DNA from: Akanthomyces muscarius
Taxonomy: Eukaryota; Ascomycota; Sordariomycetes; Hypocreales; Cordycipitaceae
Direction of reading: 5' to 3'
Assembly (NCBI RefSeq): GCF_028009165.1
Contig: NC_079241.1
Location: forward strand, 6,200,001 to 6,264,000
Length of the DNA stretch: 64,000 bases
Made by a program: the position numbers and the translations under genes. Under the pieces are notes generated by a model. That model did not search any database and was not told the DNA's origin. It saw only the letters and a list, made by a program, of their open reading frames with translations. This document shows, piece after piece, positions 1-64,000 of the stretch. How positions within the stretch are numbered: position 1 is the stretch's first letter; each line of letters begins with the position of its first letter.

Positions 1-179
1 ACTGGCGTGATGACGTCCTCTGCCACGCGATCAGCCTCACGTTTCCTTTGTCTCTTCTCCTTCCGCTTCTTCTGACGCGGCGGCTGTCGGCGGGTCTGCA
101 AGGGAACATCGCTACCGGCTCGCGGCGGCACCAGAAACGGGGCCGGCGACGCAAAAGGCACCATCTGCGAGTAACTCAT
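1..179 (-). CDS. 5' end of a basic, proline-rich protein (partial)
   Basis: An open frame starts at the ATG at 179 and runs off the left edge without a stop, giving 59 codons. The translation begins MSYSQMVPFASP, continues with a Pro/Ala-rich stretch, and then has a dense basic run (RQKKRKEKRQRKRE) that resembles a nuclear or nucleolar localisation signal or a charged coiled region. No domain can be named from this fragment. It would be transcribed leftward, divergent from the O-methyltransferase gene at 1433. The frame is open and the codons are plausible, but the piece is short, so it could be a chance frame. Confidence 0.45.
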   Translation of the reverse strand, partial: MSYSQMVPFASPAPFLVPPRAGSDVPLQTRRQPPRQKKRKEKRQRKREADRVAEDVITP

Positions 180-1432
180 CTTGTCGACTACTGCTCATGA
201 GAGAGAAGCATTGCAAGAGATGGAAAACTGTGCGCCAGGCAAGGGCCAGCAATACGAAGAAGAGAAGAAGGCTATGTACCTGATCCTTCAACCCCCACTC
301 AAAGGTTACCTGCAGCATAGTATTCTGGCATCTTAGGAGGGGCTGGGTACTGTCGCCGGGTTGTACCGTTTAAATCCGACTTGGTGGGTGTCATCTACGA
401 GTATACTGTACATTGGGTGACCAGGGCCACAACCGCCAGGACGCACTGGGGCATCAGCGCATAATCATGACCCAACAAGGTACAGGGAACATCTAAATGG
501 CTCGTTCTTATTCGACGTAGCTACCAGTAGAAAGAAATATATCAGAGCACCCTTGTGTACGGTTACACATTGTCCAGTGGAGCGAAGCTCGCAGAGGCGG
601 GGGTGAAAGGGGGTATTAGCCTCGTGTCAACGTGAATGCATCTTATCAGATGATCTGATAAGCACTAACCTTAGCTACGACGTGCACCGAGCCTGCCCTT
701 CCCGCTAGCAACGGACCCAAGTTTTTTCCCCAGGGACGTTGCAATCCCTACCAGCGCAGTGGATGTGCGGAACTTTTGCTCTCGGCCCCATCCTTCATTG
801 GGCTAAGCTTGACAAAGCCCTTGGGTATTTGTGCTCGGCTTGGGCCGGAGAACCGATCATTTGCCCAGGCAAGACTCGTGAGTGGTGCGTGCGCGTAAGC
901 TGCCACATCGGGCCATGTTGAGCAGTGGCTGTGCTCTCACTTCCAAAGCGAAAGCGACGGCTAGGCTGTGTCAGTGTGGCATTTCAGGAATTGGGCTGCA
1001 TCCGAGGCCGGCCCTTTGCTCGCTGGTGATTCACACCACCCCGCATCGGCTTACTGGTCCCCCGGCCGGCCTCGTCCTAGTTTATGTCCGATTGTGCCCG
1101 GGCCGGTCGACAGAAGGGCGTGCAGTTCACGCTCGAAGCATGGCAGAATCGACGGCAGAAGCAGTCTTCTAAATTGAGCGCGCATGTAATTCCGCCTTTT
1201 GAAAAGTCACATCCTCGGCTTTTCTTACATTCATCTGCAAATGTCGACCTCAGCCGCAAACGACTCACCGGGCGGCGCGCCCGTGTATAAGTAGCGTCGG
1301 CAGTCCGATGAAGGACCCCGCTCACTCCTCGAGGGATCCCGGCTTCCACTTACACACAGCATTAACCAAAGTATCTCGAATCCCATTAAGAAAAATCGCT
1401 TTTGAGAAGAAGCCAGCAAGAACAGACCAAAA
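180..1432. promoter_or_regulatory. Intergenic region with O-methyltransferase promoter
   Basis: About 1.25 kb lie between two divergent starts. A TATA-like TATAAGT is at 1286-1292, roughly 140 bp before the O-methyltransferase ATG. Small open frames on both strands lack coding character. No RNA gene or repeat was seen. Confidence 0.4.
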
Positions 1433-2208
1433 ATGACGCCGTCCCGTCCCCCGCAGAACCCCATGGAGGGCACCCCGCCGCACATCCTCGCCCTGCTCGA
1501 CCGGCTGCACGCCGAGTCGCTCGCGCAGGAGAAGCTCCTGGACCGCTCCGTCTTTGCGGGCGCCGCCTCGGACGAGGCCAAGAAGGCGGCGGTGCGCGAC
1601 AAGTTCATCGCGCTGGACCAGGACAAGAGCCAGTACGTGTACGCGCTGGCCCGCGCCGCCGACGCGCGCACCATTGTCGAGGCCGGGACGTCGTTTGGCG
1701 TCAGCACCATCTACCTGGCCCTCGCCGCGAGCGCCAACGCCAACGCCGCAGGGGGCCGGGGCAAAAAGGCAAATGTGATTGCCACCGAGTACGAGCCGAC
1801 AAAGGCGGCGAGGGCGCGCGGCTACTGGGCCGAGTGCGGCGAAGTGGTGACGGGGGCGATTGATCTGCGCGAGGGAGACTTGAGGGAGACGCTCAAGGAG
1901 AATCTGGAGGAGGTTGACCTCTTGCTTCTTGATAGTAAGAGACGACGTGATACTGCGTTGGGCCTGTCACAACGCGAGGAGCTTTGCTAACTTTGAGTCT
2001 AGTCTGGACGGAAATGGCCCTGCCGACGCTCAAGATTGTGCAGCAGAAGATGCGGCGCGGGGCGATTGTCATTGCGGACAACACCAGTGTGTCGGAGGGA
2101 TACGATGAGATGCTGACATATATGCGTAATCCGGATAGCGGCTTCATTACAATGACCCTGCCATTTAACAAGGGTCTTGAGTTTTGCGTCTACCTACCCA
2201 AGAACTAG
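1433..2208 (+). CDS. SAM-dependent O-methyltransferase, family 3 (YrrM-like)
   Basis: There are two exons, 1433-1934 and 2003-2208, encoding 235 aa. The 68-nt intron has a GTAAGA donor, a GCTAAC branch site and a TCTAG acceptor, and it restores the sequence LLLLDIWTEMA. The fold is a class I methyltransferase: the glycine-rich SAM motif IVEAGTSFGVST is at residues 81-92, the acidic ribose-binding position is in TEYEP near 119, D167 follows the LLLL strand, and the ADN motif is at 192-194. Length and motifs fit the cation-dependent O-methyltransferase family (COG4122), which methylates catechol-type or small acceptors. The acceptor cannot be inferred and no pathway genes flank it. It converges with the regulator gene at 2379-4202, with 170 bp between stops. 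Confidence 0.85.
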
Positions 2209-2378
2209 GCTGTCGAAGATATGCTCGATCAGTCTGCTGCCTGCCACAAAGAATTCTGAGTACATTACTCATGTCTATAACAAAAATGATTAACTTTTCA
2301 ACAAGAGTCGTCATAGATTTATATATTAAGAAGCATTGTATTATTTCCCTGGTATCATTTCACGTCCCATCGTTAAGA

Positions 2379-4202
2379 TCAACTCTTCGCTTTGGCGTTT
2401 GCCTTGTCATCCAAGCGAATGCCCGAACCCCCCGACCAGTCCGCCATTGTCGCGCCGCGACGAAAGTGCGAGGCTAGATGCTGCGCCCTCTCCTCCCAGC
2501 TGTTCATCGACACGTTGCAGAAGCCGCACCGGCTCTGGAGCTTGTCCTGCTTGTGCTGGAGCAGCGCCAGGTCCGGCTTCCACCCGTCCCACTTGTTGCA
2601 GTGGTGGAACTTGTGCAGGTGCTGCCAGAGGTGGTCTTTGCGCGTGAATGTCCGCTCCGAGGCGGGTCGCTCCGCGCAGGTCTGAAACTCGTGCGACTGG
2701 ATGTGGTCGTGTGTGGGCGATGGTTCGCCGCAAAAGATGCACTCCGGGTGTGTTTGGTTGACGCGCCATACCAGGAAGGACTGGTCTGGCGGCAGCGGGA
2801 CCCTGCAGATCCAGGAATCGAGCCCAGGGAGGTGAATGGAGCGCTCGTGCCGCACCCAGTCGTACCTTTTGCGAAAGCTCTGGAGGCAGAATGTGCATTG
2901 AAAGGTGGTATTCTTGGCTCGTGTGCCGACGGTCGGGCTCTTGTTACTGACAGAGTCTCCGTCGACAGAGTTGTTCGCAGAGTAAGGAACAAAGGTAAAG
3001 TCTGCCGATTGGTGAGAGTGCGCAGAGCCACCAAAGCTGGTGGATGATGCTCTGTTAAAAGACCTTCGACGGTAGTGGCTAGATTCACCACTGGCCGAGG
3101 ACACCGAGCCATCCCTCCCACTACCATAGCTGCCAAAATAGTCGGACGCCGATTGCGGCGACCGATTAAGAGCCCGTTCAATAGCCGAGGCCGAGGCAGC
3201 CTCGTCATCTGGGGGAGAGTTTCGCCAGCGCTCCATGGGCGACATGCTGTCCAGCATGGAGCGCGGCATGGGCGATCCCTGGCGATGGACTTTGGCGCTG
3301 TTGCTGAAGAGCGACTGAGCTGAGAGCCTGTGCCGCCGGCGAGCGTTGGCAAACCAGTTGATGACTTGGGTCCGGCTGAGGCCGCACTGGCTGGCCAGGT
3401 CCGCCTTGTCATCCTCGGAGGGGTAAGGGTGGTCCAGGTGGCACGCAAACCAGTGCGACAAGGGCCGCGTCTTCTTGGCCGTGCGGGTGCTGGCTCGCTT
3501 CGAGGTGACGACCTTGAGGGGGACGGGCCCGTCACCATGGGGATCCTCCTCGAGGTTTCCGAGGTTGTTCTCCTCGCTGACGCCGTGAAGATGGCCGATG
3601 ACGGGCCGGGACGTCTCAAAGCTGGACGCCTGCCGTTTGCCGCGCTCCGCCAGGCTGCAGTCGCGGAACAGCGCGACGCAGCTCGAGCAAGAGGTGATGG
3701 GGTTGGGGTTGGCGTCGGTTGTCTGCAGGATCAGACACTGCAGACGCTGACGCTTGCACTGTAGACAGGGCTCCGGCGGGCGACAGGCGCCGTTCTTGAC
3801 AAAAAACTCGTCGATGATGGCGGCGTTTTCGACGCCAGGAAACGGGCGTGGCGGCGTCGTCTCAGCAGCAACGCTATTAGAAATGTCCCAGTCTATTCCA
3901 GCAGCATCGGGCAGGAAGCCGGCGTCGTCGTCGTCGTCGAGTTGGAGAGCCGGGTCCGCAGCGAAGAAGACATTGTCAAAGTTGTGGCTCAGATCCGTGG
4001 TGGTGACAAAAGAGGGGTCAAGAAACATGGAATCCAAGTCATCGTGAGCAGAAGCCAGCGGCGGCATCAGACTGTCGTTGTCGAGGGAGGCAAAGGCGTG
4101 GTGATGCTGCTGCTGCTGGTGCGCGGCCGTGTTCGTGTCCGGCGCGGCGCCGGCATCGCCAAGTGGGAAGAAGAGGTCGGTATCTGCACGCAGAGGGTCC
4201 AT
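2379..4202 (-). CDS. Homeodomain/C2H2 zinc finger transcription factor with a Zn2Cys6-like cluster
   Basis: A single exon encodes 607 aa from the ATG at 4202. The N-terminal third is Gln/His- and Asp-rich, like an activation region. A cysteine cluster follows with spacing C146-x2-C149-x6-C156-x15-C172-x2-C175-x6-C182, the Zn2Cys6 pattern with a long middle loop. A TALE-type homeodomain covers about 247-292 and contains the recognition helix motif VINWFANARRRHR. After a Ser-rich linker there is a clear C2H2 finger at 435-457 and further Cys/His clusters at 488-534 and 559-579. Homeobox plus C2H2 proteins are known in filamentous ascomycetes; targets cannot be inferred here. About 2.3 kb of upstream DNA is free of genes, which suits a regulated promoter. 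Confidence 0.85.
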   Translation of the reverse strand: MDPLRADTDLFFPLGDAGAAPDTNTAAHQQQQHHHAFASLDNDSLMPPLASAHDDLDSMFLDPSFVTTTDLSHNFDNVFFAADPALQLDDDDDAGFLPDAAGIDWDISNSVAAETTPPRPFPGVENAAIIDEFFVKNGACRPPEPCLQCKRQRLQCLILQTTDANPNPITSCSSCVALFRDCSLAERGKRQASSFETSRPVIGHLHGVSEENNLGNLEEDPHGDGPVPLKVVTSKRASTRTAKKTRPLSHWFACHLDHPYPSEDDKADLASQCGLSRTQVINWFANARRRHRLSAQSLFSNSAKVHRQGSPMPRSMLDSMSPMERWRNSPPDDEAASASAIERALNRSPQSASDYFGSYGSGRDGSVSSASGESSHYRRRSFNRASSTSFGGSAHSHQSADFTFVPYSANNSVDGDSVSNKSPTVGTRAKNTTFQCTFCLQSFRKRYDWVRHERSIHLPGLDSWICRVPLPPDQSFLVWRVNQTHPECIFCGEPSPTHDHIQSHEFQTCAERPASERTFTRKDHLWQHLHKFHHCNKWDGWKPDLALLQHKQDKLQSRCGFCNVSMNSWEERAQHLASHFRRGATMADWSGGSGIRLDDKANAKAKS

Positions 4203-6493
4203 CCCGGAGGGGCGACGCGAGGCAGAACGGCTGGGGACCAGGACAGAGTTCGAGACCAGCGAAGGTATGGACTCCGAGTAAGTAGAGTGAAAAGACGATG
4301 ATGAAAATTGAAAACGCCTACATGGTCACCAGGTAGTTGGAGTGTGTAGGAGGGAAGAAGACGTGAGCCTGAGCCCCGGTGCCGGCCCGGAACGATTGCT
4401 GACCAAAAAGAGAGTTACAGTGCTCTTCAGGTGCCTGTTGGCGCTGTCTTGGCGGGCTTCTACAGTGGGTTCAAGGTACCATATATTAGCGCTCGGAATT
4501 ACCTGGAGGCACTGTAAGGTACCGACAGAGTTTATGCGCCGCAACCTGCATACAGCTACTCGTTCTGTCCTCTCAGACGGCGCAAGTAAAATAGTACAAA
4601 AATACTTGCAATCAATACCAGCTCTACAAGAATGCCTCTGTACTTTTTCTTCTTTTTCTTTTTCAAAGCTTTGTCTTATGCACAAGCCTACTGGTAGCAC
4701 GTCCTTCCTGCAGCTGCCCGCCCACCTGACCCCATGCGTTGGAGAGCTGGTGGATGTTTATAGTGGACTGCATGCTGTTAGCAGCGGGTCACAGTGGGCG
4801 CAGCTCCCCTGTAGCCGGTAGGCCGAGACCGCTAAACCTTGATGCGAGGCTAGCATTGTTCCATGGAAGTAACGCGGAAGTCAGCTAGGCGGCAACTCGA
4901 AACTCCAATGCATCGAATCGGCGAGCTAAAAACAGTTCTTACTCTCATGTCCACTGCATGCTGCAAGGTGAATCCTGATATCTCGAGGCCAACTCTACCC
5001 GAAGCGAGTCAAGTTGTTCCTTCCTTGGCTGGTCTACTTGGACAGCTTATGCGATTGCCCTACTCAGCCCAACAAAACGGTGAGAATCTGCAATCTCCAT
5101 CTATATTTATCTTGCGATCAACCGCATGATAGTACAGGGGTTGATAAGCAATCGAGCCATGGGTCCAATCATCTACCGTTCAGCATATCAGCATATCAGC
5201 ATATCAGCTAATGACGATAGCAACTATGCAAGCCCCATTCACTGCTCAACTCAAATCAAGCTGTAGAAACGCTCCAAATCATGTCCATACAGACGTCGAC
5301 TATGTAGTCCCAGCGATTGCACTGCTCGCCGCCGGGACGCCTGATTACGGCTGAGTTTGCGTGGCGTCTAGTATGCATTTGTCTCACTAGTCATCACCGA
5401 GCCGGCACTTTGGGGACAGTTCGAGACTCAGCGACGCCAGGGAATCCGCTATCGTATAAGTCATGTCGAGGGCTTACAATCGCCGAGACTTTTGACAGTT
5501 GACGAGTGAGTCTTGCTGCGTCATGTTAGCCGCGCTGGAAGCTACCTGCCTGCCAGCCGCTTTTGAAAGTTAGAGTAATCTGTCGTTTCGTTTCCGCAGA
5601 ATTCGTATGCCTGTCAAGACGCTTCTGTTTCGTATAAGGCACTTCTCCTCTTCCCCATGGCGGTTCACCTATTAAGCCATGACCCCGGATCTTGTCTCAA
5701 CGACCCGCGCCAGTCTGCTTCCAAGACTTTTGCCATCTAGTGTTCCGAACTTCCGCGCTGCAGTTTGTCGCCATCAAAAAGTCGCGATTTGAGCTCCTGC
5801 GCCAACCAATTTCGTTTCTCGCCTTGTTACCCTTTTTAGTCGGCCTTGCAGCGCAGCATTTCAGCCACGTCCCCGAACGGCGGCGGCGGCGGCGTCGTTG
5901 TCGTGACTCATGTATCCACGCCCCCGGCAAATGTCCTATGCCACACACATCTGCCCTGGCTTAGCCTCCCCTTAGTAATTCGCTGAATCGGGGCAATAAA
6001 ATGCACTTTCCCCAACGGTTGTCCGCGGGGGGCGAACACCAGCTAAGACAAGCGTGCGAATCAAAAGACGAGAAACTAAGGGCAGGGGTCTGGTGCGCCG
6101 GCGTGTGGATGGAAGACTGTCGCAAACCATGAACAAGACCAAGTTTTTTTTTTTTTTGGAAAGCGCATAGGAACCTGGGATACTGACACTGGAAGAGAAG
6201 AAAAGACGTGGGCTCACCCTCTATATATGTCAAGCGCTCAGACTAGTACCGCGACCCAGCAGAGGGCGCGAAACAAGCTGTAACAAGAGGGCGCTACTGG
6301 GCGCGGTGAAGCTTTACCAGACAACAAGCTGGAGGGCGCGCGCAAAGTGGTTTTGAAAAGCATCGAAATTGTAGCCATATTGTCACTGTAGAACACAAAG
6401 CCTCCTTCACGTCAATTGATACTGTCCGCTCTACATTTCTCTCCGACACCGTGTAACTGCCCGTCGTGTAGCTCGACCCGACGACACCCCGTC
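4203..6493. promoter_or_regulatory. 2.3 kb divergent intergenic region
   Basis: This is shared upstream DNA of the homeodomain regulator (leftward) and the lyase-deacylase fusion (rightward). It holds 3.5 copies of CAGCATAT at 5181-5208, a CGG-rich run near 5880-5895 and a T15 tract near 6146-6160. The longest open frames start at non-ATG codons and show no coding bias. Confidence 0.4.
5181..5208. repeat. Short tandem repeat (CAGCATAT)3.5
   Basis: Three and a half exact copies of the 8-mer CAGCATAT occur in the upstream region of the homeodomain regulator. No function is evident. Confidence 0.8.
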
Positions 6494-8818
6494 ATGCCGC
6501 CGCCCTCTTCCCCGCACCGACGGCCGCTGCACTTCAACGCCTTCGCAGAGGATTGGGTGGCGCCGCCGAGCAAGGATCTCCCAGACATTGTGCGCTTCCA
6601 CCAGCGGTTTCCGGGCTACTCGCCGACGGCCCTCGTCGGCCTGCCCGCCGTCGCGCAGGACGCGGGCGTCGGCGCCGTCTACATCAAGAACGAGTCGGAC
6701 CGCTGCGGCCTGCCGGCCTTTAAGATCCTCGGCGCCTCGTGGGGCACCTACCGGGCGGTCACGAAGCGTCTCGACCTGCCGCTCAGCACCACGTTTGATG
6801 CCATCCACCAGGCGCTGTCGGCGTCGCCGCTGACGCTCTACGCCGCGACCGACGGCAACCACGGCCGGGCGGTGGCGCGCATGGCGGCGCTGTTTGGCAT
6901 CGCTGCGGAGGTTCATGTGCCATGCTGCATGAAGTCAGACATCATCAAGCTGATTCGTCAGGAGGGTGGGAAAGTCGTCGTGTCAAGACGAGACTATGAT
7001 GCTGCTGTCCAAGAGGCCTTTGTTGCCTCGCAGCACTCACAAGGGCTGTATATCCAGGACTGCGCATTCGGTGACTATACAGAAGTACCTCAGGTTAGTA
7101 GCTGCCAACCTGATCTTTCGATTCTCACCTTTGCTGAATACCTGTAATAGTGGATTGTCGAAGGCTACGAGACAATGATGCATGAAATCGATGGGCAACT
7201 GGGTGAAATGTCACCAACTTTGGTCATTGCACCTGTCGGCGTCGGCTCTTTTGCGCAGTCTGTTGTGGCGCATTACAAAACGCAGCACGGTGCACGTTCC
7301 AAAGTCATGTCCGTAGAGCCAGACACGGCAGCCTGTCTCTGGAAGCGGCTCGTTCGAGGCGAAGAAACCTCTGTTCAAAGCGCACCTACCATTATGGCGG
7401 GCCTGGAATGCTCAACCGTGTCAGAGTCGTCCTGGCCCATCTTGCAACAAGGCATTGATGTCAGCGCCACGGTTTCCGACCATGAGGCCCATGAAGCCTG
7501 TGAAACGCTGCACAAACTGGGCGTTGCCGCTGGACCCTGCGGAGCTGCCTCATTGGCTGCGCTGCGGCGTTTAGGCCCCGAGGAGAAATCGCTTCTGGGT
7601 CTAGATAAAGACTCCGTTGTTGTCCTGCTCTCGACAGAAGGACTACGGTCGTACGACGTCCCTCGTGATGTCTCCGACGACGACCCCGTGGCTCTAACAC
7701 GGGCTCTGGTCCGGATAGACTCCACAAATCCAGCCCTGGGTTCGCAACCTGGCCCCGGCGAAACAGAAATTGCCAAGTTTATCTGCTCGTGGTTTGAACA
7801 TCGCGATATCGATGCTCATTGGGTAGAGCCAGTCAAGGGCCGGCCGTCTGTCGTCGGTGTGGTAAAGGGCAGCGGAGGCGGCAAGCGCCTATTGCTAAAC
7901 GGACACGCCGACACAGTAACTCTTCTGGGATACGACGGAGATCCTCTCGATCCCAAAATTGAAAACGGAAAACTATATGGGCGTGGCTCTGCGGACATGA
8001 AATCCGGCCTAGCGGCGCAAATGGTCGCGGCGGCCGACATTAAAAAGCTGCAGCTGGCCGGCGACGTCATCGTAACAGCCGTTGCCGACGAAGAGCTAGA
8101 GAGCCTGGGGACAGTCAGCGTCCTCGCAGCCGGCTGGCGAGCCGACGCCGCGATTGTCAGCGAGTGCACCGACATGGCCATAACCCGCGCTCACAAGGGT
8201 TTCGTGTGGCTTGAGATTGACGTCCATGGCGTGGCGGCGCATGGTTCGCGGCCCGATCTGGGATACGACGCCATCGCAAAGTCAGGCTACGTCTTAGTCG
8301 CGCTCGATCGCTACGCGGCAGAACTGCAGCAGAGAGAAGCCGATCCGGCAGTCGGGCCGCCCAGCGCTCACGCATCTCTCATACACGGCGGCGAGGAAGT
8401 GTCCTCGTACCCGGCCAAGTGCACCATAACACTCGAGCGAAGAACCGTCGCCAACGAGAGCCCAGCGACTGTCGAGCGTGAGATACGGGACATACTGGAC
8501 GAGATCGCAGCCGCTACGCCGGGGTTCAAATACGACCTCCGGGCCACGTTTAGTCGCCCACCATTCCACATGACAGAAGACGCTGCGCTCACCCAACTCG
8601 TCCGGAAGCATGCCGAGAGAGTCACGCACGGCGAGCCAAGGATTTCTGGGGCTCCGTACTGGACAGACTCTGCGCTGCTGCTTGAGGCCGGTATTCCGAC
8701 CATCCTTTTCGGGCCGCGCGGTGAAGGGTTTCATGCCAAGGAGGAGTTTGTATATACCGAATCTATTGTACAGACGGCGCAAATTCTTACGCAAATTGCC
8801 AAAGAATTTTGTGCTTGA
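6494..8818 (+). CDS. Diaminopropionate ammonia-lyase fused to M20 deacylase/peptidase
   Basis: Two exons, 6494-7093 and 7151-8818, encode 755 aa; the intron is 57 nt (GTTAGT donor, GCTGAAT branch, TAG acceptor, phase 0). Residues about 10-395 form a PLP fold-type II lyase. The Schiff-base lysine is K77 in LPAFKILGASWG, the cofactor loop is TDGNHGRA, and PVGVGSF and PCGAASL follow; this is the pattern of YgeX-type 2,3-diaminopropionate ammonia-lyase, which makes pyruvate and two ammonia. Residues about 400-755 form an M20 zinc amidohydrolase with GHADTV, ADMKSGLA, the DEELES acid pair, the HGVAAHGSRPD dimer-face histidine and a C-terminal GFHAKEEF. All expected metal ligands appear present. 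The 1.67 kb second exon crosses the domain join with no stop or splice signal, so the fusion is not an artefact of merging genes. In enterobacteria ygeX and the M20 gene ygeY are neighbours. The likely chemistry, removal of an acyl group and then elimination, is inference. An earlier in-frame TTG at 6416 was not taken as start. Confidence 0.85.
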
Positions 8819-8946
8819 TTTATTTTTATAAGAGGACTCAACTATAGATAGACCATCAACTTTCGATGCCAAAACCTTTACAATTCGAAAACAGATGCTG
8901 GTACCCTTATACATTCCAACTCATTCTACATATCCCGTCGCACGTT

Positions 8947-10832
8947 TCACGCATACTCACGAGCATCAGCAGTCGCATCGTCTATCTTGTCCAGCGTTGG
9001 CAGCGGAGCAGTCAGCCCCAGCGACGCCGCAATATTAAACAGCCTCTGCTTCTCCTCGTGCGCAGCCGTGTCGCCAAAGATCTCGTCCATGTCCTCCAAG
9101 CTCTTGCCCTTTGTCTCCGGCACGCAAAAGTACGTAAACAGAAGCGCGAGCAGGCAAAAGGCCGCAAAGAAAATGTACGTGCCCCAGCCAAACGACTCGA
9201 GCATGTCCGGCGTCACCAGCCCGATGATGAAGTTGCACATCCACGTGCAGCTCGTCGTGATGGCCATGGCCTTGGAGCGGTTGCCCAGGTTGAAGATTTC
9301 AGACGGCAGCACCCAGCCAATTGGCGCAAAGGAGTAGGAAAAGTTAATGTCATAGATGTAGATGAAGGCGATGCCCACCCAGCCGGCCGCCGGATGGGCA
9401 GGCAGATCGTTTCCATAGGCACCTAGCATTGCGCCGACAATCACCAGGGAAATAAACGTTCCAGCGGCGCCGCACATGAGAAGAGGTCGGCGTCCGACTC
9501 TGTCGATGAGGAATAGGGCAGGTAACGTCGACAACGTGTTGACGATGCCGTAGACGCCAGTCGCCAGCAACGAAGTCGTGCCACCCGTCAGCCCAAGCTG
9601 TCCAAAGATGGTAGGGGCAAAATATATCAAGGCGTTACAGCCCATGAATTGCTGGAAGAAACCAATCAAGCAGCCAATTGCCAGGCGCCGAAACGCAGGC
9701 TTCGAAGAGACCAGGCTCCCGTACTGCGCAAAGTACAGCGACGCCCCGGTCTTGCCTGGGAACCGATCCCTGGCAATGGACTCGTCGAATAACACTTCAG
9801 CCTTGATGGCGAGGTACTCGTCCCGTAGGCACTCCGAATCGGGATGCTCGGCGCGGCGCAGCTGCGCGAGGGCACGCAGCGCCGCGTCTTCCTGGTGGCG
9901 CATGAGGTGGTAGCGCGGCGACTCCGGGTAGAAGAGCATGCCGACGCCCAGGACCAGCGCCGGCACAATCTGCAGCGCAAACGGCACGCGCCAGGCCGCC
10001 TGGCTCTGGCCACCAGGACATCGCTGCCCCGGCGGGCCGACATCGTATCGCGGGTCGAACGTTGGTTTGCCGGGGGTGCCGCCCGTGTACGGAATGCCCG
10101 GGGCGCATCTGGTGCCGCCAATGTACTGCGTGCCGTACTCGAGCCAGTAGCTAACCAGAATACCGAGCGTGATGCTCACTGTTCACCCAGACATTAGTCC
10201 GCAGTCTTTCCTATACTGGTTGCCCACACCAAACCTACACTGCTGGAGCACGACCAGTGTTCCACGGATGCCCGCCGTCGACACCTCGGACATGTACATG
10301 GGCACAATCATGGTCAGCATGCCCACGGCGAAGCCTGCCACCGCGCGCCCGCCAAATAGCAGGCCCGTCGTCGAGGCCGCCGCCTGCAGCGCCGACCCGA
10401 GCGTAAACACCGCCACGGCCGCCAGCATGGACCCCTTGCGGCCGAAGCGGTCCGCGACGGGCCCGTTGATGAGGGATCCGAGCCACGCCGCCAGCAGGAG
10501 CGTCGACACGAACCAGCCCTTGAAGCCGCTGTCGAGGTAGATGCGCGGGAACAGCGCCGCAAACGACTCCATCTCCAGCACGCCCGAGACGACGCCCTGG
10601 TCATAGCCAAAGAGAAACCCGCCCAGGGACGCAAACTACCAAAAAAACCGCAAGTCAGCTATCTTTTCAGTAGTACGTCAAATGTGATGTGTGTGACAAA
10701 AGCGAGAAAAAGACAGTCAGGGCTCGGGTCTTGGGCAGCACGTACCGCTGAAAGACCGAAAATGTACGGGTTGTCGAGGAGCTGCCTCCAGACGCCCCGA
10801 GGCTTCGATTGAGCGTTTGCGCTAGAAGCCAT
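8947..10832 (-). CDS. MFS hexose/sugar transporter
   Basis: Three exons, 10746-10832, 10239-10635 and 8947-10178, encode 571 aa. The introns are 110 nt (phase 0, GTACGT) and 60 nt (phase 1, GTAGGT). The ATG at 10832 lies in CACCATGG, a strong context; an in-frame ATG at 10847 is possible but weaker. The first helix region has GGFLFGYDQGVVSG. Sugar-porter signatures are RFGRKG after helix 2, PESPRYH in the central loop, DRVGRRPLL after helix 8 and PETKGKSLE after helix 12. These place it with plasma membrane proton-linked sugar porters (SP family). The extracellular loop with GGTRCAPGIPYTGG is long, as in quinate/high-affinity glucose transporters. The substrate cannot be set. It converges on the lyase fusion, with 128 bp between stops. 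Confidence 0.88.
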
Positions 10833-11389
10833 GGTGAAGCTGATCATGAAAAGTTCCGCAATTTACTTCGTCTCTGCAAGCAGGATGCAAAGAAAGGAGG
10901 GGAAAAGAACAAGGCCGCTCGCTGCACGCGACACAAACTCGCGGGGCAAACCCCGTCCCGACGACTACTAAGACGGGCCAAGATCAGCTTAGCTTCTACT
11001 CACGCCCCAGCCGGCCGCCGATGGGCGGAGCCAAAGCGTGGGGGTTCCGATGAGATTCAGACATGGCGAATAGGCCTGCTTCCGGTGACTGACTGTTCAT
11101 TGGTTGGTGTGACAGAGGCTTCTTCTTTGCCGCCTCTATACAGATGCGACCACGGCGATTTCTTGCTTGCTGTGTAAGTTGTTGCATTACCTGTACAGAG
11201 GCCTGCTATGCTCCCACATGGACAATCCAAATTGTAAGCAGCCGCTGGCCGCCGTCTCCTCTTGCCCCTCACACCGTGCAGGGTGTGCTAATCGAAGCCT
11301 CACCACATAACGCGCATCCATACAGAGTAAAATCAAACTGTGCTATCTACGGGCTGCATCAACTGCAGATCTTCTCTACGTAGCATACA
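10833..11389. other. Intergenic, 557 bp
   Basis: This lies between the start of the sugar transporter and the stop of CAND1, both leftward, so it carries the transporter promoter and the CAND1 terminator. No gene, RNA or repeat was recognised. Confidence 0.4.
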
Positions 11390-14300
11390 TCAAGACCTCG
11401 GAGCCAGTGTCGCGTGGAGCTCATTACTCTCCTCACGCAAGCCCTTCAGTTGAAGCTTAAAGTCCTTGTTGACCCACTCCCAATAATTTGTCCAGCCAGC
11501 TGCCACGCCGGCATTGCTCGTGGCAGCACCAGCATTGCCTGTAAGCGCCTTCATCTTCTCACCCAGGAGAAGTGTGACGCGGAGAATACTTTTGTTTGCT
11601 TCTTCCTGCTTTTCAACATCTTGCTTGACAGAGTTTTCTTTGAGTTTTGTCGATAACACGTTTCTGTAAGCTTCGGCAATCGCGTCCAGTCGTCGCGCAG
11701 TCTCATCGGGGTCAATGACAATAAGTTTTGTAACCATCAGGTTGCAAAGCTGTCGAATGTCGTTGTCGTCCTTAAGGCCAGCAACAATACGATCGTAAAA
11801 GTCAATGTTGTTGATTCGACTGAAGGCCGTCTCCATGAGAGCATACAGCGTTTCATAGGCACTCTAGGAACTTGTTAGCCCAGTCTCAATGTAGTCAGAA
11901 AATCGCAGCAAAAGCTCACCTTTCGAACCTCTAAACCGTCATCCACCATATGCTTGAATGGTCCCAGCTGGACTTCGCGCACCAACTCTGGCTTCACGAC
12001 TGACTCATGTAAGACAAATGGCATGAGTTGACCGAGATGCGGCAAGATGAAGTCGGGTTTGTTGTGTGCTGCAGAGTTGAGCGTCGACATTGCCAGGCGA
12101 CGAATTTCCATATCTTTATCTTGCAGCATGATAAGCAGCATATCAATCAACATGTTTCGCAGCACAGCATCGAACGCCTCGTCACACTCGGGAAGCGTGT
12201 AGCGCACCGCCTGTACAGCCATTCCACGAACACCTATCGATTGATCCTTGAGCAGTGTCTACCCGGAGTCCTATTAGTAGATGCATTGATACGCGAACAA
12301 TAAGTATCTCTTACTTGAAGTTTGGGCATGAATCTGGTCGGGTCTAACGTAGCCAAACGGCCTACGCACTCTGCGCAGACCACCCTGTTGTCTGCATTAT
12401 CCGATGCTTGAAGTAGCTGGTCCCAAATGGCCACAGCTTGGTCTCGGAGGTCAGTAGTCTGGTCTGAAACAGACTGCAGAATCTCCTTGATCGACTGAAT
12501 CAACAAGTACTGCGTGTTTCCGCCTTTCTTCATCCCTTTCAGAATAGTGGGTAGGAACGTTTGTACGTTTCCAGAGCCAGCACGACCTAGCGCGATGGCG
12601 GCGGCCAAAGAAACCTTGTCCGGTTCAGAACCGAACTGGCCAAGGAACAGGTCCGACTGCAGCGGCGAATTAGCACCCAGTCTCATGCCGGCCTCGCCGA
12701 GAACTGCAAGTGCAAGACAGATGCGGGCCGCATCACCATCTTGCGAGCTAGTCTGCAGCTCCGAAACGAAGCTTTCAACAGACACTCCGGATGAATCCCC
12801 ACCGGTAACGAGAAGAGTTCCTATCACTTTTCCAACAACTCCGGGATCACCCGCAATGCTCACGTTCTGCAAAAGCCCTGTCATCAGAGAGCCTCCTGCA
12901 CTACTTTCGCCAACAGCACTAATGAGAGTCAGGAGTTGATCGAGTACGATTCCGGCCAAGTGCGACTTCAAAAGCTCGCAAAGAGCAGACACAGTTTCCT
13001 GGGTCATAACGAGCTGCGCGTCGGTCCTGACGAGATGTGCCAAGATAAGCAGCGATGGGCCAAGAAGATGCGCGTCGGCATTGCGTATGGCTGGCATGAG
13101 CGCTGACACAATTCCCTCAATGGTGCTAGCTTCCAGTTGGCCCTCAGCAGCTTTGCTCAAAACAAGGTGCTTAAGTGCCGCAATGCTGGAACCACGGAGC
13201 GGCCGATTTGCCTTGCGAAGCTGCGCCGCAAGCTCGTGAGCCACGTCTTGAATCCAACCTTTTTCTAGTTGGCCGGGGCTATTGGCAAATGCCGTAATAT
13301 TATCAACAGCACGCACGGCAGCAAGTCGAGTAGTTTCATTCTTGAGACGTTCTCGAAGAACGGACAGTGCAGCCTCACGCTTGTCCTTCGACAACAATGC
13401 CTCATTGCTTTCGGCAGATGTACGAGAAATCAAGACGCCAAGGCCATGAATAGAACGTTGCCGAACCTCAGCGTCTGCGTCATTCGCGGAGGCTCTCTCC
13501 ATGATCACAGTGAAGAGCTTGTCAAGCTCTCCTTTGTATTTGAGCGCGGATCCTCGCGATCGGGGTGGCGTAATAGCTTTGACCAATTCTTCCGAGGTCC
13601 GAATGGCCTCGCTGGAGATTTTATAAAATTTATCGTGCACCGCAGATGTGACGCCGTTGACTATCTGGGACAGATAGGGCTGCAGAACAGCCGATGAGTG
13701 GGTTTTCGAAATGTCGCTAATCAGCTTCAAGGCAGTCACTCGAAGCGAGCTGGGCGTGGCAGATGCGGTACCACCACCTGTCGTGAGTGACGACGAAGTT
13801 GCACTAGAGCCGGCTGGCTTGACAGCGTCAAGAACGAGGGTTATCAAGGTTCCGAAGTGGTCCGCAAGGCCACCTCGCAGGACGGACACAACATCGTCAA
13901 TCAACCCGATGATGGCTTGCTTTGTCGGAATGGTTTTGCCCTTGAGCTGCTTAGTCGACATTTTGACAATACTGGGAATAAGGGTTGTGAGTTCGGCGCG
14001 GGGCCCATGTAGAGGCACCTTTTCAAGAACGGGAGAGACAAGACCAGTGCCGGCCATTGACCTCGACATGTTTGAACCACCTCCACTGCTTTGGCGTCTG
14101 CGTTTGCGACTGACGGGCATTTGAACCACCAAATCGGGTTCAAGCTCGTCAAAAGCAATGCTTTCAGTATGAAGGCCCTCGCCTGTCTTGCGAACGAGAA
14201 GGGAGAGAGCTGAAATAACCTCGAGACGAACGTTTTCTTCACGCTCATCCATGCGCTTCACCAGAGTCGGCGCGGCCGCGTTGTACAAAACTCCGTTTTC

Positions 14301-15656
14301 CAACAGATCGCCACTACCGCGGGTGGCAACCAAGGTATAAATGGCTTTTGCAGCACATCTTCGCACTTTCCAGCTTGCGTCATCGTCGTCATCTTCGAAG
14401 CCATCGTCGGCGTCGAATTCTTCGTCGTCATCATCATCCTCCTCCTCTTCGTCATCGTCGTCGTCCATTTCTTCGTCCTCATCTACCGCATAGTTCGGGT
14501 CAAACTTCAAATAGCGGAGGCAAGAAGAGATGACCAGATCTGTGTAAGGTCGCATTTCTTGGGGGCACGCAGCTAAGAAGGCCTCGAGAGCCACCAAGGC
14601 TGCTTCTCTGACCTCGTTGAATTCTAGGCCAAGGTCATCGCCGTCGCTCATCTTTTGCATGTGAGACTCGAGTTCTTCCTCTGCTAGTTCATTGAAGATG
14701 AAATTGGCAGTCTGTGGTAGGTGCGTTCCAAAGCGAGCAGGAATCGAACGAGCCATACTTCCAAGAATGGAGATATATAGGCGGCGAGAGACAGACGTGG
14801 CGTCCGGCCGTGCCAGTCTCTCCGTCAGTACTTTTACGACATCATCCAACTGTTTGTCGGACAAATAAACAGCGAGCATCGAGGCTGCAACAACTGCCCG
14901 CTTCTTGACGACCGAGGTTCCCTGTTCGCCCTCGAGGAGACGCATTACAACTTTGAGCATGTCCTCCACTTTATCCTGTTCAAGGAGAGGACCAAAGCAA
15001 CGAACAACTTCGATCAATACATCGACAGCTTCGACGCTGATTTCTTTGCTGTCTTGTAACAGCCCTATCGGGCCGTCGGGGAGGCTTATTTTATCGGTGG
15101 CGGAAGCGCCGGTCTGGCCGCCAGAGCCGATCAGACGCGGGATCAGCACACGGTGAACGGCTGCGTATGCGTTGTTGACTTCGTTGGAAACTTGGGTGCC
15201 GGGAAGAGGTCGAGGTAGTGCGACGATAACTTGGCGTAGAGCCATTGATGTAACCGCATTGTCCACGGAGTTCTTGAGCTGCAATGAGGATAACTTGTCG
15301 ACCATGGGCGCAATAATCGTGGGAGGCACTTTCCCGACGAGAGGTCCTAGACTGTAGCTCATGTTAGCACTGCGTACCTAGTATCAGCGATGTTTGGTGC
15401 CCAGGAGCATCACCAACCATTTGATGGCCAAGTTTTGCACTTCGCCATTTTGGTCGTCGAGTGCCTTGATGATATTATCAACAGTGCGGGCGGCGATATT
15501 ATAATCATGCTGCAGGAAATCGGATCTAGCAAAGTTGAGCAGATGCAGGATATCATTCAGTGCCATGAAGCGAAAGTCTGGGTCGGCATCGCTGAGCTTT
15601 TGCACATGGCTCATAACCGCCTGGGGCGTGCATGCGGCTGGATTGATGGTGGCCAT
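11390..15656 (-). CDS. CAND1: Cullin-associated NEDD8-dissociated protein 1 (CAND1/TIP120)
   Basis: Four exons, 15418-15656, 12315-15351, 11920-12258 and 11390-11863, encode 1362 aa; introns are 66, 56 and 56 nt. The first splice restores AIKCLGPLV, a conserved CAND1 block. The protein is an all-HEAT-repeat solenoid. The acidic tract at about 370-405 followed by SWKVRRCAAKA matches the same feature in animal CAND1, and the C-terminal TIP120 region (VRYTLPECDEAF onward) is present. CAND1 wraps around unneddylated cullin-RBX1 and exchanges substrate-receptor modules of SCF ligases. Human CAND1 has 1230 aa, so this copy is somewhat longer, as is usual for fungi. GTTGGT as the first donor is atypical but is the only choice that keeps the conserved block. 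Confidence 0.92.
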
Positions 15657-18399
15657 GTTTGTTTCCACCGCGGAAGCTTTAGCTGGTAGCTTATAGGGTG
15701 GACGTCATGCACTTGTATATGCAGAGACGTCGCGCTCTCTTTCTTGCCAGGAGCCTCTGGGCCAGCCGTTTGATGGGGGCGTTGAACGTGAAGGTTGGTG
15801 AAGGAGGCAAAGAGGCCGAAGGTGGAGGTGGGGCAGAGAGCTCAAGGTAACAGAGCTCTGGTGAGGCGCCGTCGATCGTTGCGTAGGCAACTTACGCGGC
15901 ACAATGGTGCCTTTTTTCTATATCTTTTTATGAGGTTCTAGAAATACATTAAATACATTCACAGCAAGTATTTCCCCTTTTTTTCGAGTTATTCATGCTG
16001 TCTATCTCATTCACTCTCACCTCTCTGTACGCAAGTCCCCCTCACTTCGCATCGTAACGAAGCCTGGCCAGGCAGAGAGCGGCCCCGCTAAGCGGGTCAA
16101 GTCTTTCGGTCGCCGCGTCACAAGTTCACAGCCTACATACAAGTAAATTATCCGCCGTCCTGTCGGAGCATGGGTCAAATCCATCGCCCTTTCTAGAGTA
16201 TGGGTGAGGACAGACGCGGCAATGGTGCAGGTTCGCACGCAATTCTATCATAGCCTGTAGGTCACGACTTATTCATGACTGCGCCCGTGTACTGGCCGAT
16301 GCCAATACTCTCCAGCCAACAAGCACTCTCAGGCACACCGGCAGCTCTTTTCCAATCAGCTCCTAGAAGCCGGCTAAAAGGAGTAGCATCCGGACGGTTG
16401 GCTACTACGACAAAACCGATCATCACATTCAGCGCCAATATGGCTCGCCTTACAGTGCGTCCTGATGTTTGTAAACTGACACACTGCTATCAGCAGACTC
16501 TCTTCGAATGGGAGTTGGGGGCTCGGTAGCTTCCAACCCCATTGGTACCGACCGCAACTTGGAGCTCACGGGGCAGAGAGCCCTGGTATTGGTTGCAAAA
16601 TGAGCTGCTCTTGATATTGGGCACCCGCCTGCCCGTCTTCGATTGCAGACGCCGCCACATGGCACACAGCAACATATTACCAAAATCTGCCAGCTAGGCA
16701 CGAGACCAATCACAGAGGAAAGGAACACACCAAAGGGCCGGCTTCAGTCAGCTACTATGCCGAGTGCCTTCATAGCGCCCGTAAGTCGTACCGGGAGAGG
16801 CCGAAGCAATCCCGCATGTTTGGCAGGTATGCAGCAGGTCCTGCCAGCGCTGAAACTTCAGGCGCCATGAATGCAATTGTCGATATACTGCCGTCAAAGG
16901 GTGTCGAGGCACAGACTTTCAATCCGTCATCACCAGAAACTTCACCATGAAGCGGTTCGGAAAACCAGTACGCCCAATGCATTAGCGAATGGTATTCTGT
17001 AGTGACGAGGCACATGATATTTCCCTTGATACGTCGTCAACAGTAGGCACGGTTCCTTTGGCCTCACATTCACCATTTCTCGCGTGTACGCTAGGCTATT
17101 CAAGCGCGTCTAGAAGGACCCTCCCTGAACGGAGCAGCCTTTTTTCGATTGTAGAGCAGTTCAGGGGACTGGTGAATCAGAGAGCAATCACGCACAGACA
17201 ACAGTCTGGCTCACCAACGTCTGCCGACGCAATTTTCGGGTGGCTGTCTATATCCCCACACGACCTATTTACAGCCCTAGTTGCCAAGTTGCCTAGTCTG
17301 TGGTTGCCACGAGGGAGTCGGAAATCTGCCGGATGCCAACGTTGCCCGACTTGTGCGAAATGCAGCTCCTCCGAGGAAAGCGATCCGTGGCTTGCATATC
17401 CATTTCCCATCACTCTTGGCTTACTTGAAAGGCCAGGAGGATGCGGGGCTACTTGAGCTCTCTGCGACACCCATTTTCAGCTCTTCATTTCCTGTGCCGC
17501 CACTGCTACACGCGATGGCCATGCTGGTACGGCGCCGCGATCCACTGCGAGATTGTCATTTGTCCAGCAGCTACAACGCTGGAGCCACCGTTTATGGGGC
17601 AGGTCTGGGGCTTGGCCGCGATCAGTATCATTAGGCAAATGTATGACATTAGCCGTTGGAACTGGGCATGGAGGGTAATGGCGCACTCGATTATGCCGCC
17701 GTCATCGTGTACAATGGTCAGACTATGATGACAATTGCCGTACAACCAATGAGGCAGACTCTTCGAGCAGCCTGGTTGCCTGGGTTGCCGATTTCCCGGC
17801 ACAGAGCTGCGACAGCCAGCAGCCAACTCAAAGCCCCTGGTAGATCACTCCCTGGCCATGGCGGGCGGCACGGTGCTAGCCGGTCCCTGCAAACATCGCC
17901 TGAGGGCTTTTTTTGTTCTCCAGCTTGCTTGCTTGCCTGGCCAATGATCCCCGACTCCATCTCTGGCTCTGGTGTGGCTTTTAATAGTGGCACCGAGGCG
18001 TCCGCGCTGGTAGTCTCCCCGTGGTCGTCCGAACTGGGTCTTGTCCAAAGCCTAGGCCACTGATGACTCGGGCCTACTTCCGCCTCGATTGTGGAGTGAA
18101 GGGGAAATGGGCTTGGTGAAAGCTGAACAGCCTGCCGTTTCGCCACAGACCCAGTACATGTGCTTCTTGTTGGCCCTCGTTTGGATATTGTTGTTCTTCC
18201 ATATCACAAAGTGTTGAAATTACAGCTTCGTATCTGCTCAGCGTTCTTTTGGCGCTGCCGGATCGACTTATACGCGACGGCGCTTGTCTGATCGCAATAC
18301 CGCTAGCATCGGATTCGTTCGCAATACTGCTCGCGTGAGCTTTAGCCCATTCGGTTGCCTTGTCCGCTCCCCATTCCACCAGATATCTTGATAGTTGAT
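15657..18399. promoter_or_regulatory. 2.7 kb divergent intergenic region between CAND1 and the WD40 gene
   Basis: Upstream DNA of two divergent genes. Several overlapping open frames of 90-155 codons occur between 16.4 and 18.1 kb on both strands, but none has coding bias or a recognisable domain and no splicing pattern joins them. It may hold a decayed gene; I cannot support one. Confidence 0.35.
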
Positions 18400-20309
18400 A
18401 TGGATCTCCCCGCACCTGCGGAAAGGGACCACATACGGTGCGCACTCATCTTCCATGCGGCCGCGCGTCGCTATTCCACGTTACTGACTGTCTTTCTAGT
18501 CATGGACTCGGACTGTTGAGTCTCGATGCACATGATATGGACTGGTTCGAAATCGACGTGGCCGACACAGGGCCACAAAGGCGACCAAGCACTGAGAGCA
18601 CCGAGAGTGTCGGCAGCGCTGGGCTGGCTATGCGCATGCCGCCGCAGAGCAGCGCCGATCTGAGAGCTTTTCCATTAAGCAATGCAAGAACAGCTTCCTG
18701 GTCAACAGACGGCTATGCGCCATCGATGATTTCTCAACACAGGGCTTCACATAACCTCGCCCGGTCAAACGCATCCAGAGACCAACGGCCGTCTACAGGT
18801 CGATCGCTGCGCACTGCCATGGCCTCCAATGCTTCTCAATACAGTCTTTATCCTGCGCCCACAAAGCCTCTCCCTCCCCTCCCGCCACCTAGGGATCCTA
18901 CAAAACGACTGTCTTCTGCCGACTCCAACAGCCGATCATCTATCAGCACTCGCTCGTCACGGTCAAACGTTCCCGGAAGTTACAGTGCGCAATTCCTGCC
19001 GAGCCCGGCCACGACTGCATCACCAAATTTCGGAAAAGGCAAAATTGAATATCGCACATTTTCGGATCGAATCGGTGCTCCTATTCCGAGGCCTCTTAGT
19101 CAACGATCGGTACCGAAAGCTTTGAGTCTTCATTTTTGGAAAGACATTGTTTCCGAGGACAAAAAGATCAACAACAGCGTGCACTATCTTGACATATCAC
19201 CCGCAGGGACGATTCTTGCGAGCAAGCATGGAAACAACTTGATAAAGCTGTGGTCCATGGCCAGCGGGGAACTACAAAGTGCCGTCAAGTTCTCATCCTA
19301 CACAGAGGCGAGATCCCGTTCTAGGGAGTATATGATTCGCAGTCACGCCATCCTGTCTGAATCATCCACATTGATTGCAATCGCTACGCGTTTCGGTCGC
19401 TCAATTGAGATATTTAACTGGGCGAAAAAAAAGTCGATTCAAACTATTGGAGACGCCGACCGTTGGACCGCCGGCCGCTTTGAATTGTTCGATGGAGGGA
19501 GATGCCCTCTGGCGGTATATCGGCAAGAGACCGCGACAATCGACATTTTCCTGGCAGCGAAAGAGAACAAAAAGCCGCTCTACAAGCATTGCAGCATCGA
19601 AATGGCCAAGGCCGGGCTCCCTTTTGTTCCCATACTCCCCGAGTTGGCGATTTCGGCCACAAGCCCACTTGTAGTTGCCGCAGCAGGACCGAGACCTCCG
19701 ATGCCTGGTCATCCTCCCCCAAAAAGGGAGACCCTTCTTGTCGCATGGGAAACATCGGATGATGGCGATACCTCAAATAAGCCATATCGAGTTGCAAGGC
19801 CATGGCAGCACGAGGAGCTCGACACCGCCGTCCCAATGGATCTGGTGACGTACGGCAGCGTAGTGGTATCCATTTGGGTACCAGCCAGCTTCCGCGCCGT
19901 GCCCGTTCCTGCATCACGGAAGGGAACGGGGTACAACCTACTTTCAGTCAAAGTGCCACTACGCTACGTGCTCGTCTGGGATCTATCAGCAAACTCGACT
20001 CGAACATTCGCCATTCCAAACTGCATTTCTTGTATATCTCCCGACTGCCGATTAGTGGCGTACTGCGACGCTTCTGGCTCTGAGATCGGTGCCAGAGGCT
20101 CGATTGCCATTGTAGATGTAATAAGCGGGGAAGAGGTCTGGTGCTGGCCAGACAAGAATGCCATGAATATGCAAAGTGGTTTTGAACCTGGTTTTGAGCA
20201 ATTTCAAGATCTGGGCAGCGTTACGGAGCTTTCCTTTTCGGCTGATGCTCGTTTCTTGATTGTGGGAGATGGCCAAGGGCACATGGGAGTTTATGACGTG
20301 CGGACATGA
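18400..20309 (+). CDS. WD40/YVTN-like repeat protein, function unknown
   Basis: The proposed model has a 38-nt first exon 18400-18437 and a main exon 18500-20309, giving 615 aa. The 62-nt intron has a GTGCGC donor, a TTACTGAC branch and a TTTCTAG acceptor, and the frame joins exactly. Translation could instead start at the ATG at 18537 inside exon 2. The first 200 residues are Ser/Pro-rich and look disordered. From about residue 215 there are beta-propeller-like blades, for example HYLDISPAGTILASKHGNN followed by LIKLWSMASGEL, and near the end VTELSFSADARFLIVGDGQG followed by HMGVYDV. Such propellers are scaffolds and no enzymatic motif is visible. No family name could be assigned. Confidence 0.75.
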
Positions 20310-20377
20310 TGCCGACATGAAATTTTATGAACTTCGCTTGTATTTATGATATCCTAGCGTTCAATTTAGCGCGCGCA

Positions 20378-22105
20378 CTAATAGACGTATCTGAATTCTG
20401 CAATCTCTTTGTCCGTCAAATCAGCTTGGTTGATAGCTTCGGTATCGACTAGCTGCACTGCACCGCCCGCTGCCTTGTCGCGGCGACGGTTCTCCCACAC
20501 GAGATAGAACCGAAGTACCATGCACAAAACTATGCCTGCCGCGTAGCACACCAACATGGCTAGGAAGCCAGATGTATATTTCGGGGACTCTCTGGCAAAG
20601 AAAAGCTGCGGTCCAATGATATTTCCAACGCAATAGGCGATGAAGATCATGGAATTCATGGTCATCTTTTTCGTGAAGCCTCCGGTGTTGCTAGTAATCA
20701 TGGAAATATTAAGCGGAAAGGAGCAGACGTATCCGAGCAAAAAGGAATATCCGATGAAACGAGACCACCTTTGAGATGGATCCAGAACACGGACCATGAT
20801 TGCGCCGGCAAGCGACATCGAAAACCCCCAGGCTATCCAAAGTGTTCGGGTGTTGCGCAGGTACGTGCTGCCGATTGTCGCAATCAGAACAAAGGCGGCT
20901 TGGAAAACGTAGCTTAAACTGTTGAGAAGCAATGTCGAAAAGGTGCTGAACCCCATGCCTTGGATGATAATTGGACCAAACTAGACAGCATGCCTCAGCG
21001 GAAGGTAGCGTTTAGCAGGGTGAGATTTGGGACTTACACTGGCAACACCGCCGTTCGGAATGTTGGAGCAGAGTTGAATCAGAACAAGGATCCATGCCTT
21101 TGGGTCGGTCAGAGCCTCGCGCACTTGCGGCCACTTGATGTTATTGTTTTTTATGCCCGTCATGTTCTCCTGGACACGAAGGATGGCTTTCTCGCGGTCC
21201 TCTTTGCTCAGGAAGAACGCCTTGTTTGGAACGTCGGGCAGTACCATGACCATGGCAACACCCCATGCAACTGTCGCAGCTCCGAAAATGGCGAAGACGG
21301 CCTAAAATCTCACGTTAGCTGCAAAGGACCAAGTTTGAGAAAAAGTGATTCTCACCTTCCATGATGCGATGGTGTGAATGTGGCCGATTCCGTAGCCCAT
21401 CAAATTTCCAACCATCCCCGCGAAAGTATTACCGAGAAACCATGCGGCATGCCGAAGGGGTTGCTCAGAACGCTTATACCACATTGAAACCAGAACACCC
21501 AGTCCCGGCGCGATGGCGGCTTCCGTTGCGCCCAGGAAGAAGCGGTTCGCGAGGAGACCAGCGCTGTTGAAGCAAAGCGGCGTCATAATCAGGATACATC
21601 CCCAGATCAAGCTATAAGAAAATCGAGCCACACGTCAGCCCAAAATATGGATATCGTTCAACGGTACATTTTGCGCATCACAAAAGCTAGACTCGACGTA
21701 CATTGACGCTGCAATTGTCTTTCCAGTTGGCAGACGGACCATGAGAGCCGCGGCTGGATAGGATGCAATGAGGTACCCAAAATAGTAAACACTATTTGCC
21801 CATGAGTATGCGCTACCAGACACACCAAGGTCCTCTCGTATACCCAAGATGGCAGTCAGGCTCAATGCTGACTTGTCAAGATATTGGAACATGTATGACA
21901 CGGCCAAAATAGGCAGCAGACTATATGCAACTTGTCAGTATTAATGCCGGGGTATGAGTATTGATTCGTACCAAAGATCAATCTTTCGTAAAAGTCTTTT
22001 GTCTTCCTCGGGAGACAGCATGGTGCTTGTCGTCGCTATCGTGGTCGAGGCCGTTTTTTCGATGACGCCACCATCGATGGCAGCGCTCTCTTTGCATTCC
22101 GCCAT
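20378..22105 (-). CDS. MFS permease of the allantoate/nicotinate (Dal5/Tna1) type
   Basis: Five exons, 21972-22105, 21702-21920, 21356-21611, 21038-21301 and 20378-20980, encode 491 aa; introns are 51, 90, 54 and 57 nt, all with good donors (GTACGA, GTACGT, GTGAGA, GTAAGT). The ATG at 22105 is in GAGCCATGG. The N-terminal tail is cytosolic, RKIDL precedes helix 1, and FQYLDKSALS lies in helix 1, the hallmark of the anion:cation symporter family. RFFLGATEAAIAPG in helix 4 and WYKRSEQPLR in the following loop are also typical. Family members import allantoate, ureidosuccinate, nicotinate, pantothenate or small carboxylates; the substrate here is unknown. The stop is 68 bp from the stop of the convergent WD40 gene. 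Confidence 0.9.
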
Positions 22106-22966
22106 GGCTCTTTCTAGTTTGATTTCGAACTGTAGGATTGTTAAATTCGAAATGATGCCGCGCAATTGGACGCAGGAAGATTGGTGAGCAGTTTGTCTCG
22201 CCTGTCTAGATGGCGAAAAGGCAGAGTTCCCAGGCCACGCGGTTAGCGGAGACCCAGAGATAACTTTATATAATGCGGTCCCCTGACTGAGCCAGTCCGC
22301 TCACGGCTTCCAGGGATATTCTGGAGAATTAAATCCTTATCGCGGGGTTCCGCCTCCTCTGCCCTGTGGAGTGGTGCTAGTTCCGAAGTCGCGGAAGATT
22401 GTCCTGTGCGGGGAGAAGAGCGCCTGCTTGCTCAACGAAGCGAGAGCCAAACCAATACACGCGGATACCTTGCTCGTCTCACGGTGTATTACAAGGCGTC
22501 GATGACGCTTCTCCAAAAAGTCGACTCTCACCGAGCGAAATGTTGCAGCTGGGAGAAGGAATTTGCGCAGCTGGCAACAAGTCTCTGGTGCAAAGGCGGG
22601 TTCCACAGACGATCATAGCCAACCTTGGACTTGTACATATTGTTAGAGCAAGAGGCATGAGATTCATATTGTGCATTTCTACCAGAAACATGAAATCAAT
22701 GGTATTCCGACGGTCGAACAATGTTCAGTCCATGAATTGCAGTACAGGAGATCAGATTAACAGAGCCAGCGAGAAAGCTCGACATTCGTCCTATCTACTG
22801 TGCATGCATGTCTAGCGTACTATCAAATTACCAATGCCGGGAAGCGCTACCGGTTGAGCGGAGTGGCGTCGCCGCGTTGCGCCAAGAAGCCATGTCTCCA
22901 TGCCGCGCACCGTCCGAGGGTACCGGCCATAATTCTCCGGGACAAGAAAAAAAATAGAATCAAACT
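22106..22966. other. Intergenic, 860 bp
   Basis: This is upstream of the MFS permease. Nothing coding, no RNA gene and no repeat was recognised apart from short frames without bias. Confidence 0.4.
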
Positions 22967-23496
22967 TTAGAATCCTGCGCCCATTATCTCATCTCGGTCT
23001 AAGCTAATCGAAGGCATGGAAGCGTGAGACCCCGCGCCAATATTCGGATCATCAAAGCGAGTGTCTAGAACAACACCACTGATCTGAAGTTGTTCTGTCT
23101 GGCTTCCCCGCAAAGTCTTGCGGGGAAGCTTTACAAACATACTACTGGGTAATCCAGGCAGTCCACAGTTCTGGCCTTGCCCATTTTGTTGCATAACTTG
23201 CATTAACTTCGGTTCTTCCATATGATCGAAATGTCATTTGTAATGAACAGAACTGGTTCCCACTATGTTCTGACGGACTTGGCCCTCCGTAATGGTTCCT
23301 GGCCGCAAGCTCCCTGCCGCGATCGCTCTGGGGCACACAGAACGGATACTTTTCGAACCAAGGGTGCGCAATTGACCACGGTCAGGCATGTACGAGTTCT
23401 TGTGGTCTATGCTGTCTGTGACTATGAGGAACACATTGCGCTTATATTGTATGGGGTCTCAGCGAAGGCATCAACGCACACGGTAGATGGTGTCAT
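22967..23496 (-). pseudogene. Probable decayed small gene (frameshift and internal stop)
   Basis: Read leftward, three protein-like pieces follow one another. An ATG at 23496 opens MTPSTVCVDAFAETPYNISA. After a frame change near 23430, an open segment of about 75 codons contains DSIDHKNSYMPDRGQLRTLG and ends at a TGA (23234-23236). The same frame then continues directly through HFDHMEEPKLM and QNGQGQNCGLPGLPSS to a TAA at 22967. The pieces read as one protein interrupted by one shift and one stop (TGG to TGA would explain it). I do not recognise the family. It could also be an intact gene with sequencing errors, or chance frames. Confidence 0.35.
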
Positions 23497-24393
23497 TTTC
23501 TACACTCCATAAAGCCTCGGCTTGCTAGTCGCTAGCTCAAATCATAGCGGGAGCCAGCTTATTACTGCTTAAAACATACAGGGGCCGTGCCGAGTAGCAT
23601 ATGAAACAAGAAGCTCTCATGCATAACAGAGAAACTAGGGCGGGGTTTGCGGGCTAGTGGATGAAATTAACTGCCGTCCGCGACGGTACAGGCAGGTTCC
23701 TAGCAAGAAACGATCAGCACAGTATCAGCGACATTCCCGCCGCTGCCTTCTGTTTCATCGTACCTCGCCAACCCGGCAGAGCAGGTTTCCTTTTCAAGGA
23801 ATAGAGCCCCCCCTGTCTTATAGAGTGCAACGTCAGGGCAGTCCAAATACGAGCACAGCGCATTCGTCCGTCCACAGCCTCACTGTCGCATTAGACGATG
23901 CGACCCCGTGGTGTTACAATTGCAACTGCACCACGAATACCACCCGTACCGATGCAAACCAGACGTTTTTTTTCACTGCCAGTCGCCACTCGTTTGGTGC
24001 TAACTCCTGGAAGCCATATTAGTCGCTCGCGCAAGGAAGTCAATTAATGGGCAAATAAAACGCAGACGGCTTCTAACACAGGCAGAATTGTTCAATGAAA
24101 GTAATGGTTTACTGGAAGTCACACATTCAAGTTTACAATCAATTCACAGAGACAGGCATAGTTCGGATATAAATATCTCCCATTACTGGCTAAGCCAACC
24201 TATATTAAAAGTTTCCATCCAACCAACATTAAAGCCGTATGCCGACATTCGTTCATCCAGCCATGCGTCGATGTAGAATCAAATATGAAACAGAGGCTTG
24301 GGTACTATACAATTTTCGCCAAGGTACTCGAAAGAGCAGCGAACAATCCCATCACAGCCAAGTCATCGCGTCGTTTCTCAAAGAGAAAGCCAC
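23497..24393. other. Intergenic, about 0.9 kb
   Basis: This lies between the probable pseudogene and the 3' end of the HsbA gene. Moderately AT-rich with no feature recognised. Confidence 0.4.
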
Positions 24394-25212
24394 TTACAGA
24401 ACAAGGGCAGCGGCGACGGCGGCGAGGACACCGGCGGGGGCGTAGGCAGCGGCAGCACCGACGGGAACGGTGACCTGGCTGCTGGTGGGCTTGACGCCGC
24501 CAGTGCCAGTAGCAGAGCCAGTGGGGGGGCAGCTGGTGGTGGTGACAACACCAGAGCTGTGAGTGGCAGTGCCGGTAGCAGTGCCAGTGGCAGAGCCGGT
24601 AGCGGTAGCGGTAGAGCTGCCGGTGGCGGAGCCAGTGCCGGTGGCAGAGCCGGTGGAGGAGCCGGAGCCGGTGGAGGAAGAACCGCCGTTGCCGGAGTCC
24701 TTGCAGTCCTTGTAGGACTCCTCAGCCTTCTGGAGGACAGCGGTCAGCTGGCTGGAGAGGGACTCGGCGATGGAGCGGGCGGCCTCGGGGACCTTGGCGG
24801 TGACGGCATCGATGAGGCTCTTGGAGTTCTCGGAGATGGCGGCAATCTGGTCCTGGACAGTCTTGCACTCGCCGGCCTTCTCGACCTCGGACTTGCGGGA
24901 AGTCAGGGACTCGGTAAGGGCAGTGCCGGACTTGGTGAGGCCCTGGACGGCGGTGCCGAGATCGACGGCATCGTTGAGAGTCAGATCGGGACCGGCCTCA
25001 ACCTTGGTCTTGCCGTCCTTGAGGTCGGAGACGAGCTGGTCGGAGGCCTTGACAAGGTCGCTCTTGTCGCCCTTGTAGGCATCGGCAGCGGTCTTGACGC
25101 TGTCAATGTCGGTCTGGACAGTGCTGATGACAGCCTTGACAACGGTGGCGTCGCGAGCGACAATGCCAGCCATGGCAGTGGAGGCGAGGGTGAGAGCAAC
25201 AGCGAACTTCAT
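24394..25212 (-). CDS. HsbA-type cell wall galactomannoprotein, GPI-anchored
   Basis: A single exon encodes 272 aa from the ATG at 25212. Residues 1-16 form a signal peptide ending in TAMA-G. Residues about 22-165 are a helical HsbA/MP1-like domain with few cysteines (C116, C170). Residues 173-247 are a Ser/Thr/Gly/Ala low-complexity stalk suited to O-glycosylation. A hydrophobic C-terminal tail (about 250-272) preceded by small residues looks like a GPI attachment signal. HsbA proteins bind hydrophobic surfaces and recruit hydrolases; wall mannoproteins of this family are abundant surface antigens. Codons are extremely biased to C/G endings (GTC, ACC, AAG, CTC), and the promoter has a TATA box and CT-rich leader, so high expression is likely. 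The long open frame on the opposite strand is a by-product of this bias. Confidence 0.9.
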   Translation of the reverse strand: MKFAVALTLASTAMAGIVARDATVVKAVISTVQTDIDSVKTAADAYKGDKSDLVKASDQLVSDLKDGKTKVEAGPDLTLNDAVDLGTAVQGLTKSGTALTESLTSRKSEVEKAGECKTVQDQIAAISENSKSLIDAVTAKVPEAARSIAESLSSQLTAVLQKAEESYKDCKDSGNGGSSSTGSGSSTGSATGTGSATGSSTATATGSATGTATGTATHSSGVVTTTSCPPTGSATGTGGVKPTSSQVTVPVGAAAAYAPAGVLAAVAAALVL

Positions 25213-25350
25213 GTTGACGGTTTGTTGAAAGACTGTGTCTTGAAAAGGAAGAGTTGCAAGTAACGAGTGTTGTATAGACTCAAAAGCGAAGGTGAGTGAT
25301 GGGGATGAGGAGAGAAGAAACAAATCCAAGAGGGGCGAGAGATGCAACGA

Positions 25351-25357
25351 TTATATA
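25351..25357 (-). promoter_or_regulatory. TATA box of the HsbA gene
   Basis: TATATAA reads leftward 139 bp before the HsbA ATG. It is followed by a pyrimidine-rich leader at about 25290-25335, an arrangement typical of strongly expressed fungal genes. Confidence 0.6.
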
Positions 25358-28300
25358 GGTAAATAGCCAGACCTCTTGGTCTGGGGAGCCATGGGTGGTG
25401 ACATTGGAGGATGGCCTGGCTGGGCAATGGAGGGGGGTGTGCTGGGCAACCCCCAAACCCGTTAAGATGGTTGGCTGAGGGTGGGCTTCACTTCCTCTCT
25501 CGAGTACTATGTACCCGTAACAAGCTCGAACCAGCCATTGGTACCGCGAACGAGGAGGGGAGGGCGTGTGGCCTGTGAAAGAGTTTATTACCGAGGCAGC
25601 CGATGCAGCTAGTCAATGCAACAAGACGACTCACAACAAGGGAGTGGATCAGATGGATTAAGACAGCCACCTCAGGTTGCCAGGCCGCCATGGGGATGTG
25701 TGGTAGTCAGCCATCACGGGGAGGCAGTGCGGTGGATGGGCAATGGCAGTTGCAGGGCCAAGTTCTACATGTTGCATGTACATGTACACAGCAAGCCAGG
25801 GAGCCAAGCAGCTAGTGCGCACCCGCGTACTCGTAGATCTATTAGTGTGAAGAGGTGCGTGTGGAGAGCGACGGCCCAAAAGGTCACCATATTTGCCTCT
25901 TCTGGTGCGGACGCCGGGCATTGGCTCGACGCCACGGCAAGGGCCAGGATGACTTTTTTTATTTAGTTCCAGCTACCATGTGGAGGCAAAGTAGGTTCTC
26001 GGCCAGACAAGGGCTCTGAGGCTCGTCTTGGGATCCAGTTTGGTGCTGCAAGAGGTCCACCGATTGTGCGTTGGTTTGAAGTATTGCATTGCCCAACTTG
26101 CACCTGTTCATTTACACAAGAACCCAGCCGTACCAGCGCCATCACATGGGAAATCGAGCAGTTTCTGCCTCTCACCTGATTTGCGTCCAAAAGTCAACGG
26201 CCAAGCCGCCAGCTCGAAAGTTTCGCTGACGAGCCATCCGCTCTGTTACAGAGTGGCATAATGTGTATGACAACCACAACAGGAGTCCCCCAGGCGTTCT
26301 CCGCAAAAGCTGTCGTTTCTCTGTCTGGGGCAGGCCTGGCCCACCTCCACGCTGCCCCTTGTGCACAGATGATTTTTCTCCCCGCATATTCATTTGTGTT
26401 AGCGTGGTTTTGCCTAGAGAGCTGTGTGTTGTGTGCATGGCTCCTATAGCAAGAAGCATCTGCTTTATGCAGCCCAAGTACAGATTACAGACGGTGAAAG
26501 CAGTTGCCCAGAGACCGCCGAGGTTGCAATAACAGTGAGATGAGAAACTACGGTTTCCGCGGCCAACCAGAACAGCCCAGACGCCGCTTCCTCCATCCTT
26601 CATGCAGCCACTGGGCGCTTGATGAGCAGGCACCAGAACAGAGGTGAGATTTAGCTTGGGCTAACAGAGCAACGAGCTGAGAGGATGGTGTGCGGCTGGT
26701 GGACACAAGCAATGTACCTAGTACACTTTGCAAGCACACCAGTGGCTGGTTTAAGAAAGACTGTAGTCAGGAGAGAGACCTGTGCGAGTGGGCGAGTGAG
26801 TCCCCACCTACGCAATACGGAGTGCTCGTTCGAGTGCTTTCCATTCCTGTGTCTTTGCCACACCTGCGAGTCAACTAAATCGAGACACAGCTCCGGGGGT
26901 GGCTCATAAGCCAACCAATCAATGCTCAGAGCTGCGAACGGGGAGTTGCCCACCACGGATGGCATTGGCGAATGGGAAACATGCAAGGGAGAGACTGCGC
27001 GGACGCAATATTTGTTCTGTTCACTCGTCTACAGACATCAATGAGCACAATTGACCGTGCGTTGGTAGGGAGATTATCCATCAGTTCATACAAGCTATAA
27101 CGCCGCAGTGCCAGCATAGTACATGACGTGCTCCCAATTCAGTATTGCGCCGGCGTGGCAAAATGAGCGAAACTACAAGCAGGTCAAGGCCGGACTTGAC
27201 GGTACCGTGCCTCTCAAACTATTAGGTGCAGACTCCACGCCATTATCCACTTAGCCTCCTGGGCAGCTCCTGATGTGGGCAAGTTCGCGGCCGAGCCTAA
27301 CTAATAAGTACTGGTGGAGCAAGGTCGGCGAAACGATCCAAAGCACGAAGAAAGGCTGTTTTCCCCCCAAGGCAACCAAGGTCCCCTCCCCCCCTCAGCT
27401 GCCAACGGCCGGCCTGCGGCCGCAGAAGGTGGGTAGGTTGGTTCTTGCGAAGATATTTACCCTTATCCACGGCGGGCGCCTATTAAGCTTCTGGGGAGCT
27501 TCGGAGCACATTTGCCTATTACAGATGAGGGAACTATGAGCGGTGTCCCAGAGTCCCAATTGCAGCCGTATACCCAGCAAATAGCCTATGTCGATCGACT
27601 GTCGCTTTGTGCCAGGTAATGAATAGCAATAAGATACGATCGCCCGGTAACAGGTACTTAATTTCCCTGTTTGTTTGAGAGAATCCAACTGCGTGCTTAC
27701 AGGCAGGGTGCATGACTACCAACACCGAAGTCCAGGTCGTCGGGGACACGAGCCCCAGTGGCTGAATGGTCACCTTTTCGTGCAGCCCTTACGAAGGGTC
27801 TCCGCCGGAGTGCGCGCAAAACCTTGCTGGCAACCTCTGGCCTATTCCAACTATTGGTAGGCCGACTGTGAAGCTAGTGAAGGATGGTGTGGGGAGGCGT
27901 CCTGCGAAATGACCAGGGCCTCCATGGCAACAGGCCTCTGCATGGCGCCAGCTCTTGCGTCGCGGTGGGCATTTTGCCTCAGCTTTCTTACAGAGGTGCT
28001 CTTGGCGCGTTCCCAGAAAGGGGGCGGTCACAACAAGTATTGATGCAGCATGCCTGCAGCCTGTCCACTCTGCAGGCAGCCCTTGCCCACGCATAAAGTT
28101 CCTATTTTTATACAGTGGCACAAGCATGTGCTCGGTGGCAGATTGTTCTTACCCCGCACAAAAGATCGCGTAAAATCATGCCATGGGGCTGCTCAAACAG
28201 GAATCGACATCGACAATCCATCAATTGGCCACGCTTCGACTGGGGTCAGAAATTGCATGAGCCCCCCTGCAGCGCTATGGCTCCCCTCAGTTGCTGTCGC

Positions 28301-31300
28301 AGTGCTTGTCGACGTCGCGCTTCCACTGGAGATCATAAAAAAACTTTCTTGCACCATTTCTTCAGGAGGTAGTCGTAGGGACAGCCCGTCCAAGAGGCCG
28401 TCCGGTGCTAATTGCGCCACCTAAGAGCCAACTGCACTTACAGGTGACAGCTCCCACGCGGGCGCGCAGCCTGGTTCTTTTGTGGCGCTGAAGACGTTCC
28501 AATAATAAACAAGATTTACAGGTGACGCATCGCTGCTCAGTAGGAAAATTTGCAAAAGCACGATATAGGCCGAGAAGCCACCATTGTTCTCGGCCGTGTA
28601 AGCCCCGGAGGACTCTCCCGCTCCCTGGAGAATATCCGCTCTCAGCCAGTCGAGTAAGCCATCTGAACTCAAGGTGCCCTGGGAAAAAAAAAGGAGAAGT
28701 CACTGGGGAACATCCACTTGTAGGTCCGGGCCAATCATCCGAGGGCGCTGACCTACATTGACCTCCAACGGCCAATTGTGTGGAGATTAAGAGCCAGTTC
28801 ATGGAGGGTTGCTAATCTTACTGACTTGCGGGGAAGAAAGAGAAATTGGGGGGGCGTGTGCTGCTGATGGTGACCGACTCGGTGGAAACACTTGCATTGC
28901 GGAAATTGCATTCAAGCCTCTTTATTCTGCAGCTCGTGCCTTGCTTTTCTCGCCCAAATAGTTCCGTCCCCGGGCCGGACGGACGAAAGTAGCGGCGCCC
29001 CTCCCGCGATGAAGATCTTGGGGGTGCAAGGCCAAAGCACATGAAGGGGAAGCTCGTGCAGAATTTTGAGCCGCCAGGTAGCTGCATTGATCACACTTGT
29101 TCCTGGCTTGGAGCGCCACTGTTGAGCGGAAGAGTACGAGAATGAACATTGGGGCAGCATCGGATCGAGCCGGCGTCCCTTGGTCCTGCCTTGTTCATTT
29201 TTCAATGCCCAGGGAGGCGATCTGGAATGAATCGGAATCACATGATTTGCTGCTCATATTCTGAAGCGAGGTATCTGCTGAATACCAGGGGCCGCCACTC
29301 AATTGCCGTTTCAAAAATCCTGGACAGCAATGCTTTGTCCCGCTCCCGCTCCCCAGCTCTGGTGCTGCTACAGGTTGGTGTAAACGCTGCAAGCTCGGCA
29401 GTTTATAGCAACTACAACAAAGTGCACGGTCTCCGATATAGCATTTCAATGTTGTACTGGTATATTGAGTTTGTGAAGAAGCTGTTCCTGAAATTGATGG
29501 TGCAAGTCAACCCCGCACAACGAGCTGTCTATAGCAAGCAGGTAGTATTGGTGCACTGTCAAATCTCGCCACCAATTCCCTAATTTTACCTGCATGCAAA
29601 TTTCAAATTCTCCTAGGAGCTGCAGCTCCAGGTACAGCTGCGTTCGAGATTACCCCTATCTGAAATGGGGCGGCTTCACTGACTCTGTGCCAAATTCAAC
29701 TATACAGCTTTCCGTTCTGGGAAGTGTAGCCCGGGTTTGCCTGCAGCAACTTGCGGAAGGCTCGGCGCTACTTCTTTCGCCATTGAATCCTACTATGCGC
29801 CCCAATGCAGGAAAACTAATGCAGGCCCCGCCTCTGTTGGACGGACTGTCAAGAAAATGCAGCGAGGCCAGGCCATCCACGAGCCGCCAGCCGCGAGGAG
29901 GCCTTCCGTAAGCCTTGTTTCGGAGCTGGCCTGTTGAAAACATGGTCTGAATTGAAGAATAGCCACCCGAAGGACAGGCAATGAACCGTCGGGGAAGGTT
30001 TCTCTTCCTTTAGCGCCTCACTAGCACTCGTTCATCTTGGCTTTTGGAACAGGCCAGACCCTAGGGCAGACCCAATGTGCGTACCAACCGCGCCTCGCAC
30101 TCAATACTTACATGAGCCGATACTAGCCAGCGCTACTGTAAGCCACAGTGCTGCAATACGAAGTTTCTTCTTCTTCTGCCTACACTAGCAAGCCAGGGGG
30201 GAGTATTCGCGGAGTTTCCGCCAGTTTCGATCAGGAACCGCTTTCACCTCAACTGTGGTGTGCTCTTCAGAGACTGCATTTCTGCTAGTAGGGTTTTGCA
30301 CCCGTCTGTCTACATGGGCTTCCGGTCGCTGAAAGGGCTTGCGTATTTTGCGCACTTTCAAGAGCTTTCAAGTGAAAAACTAGCTCGTCCTTACCTACTG
30401 CGAAGGGGTCGTTTCCCGGCTGTGCCGAGTCAAAGTTGGACGGCCTGGTACAGGCGTTCGCCAAGACAATGACTCTAGTAGGACTGTGCCAATATACCCT
30501 ATCGACCTATGTGATTCACAGCTCCCATTTGTTATGGAAGTAAGTTCGTCTGCATTTCCCGTCACAAGGACCTTGCGGTGTTTCGGGCCAGAGCGAGTTT
30601 CCGGTTTGCCCGGTTGCCCGGCTTGCAACTGCACACGAATGAGACATCGAGGCTGAGTTGTCCAAATTATGTTCGAAACCCTTTTACAGGTATGATGTAT
30701 CGGCTAGTCCGAAACCAGGTTGTACTTGATGTAACATGCAAGGAGCTGTAAATTGTACACCCGAGACTGCCAGGTTATCTCAGTTGCAGTCCCGTCTCAA
30801 GGGCGAGACATTCGGGTGAAAGCATTCACGTCACTCAAAACACCGATCGAGCGTCGCAGCTCTGCGATGTATTGATTGATCGACGTCGATGATGTACTGG
30901 CTTTGTTTGGTACCACTTTCAGTGCTGAGGCGGGAACTAGTAATTGCATTGTGTAAGTGGCTCCGACAGGCGACAACATATGACTGAGATGGCAAAAGTC
31001 TCTTGACATGTCTGACATGTCCGCAGACGCAGTACTTATATCACTGCGCGATAAATTTAGGCTCGCTGTGTTGTGTCTGGACGTCATCGATGTCATAGTA
31101 TGGAGTAGTAGCGTGTTTTGTCATATTTGCCTTGTTCGTGACGATTCCGTCTTCTATGTGAGCAATTCGGCCACAATTTAGGTTCAAACCAGCACTGGAT
31201 GATGGGATAGACGCTTAATATCAAGTCGGTTAGCTCGGAGGCACATTCATACCCTCGTTATACGCTGCGTTCTCGGCGTTACTAGGGTTGCAGGGTAGCT

Positions 31301-31848
31301 GTCTATGGTTGGCAACCATCTGTATCGTGATGGCCAATGTTGGGCTTTGGTCGAATTGTTTTCTTATCCCGTCTGTCCTTAAGCATGAAATTCAGGGTTT
31401 ATCTAAGATTCTAAGCATCGTTTCTGTTTCTCGATGCCCCTTTGCAGCTCACGTCTTACACACATTGATTATCACTTTCCAAGTACTCCACACAGTACGG
31501 TCTGCGATGGAGCTATTTGCGACGTCTACGAACAATTTAGACGTGATACAGTAATTTTCTTCCCATTTGTCTCTTCAAGCTCATGATCTCCACTGGATTA
31601 CAAAAGTCCCGCCATATTATCTACAGGTTGTTCTGAAAGGCTACCTGTCGCCAGTATCGCAACTCTCCCACGTGATGGCCTTTGACGTCAGCCCCTCTCT
31701 GTCCCGCCAAGGACGTCCAGCTGCACCATGGAGCTCTCGCTGCAATAACCGCAAGATAAATCCCCGATCACTGACGAACCTAAAATAAATCTCATCCTAA
31801 AAGCGACATAAAATCGAGGGCACACGGAAACCACGCCGCAACGCCACC
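25358..31848. other. 6.5 kb region without a recognisable gene
   Basis: Between the HsbA promoter and VTA1 no frame shows coding bias, conserved motifs or a consistent exon chain on either strand. Base composition is balanced, there is no strong AT shift of RIP type, no terminal repeats and no transposase or reverse transcriptase remnants. The least poor frame is 30797-31090 on the minus strand (ATG, 98 codons), without recognisable features. Confidence 0.45.
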
Positions 31849-33046
31849 ATGGCCGAGCCTCTCCCCGCTGCGCTCAAGATCCCTGAGATCAGCCGCTTCA
31901 TCAACCGTGCGAACCAGCTCCGCGCCGTCAAGCCCGCCATTGCCTACTGGTGCGAGTACCACGCCGTCAACCAGATTGTCGGCAAGACTCTGCATAATAC
32001 CGACGACGACTGCTTCAACTTCACGCGGACGCTGCTGGAGCGCCTCGAGACGACAAAGACCGAGCGCGCAGACGACGATGCCATCACCGACAACACGGCG
32101 GGGCAAGCATACGTGGAAATGTTTGCCCAGGAGACGTTTGACCGCGCAGAGAGAACCATGCGCGCCAACAAGGTGACAAGGTATGCATAGTCGCTGCCCC
32201 TACGGTGAGCGCCGCGACACAGGCTGGAAACAAGAAAGCTAACAAGCGGCACCCTTTGCAAGGCAAACCGCCGACACGTTTGACGCTGCCGCCACCTTTT
32301 TCGATCTCACCCGAGAATGGGGCATGCCAGATGCAGAGACACTGCAGAAGATCAAATTTGCCAAGTGGAACGCTGCGCGCATTCTCAAGGCCATTCGCCA
32401 GGGTGAGGATCCCAACGAGTCCAATCCGAAGGCCCCCGAGCCCGAACTCGAGGACCCGGCCGAGGTCGAGCTCGATCCCACGGCCAACGACATATTGAAT
32501 CCACCGCCGCCGGTGCCGCCAGTCTCGTTGGAAGAGGTTCCTGATGCGGGTGAGCCATTGCCCTCTGTCCCTGACACGGCCGCAACAACTACAGACGCAG
32601 GTGGCTTTCCGCCAGCAGCACCGCCCGTGAAGACACCGGAGCCGCCGTTTGTTCCATCTCCCATCAACTCGCCGCCGCCGCAAGCAGCATCGAACCTACA
32701 GCCGACACCCCCTGCCGCGCCGCCCTCGTCACGGCCGCCGGTGCCTCGCCAGTCCTCACCTCAGATACCGACCAAGATAACTCCCGACATCATATCTCCG
32801 CCCGAGTTCCTACCCCAGCAGCCGAGGGAAGCATCTACACCCGTTCTTCCTCCTCCGGCGGCCTCCGTGCCAGCTTCTGGCCCGTCAACAAACCCAGCAC
32901 ATGCACCGGCGACAAATATACACCACAAGGATCTCAACCAAGCCCAGAAGCACGCAAAATGGGCCATCTCGGCTCTGAATTTTGATGACGTGCCGACGGC
33001 GGTGAAAGAACTGCGGAATGCACTAGCCATGCTGGGTGCTCAGTAG
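31849..33046 (+). CDS. VTA1: Vacuolar protein sorting protein VTA1 (LIP5)
   Basis: Two exons, 31849-32180 and 32263-33046, encode 371 aa; the 82-nt intron has a GTATGC donor, a GCTAAC branch and an AAG acceptor. The N-terminal 150 residues are the tandem-MIT Vta1 domain (ALKIPEISRFINRANQL, then a block ending FDLTREWGMPDAE, then KWNAARILKAI). A long Pro-rich linker follows (about 165-315). The last 40 residues form the C-terminal helical Vta1 domain (LNQAQKHAKWAISALNFDD, then ELRNALAML) that binds Vps4. VTA1 activates the AAA ATPase Vps4 to disassemble ESCRT-III at endosomes. Domain order and length fit the family. Confidence 0.93.
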
Positions 33047-33349
33047 CAGAGTGAAAGAGCAAACCACTCCGCATGAATCCTACGAGTCAAAAGGTACAAA
33101 GGATAATGGTTGAGTAAAGGAAGTTTGGTTATTGGTAATTCTATCCAATGAGTAATTATATATATGTATAGACAAGAAGCATCATTGTTCTATAAGGAAG
33201 TGTGCGCCCCAATGGTCGTAATGCATTGTATGGACCCGAAATCCGAATGCTCTTTCGTAAATTCATCGTGAGTAGAGCGTCTCGTATTGCCAATCTCACG
33301 TAGCCGCTTCCGCAAAAACACGAAAGGTGAAGCTGTAAAGGTGTATAAG
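33047..33349. other. Convergent 3' intergenic region, 303 bp
   Basis: AT-rich DNA between two convergent stops, probably carrying both polyadenylation regions. No gene was seen. Confidence 0.4.
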
Positions 33350-34297
33350 TTATGCGACAGCAACAAAGCTTTGCGCTGTGAACCCGGTAATGGGAATGCT
33401 GTCCAAGTATCGGTTGGGGACGCCATTCCTGGTAGGCGGCTCCGGATCCTCGGGCGTACCAAACCATCCGCGCTCGGGACCCCAAGTAATTACCTTCTCA
33501 GACTTGGTGGCGATGCTGAAGAGAGATCGCATCATGGCGCCCCTCTTCTGCACACTTTCGTATGCATCGAATTCGATGGCGTGAACTGATGGCAGGCCAT
33601 CCAGCGTGTTTGCCAATAACTTGCGGCTGAATTCCTCGTAGAAGCCATCCGCCCGACGAAAATTGTTAAAGATATTGTCGCTCGGGTCAACCTCGACAAA
33701 GACAGCTAGAGTATGGACGTGAATGCAATCTTTCAGTCCAAGAGCGTCATTGACGACCCAGCCCGCAGGCGGCGCGCTCCAGCCTGGCCCGAGGCGCATC
33801 TCAATCTTGGTGAGGCAGCGTCGCTGTCTGGCAGAAAGACGGGCCAGCAGAGGCTTCTTAGTCTTGAAGAAGCGGCCGGGTGTCGTGGGGAAAAGTCGAA
33901 ACGTTCTCGTGCTGTAGAAGAAATGAGTCGCCTCGTTGCTGATGAGCCTGCATGTCCGCATCAGACCCAGCCTCTTGTGTATTCGCTTGTGGTTCTCTCG
34001 CGTCAAGTCTAAAACCTCGGTGATGTCGGCAAAGAAGTATTCATAGATCTTGATGCGTAGCTCGGACGGCAGCGACAAAAGCGGGAAGGGCGGCTCGAGA
34101 GGTTTCGGCTTTCGCTTCTGAAATGGGCGAAGAGGCGTGTCGAGCGTCAGTGAAGCGATCGAGAAGGTAACTTCTTCAGTCTCTGTGACTGAGCCAGATG
34201 CGGACGGCTTAGTGTTGCATGGCTCTGCCGTCGGTGTCTGTATAGTTTGGCTACTCTTTTGTGTCGTAGAAGCGCGTCTTACGGCTTTCCGAGGCAT
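33350..34297 (-). CDS. 2EXR / F-box-like domain protein, function unknown
   Basis: A single exon encodes 315 aa from the ATG at 34297; the frame extends upstream only to a GTG. Residues 1-85 are basic and Ser/Thr-rich, like a nuclear or disordered tail. From about 92 there is a block FPLLSLPSELRIKIYEYFF, then LTRENHKRIHKRLGLMRTCR and ISNEATHFFYSTRTFRLF, the layout of the fungal 2EXR family in which an F-box-like start precedes repeated hydrophobic strands. The family is expanded in ascomycetes and mostly uncharacterised. Nothing in the sequence identifies a partner. Confidence 0.8.
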   Translation of the reverse strand: MPRKAVRRASTTQKSSQTIQTPTAEPCNTKPSASGSVTETEEVTFSIASLTLDTPLRPFQKRKPKPLEPPFPLLSLPSELRIKIYEYFFADITEVLDLTRENHKRIHKRLGLMRTCRLISNEATHFFYSTRTFRLFPTTPGRFFKTKKPLLARLSARQRRCLTKIEMRLGPGWSAPPAGWVVNDALGLKDCIHVHTLAVFVEVDPSDNIFNNFRRADGFYEEFSRKLLANTLDGLPSVHAIEFDAYESVQKRGAMMRSLFSIATKSEKVITWGPERGWFGTPEDPEPPTRNGVPNRYLDSIPITGFTAQSFVAVA

Positions 34298-34517
34298 TGT
34301 TGGAAAACGGGAAGATTTCCAGTTGCTGAGAGTGTGTATGCCCACCTATGGGTGGCGTAGAGTGGTATCGGTGTTGCAAAGAGAATGGGTGGCAAATTTG
34401 CAATCTCGGTAGCGTGGAGAAGACGAGCCTTTGACTTGTAAGGACTTCAAGGCCGTGAGTAATTATAATCGGGATTCTTGCAAGGTAAACGTTAAATATC
34501 GATTCGGCAGTGTCTGT

Positions 34518-35045
34518 TCAACAGGAAATAGCTCCGGCAATAGAGGGTGGTGCCATGACGATGTCGCAGACGATGCGCCCAGGACCACCCTCTAGAATGC
34601 GATACGAGCGGCGGCCATTGCGCCGGATCAAATGGACTGCGAGAAGGGCTGAAATGGGGTATCGAGGTACGACTGCCAACGGACAAGAAGTCGAAGAAAG
34701 TAGAAAAGCCAGGAACGAGGTCAGCGCCGAACTGGGGAGGATGTCTCGTGTCGTTGATGTGAGGGGAAAGGCTAGCTGGTTGTCGGTGACAGAGCGAGCC
34801 GGAGACAGGAACGGAGCACCGCCGATGATGGCTTCCAGGCCACCCAGCGCCAAAGCGATGCGCTAGAGTCCCACGTGAGGTGCCTGCGGCAGCACTAAAA
34901 TACAAGGCGATACAGTGCTCCAAGCCGCTGTGTTAGGCCAGAGACTGCGCTAACAAAGTCAGGACCTGGAAGCGGCCAGCGCTGTCCGGATCACGGTGAA
35001 ACGAAATTTCCGGGACTCACCAGCAGACCTTCTGCCACCTGTAAA
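34518..35045 (-). pseudogene. Possible membrane-protein gene fragment lacking a start codon
   Basis: On the minus strand an open segment at 34518-34862 follows a CTCTAG acceptor and codes for a hydrophobic chain (RIALALGGLEAIIGGAPFLS at its start). A perfect GTGAGT donor at 35020, preceded by a short frame ending VAEGLL, splices to it in frame with a 158-nt intron. Codons are C-ending like real exons. Upstream of the donor, however, the frame meets a stop and no ATG, and the TIM50 gene starts at 35290. It may be a remnant or a gene whose first exon I cannot find. Confidence 0.25.
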
Positions 35046-35289
35046 TGGCACCACTGCGGTCCACCCACTGGATGAGGTCAGCGAAATTTTTGGTGGACTG
35101 ACAAGGAGGCAAGCCGACTAGCTTCAACCGCCTGTCCCAAGTTTTTATCTTCTGTACGGTCCGTACAGCCCATCAATCGAAAAGACAACTTCTCCACGGC
35201 AGCTGGTGTGGAGGTACAGCATAATTCACTGCTTCAAGTCCCGCTGTCGCATCGCGCTGCAATTGAGCTGAATCACACACCATCGCAAC

Positions 35290-36918
35290 ATGCTGTCACG
35301 GCTTGTCCTGGCGCCCCGTGTGGGCATGGCCAGTCTGGCCCGACAGGCCGCCGCGCCCAGCCTGCGCACCCGCGCCGCCATGGCTGGGCCCCCGACGCTT
35401 CTGTCCAGACCTTACTCGCAGAAGAAGAACAAGGACGGCAAGGCTGCCTCACAGGCCAAGGATGCCGCTGCTCCTGGCGCAAAAAAGGGCTCGGCCGCAG
35501 GCGAGGAAGCGCACAAGTCGACTGAAGCTTCATCATCGCAGCAGCAGCCCCCCAGCGACGCTTCTGCTGAGGCTGCCGACTCCGCCAAGGAGTCTGGGCA
35601 AATACCCTTTCACAAGCTTCCCGACCTGACGCAGGGCATTCCCTCGACATTTGCGCAGGAAATGGCCGAAAAGGCAGGCCAGAAGCCCTCATCGTATCTG
35701 CAGACGATCGAACAAGAAGAGAACTCGGCCTCCCGCGAGAAGCGCGACCCCTACGACTCGTACGAGTCCACGCACCAGCTCAACCGCCGAAAATACACAA
35801 GATTCGCGCTGGCTCTGGCCGCCATCGGAGGCACCTCTACCTTGGTCTACATGGGCCGAAATTGGGAAGACTCGATCGACATCGACCGCCACCCCGATGC
35901 ACCCAACGGCTGGGGCGTCGGTCTGTGGTGGAACAGAGTCAAGGCCCGCACCACCGAGTCCGTCACATACTACCAGGAGCCCGCGTTCGACAAGCTGCTC
36001 CCCGACCCTCAGCCGTACTTTGCGCGCCCGTACACGCTGTGCCTGAGCCTGGACGAGCTCCTCGTCCACAGCGAATGGTCGCGCGAGTACGGCTGGCGCG
36101 TCGCCAAGCGCCCCGGCCTCGACTACTTCCTCCTCTACCTCTCCCAGTACTACGAGCTGGTCCTCTTCACCACCGCCTCAAGCGTCATGGCCGAGGGCGT
36201 GCTGCAGAAGCTGGACCCCCACCACATCGTCATGTGGCGCCTCTACCGCGAGGCCACCAAGTTTGAGGACGGCGAGATCGTCAAGGACCTCTCCTACCTG
36301 AACCGCGACCTGTCCAAGGTCATCATGATCGACACCGACGCCAAGCTCGTGCGCAAGCAGCCCGAAAACGCCATCGTCGTCCCCCCTTGGAAGGGCAACT
36401 CGGACGACCGCGGCCTCGTCAACCTGATTCCCTTCCTCGAGTACATCCACACCATGGAGTACGACGACGTCCGCCGCGTCATCAAATCCTTTGAGGGCAA
36501 GGACATCCCCAAGGAGTTTGCCCGCCGCGAGGCCCTCATGCGCCGTGAGTTCGAGAAGCGCCACAAGGCCGAGCGCAAGCCCAAGGTCTCCGCCATGGGC
36601 GGCCTCGGCAGCGTCCTCGGCCTCAAGTCGAGCAACATGAGCATGATGCAGGCCGAGGGCGAGCAGAGCGCCAGCGAGGCCTTCGCCCAGGGCAAGATGC
36701 TCCAGGACATTGCGCGCGAGCGCGGCCAGCGCAACTACGAGTTTATGGCGCAGAACATTCGCGAAAACGGCGAGAAGTGGCTCCAGGAGGAGAAGGAAAT
36801 GATGGAGAAGATGCAGCAGGAGGCCATGAGCAACATGATGGGCTCATTTGGCGGCATTTTTGGCGTTTCCAAGCCTGCTGAGGGCGCCGCTGCCGCTGGT
36901 CCTGATGCCAAGAAATAA
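35290..36918 (+). CDS. TIM50: Mitochondrial import inner membrane translocase subunit TIM50
   Basis: A single exon encodes 542 aa. An Arg/Ala-rich presequence (MLSRLVLAPRVGMASLARQA) is followed by a Lys/Ala/Gln-rich matrix segment, one transmembrane helix at about 171-188 (FALALAAIGGTSTLVYMG) and an intermembrane-space FCP1-like domain from about 240. In that domain the phosphatase DxD motif is degenerate (SLDELLVHSEW), as is usual for Tim50, while the later block DTDAKLVRKQPENAIVVPPW is kept. Tim50 is the presequence receptor of the TIM23 complex. A charged C-terminal tail (about 430-542) with Met/Gln-rich helices is typical of filamentous fungi. Codon use is strongly C-biased. Confidence 0.95.
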   Translation: MLSRLVLAPRVGMASLARQAAAPSLRTRAAMAGPPTLLSRPYSQKKNKDGKAASQAKDAAAPGAKKGSAAGEEAHKSTEASSSQQQPPSDASAEAADSAKESGQIPFHKLPDLTQGIPSTFAQEMAEKAGQKPSSYLQTIEQEENSASREKRDPYDSYESTHQLNRRKYTRFALALAAIGGTSTLVYMGRNWEDSIDIDRHPDAPNGWGVGLWWNRVKARTTESVTYYQEPAFDKLLPDPQPYFARPYTLCLSLDELLVHSEWSREYGWRVAKRPGLDYFLLYLSQYYELVLFTTASSVMAEGVLQKLDPHHIVMWRLYREATKFEDGEIVKDLSYLNRDLSKVIMIDTDAKLVRKQPENAIVVPPWKGNSDDRGLVNLIPFLEYIHTMEYDDVRRVIKSFEGKDIPKEFARREALMRREFEKRHKAERKPKVSAMGGLGSVLGLKSSNMSMMQAEGEQSASEAFAQGKMLQDIARERGQRNYEFMAQNIRENGEKWLQEEKEMMEKMQQEAMSNMMGSFGGIFGVSKPAEGAAAAGPDAKK

Positions 36919-37450
36919 GAAGACAAAAATGACCAAACAACTCTGCTTCATTTCTCTCCATCAGCGAGTGGTGGACGATACAAAAAGGGGGACTGGAGTG
37001 CATTGTGCGCTCGCATGAACCGAATAACTATCAACAACAAAATTCGCCATTTCCGCCAACATGGCTGCCATCGGCAAACGAAATCTACCACGCCGCTTTT
37101 TTTGTAATTTTATCAGTACCACAAACCATACAGCACACCAACCAGAAGAAAAAGGAGAAGCTGGCTGTGACGTGACAGCAGCAGTGTCTTAGTATCACCC
37201 GAGGTTGCATGGGCAGGGCAGGGTATGTCCCTTATATAGATTCAGCATTTTTTTGGTCTCTCCGGGCTGGGCACCTTCTGCCGGCAGATCAGCAGTCAGG
37301 TTGAACACGGGGTGAAAAGAAAAACATCAATGTACGAGGTGCAGATGTCATTGTATACTACAGGTGTATTAAGAAATGATTGTTCAAGACAGCTACATAG
37401 GTCATGCGTCCAAATCTGTGACATTAGCTATTGGGGGAACTCGCTGCCGT
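36919..37450. other. Convergent 3' intergenic region, 532 bp
   Basis: Between the TIM50 stop and the stop of the cysteine-rich secreted protein. No gene, RNA or repeat was recognised. Confidence 0.4.
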
Positions 37451-38687
37451 CTAATTGCGATACGATCGCCTGCCAGATCGTCTACCTCCAATGAGACAAC
37501 GCTCACAGTTGGGGTCCGTGACGCACTGGAAGTAACTGTATACTTAATTAGCGCGAATATCAAAGTACTGTCGAGATACGTACGCATTGCTGCTTTTGTC
37601 GGCGATCTTTGAACAGTCACACCAGGCAGCGCATGACGGGGTTGGCTGTGGCGCTGGCTTGGTGGTCGAATTCTGGCAGCTCGTTGCAGTAGGCTCCGGG
37701 ATCGGGTCGGGCAATGGCGGGAATGGGATCCCGCAACCAGCACACTCGGGCTGCTGAAGACAAGCCTCGTACCTACGTTGGAGAGGTAAGCAACAGTAGA
37801 TCGCATGTACAAATGGCATTCACTCACGCGTCAGTATCTCCGTACTTTGGCTCACAATCGCAGTAGGATGGGCACAATGGAGGAGCTGTTGAGGTAGGGG
37901 CTGTGCTTTCAGTCACATTTGCAGTCGTCTGTGTGGCAATACTCGAAGTTGTGGTCTTGTATGAAGGAGACTGTGTGAGAGTCGTTCTAGCTGTCGGGTC
38001 CTCCGTCGTCTGTGTGGCGAGAATAGAAGTTGTGGTCTTGTATGTAGGAGTCTGTATGAGAGTCGTTCTAGCAGTCGGGCTCTCCGCCACAGTCATTGTG
38101 TAGGCTGAAACCACCGTGACTGCAGTTAAATCCGTTACTGTGGCAGTAGGAGGAGGCACGACGGCAGTCTTGGTAGTCCCATCATATGTAAGCGTGTAGG
38201 TGCCTGGAGCTAGTGTCTCAAGTTCGTAAATTGAAGACGTTGAGGGTACAGGCGTGATGTCCGGTGAAGTGCACGCGGCGCAGTTGGAGTTTGAAATGCA
38301 CTGGAAATACCTGGACTTGCAGTCAGCAACATGACTTCTAATCCAAGTTCGCAGCAACAAGCCTACATACTCATCGCTATCTTTGTTTTTAAATCGAGAG
38401 CAATCACATTCGCCGTACGACACGCAGGCCACAGAGTCGTGACCGGTTCCGCTTGTCTGACCTGGTGGCTTGCAAACAACCTTACTGACGCACTGCGCAT
38501 ATCTAAAAGTTGAGAAGATAGTGTCAGGTTTGGCCATTCTTGGGCTGTTGTCGTGATGAACTTACCCGCCCTCTGCATCTGGGTGATCGAGACACCACTC
38601 GATGGCCAGTTGGGCAAATTCTGCAGCCACGACTCCATGAGAATATAGCAGCGCTGATGCCAGAAGAGTTAGAGAGTATTGATGCAT
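37451..38687 (-). CDS. Secreted modular cysteine-rich protein, function unknown
   Basis: Five exons, 38566-38687, 38371-38502, 37828-38310, 37584-37772 and 37451-37535, encode 336 aa. Introns are 63, 60, 55 and 48 nt, all phase 2, with donors GTAAGT, GTATGT, GTGAGT and GTACGT. Residues 1-21 form a signal peptide (MHQYSLTLLASALLYSHGVV). Each later exon begins with the same motif: YAQCVSKVVC, YFQCISNSNCAAC, YEACLQQPECAGC, YFQCVTDPNCERC. Exons 2, 3 and 4 end with a CDC block then an acidic/Asn stretch (CDCSRFKNKDSDE, CDCEPKYGDTDA, CDCSKIADKSSNA). Exon 3 also carries a Thr-rich linker with two 27-residue repeats. No known family was recognised; extracellular or wall location is inferred from the signal peptide and Thr-rich linker. 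Confidence 0.8.
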
Positions 38688-38802
38688 TTTAAAGGTAAAT
38701 AGGAAATCTGTAAATGAAATAGGATAAGCTGGGCCGTGTGTTGTCGCGAAAGCCAGATGCTGTGCTGTATGCTTCAGGACAAAAGCCTCGGGATGGTACT
38801 GG

Positions 38803-38810
38803 GTTTTATA
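38803..38810 (-). promoter_or_regulatory. TATA box of the cysteine-rich secreted protein gene
   Basis: TATAAAAC read leftward lies about 120 bp before the ATG at 38687, the usual fungal spacing. Confidence 0.5.
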
Positions 38811-39710
38811 TGTAAGATCAGGAAAAAATCTGGCATCGTTATTTACAAAGTCTCTTGTACTTCAGCAACACGTGGCTATGGCTTGCACCTGCAGTGTTCC
38901 TCGGCCGCCGCATGACGCCTTCCTCGCATTCGCTTGCGAGGGTAAGACAGAAGCCAGCAATGGTACATCGCTGCGAATCCGGCAATGATGACCCTATCGT
39001 CACAGTATCTGGCGCCACTCGCGAGAAAGCCCGCTGACTGCAAGCAGGAACAAACGTGCCTCACCAGAAACATGGCTACGCTACCGAGCATGTGGCACTT
39101 GACCGGGGAACAGTAGAAACAATCGTTCACGTTGCACTACTCTCAACTGAAGGAGTAACTTACCCAGCTCATTGAACATGTACTTTGACGTCTAGCTGAG
39201 AACAATTAGGCCTGGGATTTGTATCACTTTTCTGCGCCGGCTTTCAAGGTGCATTGCCAGGAAAGTTTCCCGAGACTTATTCAGACTGCTTCTGCGATGA
39301 TTCGGCAGAAAGAACTCTTCGGTACTAGGGCAATGATATGTTGTTGATGCTGAATACCCGAAGGCGTTGCTTTCTGTGTGCAAGCTTACACTAAATGATC
39401 ACATAACACAGCAATGCAATCTTGATTTATAGCAACAGTTGGATGTTTGGCAACAGAGTGAGCTGCCTACGGCACACCATACAGCTGAATGGAGTTTGCC
39501 AAGGATACCATTATGACGCATATGTTTGCCTTCGGGGCTTCGATTGCAGCTTCCTTGGTCAATATTCGCATACATATGCATATTCTGGATGGTCGGTCAA
39601 GGGCAGGTCGTCGCCTGTGAGTAATTCGCCGAATGCTCGCCAGGGGATCAATTAATGGTTTTTTCCAATTATTCTATATGATCAGGTATGTGTAACTTTT
39701 TTAATCCACT
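38811..39710. other. Intergenic, 0.9 kb
   Basis: This separates the TED1-like stop from the upstream side of the cysteine-rich gene. No coding or RNA feature was recognised. Confidence 0.4.
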
Positions 39711-41474
39711 TCATTGGCCCGATTTGGGCATGCTCTTCTCTCGTGTCTTGTCATCGTTTGTCGGTTTGCGCTGCATTTTGGCCTTCGCCTCCAGCCACAA
39801 AGCGATAAGCTGTTTCCGCGCCCAATTCTCGGCAATTGCGTAGTAGCCATCAACATCTACACCAGCTGCGCCCAAAGTTGTGGCCGCGAAGTAGGAAATA
39901 GTGCATGCAACAGTTCCAATGATTAGGAAGTGAGTGAGCCACCAAAAGTGTTGCGAACCAAGCGGGCAATCAAGATATTCATGCTCCCACTCCCAGGTGT
40001 CAAAGTTAAACCACATGCTCAAGAGACCGGCATTGCCGCCAAAGTCGCCCATCATGCTACGCACAGTGATTTCTCGGCGTCCTGGCAGGCCGGGACGAGA
40101 AGGGTAGTTCATCATTTCGGCATCCTTCCACAAAACTGTTTCCCAAGATCTTTCAAAAGAGTTTGTCCCGTTTGTCTGGTTCATAAAATGATACGTGTCA
40201 CAGCCTTCGTGGTCATGCCCGTTCATGACCATACCTTTGCGTCCCAGACCGTTGGCAGCCGCATTCGTGTCTCCGCTAACGCCGAATATGCCTTCTAGCA
40301 AGCCCTTACTGGCATCAGCGCTCAGTAAGTATTGCTCTTTCAGACCGCCGCCATCAGCTTGGCTGTGGAAGTCAAAGAATGGAGCATCAACACAGATGCC
40401 AGCAGGCTTGTACATGGGAATGTGTGTGAGAATGAGGGTAAAATGTCCTTCGAACTCTACAGCAGATGACGTTCCAATGACGTTATTGATAAACTTGTAG
40501 GTCTCGTCCTGCAGCGGGACAGATTTCGCGGGCGTGTCCAGGTTCATATCGTTTAGGACGACAATACGGAGTTCGGGTGCTAATCGCTTCGAGTCTGGGT
40601 TCGTTTGTTCGTTGATGATGGTCGCATTATACTCGGGATTGGTAACGGGAAGCTCGAATCGCAGTTCGTAATTAGCTTTTCCAAAGATGCGCTCGAATCT
40701 TTCGAGGCGCTCCTCGGTCAAGTCTCCAGCATAACCAATGTCGTGATTGCCAGCGACGTTGATGATGCGCTTCTTCCAAATGTCTTCCTCTGGCGATCCA
40801 TTGAGGAACCCGGTGAGGTTATATTCTTGGGCCGGGAACACGGCCACATCGTCCGGAACGCGCTCTCCGCCCTTGAATGTCCTGTTCCAGAAACGGTTGC
40901 CTCGTCTTTCGAACTCGTCATCCTCAATCCATTGACTGCCAAGCAGGTCACCGAGAACGCTGACATGTGTTGGCTGCGTCCACCAATGCAAAGTCCTGTA
41001 AATGTGGGCGAGGTAAAAGTCGTTGCCGAAAAGGTCGAAAAGCTTGCGCGCGGATTCGAAAATGTTGGGAATGTCGTCGAAGAAAACGTCGACGAGATCG
41101 TGCATGGACCATCGAATGCGCTCTTTGAGAGACTGGTGCCACGTTTGAAAGGTCAGCTGCTTGAAGAGCAGAGGAACATGAGGCATGAATCCCGCGTATG
41201 CGAGGGGAATCGAGGTGTCGCCTTCGAGCTGCGGGTCGCCGAGGGCTAGTAACCGAAAGGGAGCCTGCTTCGTGGGGATGTTGGCCAATGAATGCTCGTC
41301 AGCAAAGGGCCAATGGAGCTTCTTTGTGTCCTCAAACGCTTCGGTGGCATTTCGCGACGGCAGCGGGAACGCGCATTGTCCGAAGAAGGGGTAAAGGTAT
41401 AGGTAAATCGAACAAGCCAGCGTCAAGGGCACCAGGAGACCCAGGCCATTACGCAACCTCGACGCGACTAACAT
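39711..41474 (-). CDS. TED1/CDC1-like calcineurin-type metallophosphoesterase
   Basis: A single exon encodes 587 aa from the ATG at 41474 (the frame extends upstream only to a TTG). An N-terminal membrane segment lies at about 11-30 (LGLLVPLTLACSIYLYLYPF). The metal-binding blocks of the calcineurin phosphoesterase fold follow: LALGDPQLEGD near 79, LGDLLGS, NVAGNHDIGY, LTHIPMYK and MNGHDHEGCD. A second membrane helix is near the C-terminus (THFLIIGTVACTISYF). This topology is that of Ted1/Cdc1/PGAP5, ER or Golgi Mn-dependent enzymes that remove ethanolamine phosphate from GPI anchors. TED1 is the closer guess because of length and the late helix, but CDC1 is not excluded. All metal ligands seem intact. 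Confidence 0.88.
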   Translation of the reverse strand: MLVASRLRNGLGLLVPLTLACSIYLYLYPFFGQCAFPLPSRNATEAFEDTKKLHWPFADEHSLANIPTKQAPFRLLALGDPQLEGDTSIPLAYAGFMPHVPLLFKQLTFQTWHQSLKERIRWSMHDLVDVFFDDIPNIFESARKLFDLFGNDFYLAHIYRTLHWWTQPTHVSVLGDLLGSQWIEDDEFERRGNRFWNRTFKGGERVPDDVAVFPAQEYNLTGFLNGSPEEDIWKKRIINVAGNHDIGYAGDLTEERLERFERIFGKANYELRFELPVTNPEYNATIINEQTNPDSKRLAPELRIVVLNDMNLDTPAKSVPLQDETYKFINNVIGTSSAVEFEGHFTLILTHIPMYKPAGICVDAPFFDFHSQADGGGLKEQYLLSADASKGLLEGIFGVSGDTNAAANGLGRKGMVMNGHDHEGCDTYHFMNQTNGTNSFERSWETVLWKDAEMMNYPSRPGLPGRREITVRSMMGDFGGNAGLLSMWFNFDTWEWEHEYLDCPLGSQHFWWLTHFLIIGTVACTISYFAATTLGAAGVDVDGYYAIAENWARKQLIALWLEAKAKMQRKPTNDDKTREKSMPKSGQ

Positions 41475-42563
41475 GTAGCCGGCTGCATGTATGAGTGAGC
41501 GCAAATATGGTCAGCACAGCTGCCCTGGTTGAAGAAGCAAAATTGCTGTTTGCAAAGGAAAGTATAAAGTTGGTTGTGGAATAGCTGTAGGAAGGGAAAG
41601 GGGGTTTGCATGTGAGGGCATCGCCGCTATCGATTGCCAAACTCCGGCTTAGTCATGACACGCGACCTCGGTTCTTCACAAACTGTCCGCAGTGCGTGTT
41701 GTATTGCATGCCATTTTTCCCATCCCTCTCGAAACTACGTCGGCTATTATTCTCAAGCCTTCTTTCCTAAATTTGGTGTCAAGATCGCGTGTCTGTATAG
41801 TCGTAGAAAGACTGGGGTCTCCTGGTCGCGTCACGCGCCAATCGGATGTGCCACGTTCCAAATCGGGGACCCTTGAGCTTACCCTGTACTGGAATCTGTA
41901 CATGTTCGGTAGCTTTTTTAGACGGAGACGGTGGATTCATAGATTATGGCCATGTGCTATGAAACTGAACAGTTCATCGGATGGGATTTGGTGACTGGAA
42001 GGCAGTTGCTAAATCATTTTGCGGTCAATACTGCCACAGTGCAAGTTGGTACACAGGGAGCAGGAGTATGGTGCTGAAGGTTCCAGACGCATCCTCCACT
42101 CTACCACGGAGGCCAACGGCGCGTAATTTTACGCCAATTACTACAAATCAGCCATAATATAAACTCGCTACACATATCTCAACACACGGCGGCCCCTCGA
42201 TGCACTCACGATACAGAGTGGGCGGTTGTTGTGATGTAGAAGCTCGCATTATCCGCAGACAGGGCTAGAACTGCAAAAGGCATCGCATTGAAAACTTTCC
42301 AGAAGATACGATCGGAGAGGCATCCGCCATGACAGGGTTTTGGACAGTACGATGCCTGTTGTGGCGAGTTGACCAGTGTGTGGGTGACGGATGGCTGTGC
42401 TGGCAGCTGACCAACTGACCAACTGACCAGACTCGGGCAACGTCAGACACGCCACCCTTGAGCCGTCATCGGAGGCTGCTCCGCGGCACGGGAAATTACC
42501 ACCAGAAAATTCGTAAATTCGTAGCTAGTTTGTCTATTTCTACCACATTGTTTCCGAGTGAGA
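41475..42563. other. Intergenic, 1.1 kb
   Basis: Contains the TED1-like promoter and a short tandem repeat (CTGACCAA, three copies at 42407-42429). A tRNA-like A-box on the minus strand near 42095-42115 has no matching T-arm and was not accepted. Confidence 0.4.
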
Positions 42564-43057
42564 CTATATTAGCTCCTGCTCGTACACTCCCTCGTCTTCC
42601 TCAGGCCATTCCACCTGAAAGACGACGTCATCCGGGTCGTCGCTTTCGTCTATCAGCATGAAAGCAATGACACTGTTGTGCTTCAGACCGCATTTTGTCG
42701 GCGTGAAAGCCTCATCTGATCCAACATTCAAGCGTTTCCAGCCTTGGGAGGGATCGTCGTGCTTGTTCAAAAGGCCATAGACAAACCTGGGCTGTGAGGG
42801 GATGTCCGTAGTCGTGGGTGGCTCGATACTGGTAGTCAGCCCGCCCGGATAGCGATCGCGTAGAAGATCCGCGAGTTCAGTACTAATGTCTGAAAAGGGA
42901 GCCTGCGATTCGACAAAGAGGTAGATTGTATGCACCCCATGTCTGAAGCGCACAGAGAGGTGCGAGTCGTCTATCTCAGTCTTTTCATGCCTGCCGTATT
43001 AGCGGGAACTAGTGGAGGGGTGTGCGCATTGCCAAAGGCTGGGGGCCTACGTACCAT
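42564..43057 (-). CDS. Small acidic protein, possibly ubiquitin-fold, with start codon on its own exon
   Basis: The proposed model has an ATG at 43055-43057 directly followed by a GTACGT donor, a 74-nt intron ending in AAAAG, and a main exon 42564-42980, giving 139 aa. The product begins MTEIDDSHLSVRFRHGVHTI, continues with FVESQAPFSDISTELADLLR and LNKHDDPSQGWKRLNV, and ends in an acidic tail (EWPEEDEGVYEQE). Alternating strands with a flexible acidic tail suggest a small ubiquitin-like fold, which is only an impression. The main exon has good coding character; the first exon is uncertain because the frame contains no other usable ATG. It is divergent from the TIM17-family gene at 43649. Confidence 0.6.
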
Positions 43058-43648
43058 GCTGTGCCAAATGAACGGGAGAGTGATTAGAAAATTGGCTGCT
43101 GGGCTCGGGAGAGACAAATGGCAACTTTTTAATGCTGATATCGTCGGTTCACGCCACGCAGATGCATCTGTGCTGTGAGGAGCCTTTGGCCCGCGTTAAT
43201 TGGTGACACGAAATCACGTGCTCCCGCGCAGAACTCCATGCTGTGCAAAGCTCTGGCAGTCCAGACCATTTGCACAGGCACCGAGGACAACGAAATAAAG
43301 TAGCACAGCAATTGACTCTGACTACGGCAAGTTTTACGAGACAAGCTTAATCTTGTGCAGCGGCCGATCCCTGCTTCAATCAGGGGTGAGTCCTGTGATA
43401 CCCGGACTTCGCCTAGAGATAAGCTCGCTGACGTGTCCGACCCTGCCGTCGCAGGGTTTTTCAGCCAAGCAGCTTTCATCAAGGATTCTGAGTGAAGGAA
43501 GCGAGGGCGTTTGAGACACGGCTCCGGTACCGCTCTGCGGCAGCAGCTCGCGGGAGTGGAGGAAGCGAACAAGGCCGCTCACCGACCCGGAAAAGGGGAA
43601 ACCAGCAGATCAAAAAGCACATGGTCTGTGAGAAGCAGGAAAGAGAAC
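43058..43648. promoter_or_regulatory. Divergent promoter region, 591 bp
   Basis: Shared upstream DNA of the small acidic protein gene and the TIM17-family gene. No separate gene was recognised. Confidence 0.4.
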
Positions 43649-44614
43649 ATGGGAATAATGGCAGCCGATACATCGACTAGGAACGATGCATTTGCATCGC
43701 TGTCCCGAGATGGGCAGCCAGCGCAGAAGACGATGGCAACGCCAACACCGCCAGAGCTGCTGCCTGCGTCGTCGGACGCAATGCGCCTATCTATGCTCGC
43801 ACCAACACGACTGCTGCTCGGATCTCTAGCGTCGACCATGATTGGATTCATGCTGGGGGGATTTCAGGGAGGGCAGATGGCCCAACTACGATTCAGGGCG
43901 GAGCACGCGCACAAGATGCCAGACACGACGACAGGCTGGTACTTTTACCACAAGACGAAAAACTACCATGCGATGCAAGGCGGCATCCGCGAGGGATTTC
44001 GGATGGGCGCGAAGACGGGGTTCTGGAGCTTTGCGGCCCTCAGCCTGGAGACGACGGTTGACCGCATGCGCGGATGCAGCGACATGCTGTCGACGATAGT
44101 GGCGACGGTGTCAGTGGCCGGCATGTTCTCATTAACACGTAAGCGATTCTTTTCTTGGCGTGTGCTCGTCGTGAGTGGCAGCACGGGTTTCCCCTTCTTT
44201 CTGCACATCTCATTCCCTTTTCTGTCGTTACACTGCCCCTCTTTCCCCCGTTGCCACGAAAATCTCATTTCTTGTCATGTGTGGCCAATCTTACACGACG
44301 AAAAAAACCCAAGCGTCTGCCTTTCCGTGATGCGGGGGCTGCATCTTTGCTGGTACAAAGCAAAAAAAAAAAAAAACACCCCCGGTGATTTGCCGTGGAC
44401 GGGAGCAAGCGAGGACACATTGAAATGAACAGATTGGCTAACACTTGCTTGTTTGGCATTAGATCGATTCTCGCTGTCAGCAGCAGCGCGCACCGCACGT
44501 TACGGGCTGTTGTTTGGGATTATGTACGGGGGTGTGCAAGATGCGTCCGCGCTAGCTCGTGGGCGACCGGTTGGCTACGTCCAAGCCATCCGACGTCGAT
44601 TGACCCCTGGGTAG
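43649..44614 (+). CDS. TIM17/22-family membrane protein
   Basis: Two exons, 43649-44138 and 44463-44614, encode 213 aa (start at the ATG at 43649; a second ATG at 43658 is also usable). The intron is 324 nt, long for this window, with GTAAGC, a GGCTAACA branch and TTAG, and contains an A14 tract. After a Ser/Thr-rich N-terminus come hydrophobic segments with glycine spacing: LLLGSLASTMIGFMLGGFQG, then GGIREGFRMGAKTGFWSFAA, then DMLSTIVATVSVAGMFSL, and in exon 2 YGLLFGIMYGGVQDA. The repeated GxxxG helices and the Arg-rich ends fit the Tim17/Tim22/Tim23 superfamily, and RFRAEHAHKMP with YFYHKTKNYH is conserved in an uncharacterised fungal branch. A mitochondrial inner membrane location is inferred. 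Confidence 0.82.
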
Positions 44615-47600
44615 GCAATGCGTGGGCTTAGCTTGGGGGTGTGTGTCGGACAAGTCCTCCGACCCGGGCAGAGCCGGGGGCTCCGAGAAAGGACTCCGAC
44701 GGTGCAGCCACGCAGACAACCGCAGCCAACCACCGGGGGCTGGGCTGAGGGTGGTCTGCAAGGGCCAGTCGGCGCCCCCCATCCGAGATCCTCATCGCCT
44801 GTATCGGCGCGGTTGGTTCCCAAAACAGATGCTTTCTGGCACCTGCTGCATGCTTCGTACGCCTAGCGGCCCCCGTTTTCAAGTCACCTGGCCCAGGACG
44901 TCGGAAAGCAAAGGCAAAAGTCCTAAACTCCAAGCCCGGATTTCACGATAGTTTGTTTTTCGCTGCTGGCTTCACTGAGAGGACACCCCCCCTTTTTTTT
45001 CTCTTTCGCACCACCTTTCCTCCCCGGTCGCGTCGGGCGAAATTTCTGCCCTCGGCAACATTGCTGGCAACCGAAGCGACTCTCCATATTATATTCTGGC
45101 AATTCTTTGCCTATGGTGTACATTACACTGTATCATAAATTACTGCTTTCCATGTACAAAATAGGCACTTGATTCCGCATTTCTTTGGCCGTCTTGTTAT
45201 CGGTCGCTATAAAGTGAATTTGCTGCAAAATGCATGCCTAGGCCAGGCGGAACTGTAACCGATCCCACCGGAATTGCGAGCTGCCGCTTTTGTCTCGAGT
45301 GATTGTACCACGTCGCAAGCAAGGTTATTGTGGCTGTTGCTTGTTACGAGAGTTTAGGTAACGCGAATGGCCTGACAGGAGGAAAACAGCCCCCTCCCCC
45401 CTGCCACCTTCCAGACCGTGTGTGCTGTTCACGATGGCTGCGCCTGGAAGCTACTAGTGGACGCCGCCGTTGCGCTTTCAAATTACGAGTGCCATAACAA
45501 AGCTCAGTGGCGCTGCAGAAAGAGAAAATTCCTGACTTGGGTGGCTGCAGCCATCAAAACACGACTTCCAGAACAGCAGAAAGAGCAGATGGCAACAGAG
45601 TAGGAAAGGAGGAGAGTAAAAAAAAACAAAGTGAAACCGTTATCTGAACTCCGCGTTCCTCGGCTTCGACTGAGCTTAAACTTTTTCTTAATTTTACCCC
45701 GTACTCTCTCTTTGTGCAGTTTGCGGCGACAGAGTTGCGTTACCGCCTTGGCCAAAGCACCCCTGCCGTGAGACATTGATTTTGTTTGAAGCTGCCCGTG
45801 CAACCCGTGTACCAGCAAAGGCAGGGCAAGGGGGGAAAAGAAAGCTAACCACTTTGTGTGCGGGAGACAGAGGGGCGTGGTGTAACGATGGCACGACGAG
45901 GGCTGGTGGTTGCGTGGCTGCATTTCATGGGTTGGGGAAATGAGACAACAGATGCCAGATGGACACAGCTATCTGCCGTTATCAGGGCCGAAGCACCAAT
46001 AAAAAGACAGACTTTGATGCCATAGTGACGACAATGATGCTGGCCAGGGTTTGCCACCACCAATCGTGGTGCTGATCCCAATGCCAGTGTTACCAAGATT
46101 GCTTCCCGTCCCGGCAGGGGGGGGGGGCCATCGATAAGTCGCGCTGACGTTTGGAGATAACGAAGAGCAGGATGCTATCGAGACCGTGTCAAAAACGCTT
46201 TCCTGCCAAGAAGGACTCGGACGCCGGCGGTGGGTGACATTCTACGATAGAGAGCGCGAGACCGGCAGCCCACCCGCCGAAACCCACACCCTCTCGACAT
46301 TGCGCCGTGGGCCCCAAAGATGCCGTATCGGAGGTGTTCCAGCACCACAGCAGGAAAGCCCTTTAAATAAATTGCGGCAGTCCAAAGGGCTCGGAGACCC
46401 ATTGCGACGGTTACACGCGGGACGGCCAATGATAAGCTTCCCGCGACCTCCAAGTCATTGCCTCGTCATGCATTTTTTTTTAAAACCCCCTCTCAAAGGA
46501 ATTGACGTCTCAGAGGAGGATAACTATCCATCCTTACGGGAACAAAAGCCTGGAAGATTACTTTGCCTTTCCACGGACGGTGGTGGTGGTGTGATGACGG
46601 ACTACAAAAAAAGTCCGTAGGGGGAAAGACAAGAACACTAATTACAAACCACAACATAGCCGCGAAAAAAAACGTTCCGCGTGATGTATGCCCAGGCGTT
46701 CCAAAGTTCTAGCCCGCCCGGTCAGCTCCACACGCCACTTTACCCCCCAGGTCGGACGCAATCAATCTCACACCCCCCCTGCCCTTTTTTCCTTGTCCTT
46801 TGGTTCCGTTCTGTCGAGGATATCTGATAGGGAACCGAAAAGCCGAAGGGCCATTTCCTCTGACACATATTACTCCCCCCCGGACGCCGGAGCTAGGCCA
46901 CCGGCCACGTACTACCCACGGCGTTGTCGGAATCCTGGGGGATGCATTATCTTGAATCCTGGCTAGGGCTTCCAAGACTGAGATTGACTATCTGAATCAT
47001 CTTGCGGAGTTGCCAGGGTCATTTATGCTTTCTGTGCACCGTGGTCGTGGCGTAGATGACAGAAAGGCAAACACGGGGTGGCGCCAGAGCCAACAAGAGA
47101 TGCCGAGAAAAAAAAAGGATGGCGTGTTGTCTGCGAGCAGCGAACGTGTGCGTGTATGTGTCTGCTTTGTAAAACTGGGTAAAATTGGTAATGGTAATAC
47201 TGGCCAAAAAATGAATCCAATGTCCGCGGTCACGATGCCGGTTTTCGCTGGGGCCGATAATGGGGAACCTGATGTCCGTCTTCTCTGGTCGGGTCGCACG
47301 TCCGCGCCTCGTTCGCGCTCGCTCTTAGTCGGCGCCTGCCTGCCTCCCAGCCAAGAAAAGCCCACACGCCCCCCCGGGGCGGAGGGCTATCGTGAGTCGT
47401 ACACCACAACCAAATAATATAAGAAACAAATAGCCCTTCCCTCCCACCATTGTTCCCAGCCCTCCTTCTTCTTTTTTTCTTCATCATCGACACCTTATTC
47501 CCCAAAGTTGCTTGTGCCTGAGCTAAGATCTCATCTCAAGCCCGATTCGCCACCAACAACAAACTCACCCTGCAAGTCATCTTCGGACCACCTTTCCGCT

Positions 47601-47721
47601 ATACCAAGAGCGTCGACAACAACTCTTCGTAATCCACCACAACGAAAAAGAGGTGCTCGCTTGAGTCTCATAACCAAATCGAACTCACCCTTTTCAAAAC
47701 CCAAACCAAACACAGAGTACA
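44615..47721. promoter_or_regulatory. 3.1 kb intergenic region upstream of proline dehydrogenase
   Basis: No gene was recognised. The last 280 bp before the PUT1 ATG are pyrimidine- and adenine-rich (CTTCTTCTTTTTTTCTTC near 47465) and look like a long 5' leader. The open frame at 46186-46620 starts at GTG and has no coding bias. Short homopolymers (C, T, G) are frequent. Confidence 0.4.
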
Positions 47722-49224
47722 ATGCACTCCGCCCCTGCACGAGGGCTGGTTCGCCTGCCCGTGCACCGGGCCCTTCCCGTCATCGTCTCCTCCATTGGAG
47801 TTTCGACGCCATCATGCGTCGGCTTCAATGAGAAGAACCGCTTCCCGGCTGCTATCCAGCGCCGTTCCATCCACAACTCCGAGCGCATGGCCATCAGCTC
47901 CTCGGACCGCCGCACCAACACTCTTGCTGAGCTGCCCACCGTCGATCCTACCACTCAACCACCCAGCTCCGAGCCCAAGAGCGCGCCTCTGTCGGTTCTG
48001 CCACTGTCCATGATTGTCCGCTCCCTTCTCACCACCGTCGTCTCTTCTTCTCCCGTCCTCCTACCTCCTTCGCTCCGCATCATGTCTGTCCTTGCCAACA
48101 CTCGCAACCCCATCCTCAACCCTGACAAGAACCCTCTTCTCCGCTTCTTCCTCAAGAAGACCTTCTACGCCCAGTTCTGTGCTGGCGAGAGCCCCGCCGA
48201 AGTTCAGGCCACCATTTCCCGCCTCAAGAACATTGGCTTCAGCGGCGTCATCCTTGGCTACGCCAAGGAAGTCGTGCTGACTCAGGACCAGGCCGTTGCC
48301 GTTGCCGCCGAGGACCAAGGAAAGGAGACTGCTGCCGATATTGCCAACGAGATTGAGCCCTGGGCTCACGGCACCCTCGAGACTGTCGCCCTCGCCGAGC
48401 CTGGTGACTATGTCGCCCTCAAGTTCACGGGCGCTGGCCGCCTTGCCCTCTACCAGCTTTCGCAGAATAACGAGCCTTCCCCTTACCTGTACAAGTCCAT
48501 TGACGCCATCTGCGCTCTTGCCCACCAGCGCGGTGTCCGTCTTCTGTTTGACGCTGAGCAGGACGCTCTTCAGGATGGCATCGACAGCTGGACCATGACC
48601 TTTGCTCGCAAGTACAACACCTCTCCCGAGACTGCCACCGTCTATGGCACATACCAGGCATACAAGAAGAAGACTCCTGCCGTCATCGCTCGCCACTTGG
48701 CCGAGGCCAAGGAGGGCGGCTTCAGCCTTGGTGTCAAGCTGGTCCGTGGTGCCTACCTCAACTCTGACCCCCGCCACTGCTTCTGGGAGACGCAGCAGGG
48801 CACCGATGACTGCTACAACGGTATTGCTGCTGGTATCCTCACCCGCCACTGGGGTCCTATGGTCGAGGGCAAGGGTAAATTCCCCAACGCCCACGTGGTC
48901 CTTGCTACCCACAACGCCGAGTCTGTTCGCCGTGCCCGCGCCATCTGCGATGCTGGCGGTGCCAAGTCGGGCATTGCTTTTGCTCAGCTTCAGGGCATGG
49001 CTGATGAGGTCAGCTGCGAGCTTGTCGAGGCCGGCCACGCCAACAAGTCCTCTGACCTTCCCGTCTTCAAGTACCTCGTCTGGGGAACCACTGGCGAGTG
49101 TATGAAGTACCTCCTGCGCCGTGCAAACGAGAACAAGGACGCCGTTGGCCGCACCCGCAGCGGTCGTGATGCCATGTGGTCCGAACTCGTTCGCCGCTGC
49201 AAGACTGCTGTCGGTTTTGCTTAA
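47722..49224 (+). CDS. PUT1: Proline dehydrogenase (proline oxidase), mitochondrial
   Basis: A single exon encodes 500 aa. The N-terminal 60 residues are Arg/Ser-rich like a presequence. The body is the PRODH TIM barrel: PLLRFFLKKTFYAQFCAGES at its start, then RLLFDAEQD, GVKLVRGAYL with the flavin/substrate-binding Arg and Tyr, LATHNAESVRRA, and a C-terminal VFKYLVWGTTGECMKYLLRR block with the paired arginines that grip proline. It oxidises proline to pyrroline-5-carboxylate using FAD in the inner membrane, the first step of proline use as a nitrogen source. Codons are strongly C-biased, producing a 407-codon open frame on the other strand that is not a gene. No P5C dehydrogenase or proline permease is nearby. 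Confidence 0.94.
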   Translation: MHSAPARGLVRLPVHRALPVIVSSIGVSTPSCVGFNEKNRFPAAIQRRSIHNSERMAISSSDRRTNTLAELPTVDPTTQPPSSEPKSAPLSVLPLSMIVRSLLTTVVSSSPVLLPPSLRIMSVLANTRNPILNPDKNPLLRFFLKKTFYAQFCAGESPAEVQATISRLKNIGFSGVILGYAKEVVLTQDQAVAVAAEDQGKETAADIANEIEPWAHGTLETVALAEPGDYVALKFTGAGRLALYQLSQNNEPSPYLYKSIDAICALAHQRGVRLLFDAEQDALQDGIDSWTMTFARKYNTSPETATVYGTYQAYKKKTPAVIARHLAEAKEGGFSLGVKLVRGAYLNSDPRHCFWETQQGTDDCYNGIAAGILTRHWGPMVEGKGKFPNAHVVLATHNAESVRRARAICDAGGAKSGIAFAQLQGMADEVSCELVEAGHANKSSDLPVFKYLVWGTTGECMKYLLRRANENKDAVGRTRSGRDAMWSELVRRCKTAVGFA

Positions 49225-49469
49225 ATGATACCAAAGGGGCGCTGCTGATGATTTCATTTTGTTCTTTGCATACACACTGCCCATTAATGTCTAGTGTTGC
49301 ATATCATAGCGTTGTTTTTTTGGCTTTCACTATGTTTTTTTGGAGTTTGGCTATCTGGAACGGAAAATAGATAGAAATTAGCTCCCATATATCCACGGAT
49401 ATAGATGATGAATGAAGAAAGAAACAATAATTACTTATACCGCTGCTACCGATGCTTGTGAAGACGTTT

Positions 49470-50202
49470 CTATATCCCTCTCAATGCCATGGACCCGAGA
49501 ACCAAGCCTTCTATTTGCTGCGTCTTGGCTTGCGTGTTGTCGAGAGCATCTAGCCAGTTGATGCCGTTGAGCTTGTAGTATTTCCGGACCTTGGCCATGT
49601 CCGTGCAGGCAGCGATGTTTTCATCCGTGACTGGCAGGTAGCTGGCCTTTACATTTTCATGCAGGTGTTTGGCTATTGATTCCGTGGTGGCTGGCTGTGG
49701 CTGCGCTTCCGTTGGAAATGTGACTTTGGCGACGAGAAGGTCTTTGGTTGTGGGAGAGATGCCAAAGCGGCGATAAGCATCCGCAATCTATGCTGGGTTA
49801 GCAGGTCGCAACAGACAGTTTAGCGAGAGTCATAGTTCCTTACATTTTTAGATGTGCTCAGAGATGCGACCGTTTCGGAGTGAACGTTTGGCGTTTGCAG
49901 TGCGCCATTAACGGTCGCGTTGGCAGCTTTGAAGATCGCAGAGAGAAGCTGTAATCTCGAAACGACCTTGGCAAATTAAGGGGATTAGCATAAATAAAGA
50001 AAATGAGTGATAGAAAAACCCGATGGAGAGTGTCAGAGGTCAGACATACAACGGAGGCATCAATAAAGGCATATTCAAAGTCGGTGTTGCGCGCCAACAG
50101 CTGCTCGTGCAGGAATGCGGCGTTTTCTACGTCGCGGAAGAGGGCGATGTGAAGGGTGTAGGTGTCGGGCAGATGCTCGAGCTTGACGACTTCGAGATCC
50201 AT
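49470..50202 (-). CDS. CGI121: KEOPS complex subunit CGI121
   Basis: Three exons, 50050-50202, 49844-49966 and 49470-49787, encode 197 aa; introns are 83 nt (GTATGT, AAG acceptor) and 56 nt (GTAAGG, TAG). The ATG at 50202 lies in TCACCATGG. Family blocks are HIALFRDVENAAFLHEQLLA, YAFIDASVVVSRLQLLSAIF, KAANATVNGALQTPNVHSET and AYRRFGISPTTKDLLVAKV. Cgi121 binds the kinase Bud32 and tRNA in the KEOPS complex, which makes the t6A modification of tRNAs and also affects telomeres. Length is slightly above that of yeast Cgi121. Confidence 0.92.
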
Positions 50203-50289
50203 GGTGAGAATTTTTTGCGAGCAACGCAAGTTCTGCTTATGAGCGCGCGCGTGGGCTGGGCAGAAAAGTGACTCTGGAGGACTATGAAG

Positions 50290-50604
50290 TCATGCTATCG
50301 ATACGGTGATGAGGGGCAAAATTTCCCCTCGGTGCTGCAAGTAGGAAGGCACTGGGACAGTTGCATCGCGGGGCTCTACAGTGGGGTCCAGGGACTTTAT
50401 CAAGTGCAAGCCTGGTAGGTAGATGTCCTTGGCAAAGCAAGTCTGGCGTCTAGAAAATTCAAGTAAGATCCAGCCGAATTGGAATAGAAATGATAAAGAG
50501 ATGAAAATTTCTCCCTGATTTTTAAGTCGTGGTCTCGCACGTGGTAGCGCCGTTGCCGACGGAACTGCGCGACTTCTGCCACCGACGAAGCTTCCTATGT
50601 CCAT
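50290..50604 (-). CDS. Weak candidate: 104-aa open frame upstream of CGI121
   Basis: An ATG at 50604 opens an uninterrupted frame to a stop at 50290, 88 bp before the CGI121 start on the same strand. It starts MDIGSFVGGRSRAVPSATAL, is basic at first, has one hydrophobic patch (IFISLSFLFQFGWILLEF) and a Pro-rich end. No family was recognised. It may be a small mitochondrial or membrane protein, or part of the CGI121 leader. Confidence 0.22.
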   Translation of the reverse strand: MDIGSFVGGRSRAVPSATALPRARPRLKNQGEIFISLSFLFQFGWILLEFSRRQTCFAKDIYLPGLHLIKSLDPTVEPRDATVPVPSYLQHRGEILPLITVSIA

Positions 50605-51180
50605 CGTAGACCGTTGGAGTTCGGGCCTTGATGATGATGATGTAAAAGAGAAAACGGAGAAAGCAGAAAAAAGATTATCTGGGGAATCATAGCAATTCTG
50701 CTCAATGTGCTTCTGGAAATGCCGCACAATTTTGCTCTCCTACCCCTTTGTGGAATTGGTGGTTGTCTTGGTCAATGACACCTACATTATGTACAAGATA
50801 GTCAATACCACCGGATGATGCCGCCTTGCCCGGCGATTGTAGAGGAGATAAGAAATGTGACAGGGTAATCTCTCTCTCTATCTCGCAACTCTAAGAAGCA
50901 CATTCATAGCCAATGTACGACTCAAAAACGAGGGGTGGCAATCTCGGACGTGGCGAGATAAGATGATGGGGAGCTTCTATAAGACGAACACTGGGCGTAT
51001 CTTTAGCATCGTGATAGGGTACGGTGACTCTGATTAATTAGGATCATAATAGTAATGACGTATTGATTGTGAGGCAATATACTCATCGTTGGTAGTATTT
51101 GGGCACCAAATACAAGTACCTGAGATCGCGCCCACTAAGACAGCAACTAGGCAAAGTCCGCCGCCAGTCTCTAGATAGCT
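50605..51180. other. Intergenic, about 0.6 kb
   Basis: AT-rich DNA with nothing recognisable. Confidence 0.4.
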
Positions 51181-51777
51181 TCATCGGACCATGAACTCTA
51201 AGGATAACTCTAATGGACACTTAAACAAGCCAATGTCGTCAACGATTGTTCTTCTAGCGGTCATGCCGCGCAGTTTGACTGAAACGCCTATCCACCACCA
51301 CGTGCGAACAAGGCTGAAGCCCAGGAACAGATAGCCAGAATGTGCAGATGCAATCCAAAACAGGAATTCGGACAGATGGGTTGACAAGAAAGAGAAGAAA
51401 TTCATCTGGCCAATGCTAGCAATGCCAGAGAGTCATACTTTACTTGGTCATTGCGTAGAGCCGCGAGTGTTGACTTGCGACTCATTGGTAGATGTTAGCA
51501 GTACTGACATGCGTTTGCCCAAATATCTAAAATATCTAGAGATACCATTTGCGACCAAAAACAGAAGCCAAGATACAATTTCAGACGTTTCCTGCGGTAC
51601 GGAAGGCCCGTCGGCGGAAACCCTCGTTTCCAGCCTCTTTGATAACTCGCGCCAGTGCCGAACGACGCCACAGGGGAGACCGGCCGATCCATCGCGGTTA
51701 TCGACTCGGATAACGCTAGGTAACTGATCCGTCAACGTTGGACACATGGAAGGCGCTGGCCTGGTCAATAATAGCAT
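51181..51777 (-). CDS. Weak candidate: two-exon protein of unknown function
   Basis: Two long open segments lie in the same minus-strand frame, separated by two TGA codons near 51406-51449. A model with exons 51509-51777 and 51181-51415 and a 93-nt intron (GTCAGT donor, TATGACT branch, GCTAG acceptor) removes the stops and gives 167 aa. Exon 1 contains HWRELSKRLETRVSADGPSV and TSEIVSWLLFLVANGI; exon 2 contains FLSTHLSEFLFWIASAHSGY and LVRTWWWIGVSVKLRG. Two hydrophobic stretches suggest membrane association. I do not recognise it. Alternatively it is a decayed gene with stops. Confidence 0.35.
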
Positions 51778-52607
51778 CTTACGGAGTACGCGCTGGGATT
51801 GAGACGTGAAGGCATTGTGTTGGGGCCCCAGCTGCGATAAAGGACGATAAGGATCGTCGCGCTCCCCGCGTGGGATGGGATGGCCGGGCGATGATGGCAC
51901 GAAGCAATGCACCGAGTCAAAACATATGGGTATATATACCGAGCTCAAGATTGAAATTGTTGGAATGTTGGTTCGCAACGTTGATAATGACAAGACATCG
52001 TATGATTGCATCTACGATACATCAAGCTTTCGCTCAACGTCTGACCCATTTCCTCGCATTCAGGTGAGTCTTGCCCGCTCGCACAGCCCTGTGGGAACGA
52101 TCGGCTGGTTCCTTGGAGCCGGAAACAAGCAATCGTCGAGTCGTTTCAGGGCGCAGCAGATCATCACGGGCATTGCATCGTTGAATCGGATTTCTTGACG
52201 TTTCTGGTATCTGACGCAGCAGTTCCTCAATGATTGGCACCAGGACTCAAGCTCTGAATCGAAGCTAACCACAGCCTGTTGCAGAGAAAAGTTTATGCTC
52301 CTCGAAGCCCACGCGGCGATAGCTATTAGCTCCAGCAACTGAACAGCCTTCATTGGGGCGCTTCCTCGTCACCTGTCTGGTGCCAGCCCCTCCCCCCCCA
52401 GATACAGCGGTCCACCACCTGGAGCTAGACCGATTCTCGAGCCTCTAGCGCAAGTTCTAGGCGGTCTTACAGACGGCTTCTAGGCGATTTTCGGTCGTCC
52501 TCAGCGGGTCATCTGCCCATTTACAGCGCCATTTCCAGGTGCTGCCTCGTGTGGCGGCCCCCGTACAGCAACCCCCCCCGCAAAGTGCCCACAAAGGCAC
52601 CGCCGCC
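51778..52607. promoter_or_regulatory. Upstream region of the Zn2Cys6 regulator, 0.8 kb
   Basis: No gene was recognised. A CT- and C-rich leader occurs between 52380 and 52600. Confidence 0.4.
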
Positions 52608-55600
52608 ATGGATTTAGACTTGGATGTCGCTCTTGACCTTGACCCTCGCCCCGGCGTTGGCCCGGGCGGCTCAGGCTCAGGCTCAGGCTTCGCAGCGTCA
52701 ACGATTCAGCCAAACGGCTGCCACAGCCTCGTCGTTTCCAACGCCCCCAAGAGGCCGTCGCTCGCTGTCGATTCTTCGCTCGTTCAACAGCTCGTCTGGC
52801 CGTCCAACCTGAATCCCTTTGCGAACCCCCGCCATTCGATCGACGTCACTGCAACCACCACCGACGCCTCCTCCTATCAGCCTGTGCTGCGACCTTGTGC
52901 GCCGCCTGGTCTCACCCTCGACGTCAGCGCCGCTGCGCTCCTGTCCTCCCCAGACTCGATTGCCTCCTCGGCCGCCAGCGCGGCCTCGTCGCACTTTAAC
53001 CTCGGGCCCTGCTTCAGCGCGAGGGGCTCTGTGAGCTCTGCGCTGACCTCTCCCGCCTCTGCTGGCAGCGGCATCTCGCCAGGTTCCTGCGCCCGACCCA
53101 GAACGCAGAAGTCCAGCATGTCTGGCCGCGCATCGGCCAAACGGCCAGTTGAGCGCGGGGGAAGCAGCGGCGAGGATAGCCCTGCGCAGTCTGCAGCTGG
53201 AAGCCAGAGTGGTGCCAAACCAAAGGTCGCTCGTGTAGAGCGACCGACAGAGGACTTTTCGTCGGTGGTCAAGAACCGCCTGCAATCTTATACACGCACC
53301 GGCCAGGCTTGCGACAGATGCAAGGTACGTCGCCGCTGCGGGCCATGGCAGCTTGCGCTGCATCCCGTGCCACCAACTCTTTTCATGCGCTAATCATTGT
53401 CTTTATAGGTTCGAAAGATTCGATGCGATGCCCTCCCCGAAGGCTGCTCTCATTGCATAAATCTAAACCTCGACTGCTACGTCACCGACAGAGTCTCTGG
53501 CCGCACTGAACGCCGCGGCTACATGCAAGAGCTTGAACGAGATAAAAATGGCATGGTCTCCCACATTCGGCAGCTTGAGAAACTCTTGCTAGAGAACGGA
53601 GTCCAAGTCCGACCCTGGGTAGAAGAAAAGCTGGACTCTGATGCCGATGCCGAAACCTCAGAGGCGCTCCCCAAAGAGTCTCCGACGTCCGACTGGGCGC
53701 AGGTAGGATGTCTCTGGGTAAAGAACTATGCAAAAAAGCCTTCCTACTCTCCACGATTCCCGCGCAGCAAACTGGAAAGCCGTTCAGAGTCCAAAGGAAC
53801 GGTTGCGGGCCGCGCCGTTGCGCCGCTCAATTCGATGCGCGGCACCAAACTCACCTTTCTCGGCACCACGATTGACACAAGCTCATTCCCGATGCCAGAT
53901 GTTGATGAGCCCGAAGACCCCACCGATACAACGCCTTTATACAACAAGTCTTCGCATGCCTTTCTTCAGACCACAGCAGGCGTCAATCCTCCCGTCCAGG
54001 TCGAGCTTCCGTCGCGGCAAGAAGCTTTCACGTACGCGGACTGGTACTTCATGACAATGGGTGCATTCATTCCTGTTCTGCATCAGCCTACTTTCATGGC
54101 ATTGCTTGCGCGTGTATATGATGAGCCGGACTTTCATCCGACGGCCGCGCAGATTGCGCAGGTCCACATGGTATTTGCGACGATCCTATTTCAATATGGC
54201 GTTCGAAACTGGCAGCAAGCTGACCAGCGCTATCATCTCAACGATCTCTCCAACAAGCACTTTCACTTTGCTGTATCCAAATGGCATCATTTGCTGCTGT
54301 CGAGGGATCTGGAGGCTGTGCAGGCTTTGGCCCTGATTGCATCTCACGTTCGGCAGTTCCCTAAGCTCGGGTGCGGATCTATTGTTGCGCATGCGGTGCT
54401 ACAGCGCGCAATAGACTTCAACCTGCATCGAAATCTTCAGCAAAAGGGCGAGAAGACCAACCTCACCAACGAGATGCGCAAAAGGGTGTGGTGGAGCATT
54501 CTAATGACCGTCGTCTCCATTACTGGCCGTCGAGGGTATCCTGTTCCCATTGCCGTCGAGGAAATCGACGCCGAGTTTCCAGAGCCGATTGCAGATGAGT
54601 TACTCGCCGAAGAAGGCATTGATACGTCACGCACTATCCCCTGTCCCTTTGAAGCTGCCATCGCTGGATTCAAGATCACACCGATTTTCATGGAAGTCTT
54701 TTCCAACATCCACAGCGTTCGAGGCGATCCTGACAGCTATGTCTCTGTTGTTGAAGCCCTGGAGGAGCAGCTTCAGCAATGGGAGTCTGATTTGCCCGAT
54801 TCGCTCAAGCTCTCCGAAGATGCCACTGTGGATATACAAATGCTAGCGCCTTTGTTCATGCGCACGTACGTGCTGGAAGTCCGTCTGTCGCTTCGCCACC
54901 CCGGCGTGGCCATGACAACAGAGAAACAGATCATTGCAGACAATACCCGCATTTGTTCAGAGACTGGTCGAGAATTCCTGCATGTTGCGCAAAAGATCCA
55001 GCAGCTCAAATGCTTGGATACGACTTGGTACACAGTCTCGTTTGCCTCTGCATGCATATTTGCCATGTTGGTTGCACAATGGGAAAAGCGCTTCGAGACC
55101 ACAGAAGACGAATTCGTTTCCTTGCAAAAAGACATGGCTAGCTGGATGTCCATCTTGGAAGACATTGGTGCAATTCTTGGTACGTATTGTTTGACCTACT
55201 CCCCTACTCTCTCAGAATGCAGCTAACACCCCTCGCTAGATGCCAAAACGAGCATTGCAGATGAAATTCGCCGAATCATGGAGCGAACACTGAGCTGGAT
55301 CCGACATGACATGGATCACAAAGAAAACGACACGAAACAGACGGCAGCGAAACCAATTTCTGGCAAAGGCAAGCCGTTGCCCAAGTCTCAGCCAAAGGGC
55401 CGCCGTCGTTCAGACTCTCTTCCTCGGAAGCAATCACGGAAGCCAAGCCAGCCACAAAATGAAGAGAACTCCCATGCGACTCCAAAGGCTACCCATCAAG
55501 TTCTGCCACAGGCAGTGGCTCAAGCGCCAGTTGTCACTCAAGCACCAGCTGGGGAGCTTGTGAGCCCCACGGACGCAGATGCACCAAGCAAGGGCTATTA

Positions 55601-56090
55601 TTCCGAGCAACCAATGGCAGCGCAGCAGAACTACCAATCCATGGCGTATACCGCCGCTCAACCGCAAAGTATGAGCTCCACTGACTACCAAGCCGATGCA
55701 TCGATGCTGTACCACAACCCAGCCGCGAATGTTGCGTCGATAGCGGACTCAGTATCCGAAAACCCTCTGATTGCGTTTGCCTCCCAGGCGACTCAACATA
55801 TGCCGACGAACAACGAGGCCATGTACATATGGAATGGCCGCGGAAATACCTGGCAAGATTGGACGACCGCCATCGCAGACACGAACGATCGGTACAGCGC
55901 GAATGCTCTGCTAACATTGGGCGGCGGCGCAATGCACCACCAAGGCGATCAGCCGCTGGACTCATCCTTCATCATCAACCAGGGCAACTCTTTGGGGCAG
56001 CAGGGCGGCGGTATGCACCAGGCGGCTCAGCCTGGGCAAACGTGGCCAATCATGATGTTTGACAACAACAACTCGGCAACGTCGGGATAG
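52608..56090 (+). CDS. Zn2Cys6 fungal transcription factor with fungal_trans domain
   Basis: Three exons, 52608-53324, 53409-55179 and 55240-56090, encode 1112 aa; introns are 84 nt (phase 0, GTACGT) and 60 nt (phase 1, GTACGT). Residues 1-225 are Ser/Pro/Ala-rich. The binuclear cluster is C235-x2-C238-x6-C245-x6-C252-x2-C255-x6-C262; the first intron falls right after CDRCK, a recurrent position in this family. A basic linker and a short coiled coil follow (MVSHIRQLEKLLLENGVQV). The middle homology region spans about 400-760, including YADWYFMTMGAFIPVLHQPT, and a Gln/Asn/Ala-rich tail may activate transcription. The CDS begins at the first in-frame ATG (GCCGCCATGG). Its regulon is unknown; the P450 at 57227 is the next gene on the same strand. 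Confidence 0.9.
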
Positions 56091-57226
56091 AATCCCGAGG
56101 ACGACTGCGATAATGGCCTGATGCTGCTCGGCAATAATAGCGGCACTTTGAGGGCCAGCAATCTGTATGATACTCGAATGATGGTAGAGATGGGTTGGAC
56201 ATGGGATAATTGGCGCGCATGGGCTATGAAAGCGGGCGAAATTCTTGGTCTTGAATTCGCGATTCGGAATTATGGATGGCGCATTTGATTTTTGACGAAA
56301 GGATACAATGGGATTCAAATAGATACCACTACTTATAATGTACAGGATAGATAACATATCAACGATGAGTTTAAGATAATAGCATTAAAACTGTTGGCAG
56401 TTGAGTACAATGTACATGATAAATACTACATCGACAACCGACTTTGAGACATGCATTACAGCTATTGACAGTTGGCCTCCTATGAGCTTTTTTTTTGGAA
56501 GTGACCTTCGATGTTATGAAAGTGAATCAGAGGACGGAAGGTTGCTGATGTGCCAACTTATGCGTGCGGTACATCCGTGGACGATAGTCTCCATCCTGCA
56601 CAGCTTGCAGGACATGGCCAAATACTTTCAAGAGAGACATGCAGGCATCATTTTTACAGCTGCCCCGCAAGCCAATAAAACGAACGTCGTTGATAATGCA
56701 AATCTGAACCCATGCAGTTCAGCTGAGCTCCTGCTGCGTGGCGTCACATTACGTGGCACCCTAGCCGGGCTAATTGGCCAGTTTGCCAGCATCCCCTCCG
56801 CAAGCTGATCATCGTAAGTGGTGCCCGGGAAGGGCCGTCCAAGATGTACATTTGTTGTCTCCCACAGTTGCCGCGCACTAATGCAGGCAGACCCTCAGCA
56901 GCAGCAGCTGCGGGTGCCAGAGGGGAGGTAGGAGGGTCATTCCGCATCCCGGTATATACGCGAGAGGGTAGAGGGGAGGAGAGGTAAAGAGAAGCGCTAC
57001 AAAGGCGGTACTGGCGAGCGAGGTTTGTCTCGGGTTTCTGCATACAGAGCCGGCAATGCACCTGAATACGACGATGCAGGTATACAGTTATATGGAGCGG
57101 CACCCGCCGCTGCAGAAGCAACATATCATGAGGAGAGTGAGTGGTGGCCGACTTCTACAACGCTCACCTTTTTCTACACTACAGATTACACAGCTTCAGT
57201 TCGTTTAAAGGCGAAATCAACACAGC
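56091..57226. other. Intergenic, 1.1 kb, before the P450
   Basis: The terminator of the regulator and the P450 promoter, with a TATATAC-like box near 56952. An open frame at 56401-56808 has an internal ATG but no coding bias. Confidence 0.4.
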
Positions 57227-58594
57227 ATGGCGCAGCCGATCCCGCAGCCTAGAGGCATACCGCTCCTGGGCAACCTCTTTGACGTAAAGCCCAGCAACAC
57301 ATGGACGTCGCTCAAGACGCTCGCCGAGACGCACGGCGAGATTTTCCAGATCAAGGTCTTTGGTCAGACGATTGTCTTTGTCGCGGGCGCGGCGCTGGCC
57401 GAGGAGATTTGCGACGAGAAGCGCTTCCGCAAGTACGTCGGCGGGCCCGTTGTCGAGATCCGCGCCGCCGTGCACGACTCGCTCTTCACGGCCTACGACG
57501 GCGAGGCCAGCTGGGGCGTCGCGCACCGCATCATCGCGCCGCACCTCGCGCCGGACGCGATGCCGCGGTGGCACGCCGAGATTTGCGCCACGGCGCAGGA
57601 GATGGTCGACGGCTGGGGGACGACGACGACGACCATTTCCCCGTTTGACCAGTTCGCGCGGCTGGACCTCGAGACGACGACGCTGACGCTATTCGGCAAG
57701 AAGCTGGGCGCGCTGACGGGCCCGCCGCACCCGATGCTGCAGGCCATGGAGGACGCGACCGCCGAGGCAGTGATGCGGCCAACGCGGCCGGCGGTTGTCA
57801 ACTCGCTCCTGTACGGGCGCAAGTTCAGAAACGCCATCCGCGTGATGCGCGCGTGGGCTGCCGACGTCGTGCAGCACAGAAAGGACCACCCGACTGACCG
57901 CCAGGACATCCTCGCCGCGCTGCTGACAGGCAGGGACCCCGAGACCGGCAAGGGGCTGACCGAGTCGCAGGTCGTCGACGAGGTCGTCACCATGCCCATC
58001 GGCAGCAGCACGGCGCCGTGCTTGCTCACCTTTGCCCTCTACTGCCTCCTGCGCAACCCCGCCGTCGTCACCAAGGCGCGCGAGGAAATCGCCGCCGTCG
58101 TGGGGGCTAGCGGATCGCTCGAGCACGCGCACATTGCCAAGCTCGAGTACGTCGGCGCCATCATCCACGAGTCGCTGCGACTGTCCTTTGCGGCGCCGGG
58201 CTTCAACATTGAGCCCATCCCGTCGGCGGACAAGGCGCCGGTGCTGCTCGCGGGCGGCAAGTACCAGGTCGCGCACGACCAGGCCATGATCATCGTCATG
58301 GCGGGCGTCAACCGCGACCCGTCCGTGTTCGAGGACCCTCTCGCGTTCAAGCCCGAGCGGATGCTGGGCGACGCCTTTGCACGGCTGCCGCCCGGCGCCA
58401 AGAAGTGGTTCGGCAACGGCAAGAGGGAGTGCATCGGTAAGGCGTACGCGTGGCACTGGAGCGTCCTGGTCCTGGCCATGATGCTGCAAAAGATGGACTT
58501 TGAGGCGGCGGACAAGCGCTACGTCCTGGAGAGGGATGGCTGGTTCAACTACCGGCCGGTTGGGTTCAAGGTCAAGGTCAAGGCCAGAGCTTGA
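57227..58594 (+). CDS. Solo cytochrome P450 resembling the CYP505/BM3 haem domain
   Basis: A single exon encodes 455 aa, starting PIPQPRGIPLLGNLFDV with no membrane anchor, as in self-sufficient fatty-acid hydroxylases (CYP505, CYP102). The ExxR pair is E315/R318, the PER motif is 376-378 and the haem loop is FGNGKRECIG with C402. The I-helix, normally AGHETT, reads PIGSSTAPC at about 257-265: the threonine is kept, but the acid before it is serine and a proline follows. The frame ends where the reductase linker would begin, and no FMN/FAD/NADPH domain follows before the next gene at 58988. It may be a natural single-domain relative (CYP540-like) using the general reductase. GC-rich codons give a long antisense frame that is not a gene. 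Confidence 0.85.
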   Translation: MAQPIPQPRGIPLLGNLFDVKPSNTWTSLKTLAETHGEIFQIKVFGQTIVFVAGAALAEEICDEKRFRKYVGGPVVEIRAAVHDSLFTAYDGEASWGVAHRIIAPHLAPDAMPRWHAEICATAQEMVDGWGTTTTTISPFDQFARLDLETTTLTLFGKKLGALTGPPHPMLQAMEDATAEAVMRPTRPAVVNSLLYGRKFRNAIRVMRAWAADVVQHRKDHPTDRQDILAALLTGRDPETGKGLTESQVVDEVVTMPIGSSTAPCLLTFALYCLLRNPAVVTKAREEIAAVVGASGSLEHAHIAKLEYVGAIIHESLRLSFAAPGFNIEPIPSADKAPVLLAGGKYQVAHDQAMIIVMAGVNRDPSVFEDPLAFKPERMLGDAFARLPPGAKKWFGNGKRECIGKAYAWHWSVLVLAMMLQKMDFEAADKRYVLERDGWFNYRPVGFKVKVKARA

Positions 58595-58987
58595 AGCTTG
58601 GGTGGGTCGCCAGACATGTCCAGAGTTCAGTATTGAGAGAAGCGTAATACCAACGGCCACAAATTGAATGCAATAGTATTTAGGAAGATGGTGAGAAGAT
58701 CTGGCTTTGTTTAACCAAATACAATTTAATTAATGTCCTAAATTCTTGCGCTGTAAAATGAAACAATGTTGTCTTGTACTCCGACCACCTCGTGCTGCCT
58801 TGCGGTTCAGCCGAGATTCTTCCGCCAGCTACCCAGCCTAATTTATCCCCGTCGCGGCGCAGAGCAAACGTCGCACGCAGCATTCATCGCTAAAAACCCG
58901 AATAATAGCGTCGCGACGACCTCTTTGCGACTGAATCGCCTCTAGTTAGGACCTGCATCTTGATTTTACAGATATACACTCGCGACA
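58595..58987. other. Intergenic, 393 bp
   Basis: P450 terminator and promoter of the BuGZ-like gene. No remnant of a P450 reductase domain can be read here in any frame. Confidence 0.5.
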
Positions 58988-59996
58988 ATGGGCAAGAAAA
59001 GACGCGGCCACGTCGATGTCGAGGAGCTGCTCGGTCGGCCCTGGTGCTACTACTGTATGATGCTCCGACCTCCAAAGTTTGCGATTCTTTGCGCGCGCTT
59101 CATTCCGGCAGCAGCCGATCCCCTGATGACTGATGCTGATTCGAATACTGCGTAGGCGAACGAGACTTTGAAGACCTAAAGCTCCTCATCTCCCACCAAA
59201 AAGCCAAACATTTCAAGTGCGAGCGATGCGGTCGCCGATTAAACACAGCCGGAGGTTCGTTGCTTGTCCCAGCCCTCGGTCCTTTCCCGCAATCCTTTGC
59301 ATCGCCAGGGACCAGAGCAAAAAGAAAATCTAACAAGAGATGGGCAAAAATAGGTCTCTCCGTCCATATGAACCAGGTGCACAAGGAAACCGTCAACCAG
59401 GTCGAGAACGCGCTGCCGAACCGCCAGGGGCTCGACGTCGAAATCTTTGGCATGGAGGGCGTGCCGCAGGACATTCTCGAGCAGCACCGCACGCGCATCA
59501 TCCAAAACTTCTACCAGGCCCAGGAGAACCGCCGCCTCGCGACCGGCAACCCCCTGCCCGGGCAGTCGCTCAACAGCGCCCGCAGGAAGATTCACCACGA
59601 GACGGCCGAGGAGCTGCTCCGGCGGCTGGCCGAGTGGCGCGCGCACAAGAAAGCTGGCACGCTGCCCCCGACGGCGGACAGCACCGCCAACCAATACGTA
59701 TGTTTTCATCCTCTTTCTTTCCTTTCTAGTCCGTCCCCCCGCCCAAACGCTCAGACGACTGACTTTTCCCCTCTCTCTTTTAGGCTGATGCTCTGCCGCA
59801 ACGCCATGCTGCTCCTGGCGGCGATGACATTGATCAGCTGATTCGCTCGGCGGCGGCCGGCGGCGAGCCCGACAAGAACAAAAAGGATCGCGACGGCAAA
59901 AAGTCGAGGCTGGTGTACGACGACGCAGAGGTCAGCCCCGAGGAGAGAATGTCGCAGCTGCCGCGGTACGCCTACCAGCCTGCCGTTGCTGCTTGA
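58988..59996 (+). CDS. BuGZ/ZNF207-like C2H2 zinc finger protein
   Basis: Four exons, 58988-59054, 59156-59254, 59354-59697 and 59784-59996, encode 240 aa; introns are 101, 99 and 86 nt. After MGKKRRGH the fingers read PWCYYCERDFEDLKLLISHQ, then KAKHFKCERCGRRLNTAGGL, then SVHMNQVHKETV, closely following the paired N-terminal fingers of human ZNF207 (BuGZ). The next block with EIFGMEGVP is also conserved. In animals BuGZ loads Bub3 at kinetochores through a GLEBS motif and binds microtubules; no GLEBS-like acidic motif is evident here, and the C-terminus is a short charged segment (LVYDDAEVSPEERMSQLPRY). Nuclear function is inferred; a splicing-related role is equally possible. Confidence 0.85.
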
Positions 59997-60720
59997 GTTG
60001 GACGTGGAGCAGGAGGGGGAGCAGAGAAACCATGTCGGGAATAGCCAAAGTAACAAGTCAACACTATTCGATGACGAGAATGGCGGAAATGGGTATATTG
60101 GACCACGGAGTTTTCATATTTCGGGATATAAAGGACTCTTTCTCTTTATGAGAAAGGTCTCATGTACTATAAAAACATGGAGAATACAATTGAATGAACT
60201 TGTCCATTATTATACACTTGATGTGTCCTGTACCAGTACATGATTCTGACGCAATTAGAGGGATCAAGGAATTATATGAACAAGCATATTACGCTATATA
60301 CCATTCATATCTTTTCAACGACGTAAACACCGGCCTTCTACCCCACAGCCTGGACAGCGTTGCCCGAGACCGATTTCGCAACAAAATTAAACAGGCTATA
60401 ATCATCCGAGCAATCTACAATAAAAAGCGCCGTGGACCAAGATTCCCCGCATCATTCATTACTTTTCGCCAGTTTTTGCGCCATGGAAGGCCTTATCTGT
60501 TTTCGTGATTCCTCAGTTCTTTCCGTTGCTGTTCCACACCTCTCATTATGAAACGGCCTCAAATCGATCTTGCTCATTGCTTCGTAGTTGCCAGTGCATT
60601 GTATACAAAACACAAACTTCTGCTAAGCCAGCACCCCATTTTGAGAGTTGGATGTGCGGAACGACTGTTCCAAGTGCGAGCCTAGTTGCCCGGTGACATC
60701 CTTCTTCGAATTGTCATCAA
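59997..60720. other. Convergent 3' intergenic region, 0.7 kb
   Basis: AT-rich DNA between two convergent stops. No gene or RNA was recognised. Confidence 0.4.
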
Positions 60721-62545
60721 TTACTTGAGGAGAGCGTTCTTGCCAGCAGCCAAGCTCTTGGCAAGGGCACCAGAGAGACCAAACTGTGAGCCAATACCAT
60801 TGACACGGTGAGTGGAGTTGAGGTTCTTGACAACCACCATCTGGAAGCAAGTGGCGGAACCCTGTCGAGAGGCAATGACGGACCAGGCGAGGAAGAGCTC
60901 CCAGATCTGCGAATAGTTAGTGACGGTTCAGTCAGTAGAAACGAGAGCAAGCAACATACTCTGTACCAGCGCTGGCCATACTTGGCGGTAATCTCAGCGC
61001 CGTTGCCGACCCAGTTGCGGTACCATCTCCAAAGAGTAGCAGAGTAGTGAACACCGACAGTGTCGACGCTGCGAACGGTTAGCTTTCTAGGCTGAATGCT
61101 GCGAACCCTTTATAAATTTGACGTACCTCTTGACCTCGAAGCCGGCCATCTCGAGAGATCGAATATAGTTCCAGAGAGGAGTAGAAGCATCGGCACCACG
61201 GAAAATGTACTTGTTCAGGTAAAGACCCCAAATGAAGTCCTCGTACTGCCAAGCCTGGCGAAGACCGGAAAGCTGGACGTACATAAGACCATCATCCTCG
61301 AGCATGTCGTAGCATTGGCGGAAGAAAGTAGTAAGCTTGCGAATACCAACGTGCTCACCCATCTCGATCTGAGAGATCTTGTTGTACTTGACCTTGGGAG
61401 CGTCACGGTAGTCCATGCATAGAATGCGAGACTGCTCCTCGGGGATACCAGCCTTGCGCAAAACATCGTTGCCCCAAGCAGCACCGTTCTCAGCAATAGT
61501 GATACCGGTGACCTTGGCGCCGTAGTTGAGACTGGCAAATTTGGCGAGCGTACCCCAGCCGGAGCCGATGTCGAGCATAGTGTCACCCTCCTTGAGCTCG
61601 AGCTTCTCGCAGACGACAGCCAACTTGTTGTCCTGGAGCTCCTCGAGAGTTTCCTCACGAGTAGGGTCCGAGATAATACCCGAGGTGTAGATCATGCGAG
61701 GGCCGAGGAACCAGGCGTAGTGGTCGTTGCCGTTGTCGTAGTTGGGGCGAATCTGCTCCATGTCCTGGTCCTTGGTGTGGAAGAGCACATCGGAAGCAAA
61801 AGTACCGAAGATGAACTTGAAGAGATCGAGGGTGAAGCTGAAGTTGGACCAGTCGTGGCGGTACTCGAGGACATCGAGGATGTCGCCGTTGGCATCAACC
61901 TTGCCGTCGACGTACATCTCGGCGAAGGTCTGGATAGGGATCTTGGAGCGGCCTCTCCACTTGGCCTTGTCGGCAGCATTCTTGAAAGTGATGTAGGACT
62001 CGACGGGACGGCCGGGGAGCTTTGCCTGCTCGTTGATGCGAGGGCTGAAGGCGGACTTGAAGGCCCAGTAGCCGATGAGGACGGGGAGGAGGGTGATCAA
62101 GCCGAAGAAAATCTTGGTCTTGATGCCGCCACCGATGAGGCGGGCGAGGAACCAGGGGACACCAATGAGCAGACCGAGAAGGACGAGGTTGGAGAAGCTA
62201 TCGTTTCCAGGACCTTCAGCGGGCAGCGGGGCATTGTGAATCGTGGGGAACTAGAGTAGAGGAGGACGCGTTAGCAAAGAAGCTGATCCGGAGGCAACGA
62301 AGTGTAACCCGTTGATTCAATTGGATCGTCTGCAAGATGGAGAGGGCGGATTCTGTGCGCAACCTGTGTGGCGACGGTAGGCAGAGCTGTTCGGGACGGG
62401 TAGAGGGGGCAAAGGCGGCATGGGTAAATGAGCTCACATCAGTGACAGGAACACCGCAGTCGTGGGCCTCGAAAGACGAAGGAGCCTGCTTAGGTGTCTT
62501 GATGTAATTGATATTCTCCTCGAGATGAGGAGCCTTGGACGCCAT
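60721..62545 (-). CDS. Sphingolipid C9-methyltransferase
   Basis: Four exons, 62438-62545, 61127-62250, 60960-61068 and 60721-60906, encode 508 aa; introns are 187, 58 and 53 nt. After a short cytosolic start (MASKAPHLEENINYIKTPKQ) come two membrane helices (LVLLGLLIGVPWFLARLIGG, then FGLITLLPVLIGYWAF). The rest is a cyclopropane-synthase-type methyltransferase: the SAM loop is MLDIGSGWGTLAKF, followed by GITIAENGAAWG and LCMDYRDAPKVKYNKI. The late exons carry VHYSATLWRWYRNWV and LAWSVIASRQGSATCFQMV, as in fungal Mts1/MtsA. The enzyme adds the C9 methyl branch to the sphingoid base of fungal glucosylceramide, after delta-8 desaturation, in the ER. Glucosylceramide methylation affects hyphal growth and plant defensin sensitivity. 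The first intron is unusually long for the window. Confidence 0.94.
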
Positions 62546-63624
62546 GGCTGCGGCTATTGATGATGGGTGAAGCAAGCAGAGGCAGAGACGTCTGGGGGAT
62601 TACGAGGAGAGAAGGAGAGGAGGACCGAGACAAATTTAGGTACGGAGCCGGGACCTGGCAGCTGGGAGAGAGGCCGGGTCCATTGTGAATTTGTGGCCCA
62701 TGGAGCCCCAACCAGCAGCAGACAGTACCAAGACGGCAGATTGCTGGCTATCGGCACCTGAAATCTGGCCTGTCTTTTTTTGCAGGCTGCTGGTAGATAC
62801 ATCTCCACTCATCACCCGCCTTGTCAATTGGCCAACTACTTGATTAGATACTTTGACGTGCGACCAGCCATCGCGGCGTGATGCACTGATAAATACTTCA
62901 GTAGACCGCCAGAAGAATGACAGACCACCTGCGTCAAGCTTTGCGCCGACCCTGGCCTGGCGAGGTTCTGGCCTGACTAGGGGCTTATTAGGTAGCTCAC
63001 TTAGCGCCTTGCCACGCAGCAATGGGCCGCCCCGGGCACGTCAGGGGACCTAGGTAGCGCAACTAACTTAGGCACCTAGGTAGGTACCTAGGTGATTGAC
63101 CCGGGCCACCGCCGCCAGCCACCTGAAAATGATGGAAAGGGAGATGGATGGACTGCTCACACCGCCGCTGACCCTGACACCCGTACGGAGTACCATGCTA
63201 TGAGTTGCCTCTTTCTCTGGCCCTTACGAGATTGAGCTCGGCACAACTTTATTTGATACAAAGTGGCCGGCCGGTGGCTGCTGAGAGACACCGGCCCCGA
63301 GGGTTCCAGCCCGCAGGCGCACGTACCTCTGTACCTGTTCGTGACAGCCAATAGAACAGTATGACCGCAAAACGGGAGTACAAGACATACACGTAAGTAG
63401 ATAGTAAACGTCAACATCTTTATCGTTTGCTACGAGGCACTCTCTTTGTATTTTCTTCGTACCGGAGCTAGTCTCTGAGCGCCCAGTTGTTTTTATACTA
63501 CAGTCAGGATTGGCTGCCTCAAGCTGCTTCACTCGCTCTACCGCTGGCCTTTTTGTCTTCTTCAGCGCACGCACCACCACTAAATCTGACTTGATCGAAC
63601 TGATCAAGATGATCAAGATCCGCT
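62546..63624. other. Upstream region of the C9-methyltransferase, about 1.1 kb
   Basis: Promoter DNA of the methyltransferase. It contains a cluster of CCTAGG motifs at 63048-63093. The open frame at 63224-63616 starts at TTG and shows no family features. Confidence 0.4.
63048..63093. repeat. CCTAGG-rich inverted repeat
   Basis: Three CCTAGG sites occur in 46 bp. The last part is an inverted repeat with 10-bp arms, CACCTAGGTA and TACCTAGGTG, around a GG centre (63073-63094). Its role is unknown. Confidence 0.7.
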
Positions 63625-64000
63625 TCAGCTTTCTCGGGCTTGAATCTGATCTGGGCTCAAAAAATTGTAATATTCCGTGAAGAATGGCATCATGTCCGCG
63701 ACAGAATGTAATAGGCAGCCCGGCACTGGCAAGTGTTGATTCTCCCGTGCGTGGCCTCCATCATTGCCGAGATGAGGTAGTAGGCTTGCGGCTGAGTGAT
63801 TGGTGCCGACAATTACCAGCCTTGCCCCAGGGAACTCATCGTCCGGATCGATGCTCTTCAATCACATTAGTTATTTACTAGACGCTGGGCATATATTCGA
63901 ACAGGGGAACACCTTGATCAACACCATCGCCTTGTCTAAAAAGCCATCGCGACAAGAAGGCTGGATATGGCTGTTCATCCGGCCTCCTTTGCTCCTTGAA
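63625..64000 (-). pseudogene. Protein-like fragments at the right edge, possibly a partial or decayed gene
   Basis: On the minus strand a frame enters from the window edge at 64000 and stays open to a TAG at 63878 (40 codons, including PYPAFLSRWLFRQGDGVDQG). After a gap with an AACTAAT branch-like site, a second open segment runs to 63625 (SIDPDDEFPGARLVIVGTNH near its start), and a third, in another frame, follows (KAEADLDHLDQFDQV). They read like exons or pieces of one gene whose 5' part lies beyond the window. No intron chain joined all pieces cleanly and no family was recognised. Confidence 0.3.

Follow-up and report, generated by a model that had tools for sequence, protein, structure and literature searches.

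In the reductive urate cluster of Escherichia coli, a diaminopropionate ammonia-lyase (DAPAL), YgeX, is encoded beside an M20-family hydrolase, YgeY. According to Li et al. 2025 (PMC12507026), YgeY and YgeX together convert albizziin (3-ureido-diaminopropionate) to pyruvate by way of 2,3-diaminopropionate, and the order of ureido removal is described as unsettled in a commentary (PMC12990295). In fungi, L-diaminopropionate synthesis was reported in 2025, and the same source describes a Fusarium peptide carrying an N-acetylated diaminopropionate residue (PMC12751119), which indicates that acylated forms exist in fungi. In the literature searched, which covered few subscription papers, we found no description of a fungal fusion of these two enzyme classes, or of fungal diaminopropionate catabolism.

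One gene for a lyase and a metallo-deacylase

The gene analysed here lies at positions 6494-8818 of the window (the whole 64,000-nucleotide stretch of Akanthomyces muscarius DNA under study), and is modelled with a single intron and a product of 755 residues (Table 1). This product is identical, end to end, to the annotated A. muscarius protein LMH87_007106. A PLP-dependent lyase domain (residues 1-376) is joined directly to an M20 metallo-deacylase domain (residues 376-755). A first-pass annotation, made from the letters of this DNA, had claimed a lyase with K77 and a fully liganded M20 enzyme in one 755-residue product, with the join inside one 1.67 kb exon. The aligned residues, the Pfam domains and the place of the junction bear out both statements. 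Because the join is inside exon 2, the fusion does not depend on the gene model. The full-length structure model has high confidence (mean pLDDT 90.3, pTM 0.88), and predicts practically no linker between the two folds, with the junction well within exon 2.

The two genes nearest to the fusion encode a homeobox-KN transcription factor and a sugar transporter, and we saw no tie of either to diaminopropionate or amino-acid catabolism. Further open frames with Pfam matches in the window are listed in Table 1.

Table 1. Features of the fusion gene and other open frames, in window coordinates
Feature	Position	Strand	Remarks
Homeobox-KN transcription factor	2382..4325	-	Upstream of the fusion gene
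Exon 1	6494..7093	+	600 nt, residues 1-200, N-terminal part of lyase domain; matches annotated protein P0001
PLP lyase domain (Pfam PALP)	6611..7630	+	Residues 40-360, 165 bits; contains the intron 7094-7150
K77, PLP lysine	6722..6724	+	Aligns with E. coli YgeX K77; K in 114/115 fusions
D120	6851..6853	+	Aligns with YgeX D120; in 115 fusions D 75, E 37, other 3
D189	7058..7060	+	Aligns with YgeX D189; D in 114/115 fusions, gap in 1
Intron	7094..7150	+	57 nt, GT...AG; retention would give in-frame stops
Exon 2	7151..8818	+	1,668 nt, residues 201-755 and stop; 555 codons open across the domain join
Domain junction, residue 376	7676..7678	+	Aligned ranges against solved structures end or begin at about 376 in most rows
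Peptidase_M20 domain (Pfam)	7892..8803	+	Residues 448-751, 105 bits; ligands H452, D482, E515, E538, H728, acids D454, E514
M20_dimer (lid) domain (Pfam)	8189..8512	+	Residues 547-654, 59 bits
H607 to E616	8369..8398	+	Best discriminators of lyase-linked from other ArgE/DapE M20s (M20 alignment)
MFS sugar transporter, open frame	8950..10182	-	About 130 bp downstream of the fusion gene, opposite strand
Proline dehydrogenase, open frame	47674..49221	+	Pfam match
Zinc-cluster transcription factor, open frame	53409..55223	+	Pfam match
Cytochrome P450, open frame	57209..58591	+	Pfam match
Cyclopropane-synthase-like methyltransferase, open frame	61090..62250	-	Pfam match

The N-terminal half resembles diaminopropionate ammonia-lyase

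Aligned with E. coli YgeX (EC 4.3.1.15), to which it is 32% identical, the lyase half has K77, D120 and D189 at the equivalent places, and two of its cysteines align with YgeX C265 and C291. D189, like D120, counts as a catalytic acid of YgeX. Lys77 and Asp120 are named as potential catalytic residues in an earlier study (PMC4000059). The likeness to YgeX that the first-pass annotation had proposed thus stands as regards these residues and the overall identity. It does not extend to the YgeX equivalog model (TIGR03528), for which the protein scores 194.8 bits against a cut-off of 532, nor, for the other half, to the YgeY model (see below). With the DAPAL model NF006058 of NCBIfam, the window protein reaches 265.4 bits and falls 11 bits short of the cut-off of 276; of four other fusions, three score 280-296 bits, above the cut-off, and the fourth, with 270.8 bits, stays below it. 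In the structure model, residues 1-376 are predicted to adopt the fold of solved DAPAL structures.

The narrow miss of the DAPAL cut-off could also be read as a sign that the PLP half acts on other beta-substituted or hydroxy amino acids, such as serine, threonine or beta-substituted alanines, with the M20 half deacylating their N-acyl forms. The fold is common to serine/threonine dehydratases and serine racemases, which match as well, and position 120 varies in fungi (D or E in 112 of the 115 fusions aligned). Nevertheless, we regard this reading as unlikely, since serine/threonine dehydratase models reach no more than 83.4 bits among the NCBIfam matches listed, as against 265.4 bits for DAPAL, and holo DAPAL structures are ahead by about 9 Z units in comparisons with the predicted fold. 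The presence of K77, D120, D189 and the two cysteines likewise speaks for a diaminopropionate lyase.

The fusion is widespread in Pezizomycotina

A check for the same fusion in fungal genomes, which had been proposed with the first-pass annotation, established that it is widespread in Pezizomycotina and not peculiar to this fungus. With the full protein, 682 homologues were found, and every one of the 120 listed carries both Pfam domains. All but five of these are 690-1300 residues long, and these 115 were taken into an alignment; the remaining five are environmental open frames of 545-548 residues, with both domains still present. Named fungi with the fusion include Sordariomycetes, Eurotiomycetes, Dothideomycetes and Leotiomycetes (four example lineages checked); the orthologue in Trichoderma reesei QM6a is P0035. 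Ten key residues of the two halves (K77, D/E120, D189, H452, D454, D482, E514, E515, E538 and H728) are intact in 108 of the 115 full-length fusions. Mean pairwise identity among fusions is 61% in the lyase half and 65% in the M20 half, so that both halves have been conserved.

The lengths of the 115 homologues and the two domains in all 120 exclude a chance event or an annotation artefact. Furthermore, with a join in one open exon, key residues intact almost throughout and a confident single-chain model, the prospect that the gene is an artefact or a pseudogene, in favour of which nothing was seen, is negligible as judged from sequence.

The fusion is present as a single copy in the A. muscarius genome, in which the best M20 match after it has 30% identity. 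Fungi likewise possess lyases and M20s of these clades as stand-alone proteins. One full-length fusion, from Pseudogymnoascus sp. 05NY08 (P0117), has K77 replaced by E with its M20 ligands intact, and is possibly an M20-only enzyme. Six Fusarium homologues (P0076, P0077, P0093, P0094, P0101 and P0108) have a PF20253 domain added to the fusion, which may be a merger of gene models or a true third domain. Elsewhere in the A. muscarius genome (G000:C3:869639-872329, minus strand; loci L004/L008/L101), a TIGR01879-family amidase, matched in pieces of 200.7 and 98.2 bits, adjoins an ArgE/DapE-type M20 in the same direction. This M20 is 30% identical to the M20 half of the fusion, and the two genes form a putative second amide-hydrolase pair in this genome.

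Adjacent lyase and M20 genes in actinobacteria

Lyase halves of ten fusions (10 of 12, with P0117 and P0057 left out) were used as queries against the genomes of 84,980 species of bacteria and archaea, one genome per species, and the best 80 loci were taken for analysis. Nearly all are from Actinomycetota, the exceptions seen being a Chloroflexi, a Chlorobi and an unclassified bin. An M20 of the fungal type is present in 26 of these 80 loci, in 25 of them within 3 kb (a 51-bit M20 fragment in L066 was removed by a length filter). The other 54 have no match to an M20 of this clade, where some contigs end early. Lyase and M20 are on the same strand, with the lyase first, in 24 loci; a locus with the two on opposite strands and one with a broken match were left out of the spacing count. 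The M20 start is at most 60 nt from the lyase stop in 21 of the 24 pairs, 13 of which show a 4-nt gene overlap and two a common frame. No lyase-M20 fusion was found in bacteria: lyase and M20 each had an open frame of their own in all of the 27 loci inspected, and a wider check of 144 loci matched by the lyase, many showing one and the same place again, gave none either. That check did reveal the lyase-amidase fusions described below. Of the best 80 loci, 29 have a LysR-type regulator within 3 kb, in most cases divergent. Beyond this regulator and hydrolases, recurrent neighbours gave no further clue in our gene calls, which used a coarse GC-position heuristic.

In the lyase tree, the fungal sequences group in a single clade (SH-aLRT 99) among actinobacterial lyases; in the M20 tree, they likewise make up a single clade (100/99), next to the partners from actinobacteria. 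This placement suggests gene transfer from bacteria to fungi, but does not prove it, as the bacterial rows were chosen by their similarity to the fungal lyase. Within both fungal clades, fusions and stand-alone genes are intermixed.

The C-terminal half belongs to a lyase-linked M20 clade

In the M20 half, H452, D454, D482, E514, E515, E538 and H728 align with their counterparts in ArgE, DapE and YgeY (position 515 is D in the last of these). The half passes the ArgE/DapE family model TIGR01910, with 233.2 bits against a cut-off of 217.6, and has the M20 metal ligands. It fails the more specific models for YgeY (TIGR03526; 103.5 against 321.5 bits) and ArgE (TIGR01892; 179.3 against 297.7 bits), and, among the NCBIfam matches listed, the DapE equivalog as well. 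Its identity is 26% to E. coli YgeY (84 bits), 26% to ArgE (104 bits) and 25% to DapE. Orthology with YgeY was therefore rejected, as the half fails the YgeY model and is no closer to YgeY than to ArgE. The parallel with YgeY lies in the genomic logic and not in orthology. The M20 counterpart that the first-pass annotation had pointed to has thus to be replaced: the closest bacterial counterpart found is the actinobacterial lyase-M20 pair, whose M20 is of a different clade from YgeY.

Ten residues (R431, S433, H548, H607, E616, E629, R630, R669, W704 and D706), together with linkage to a DAPAL-type lyase, define what we here call the lyase-linked M20 clade. All ten are present in the window protein, whose M20 half is fused to the lyase. 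Across 22 bacterial partners and 28 fungal M20s they are conserved with hardly any exceptions, the only deviations among the fungal rows being a single row at E629 and a single row at R630. In ArgE, DapE and YgeY they are mostly missing, except for H548 in ArgE, R630 in YgeY and D706 in DapE.

An M20 alignment search of 150 and 297 genomes gave 121 table rows, of which 60 loci, some short because of contig ends, were read. Each of the 11 complete bacterial M20s with both H607 and E616 is in a cluster with the lyase, whereas the 48 M20s that do not have these two residues together include none with a lyase within about 1.5 kb, the distance at which adjacency was judged. In L153, the lyase is further upstream and fused to an amidase, at the same place as L052 and L211. 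Lyase partners and fungal halves supplied the search alignment, and such partners were also the basis on which the signature was picked. Four of the 11 loci (L150, L153, L180 and L183) come from genomes already represented in the first 80-locus set; the fair test therefore consists of the other seven. L184 was left out; it is cut by a contig end, has the signature residues that can be read, and shares its genome with L072. L181 and L182 have eight of the ten residues, without H607 or E616, and no lyase nearby. Judged by its sequence, the M20 half is thus a member of a distinct, uncharacterised M20 clade that is tied to the lyase in bacteria.

Other amide hydrolases beside the lyase

M20s of this clade are not the only amide hydrolases found with the bacterial lyase. 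An amidase of the hydantoinase/carbamoylase family (TIGR01879) is present in four of the best 80 loci, all four with a fungal-type M20, and in six of the 11 signature M20 loci. This amounts to seven distinct clusters, in two of which (L033 and L210) the amidase match is partial; the amidase of L072 scores 370 bits against a cut-off of 204. In Acrocarpospora catenulata (L052:9953-12259, the same as L105 and L211), lyase and amidase share one open frame with a signature M20 just downstream. A second such frame, with a signature M20 immediately downstream, is found at L212:4965-7253, from the same order as A. catenulata. Both frames are unbroken over about 790 codons. Going by these frames, the lyase has been fused to an amide hydrolase a second time, in bacteria, in parallel with the fungal case. 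This finding supports the amide-hydrolase reading of the fungal protein, but does not settle which group is the mask.

A DoeB2-like hydrolase of the M20D subfamily (TIGR01891; 311 bits with the DoeB2 model against a cut-off of 550) is within 3 kb of the lyase in six of the best 80 loci. In one actinobacterial order, 11 of the 22 loci sampled have it next to the lyase (L114/L133 and ten among L115-L128); this sample overlaps the 80-locus set at L104, L108, L109, L113 and L128. L114 has a carbamoylase-type amidase as well. Some M20-superfamily hydrolase is adjacent in 15 of these 22 loci, and none of the hydrolases sought in the other seven. As 54 of the best 80 loci, some on contigs that end early, gave no match to the lyase-linked M20, and these seven have no adjacent M20-superfamily hydrolase among those sought, the lyase can probably work alone. 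The common theme nevertheless appears to be a lyase that is often fed by an amide hydrolase.

These neighbourhoods also bear on whether the two fungal halves could be joined for stability, dimerisation or co-expression only, with an M20 substrate unrelated to the lyase. M20 substrates are very diverse, and stand-alone versions of both halves in fungi would fit such a reading. We consider it improbable, more so than a lyase for other amino acids, since the signature M20s occur with the lyase in all 11 complete bacterial cases, seven of them outside the first locus set, and since different amide-hydrolase subfamilies take the same neighbour position or are fused, a pattern to be expected of a lyase that requires an amide hydrolase.

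A predicted route from masked diaminopropionate to pyruvate

By analogy with YgeY and YgeX, in which the M20 enzyme would unmask diaminopropionate and the lyase finish its breakdown, the fungal fusion probably strips a blocking group from 2,3-diaminopropionate and then degrades the free amino acid to pyruvate and ammonia. The C-terminal half would hydrolyse an N-acyl or N-carbamoyl (ureido) group off the masked compound through a di-metal centre, in the manner of ArgE and DapE. The N-terminal PLP half would then carry out alpha,beta-elimination of free diaminopropionate, giving pyruvate and two ammonia. The gene itself would have arisen by end-to-end fusion of a lyase-M20 pair like the adjacent, often overlapping genes of actinobacteria. 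We think it rather probable, if well short of certain, that the protein is a bifunctional catabolic enzyme of this kind and origin; the substrate, the order of the steps, any hand-over between the active sites and the passage from bacteria to fungi are what we infer. The first-pass annotation had proposed salvage of an N-acyl-diaminopropionate within one protein. Two intact sites, the coupling of lyase and amide hydrolase in bacteria and the albizziin precedent favour that idea, which has to be amended in that the M20 half is no YgeY orthologue.

As to the mask, a ureido group is suggested by the carbamoylase-type amidase, which is clustered with the lyase and sometimes fused to it, and an acetyl group by the DoeB2-like neighbours. 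A narrower form of the preferred reading would make the mask ureido (albizziin, i.e. N-carbamoyl-diaminopropionate, or 2,3-diureidopropionate after a first carbamoylase), with the fusion performing the last two steps by analogy with reductive urate breakdown. In its favour, YgeY and YgeX together act on albizziin (PMC12507026). The carbamoylase-family amidase recurs in the seven clusters and is fused to the lyase in L052 and L212; two amide hydrolases and a lyase is also the count proposed for E. coli and Clostridioides difficile. On the other hand, TIGR01879 covers non-carbamoyl amidases as well, and the amidase matches in L033 and L210 are partial. No match to E. coli HyuA was seen among the frames called, coarsely, in ten amidase loci. 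Other lyase loci pair with a relative of an N-acetyl-diaminobutyrate deacetylase (DoeB2), which points to acetyl instead. In addition, an exon-by-exon search of the A. muscarius genome for SsnA gave only a 95-residue match of 25.7 bits, so the reductive urate pathway, rejected here on SsnA alone, is probably absent from the fungus. Restriction of the mask to ureido is thus possible, but we do not favour it.

A broader and more tentative proposal, which we put forward with low confidence, is that the M20 clade marked by H607, E616 and the eight other residues is a dedicated hydrolase of N-masked diaminopropionate. The lyase-M20 pair would have passed from actinobacteria to an ancestor of Pezizomycotina and been fused there, giving many ascomycetes a one-protein route to pyruvate and ammonia, and some actinobacteria would independently have fused the lyase to a carbamoylase-type amidase. 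If so, the masked sources could be plant albizziin or oxalyl-diaminopropionate, or microbial N-acetyl-diaminopropionate. What is new is a fused form of a known reaction pair, with a distinct, uncharacterised M20 clade. With the protein so common among fungi and its two predicted steps clear, the substrate of this orphan clade becomes testable in bacteria and fungi alike. The fusion is also a clear-cut example of two neighbouring genes of a bacterial type being retained in the form of a single fused enzyme.

Comparison with known systems

YgeX and YgeY of E. coli are of the same two enzyme classes as the fungal halves, and are encoded in the same order, lyase then M20. However, they are products of adjacent separate genes, whereas the fungal enzyme is one protein, and YgeY, at 26% identity, is of a different M20 clade. 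The actinobacterial pairs (for example L028, L087 and L060, from Lentzea, Planotetraspora and Arthrobacter) are closer, with lyases 41-49% and M20s 44-53% identical to the fungal halves. They share the fungal gene order, nearly always keep the ten M20 signature residues and often overlap; unlike the fungal fusion, they are separate frames (27 loci), and sometimes have a carbamoylase-type amidase in the cluster. With the ArgE/DapE deacylases (acetylornithine deacetylase and succinyl-diaminopimelate desuccinylase), the fungal M20 has all metal ligands in common, and it passes their subfamily model. Nonetheless, E. coli ArgE, DapE and YgeY are without R431, S433, H607, E616, R669 and W704 at the aligned places, although at about 26% identity local misalignment is possible. 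Finally, the DoeB2-type M20D relatives follow the same genomic logic, in that a relative of an N-acyl diamino-acid hydrolase lies beside a DAPAL-type lyase, but they belong to another M20 subfamily and are not the partner that is fused in fungi.
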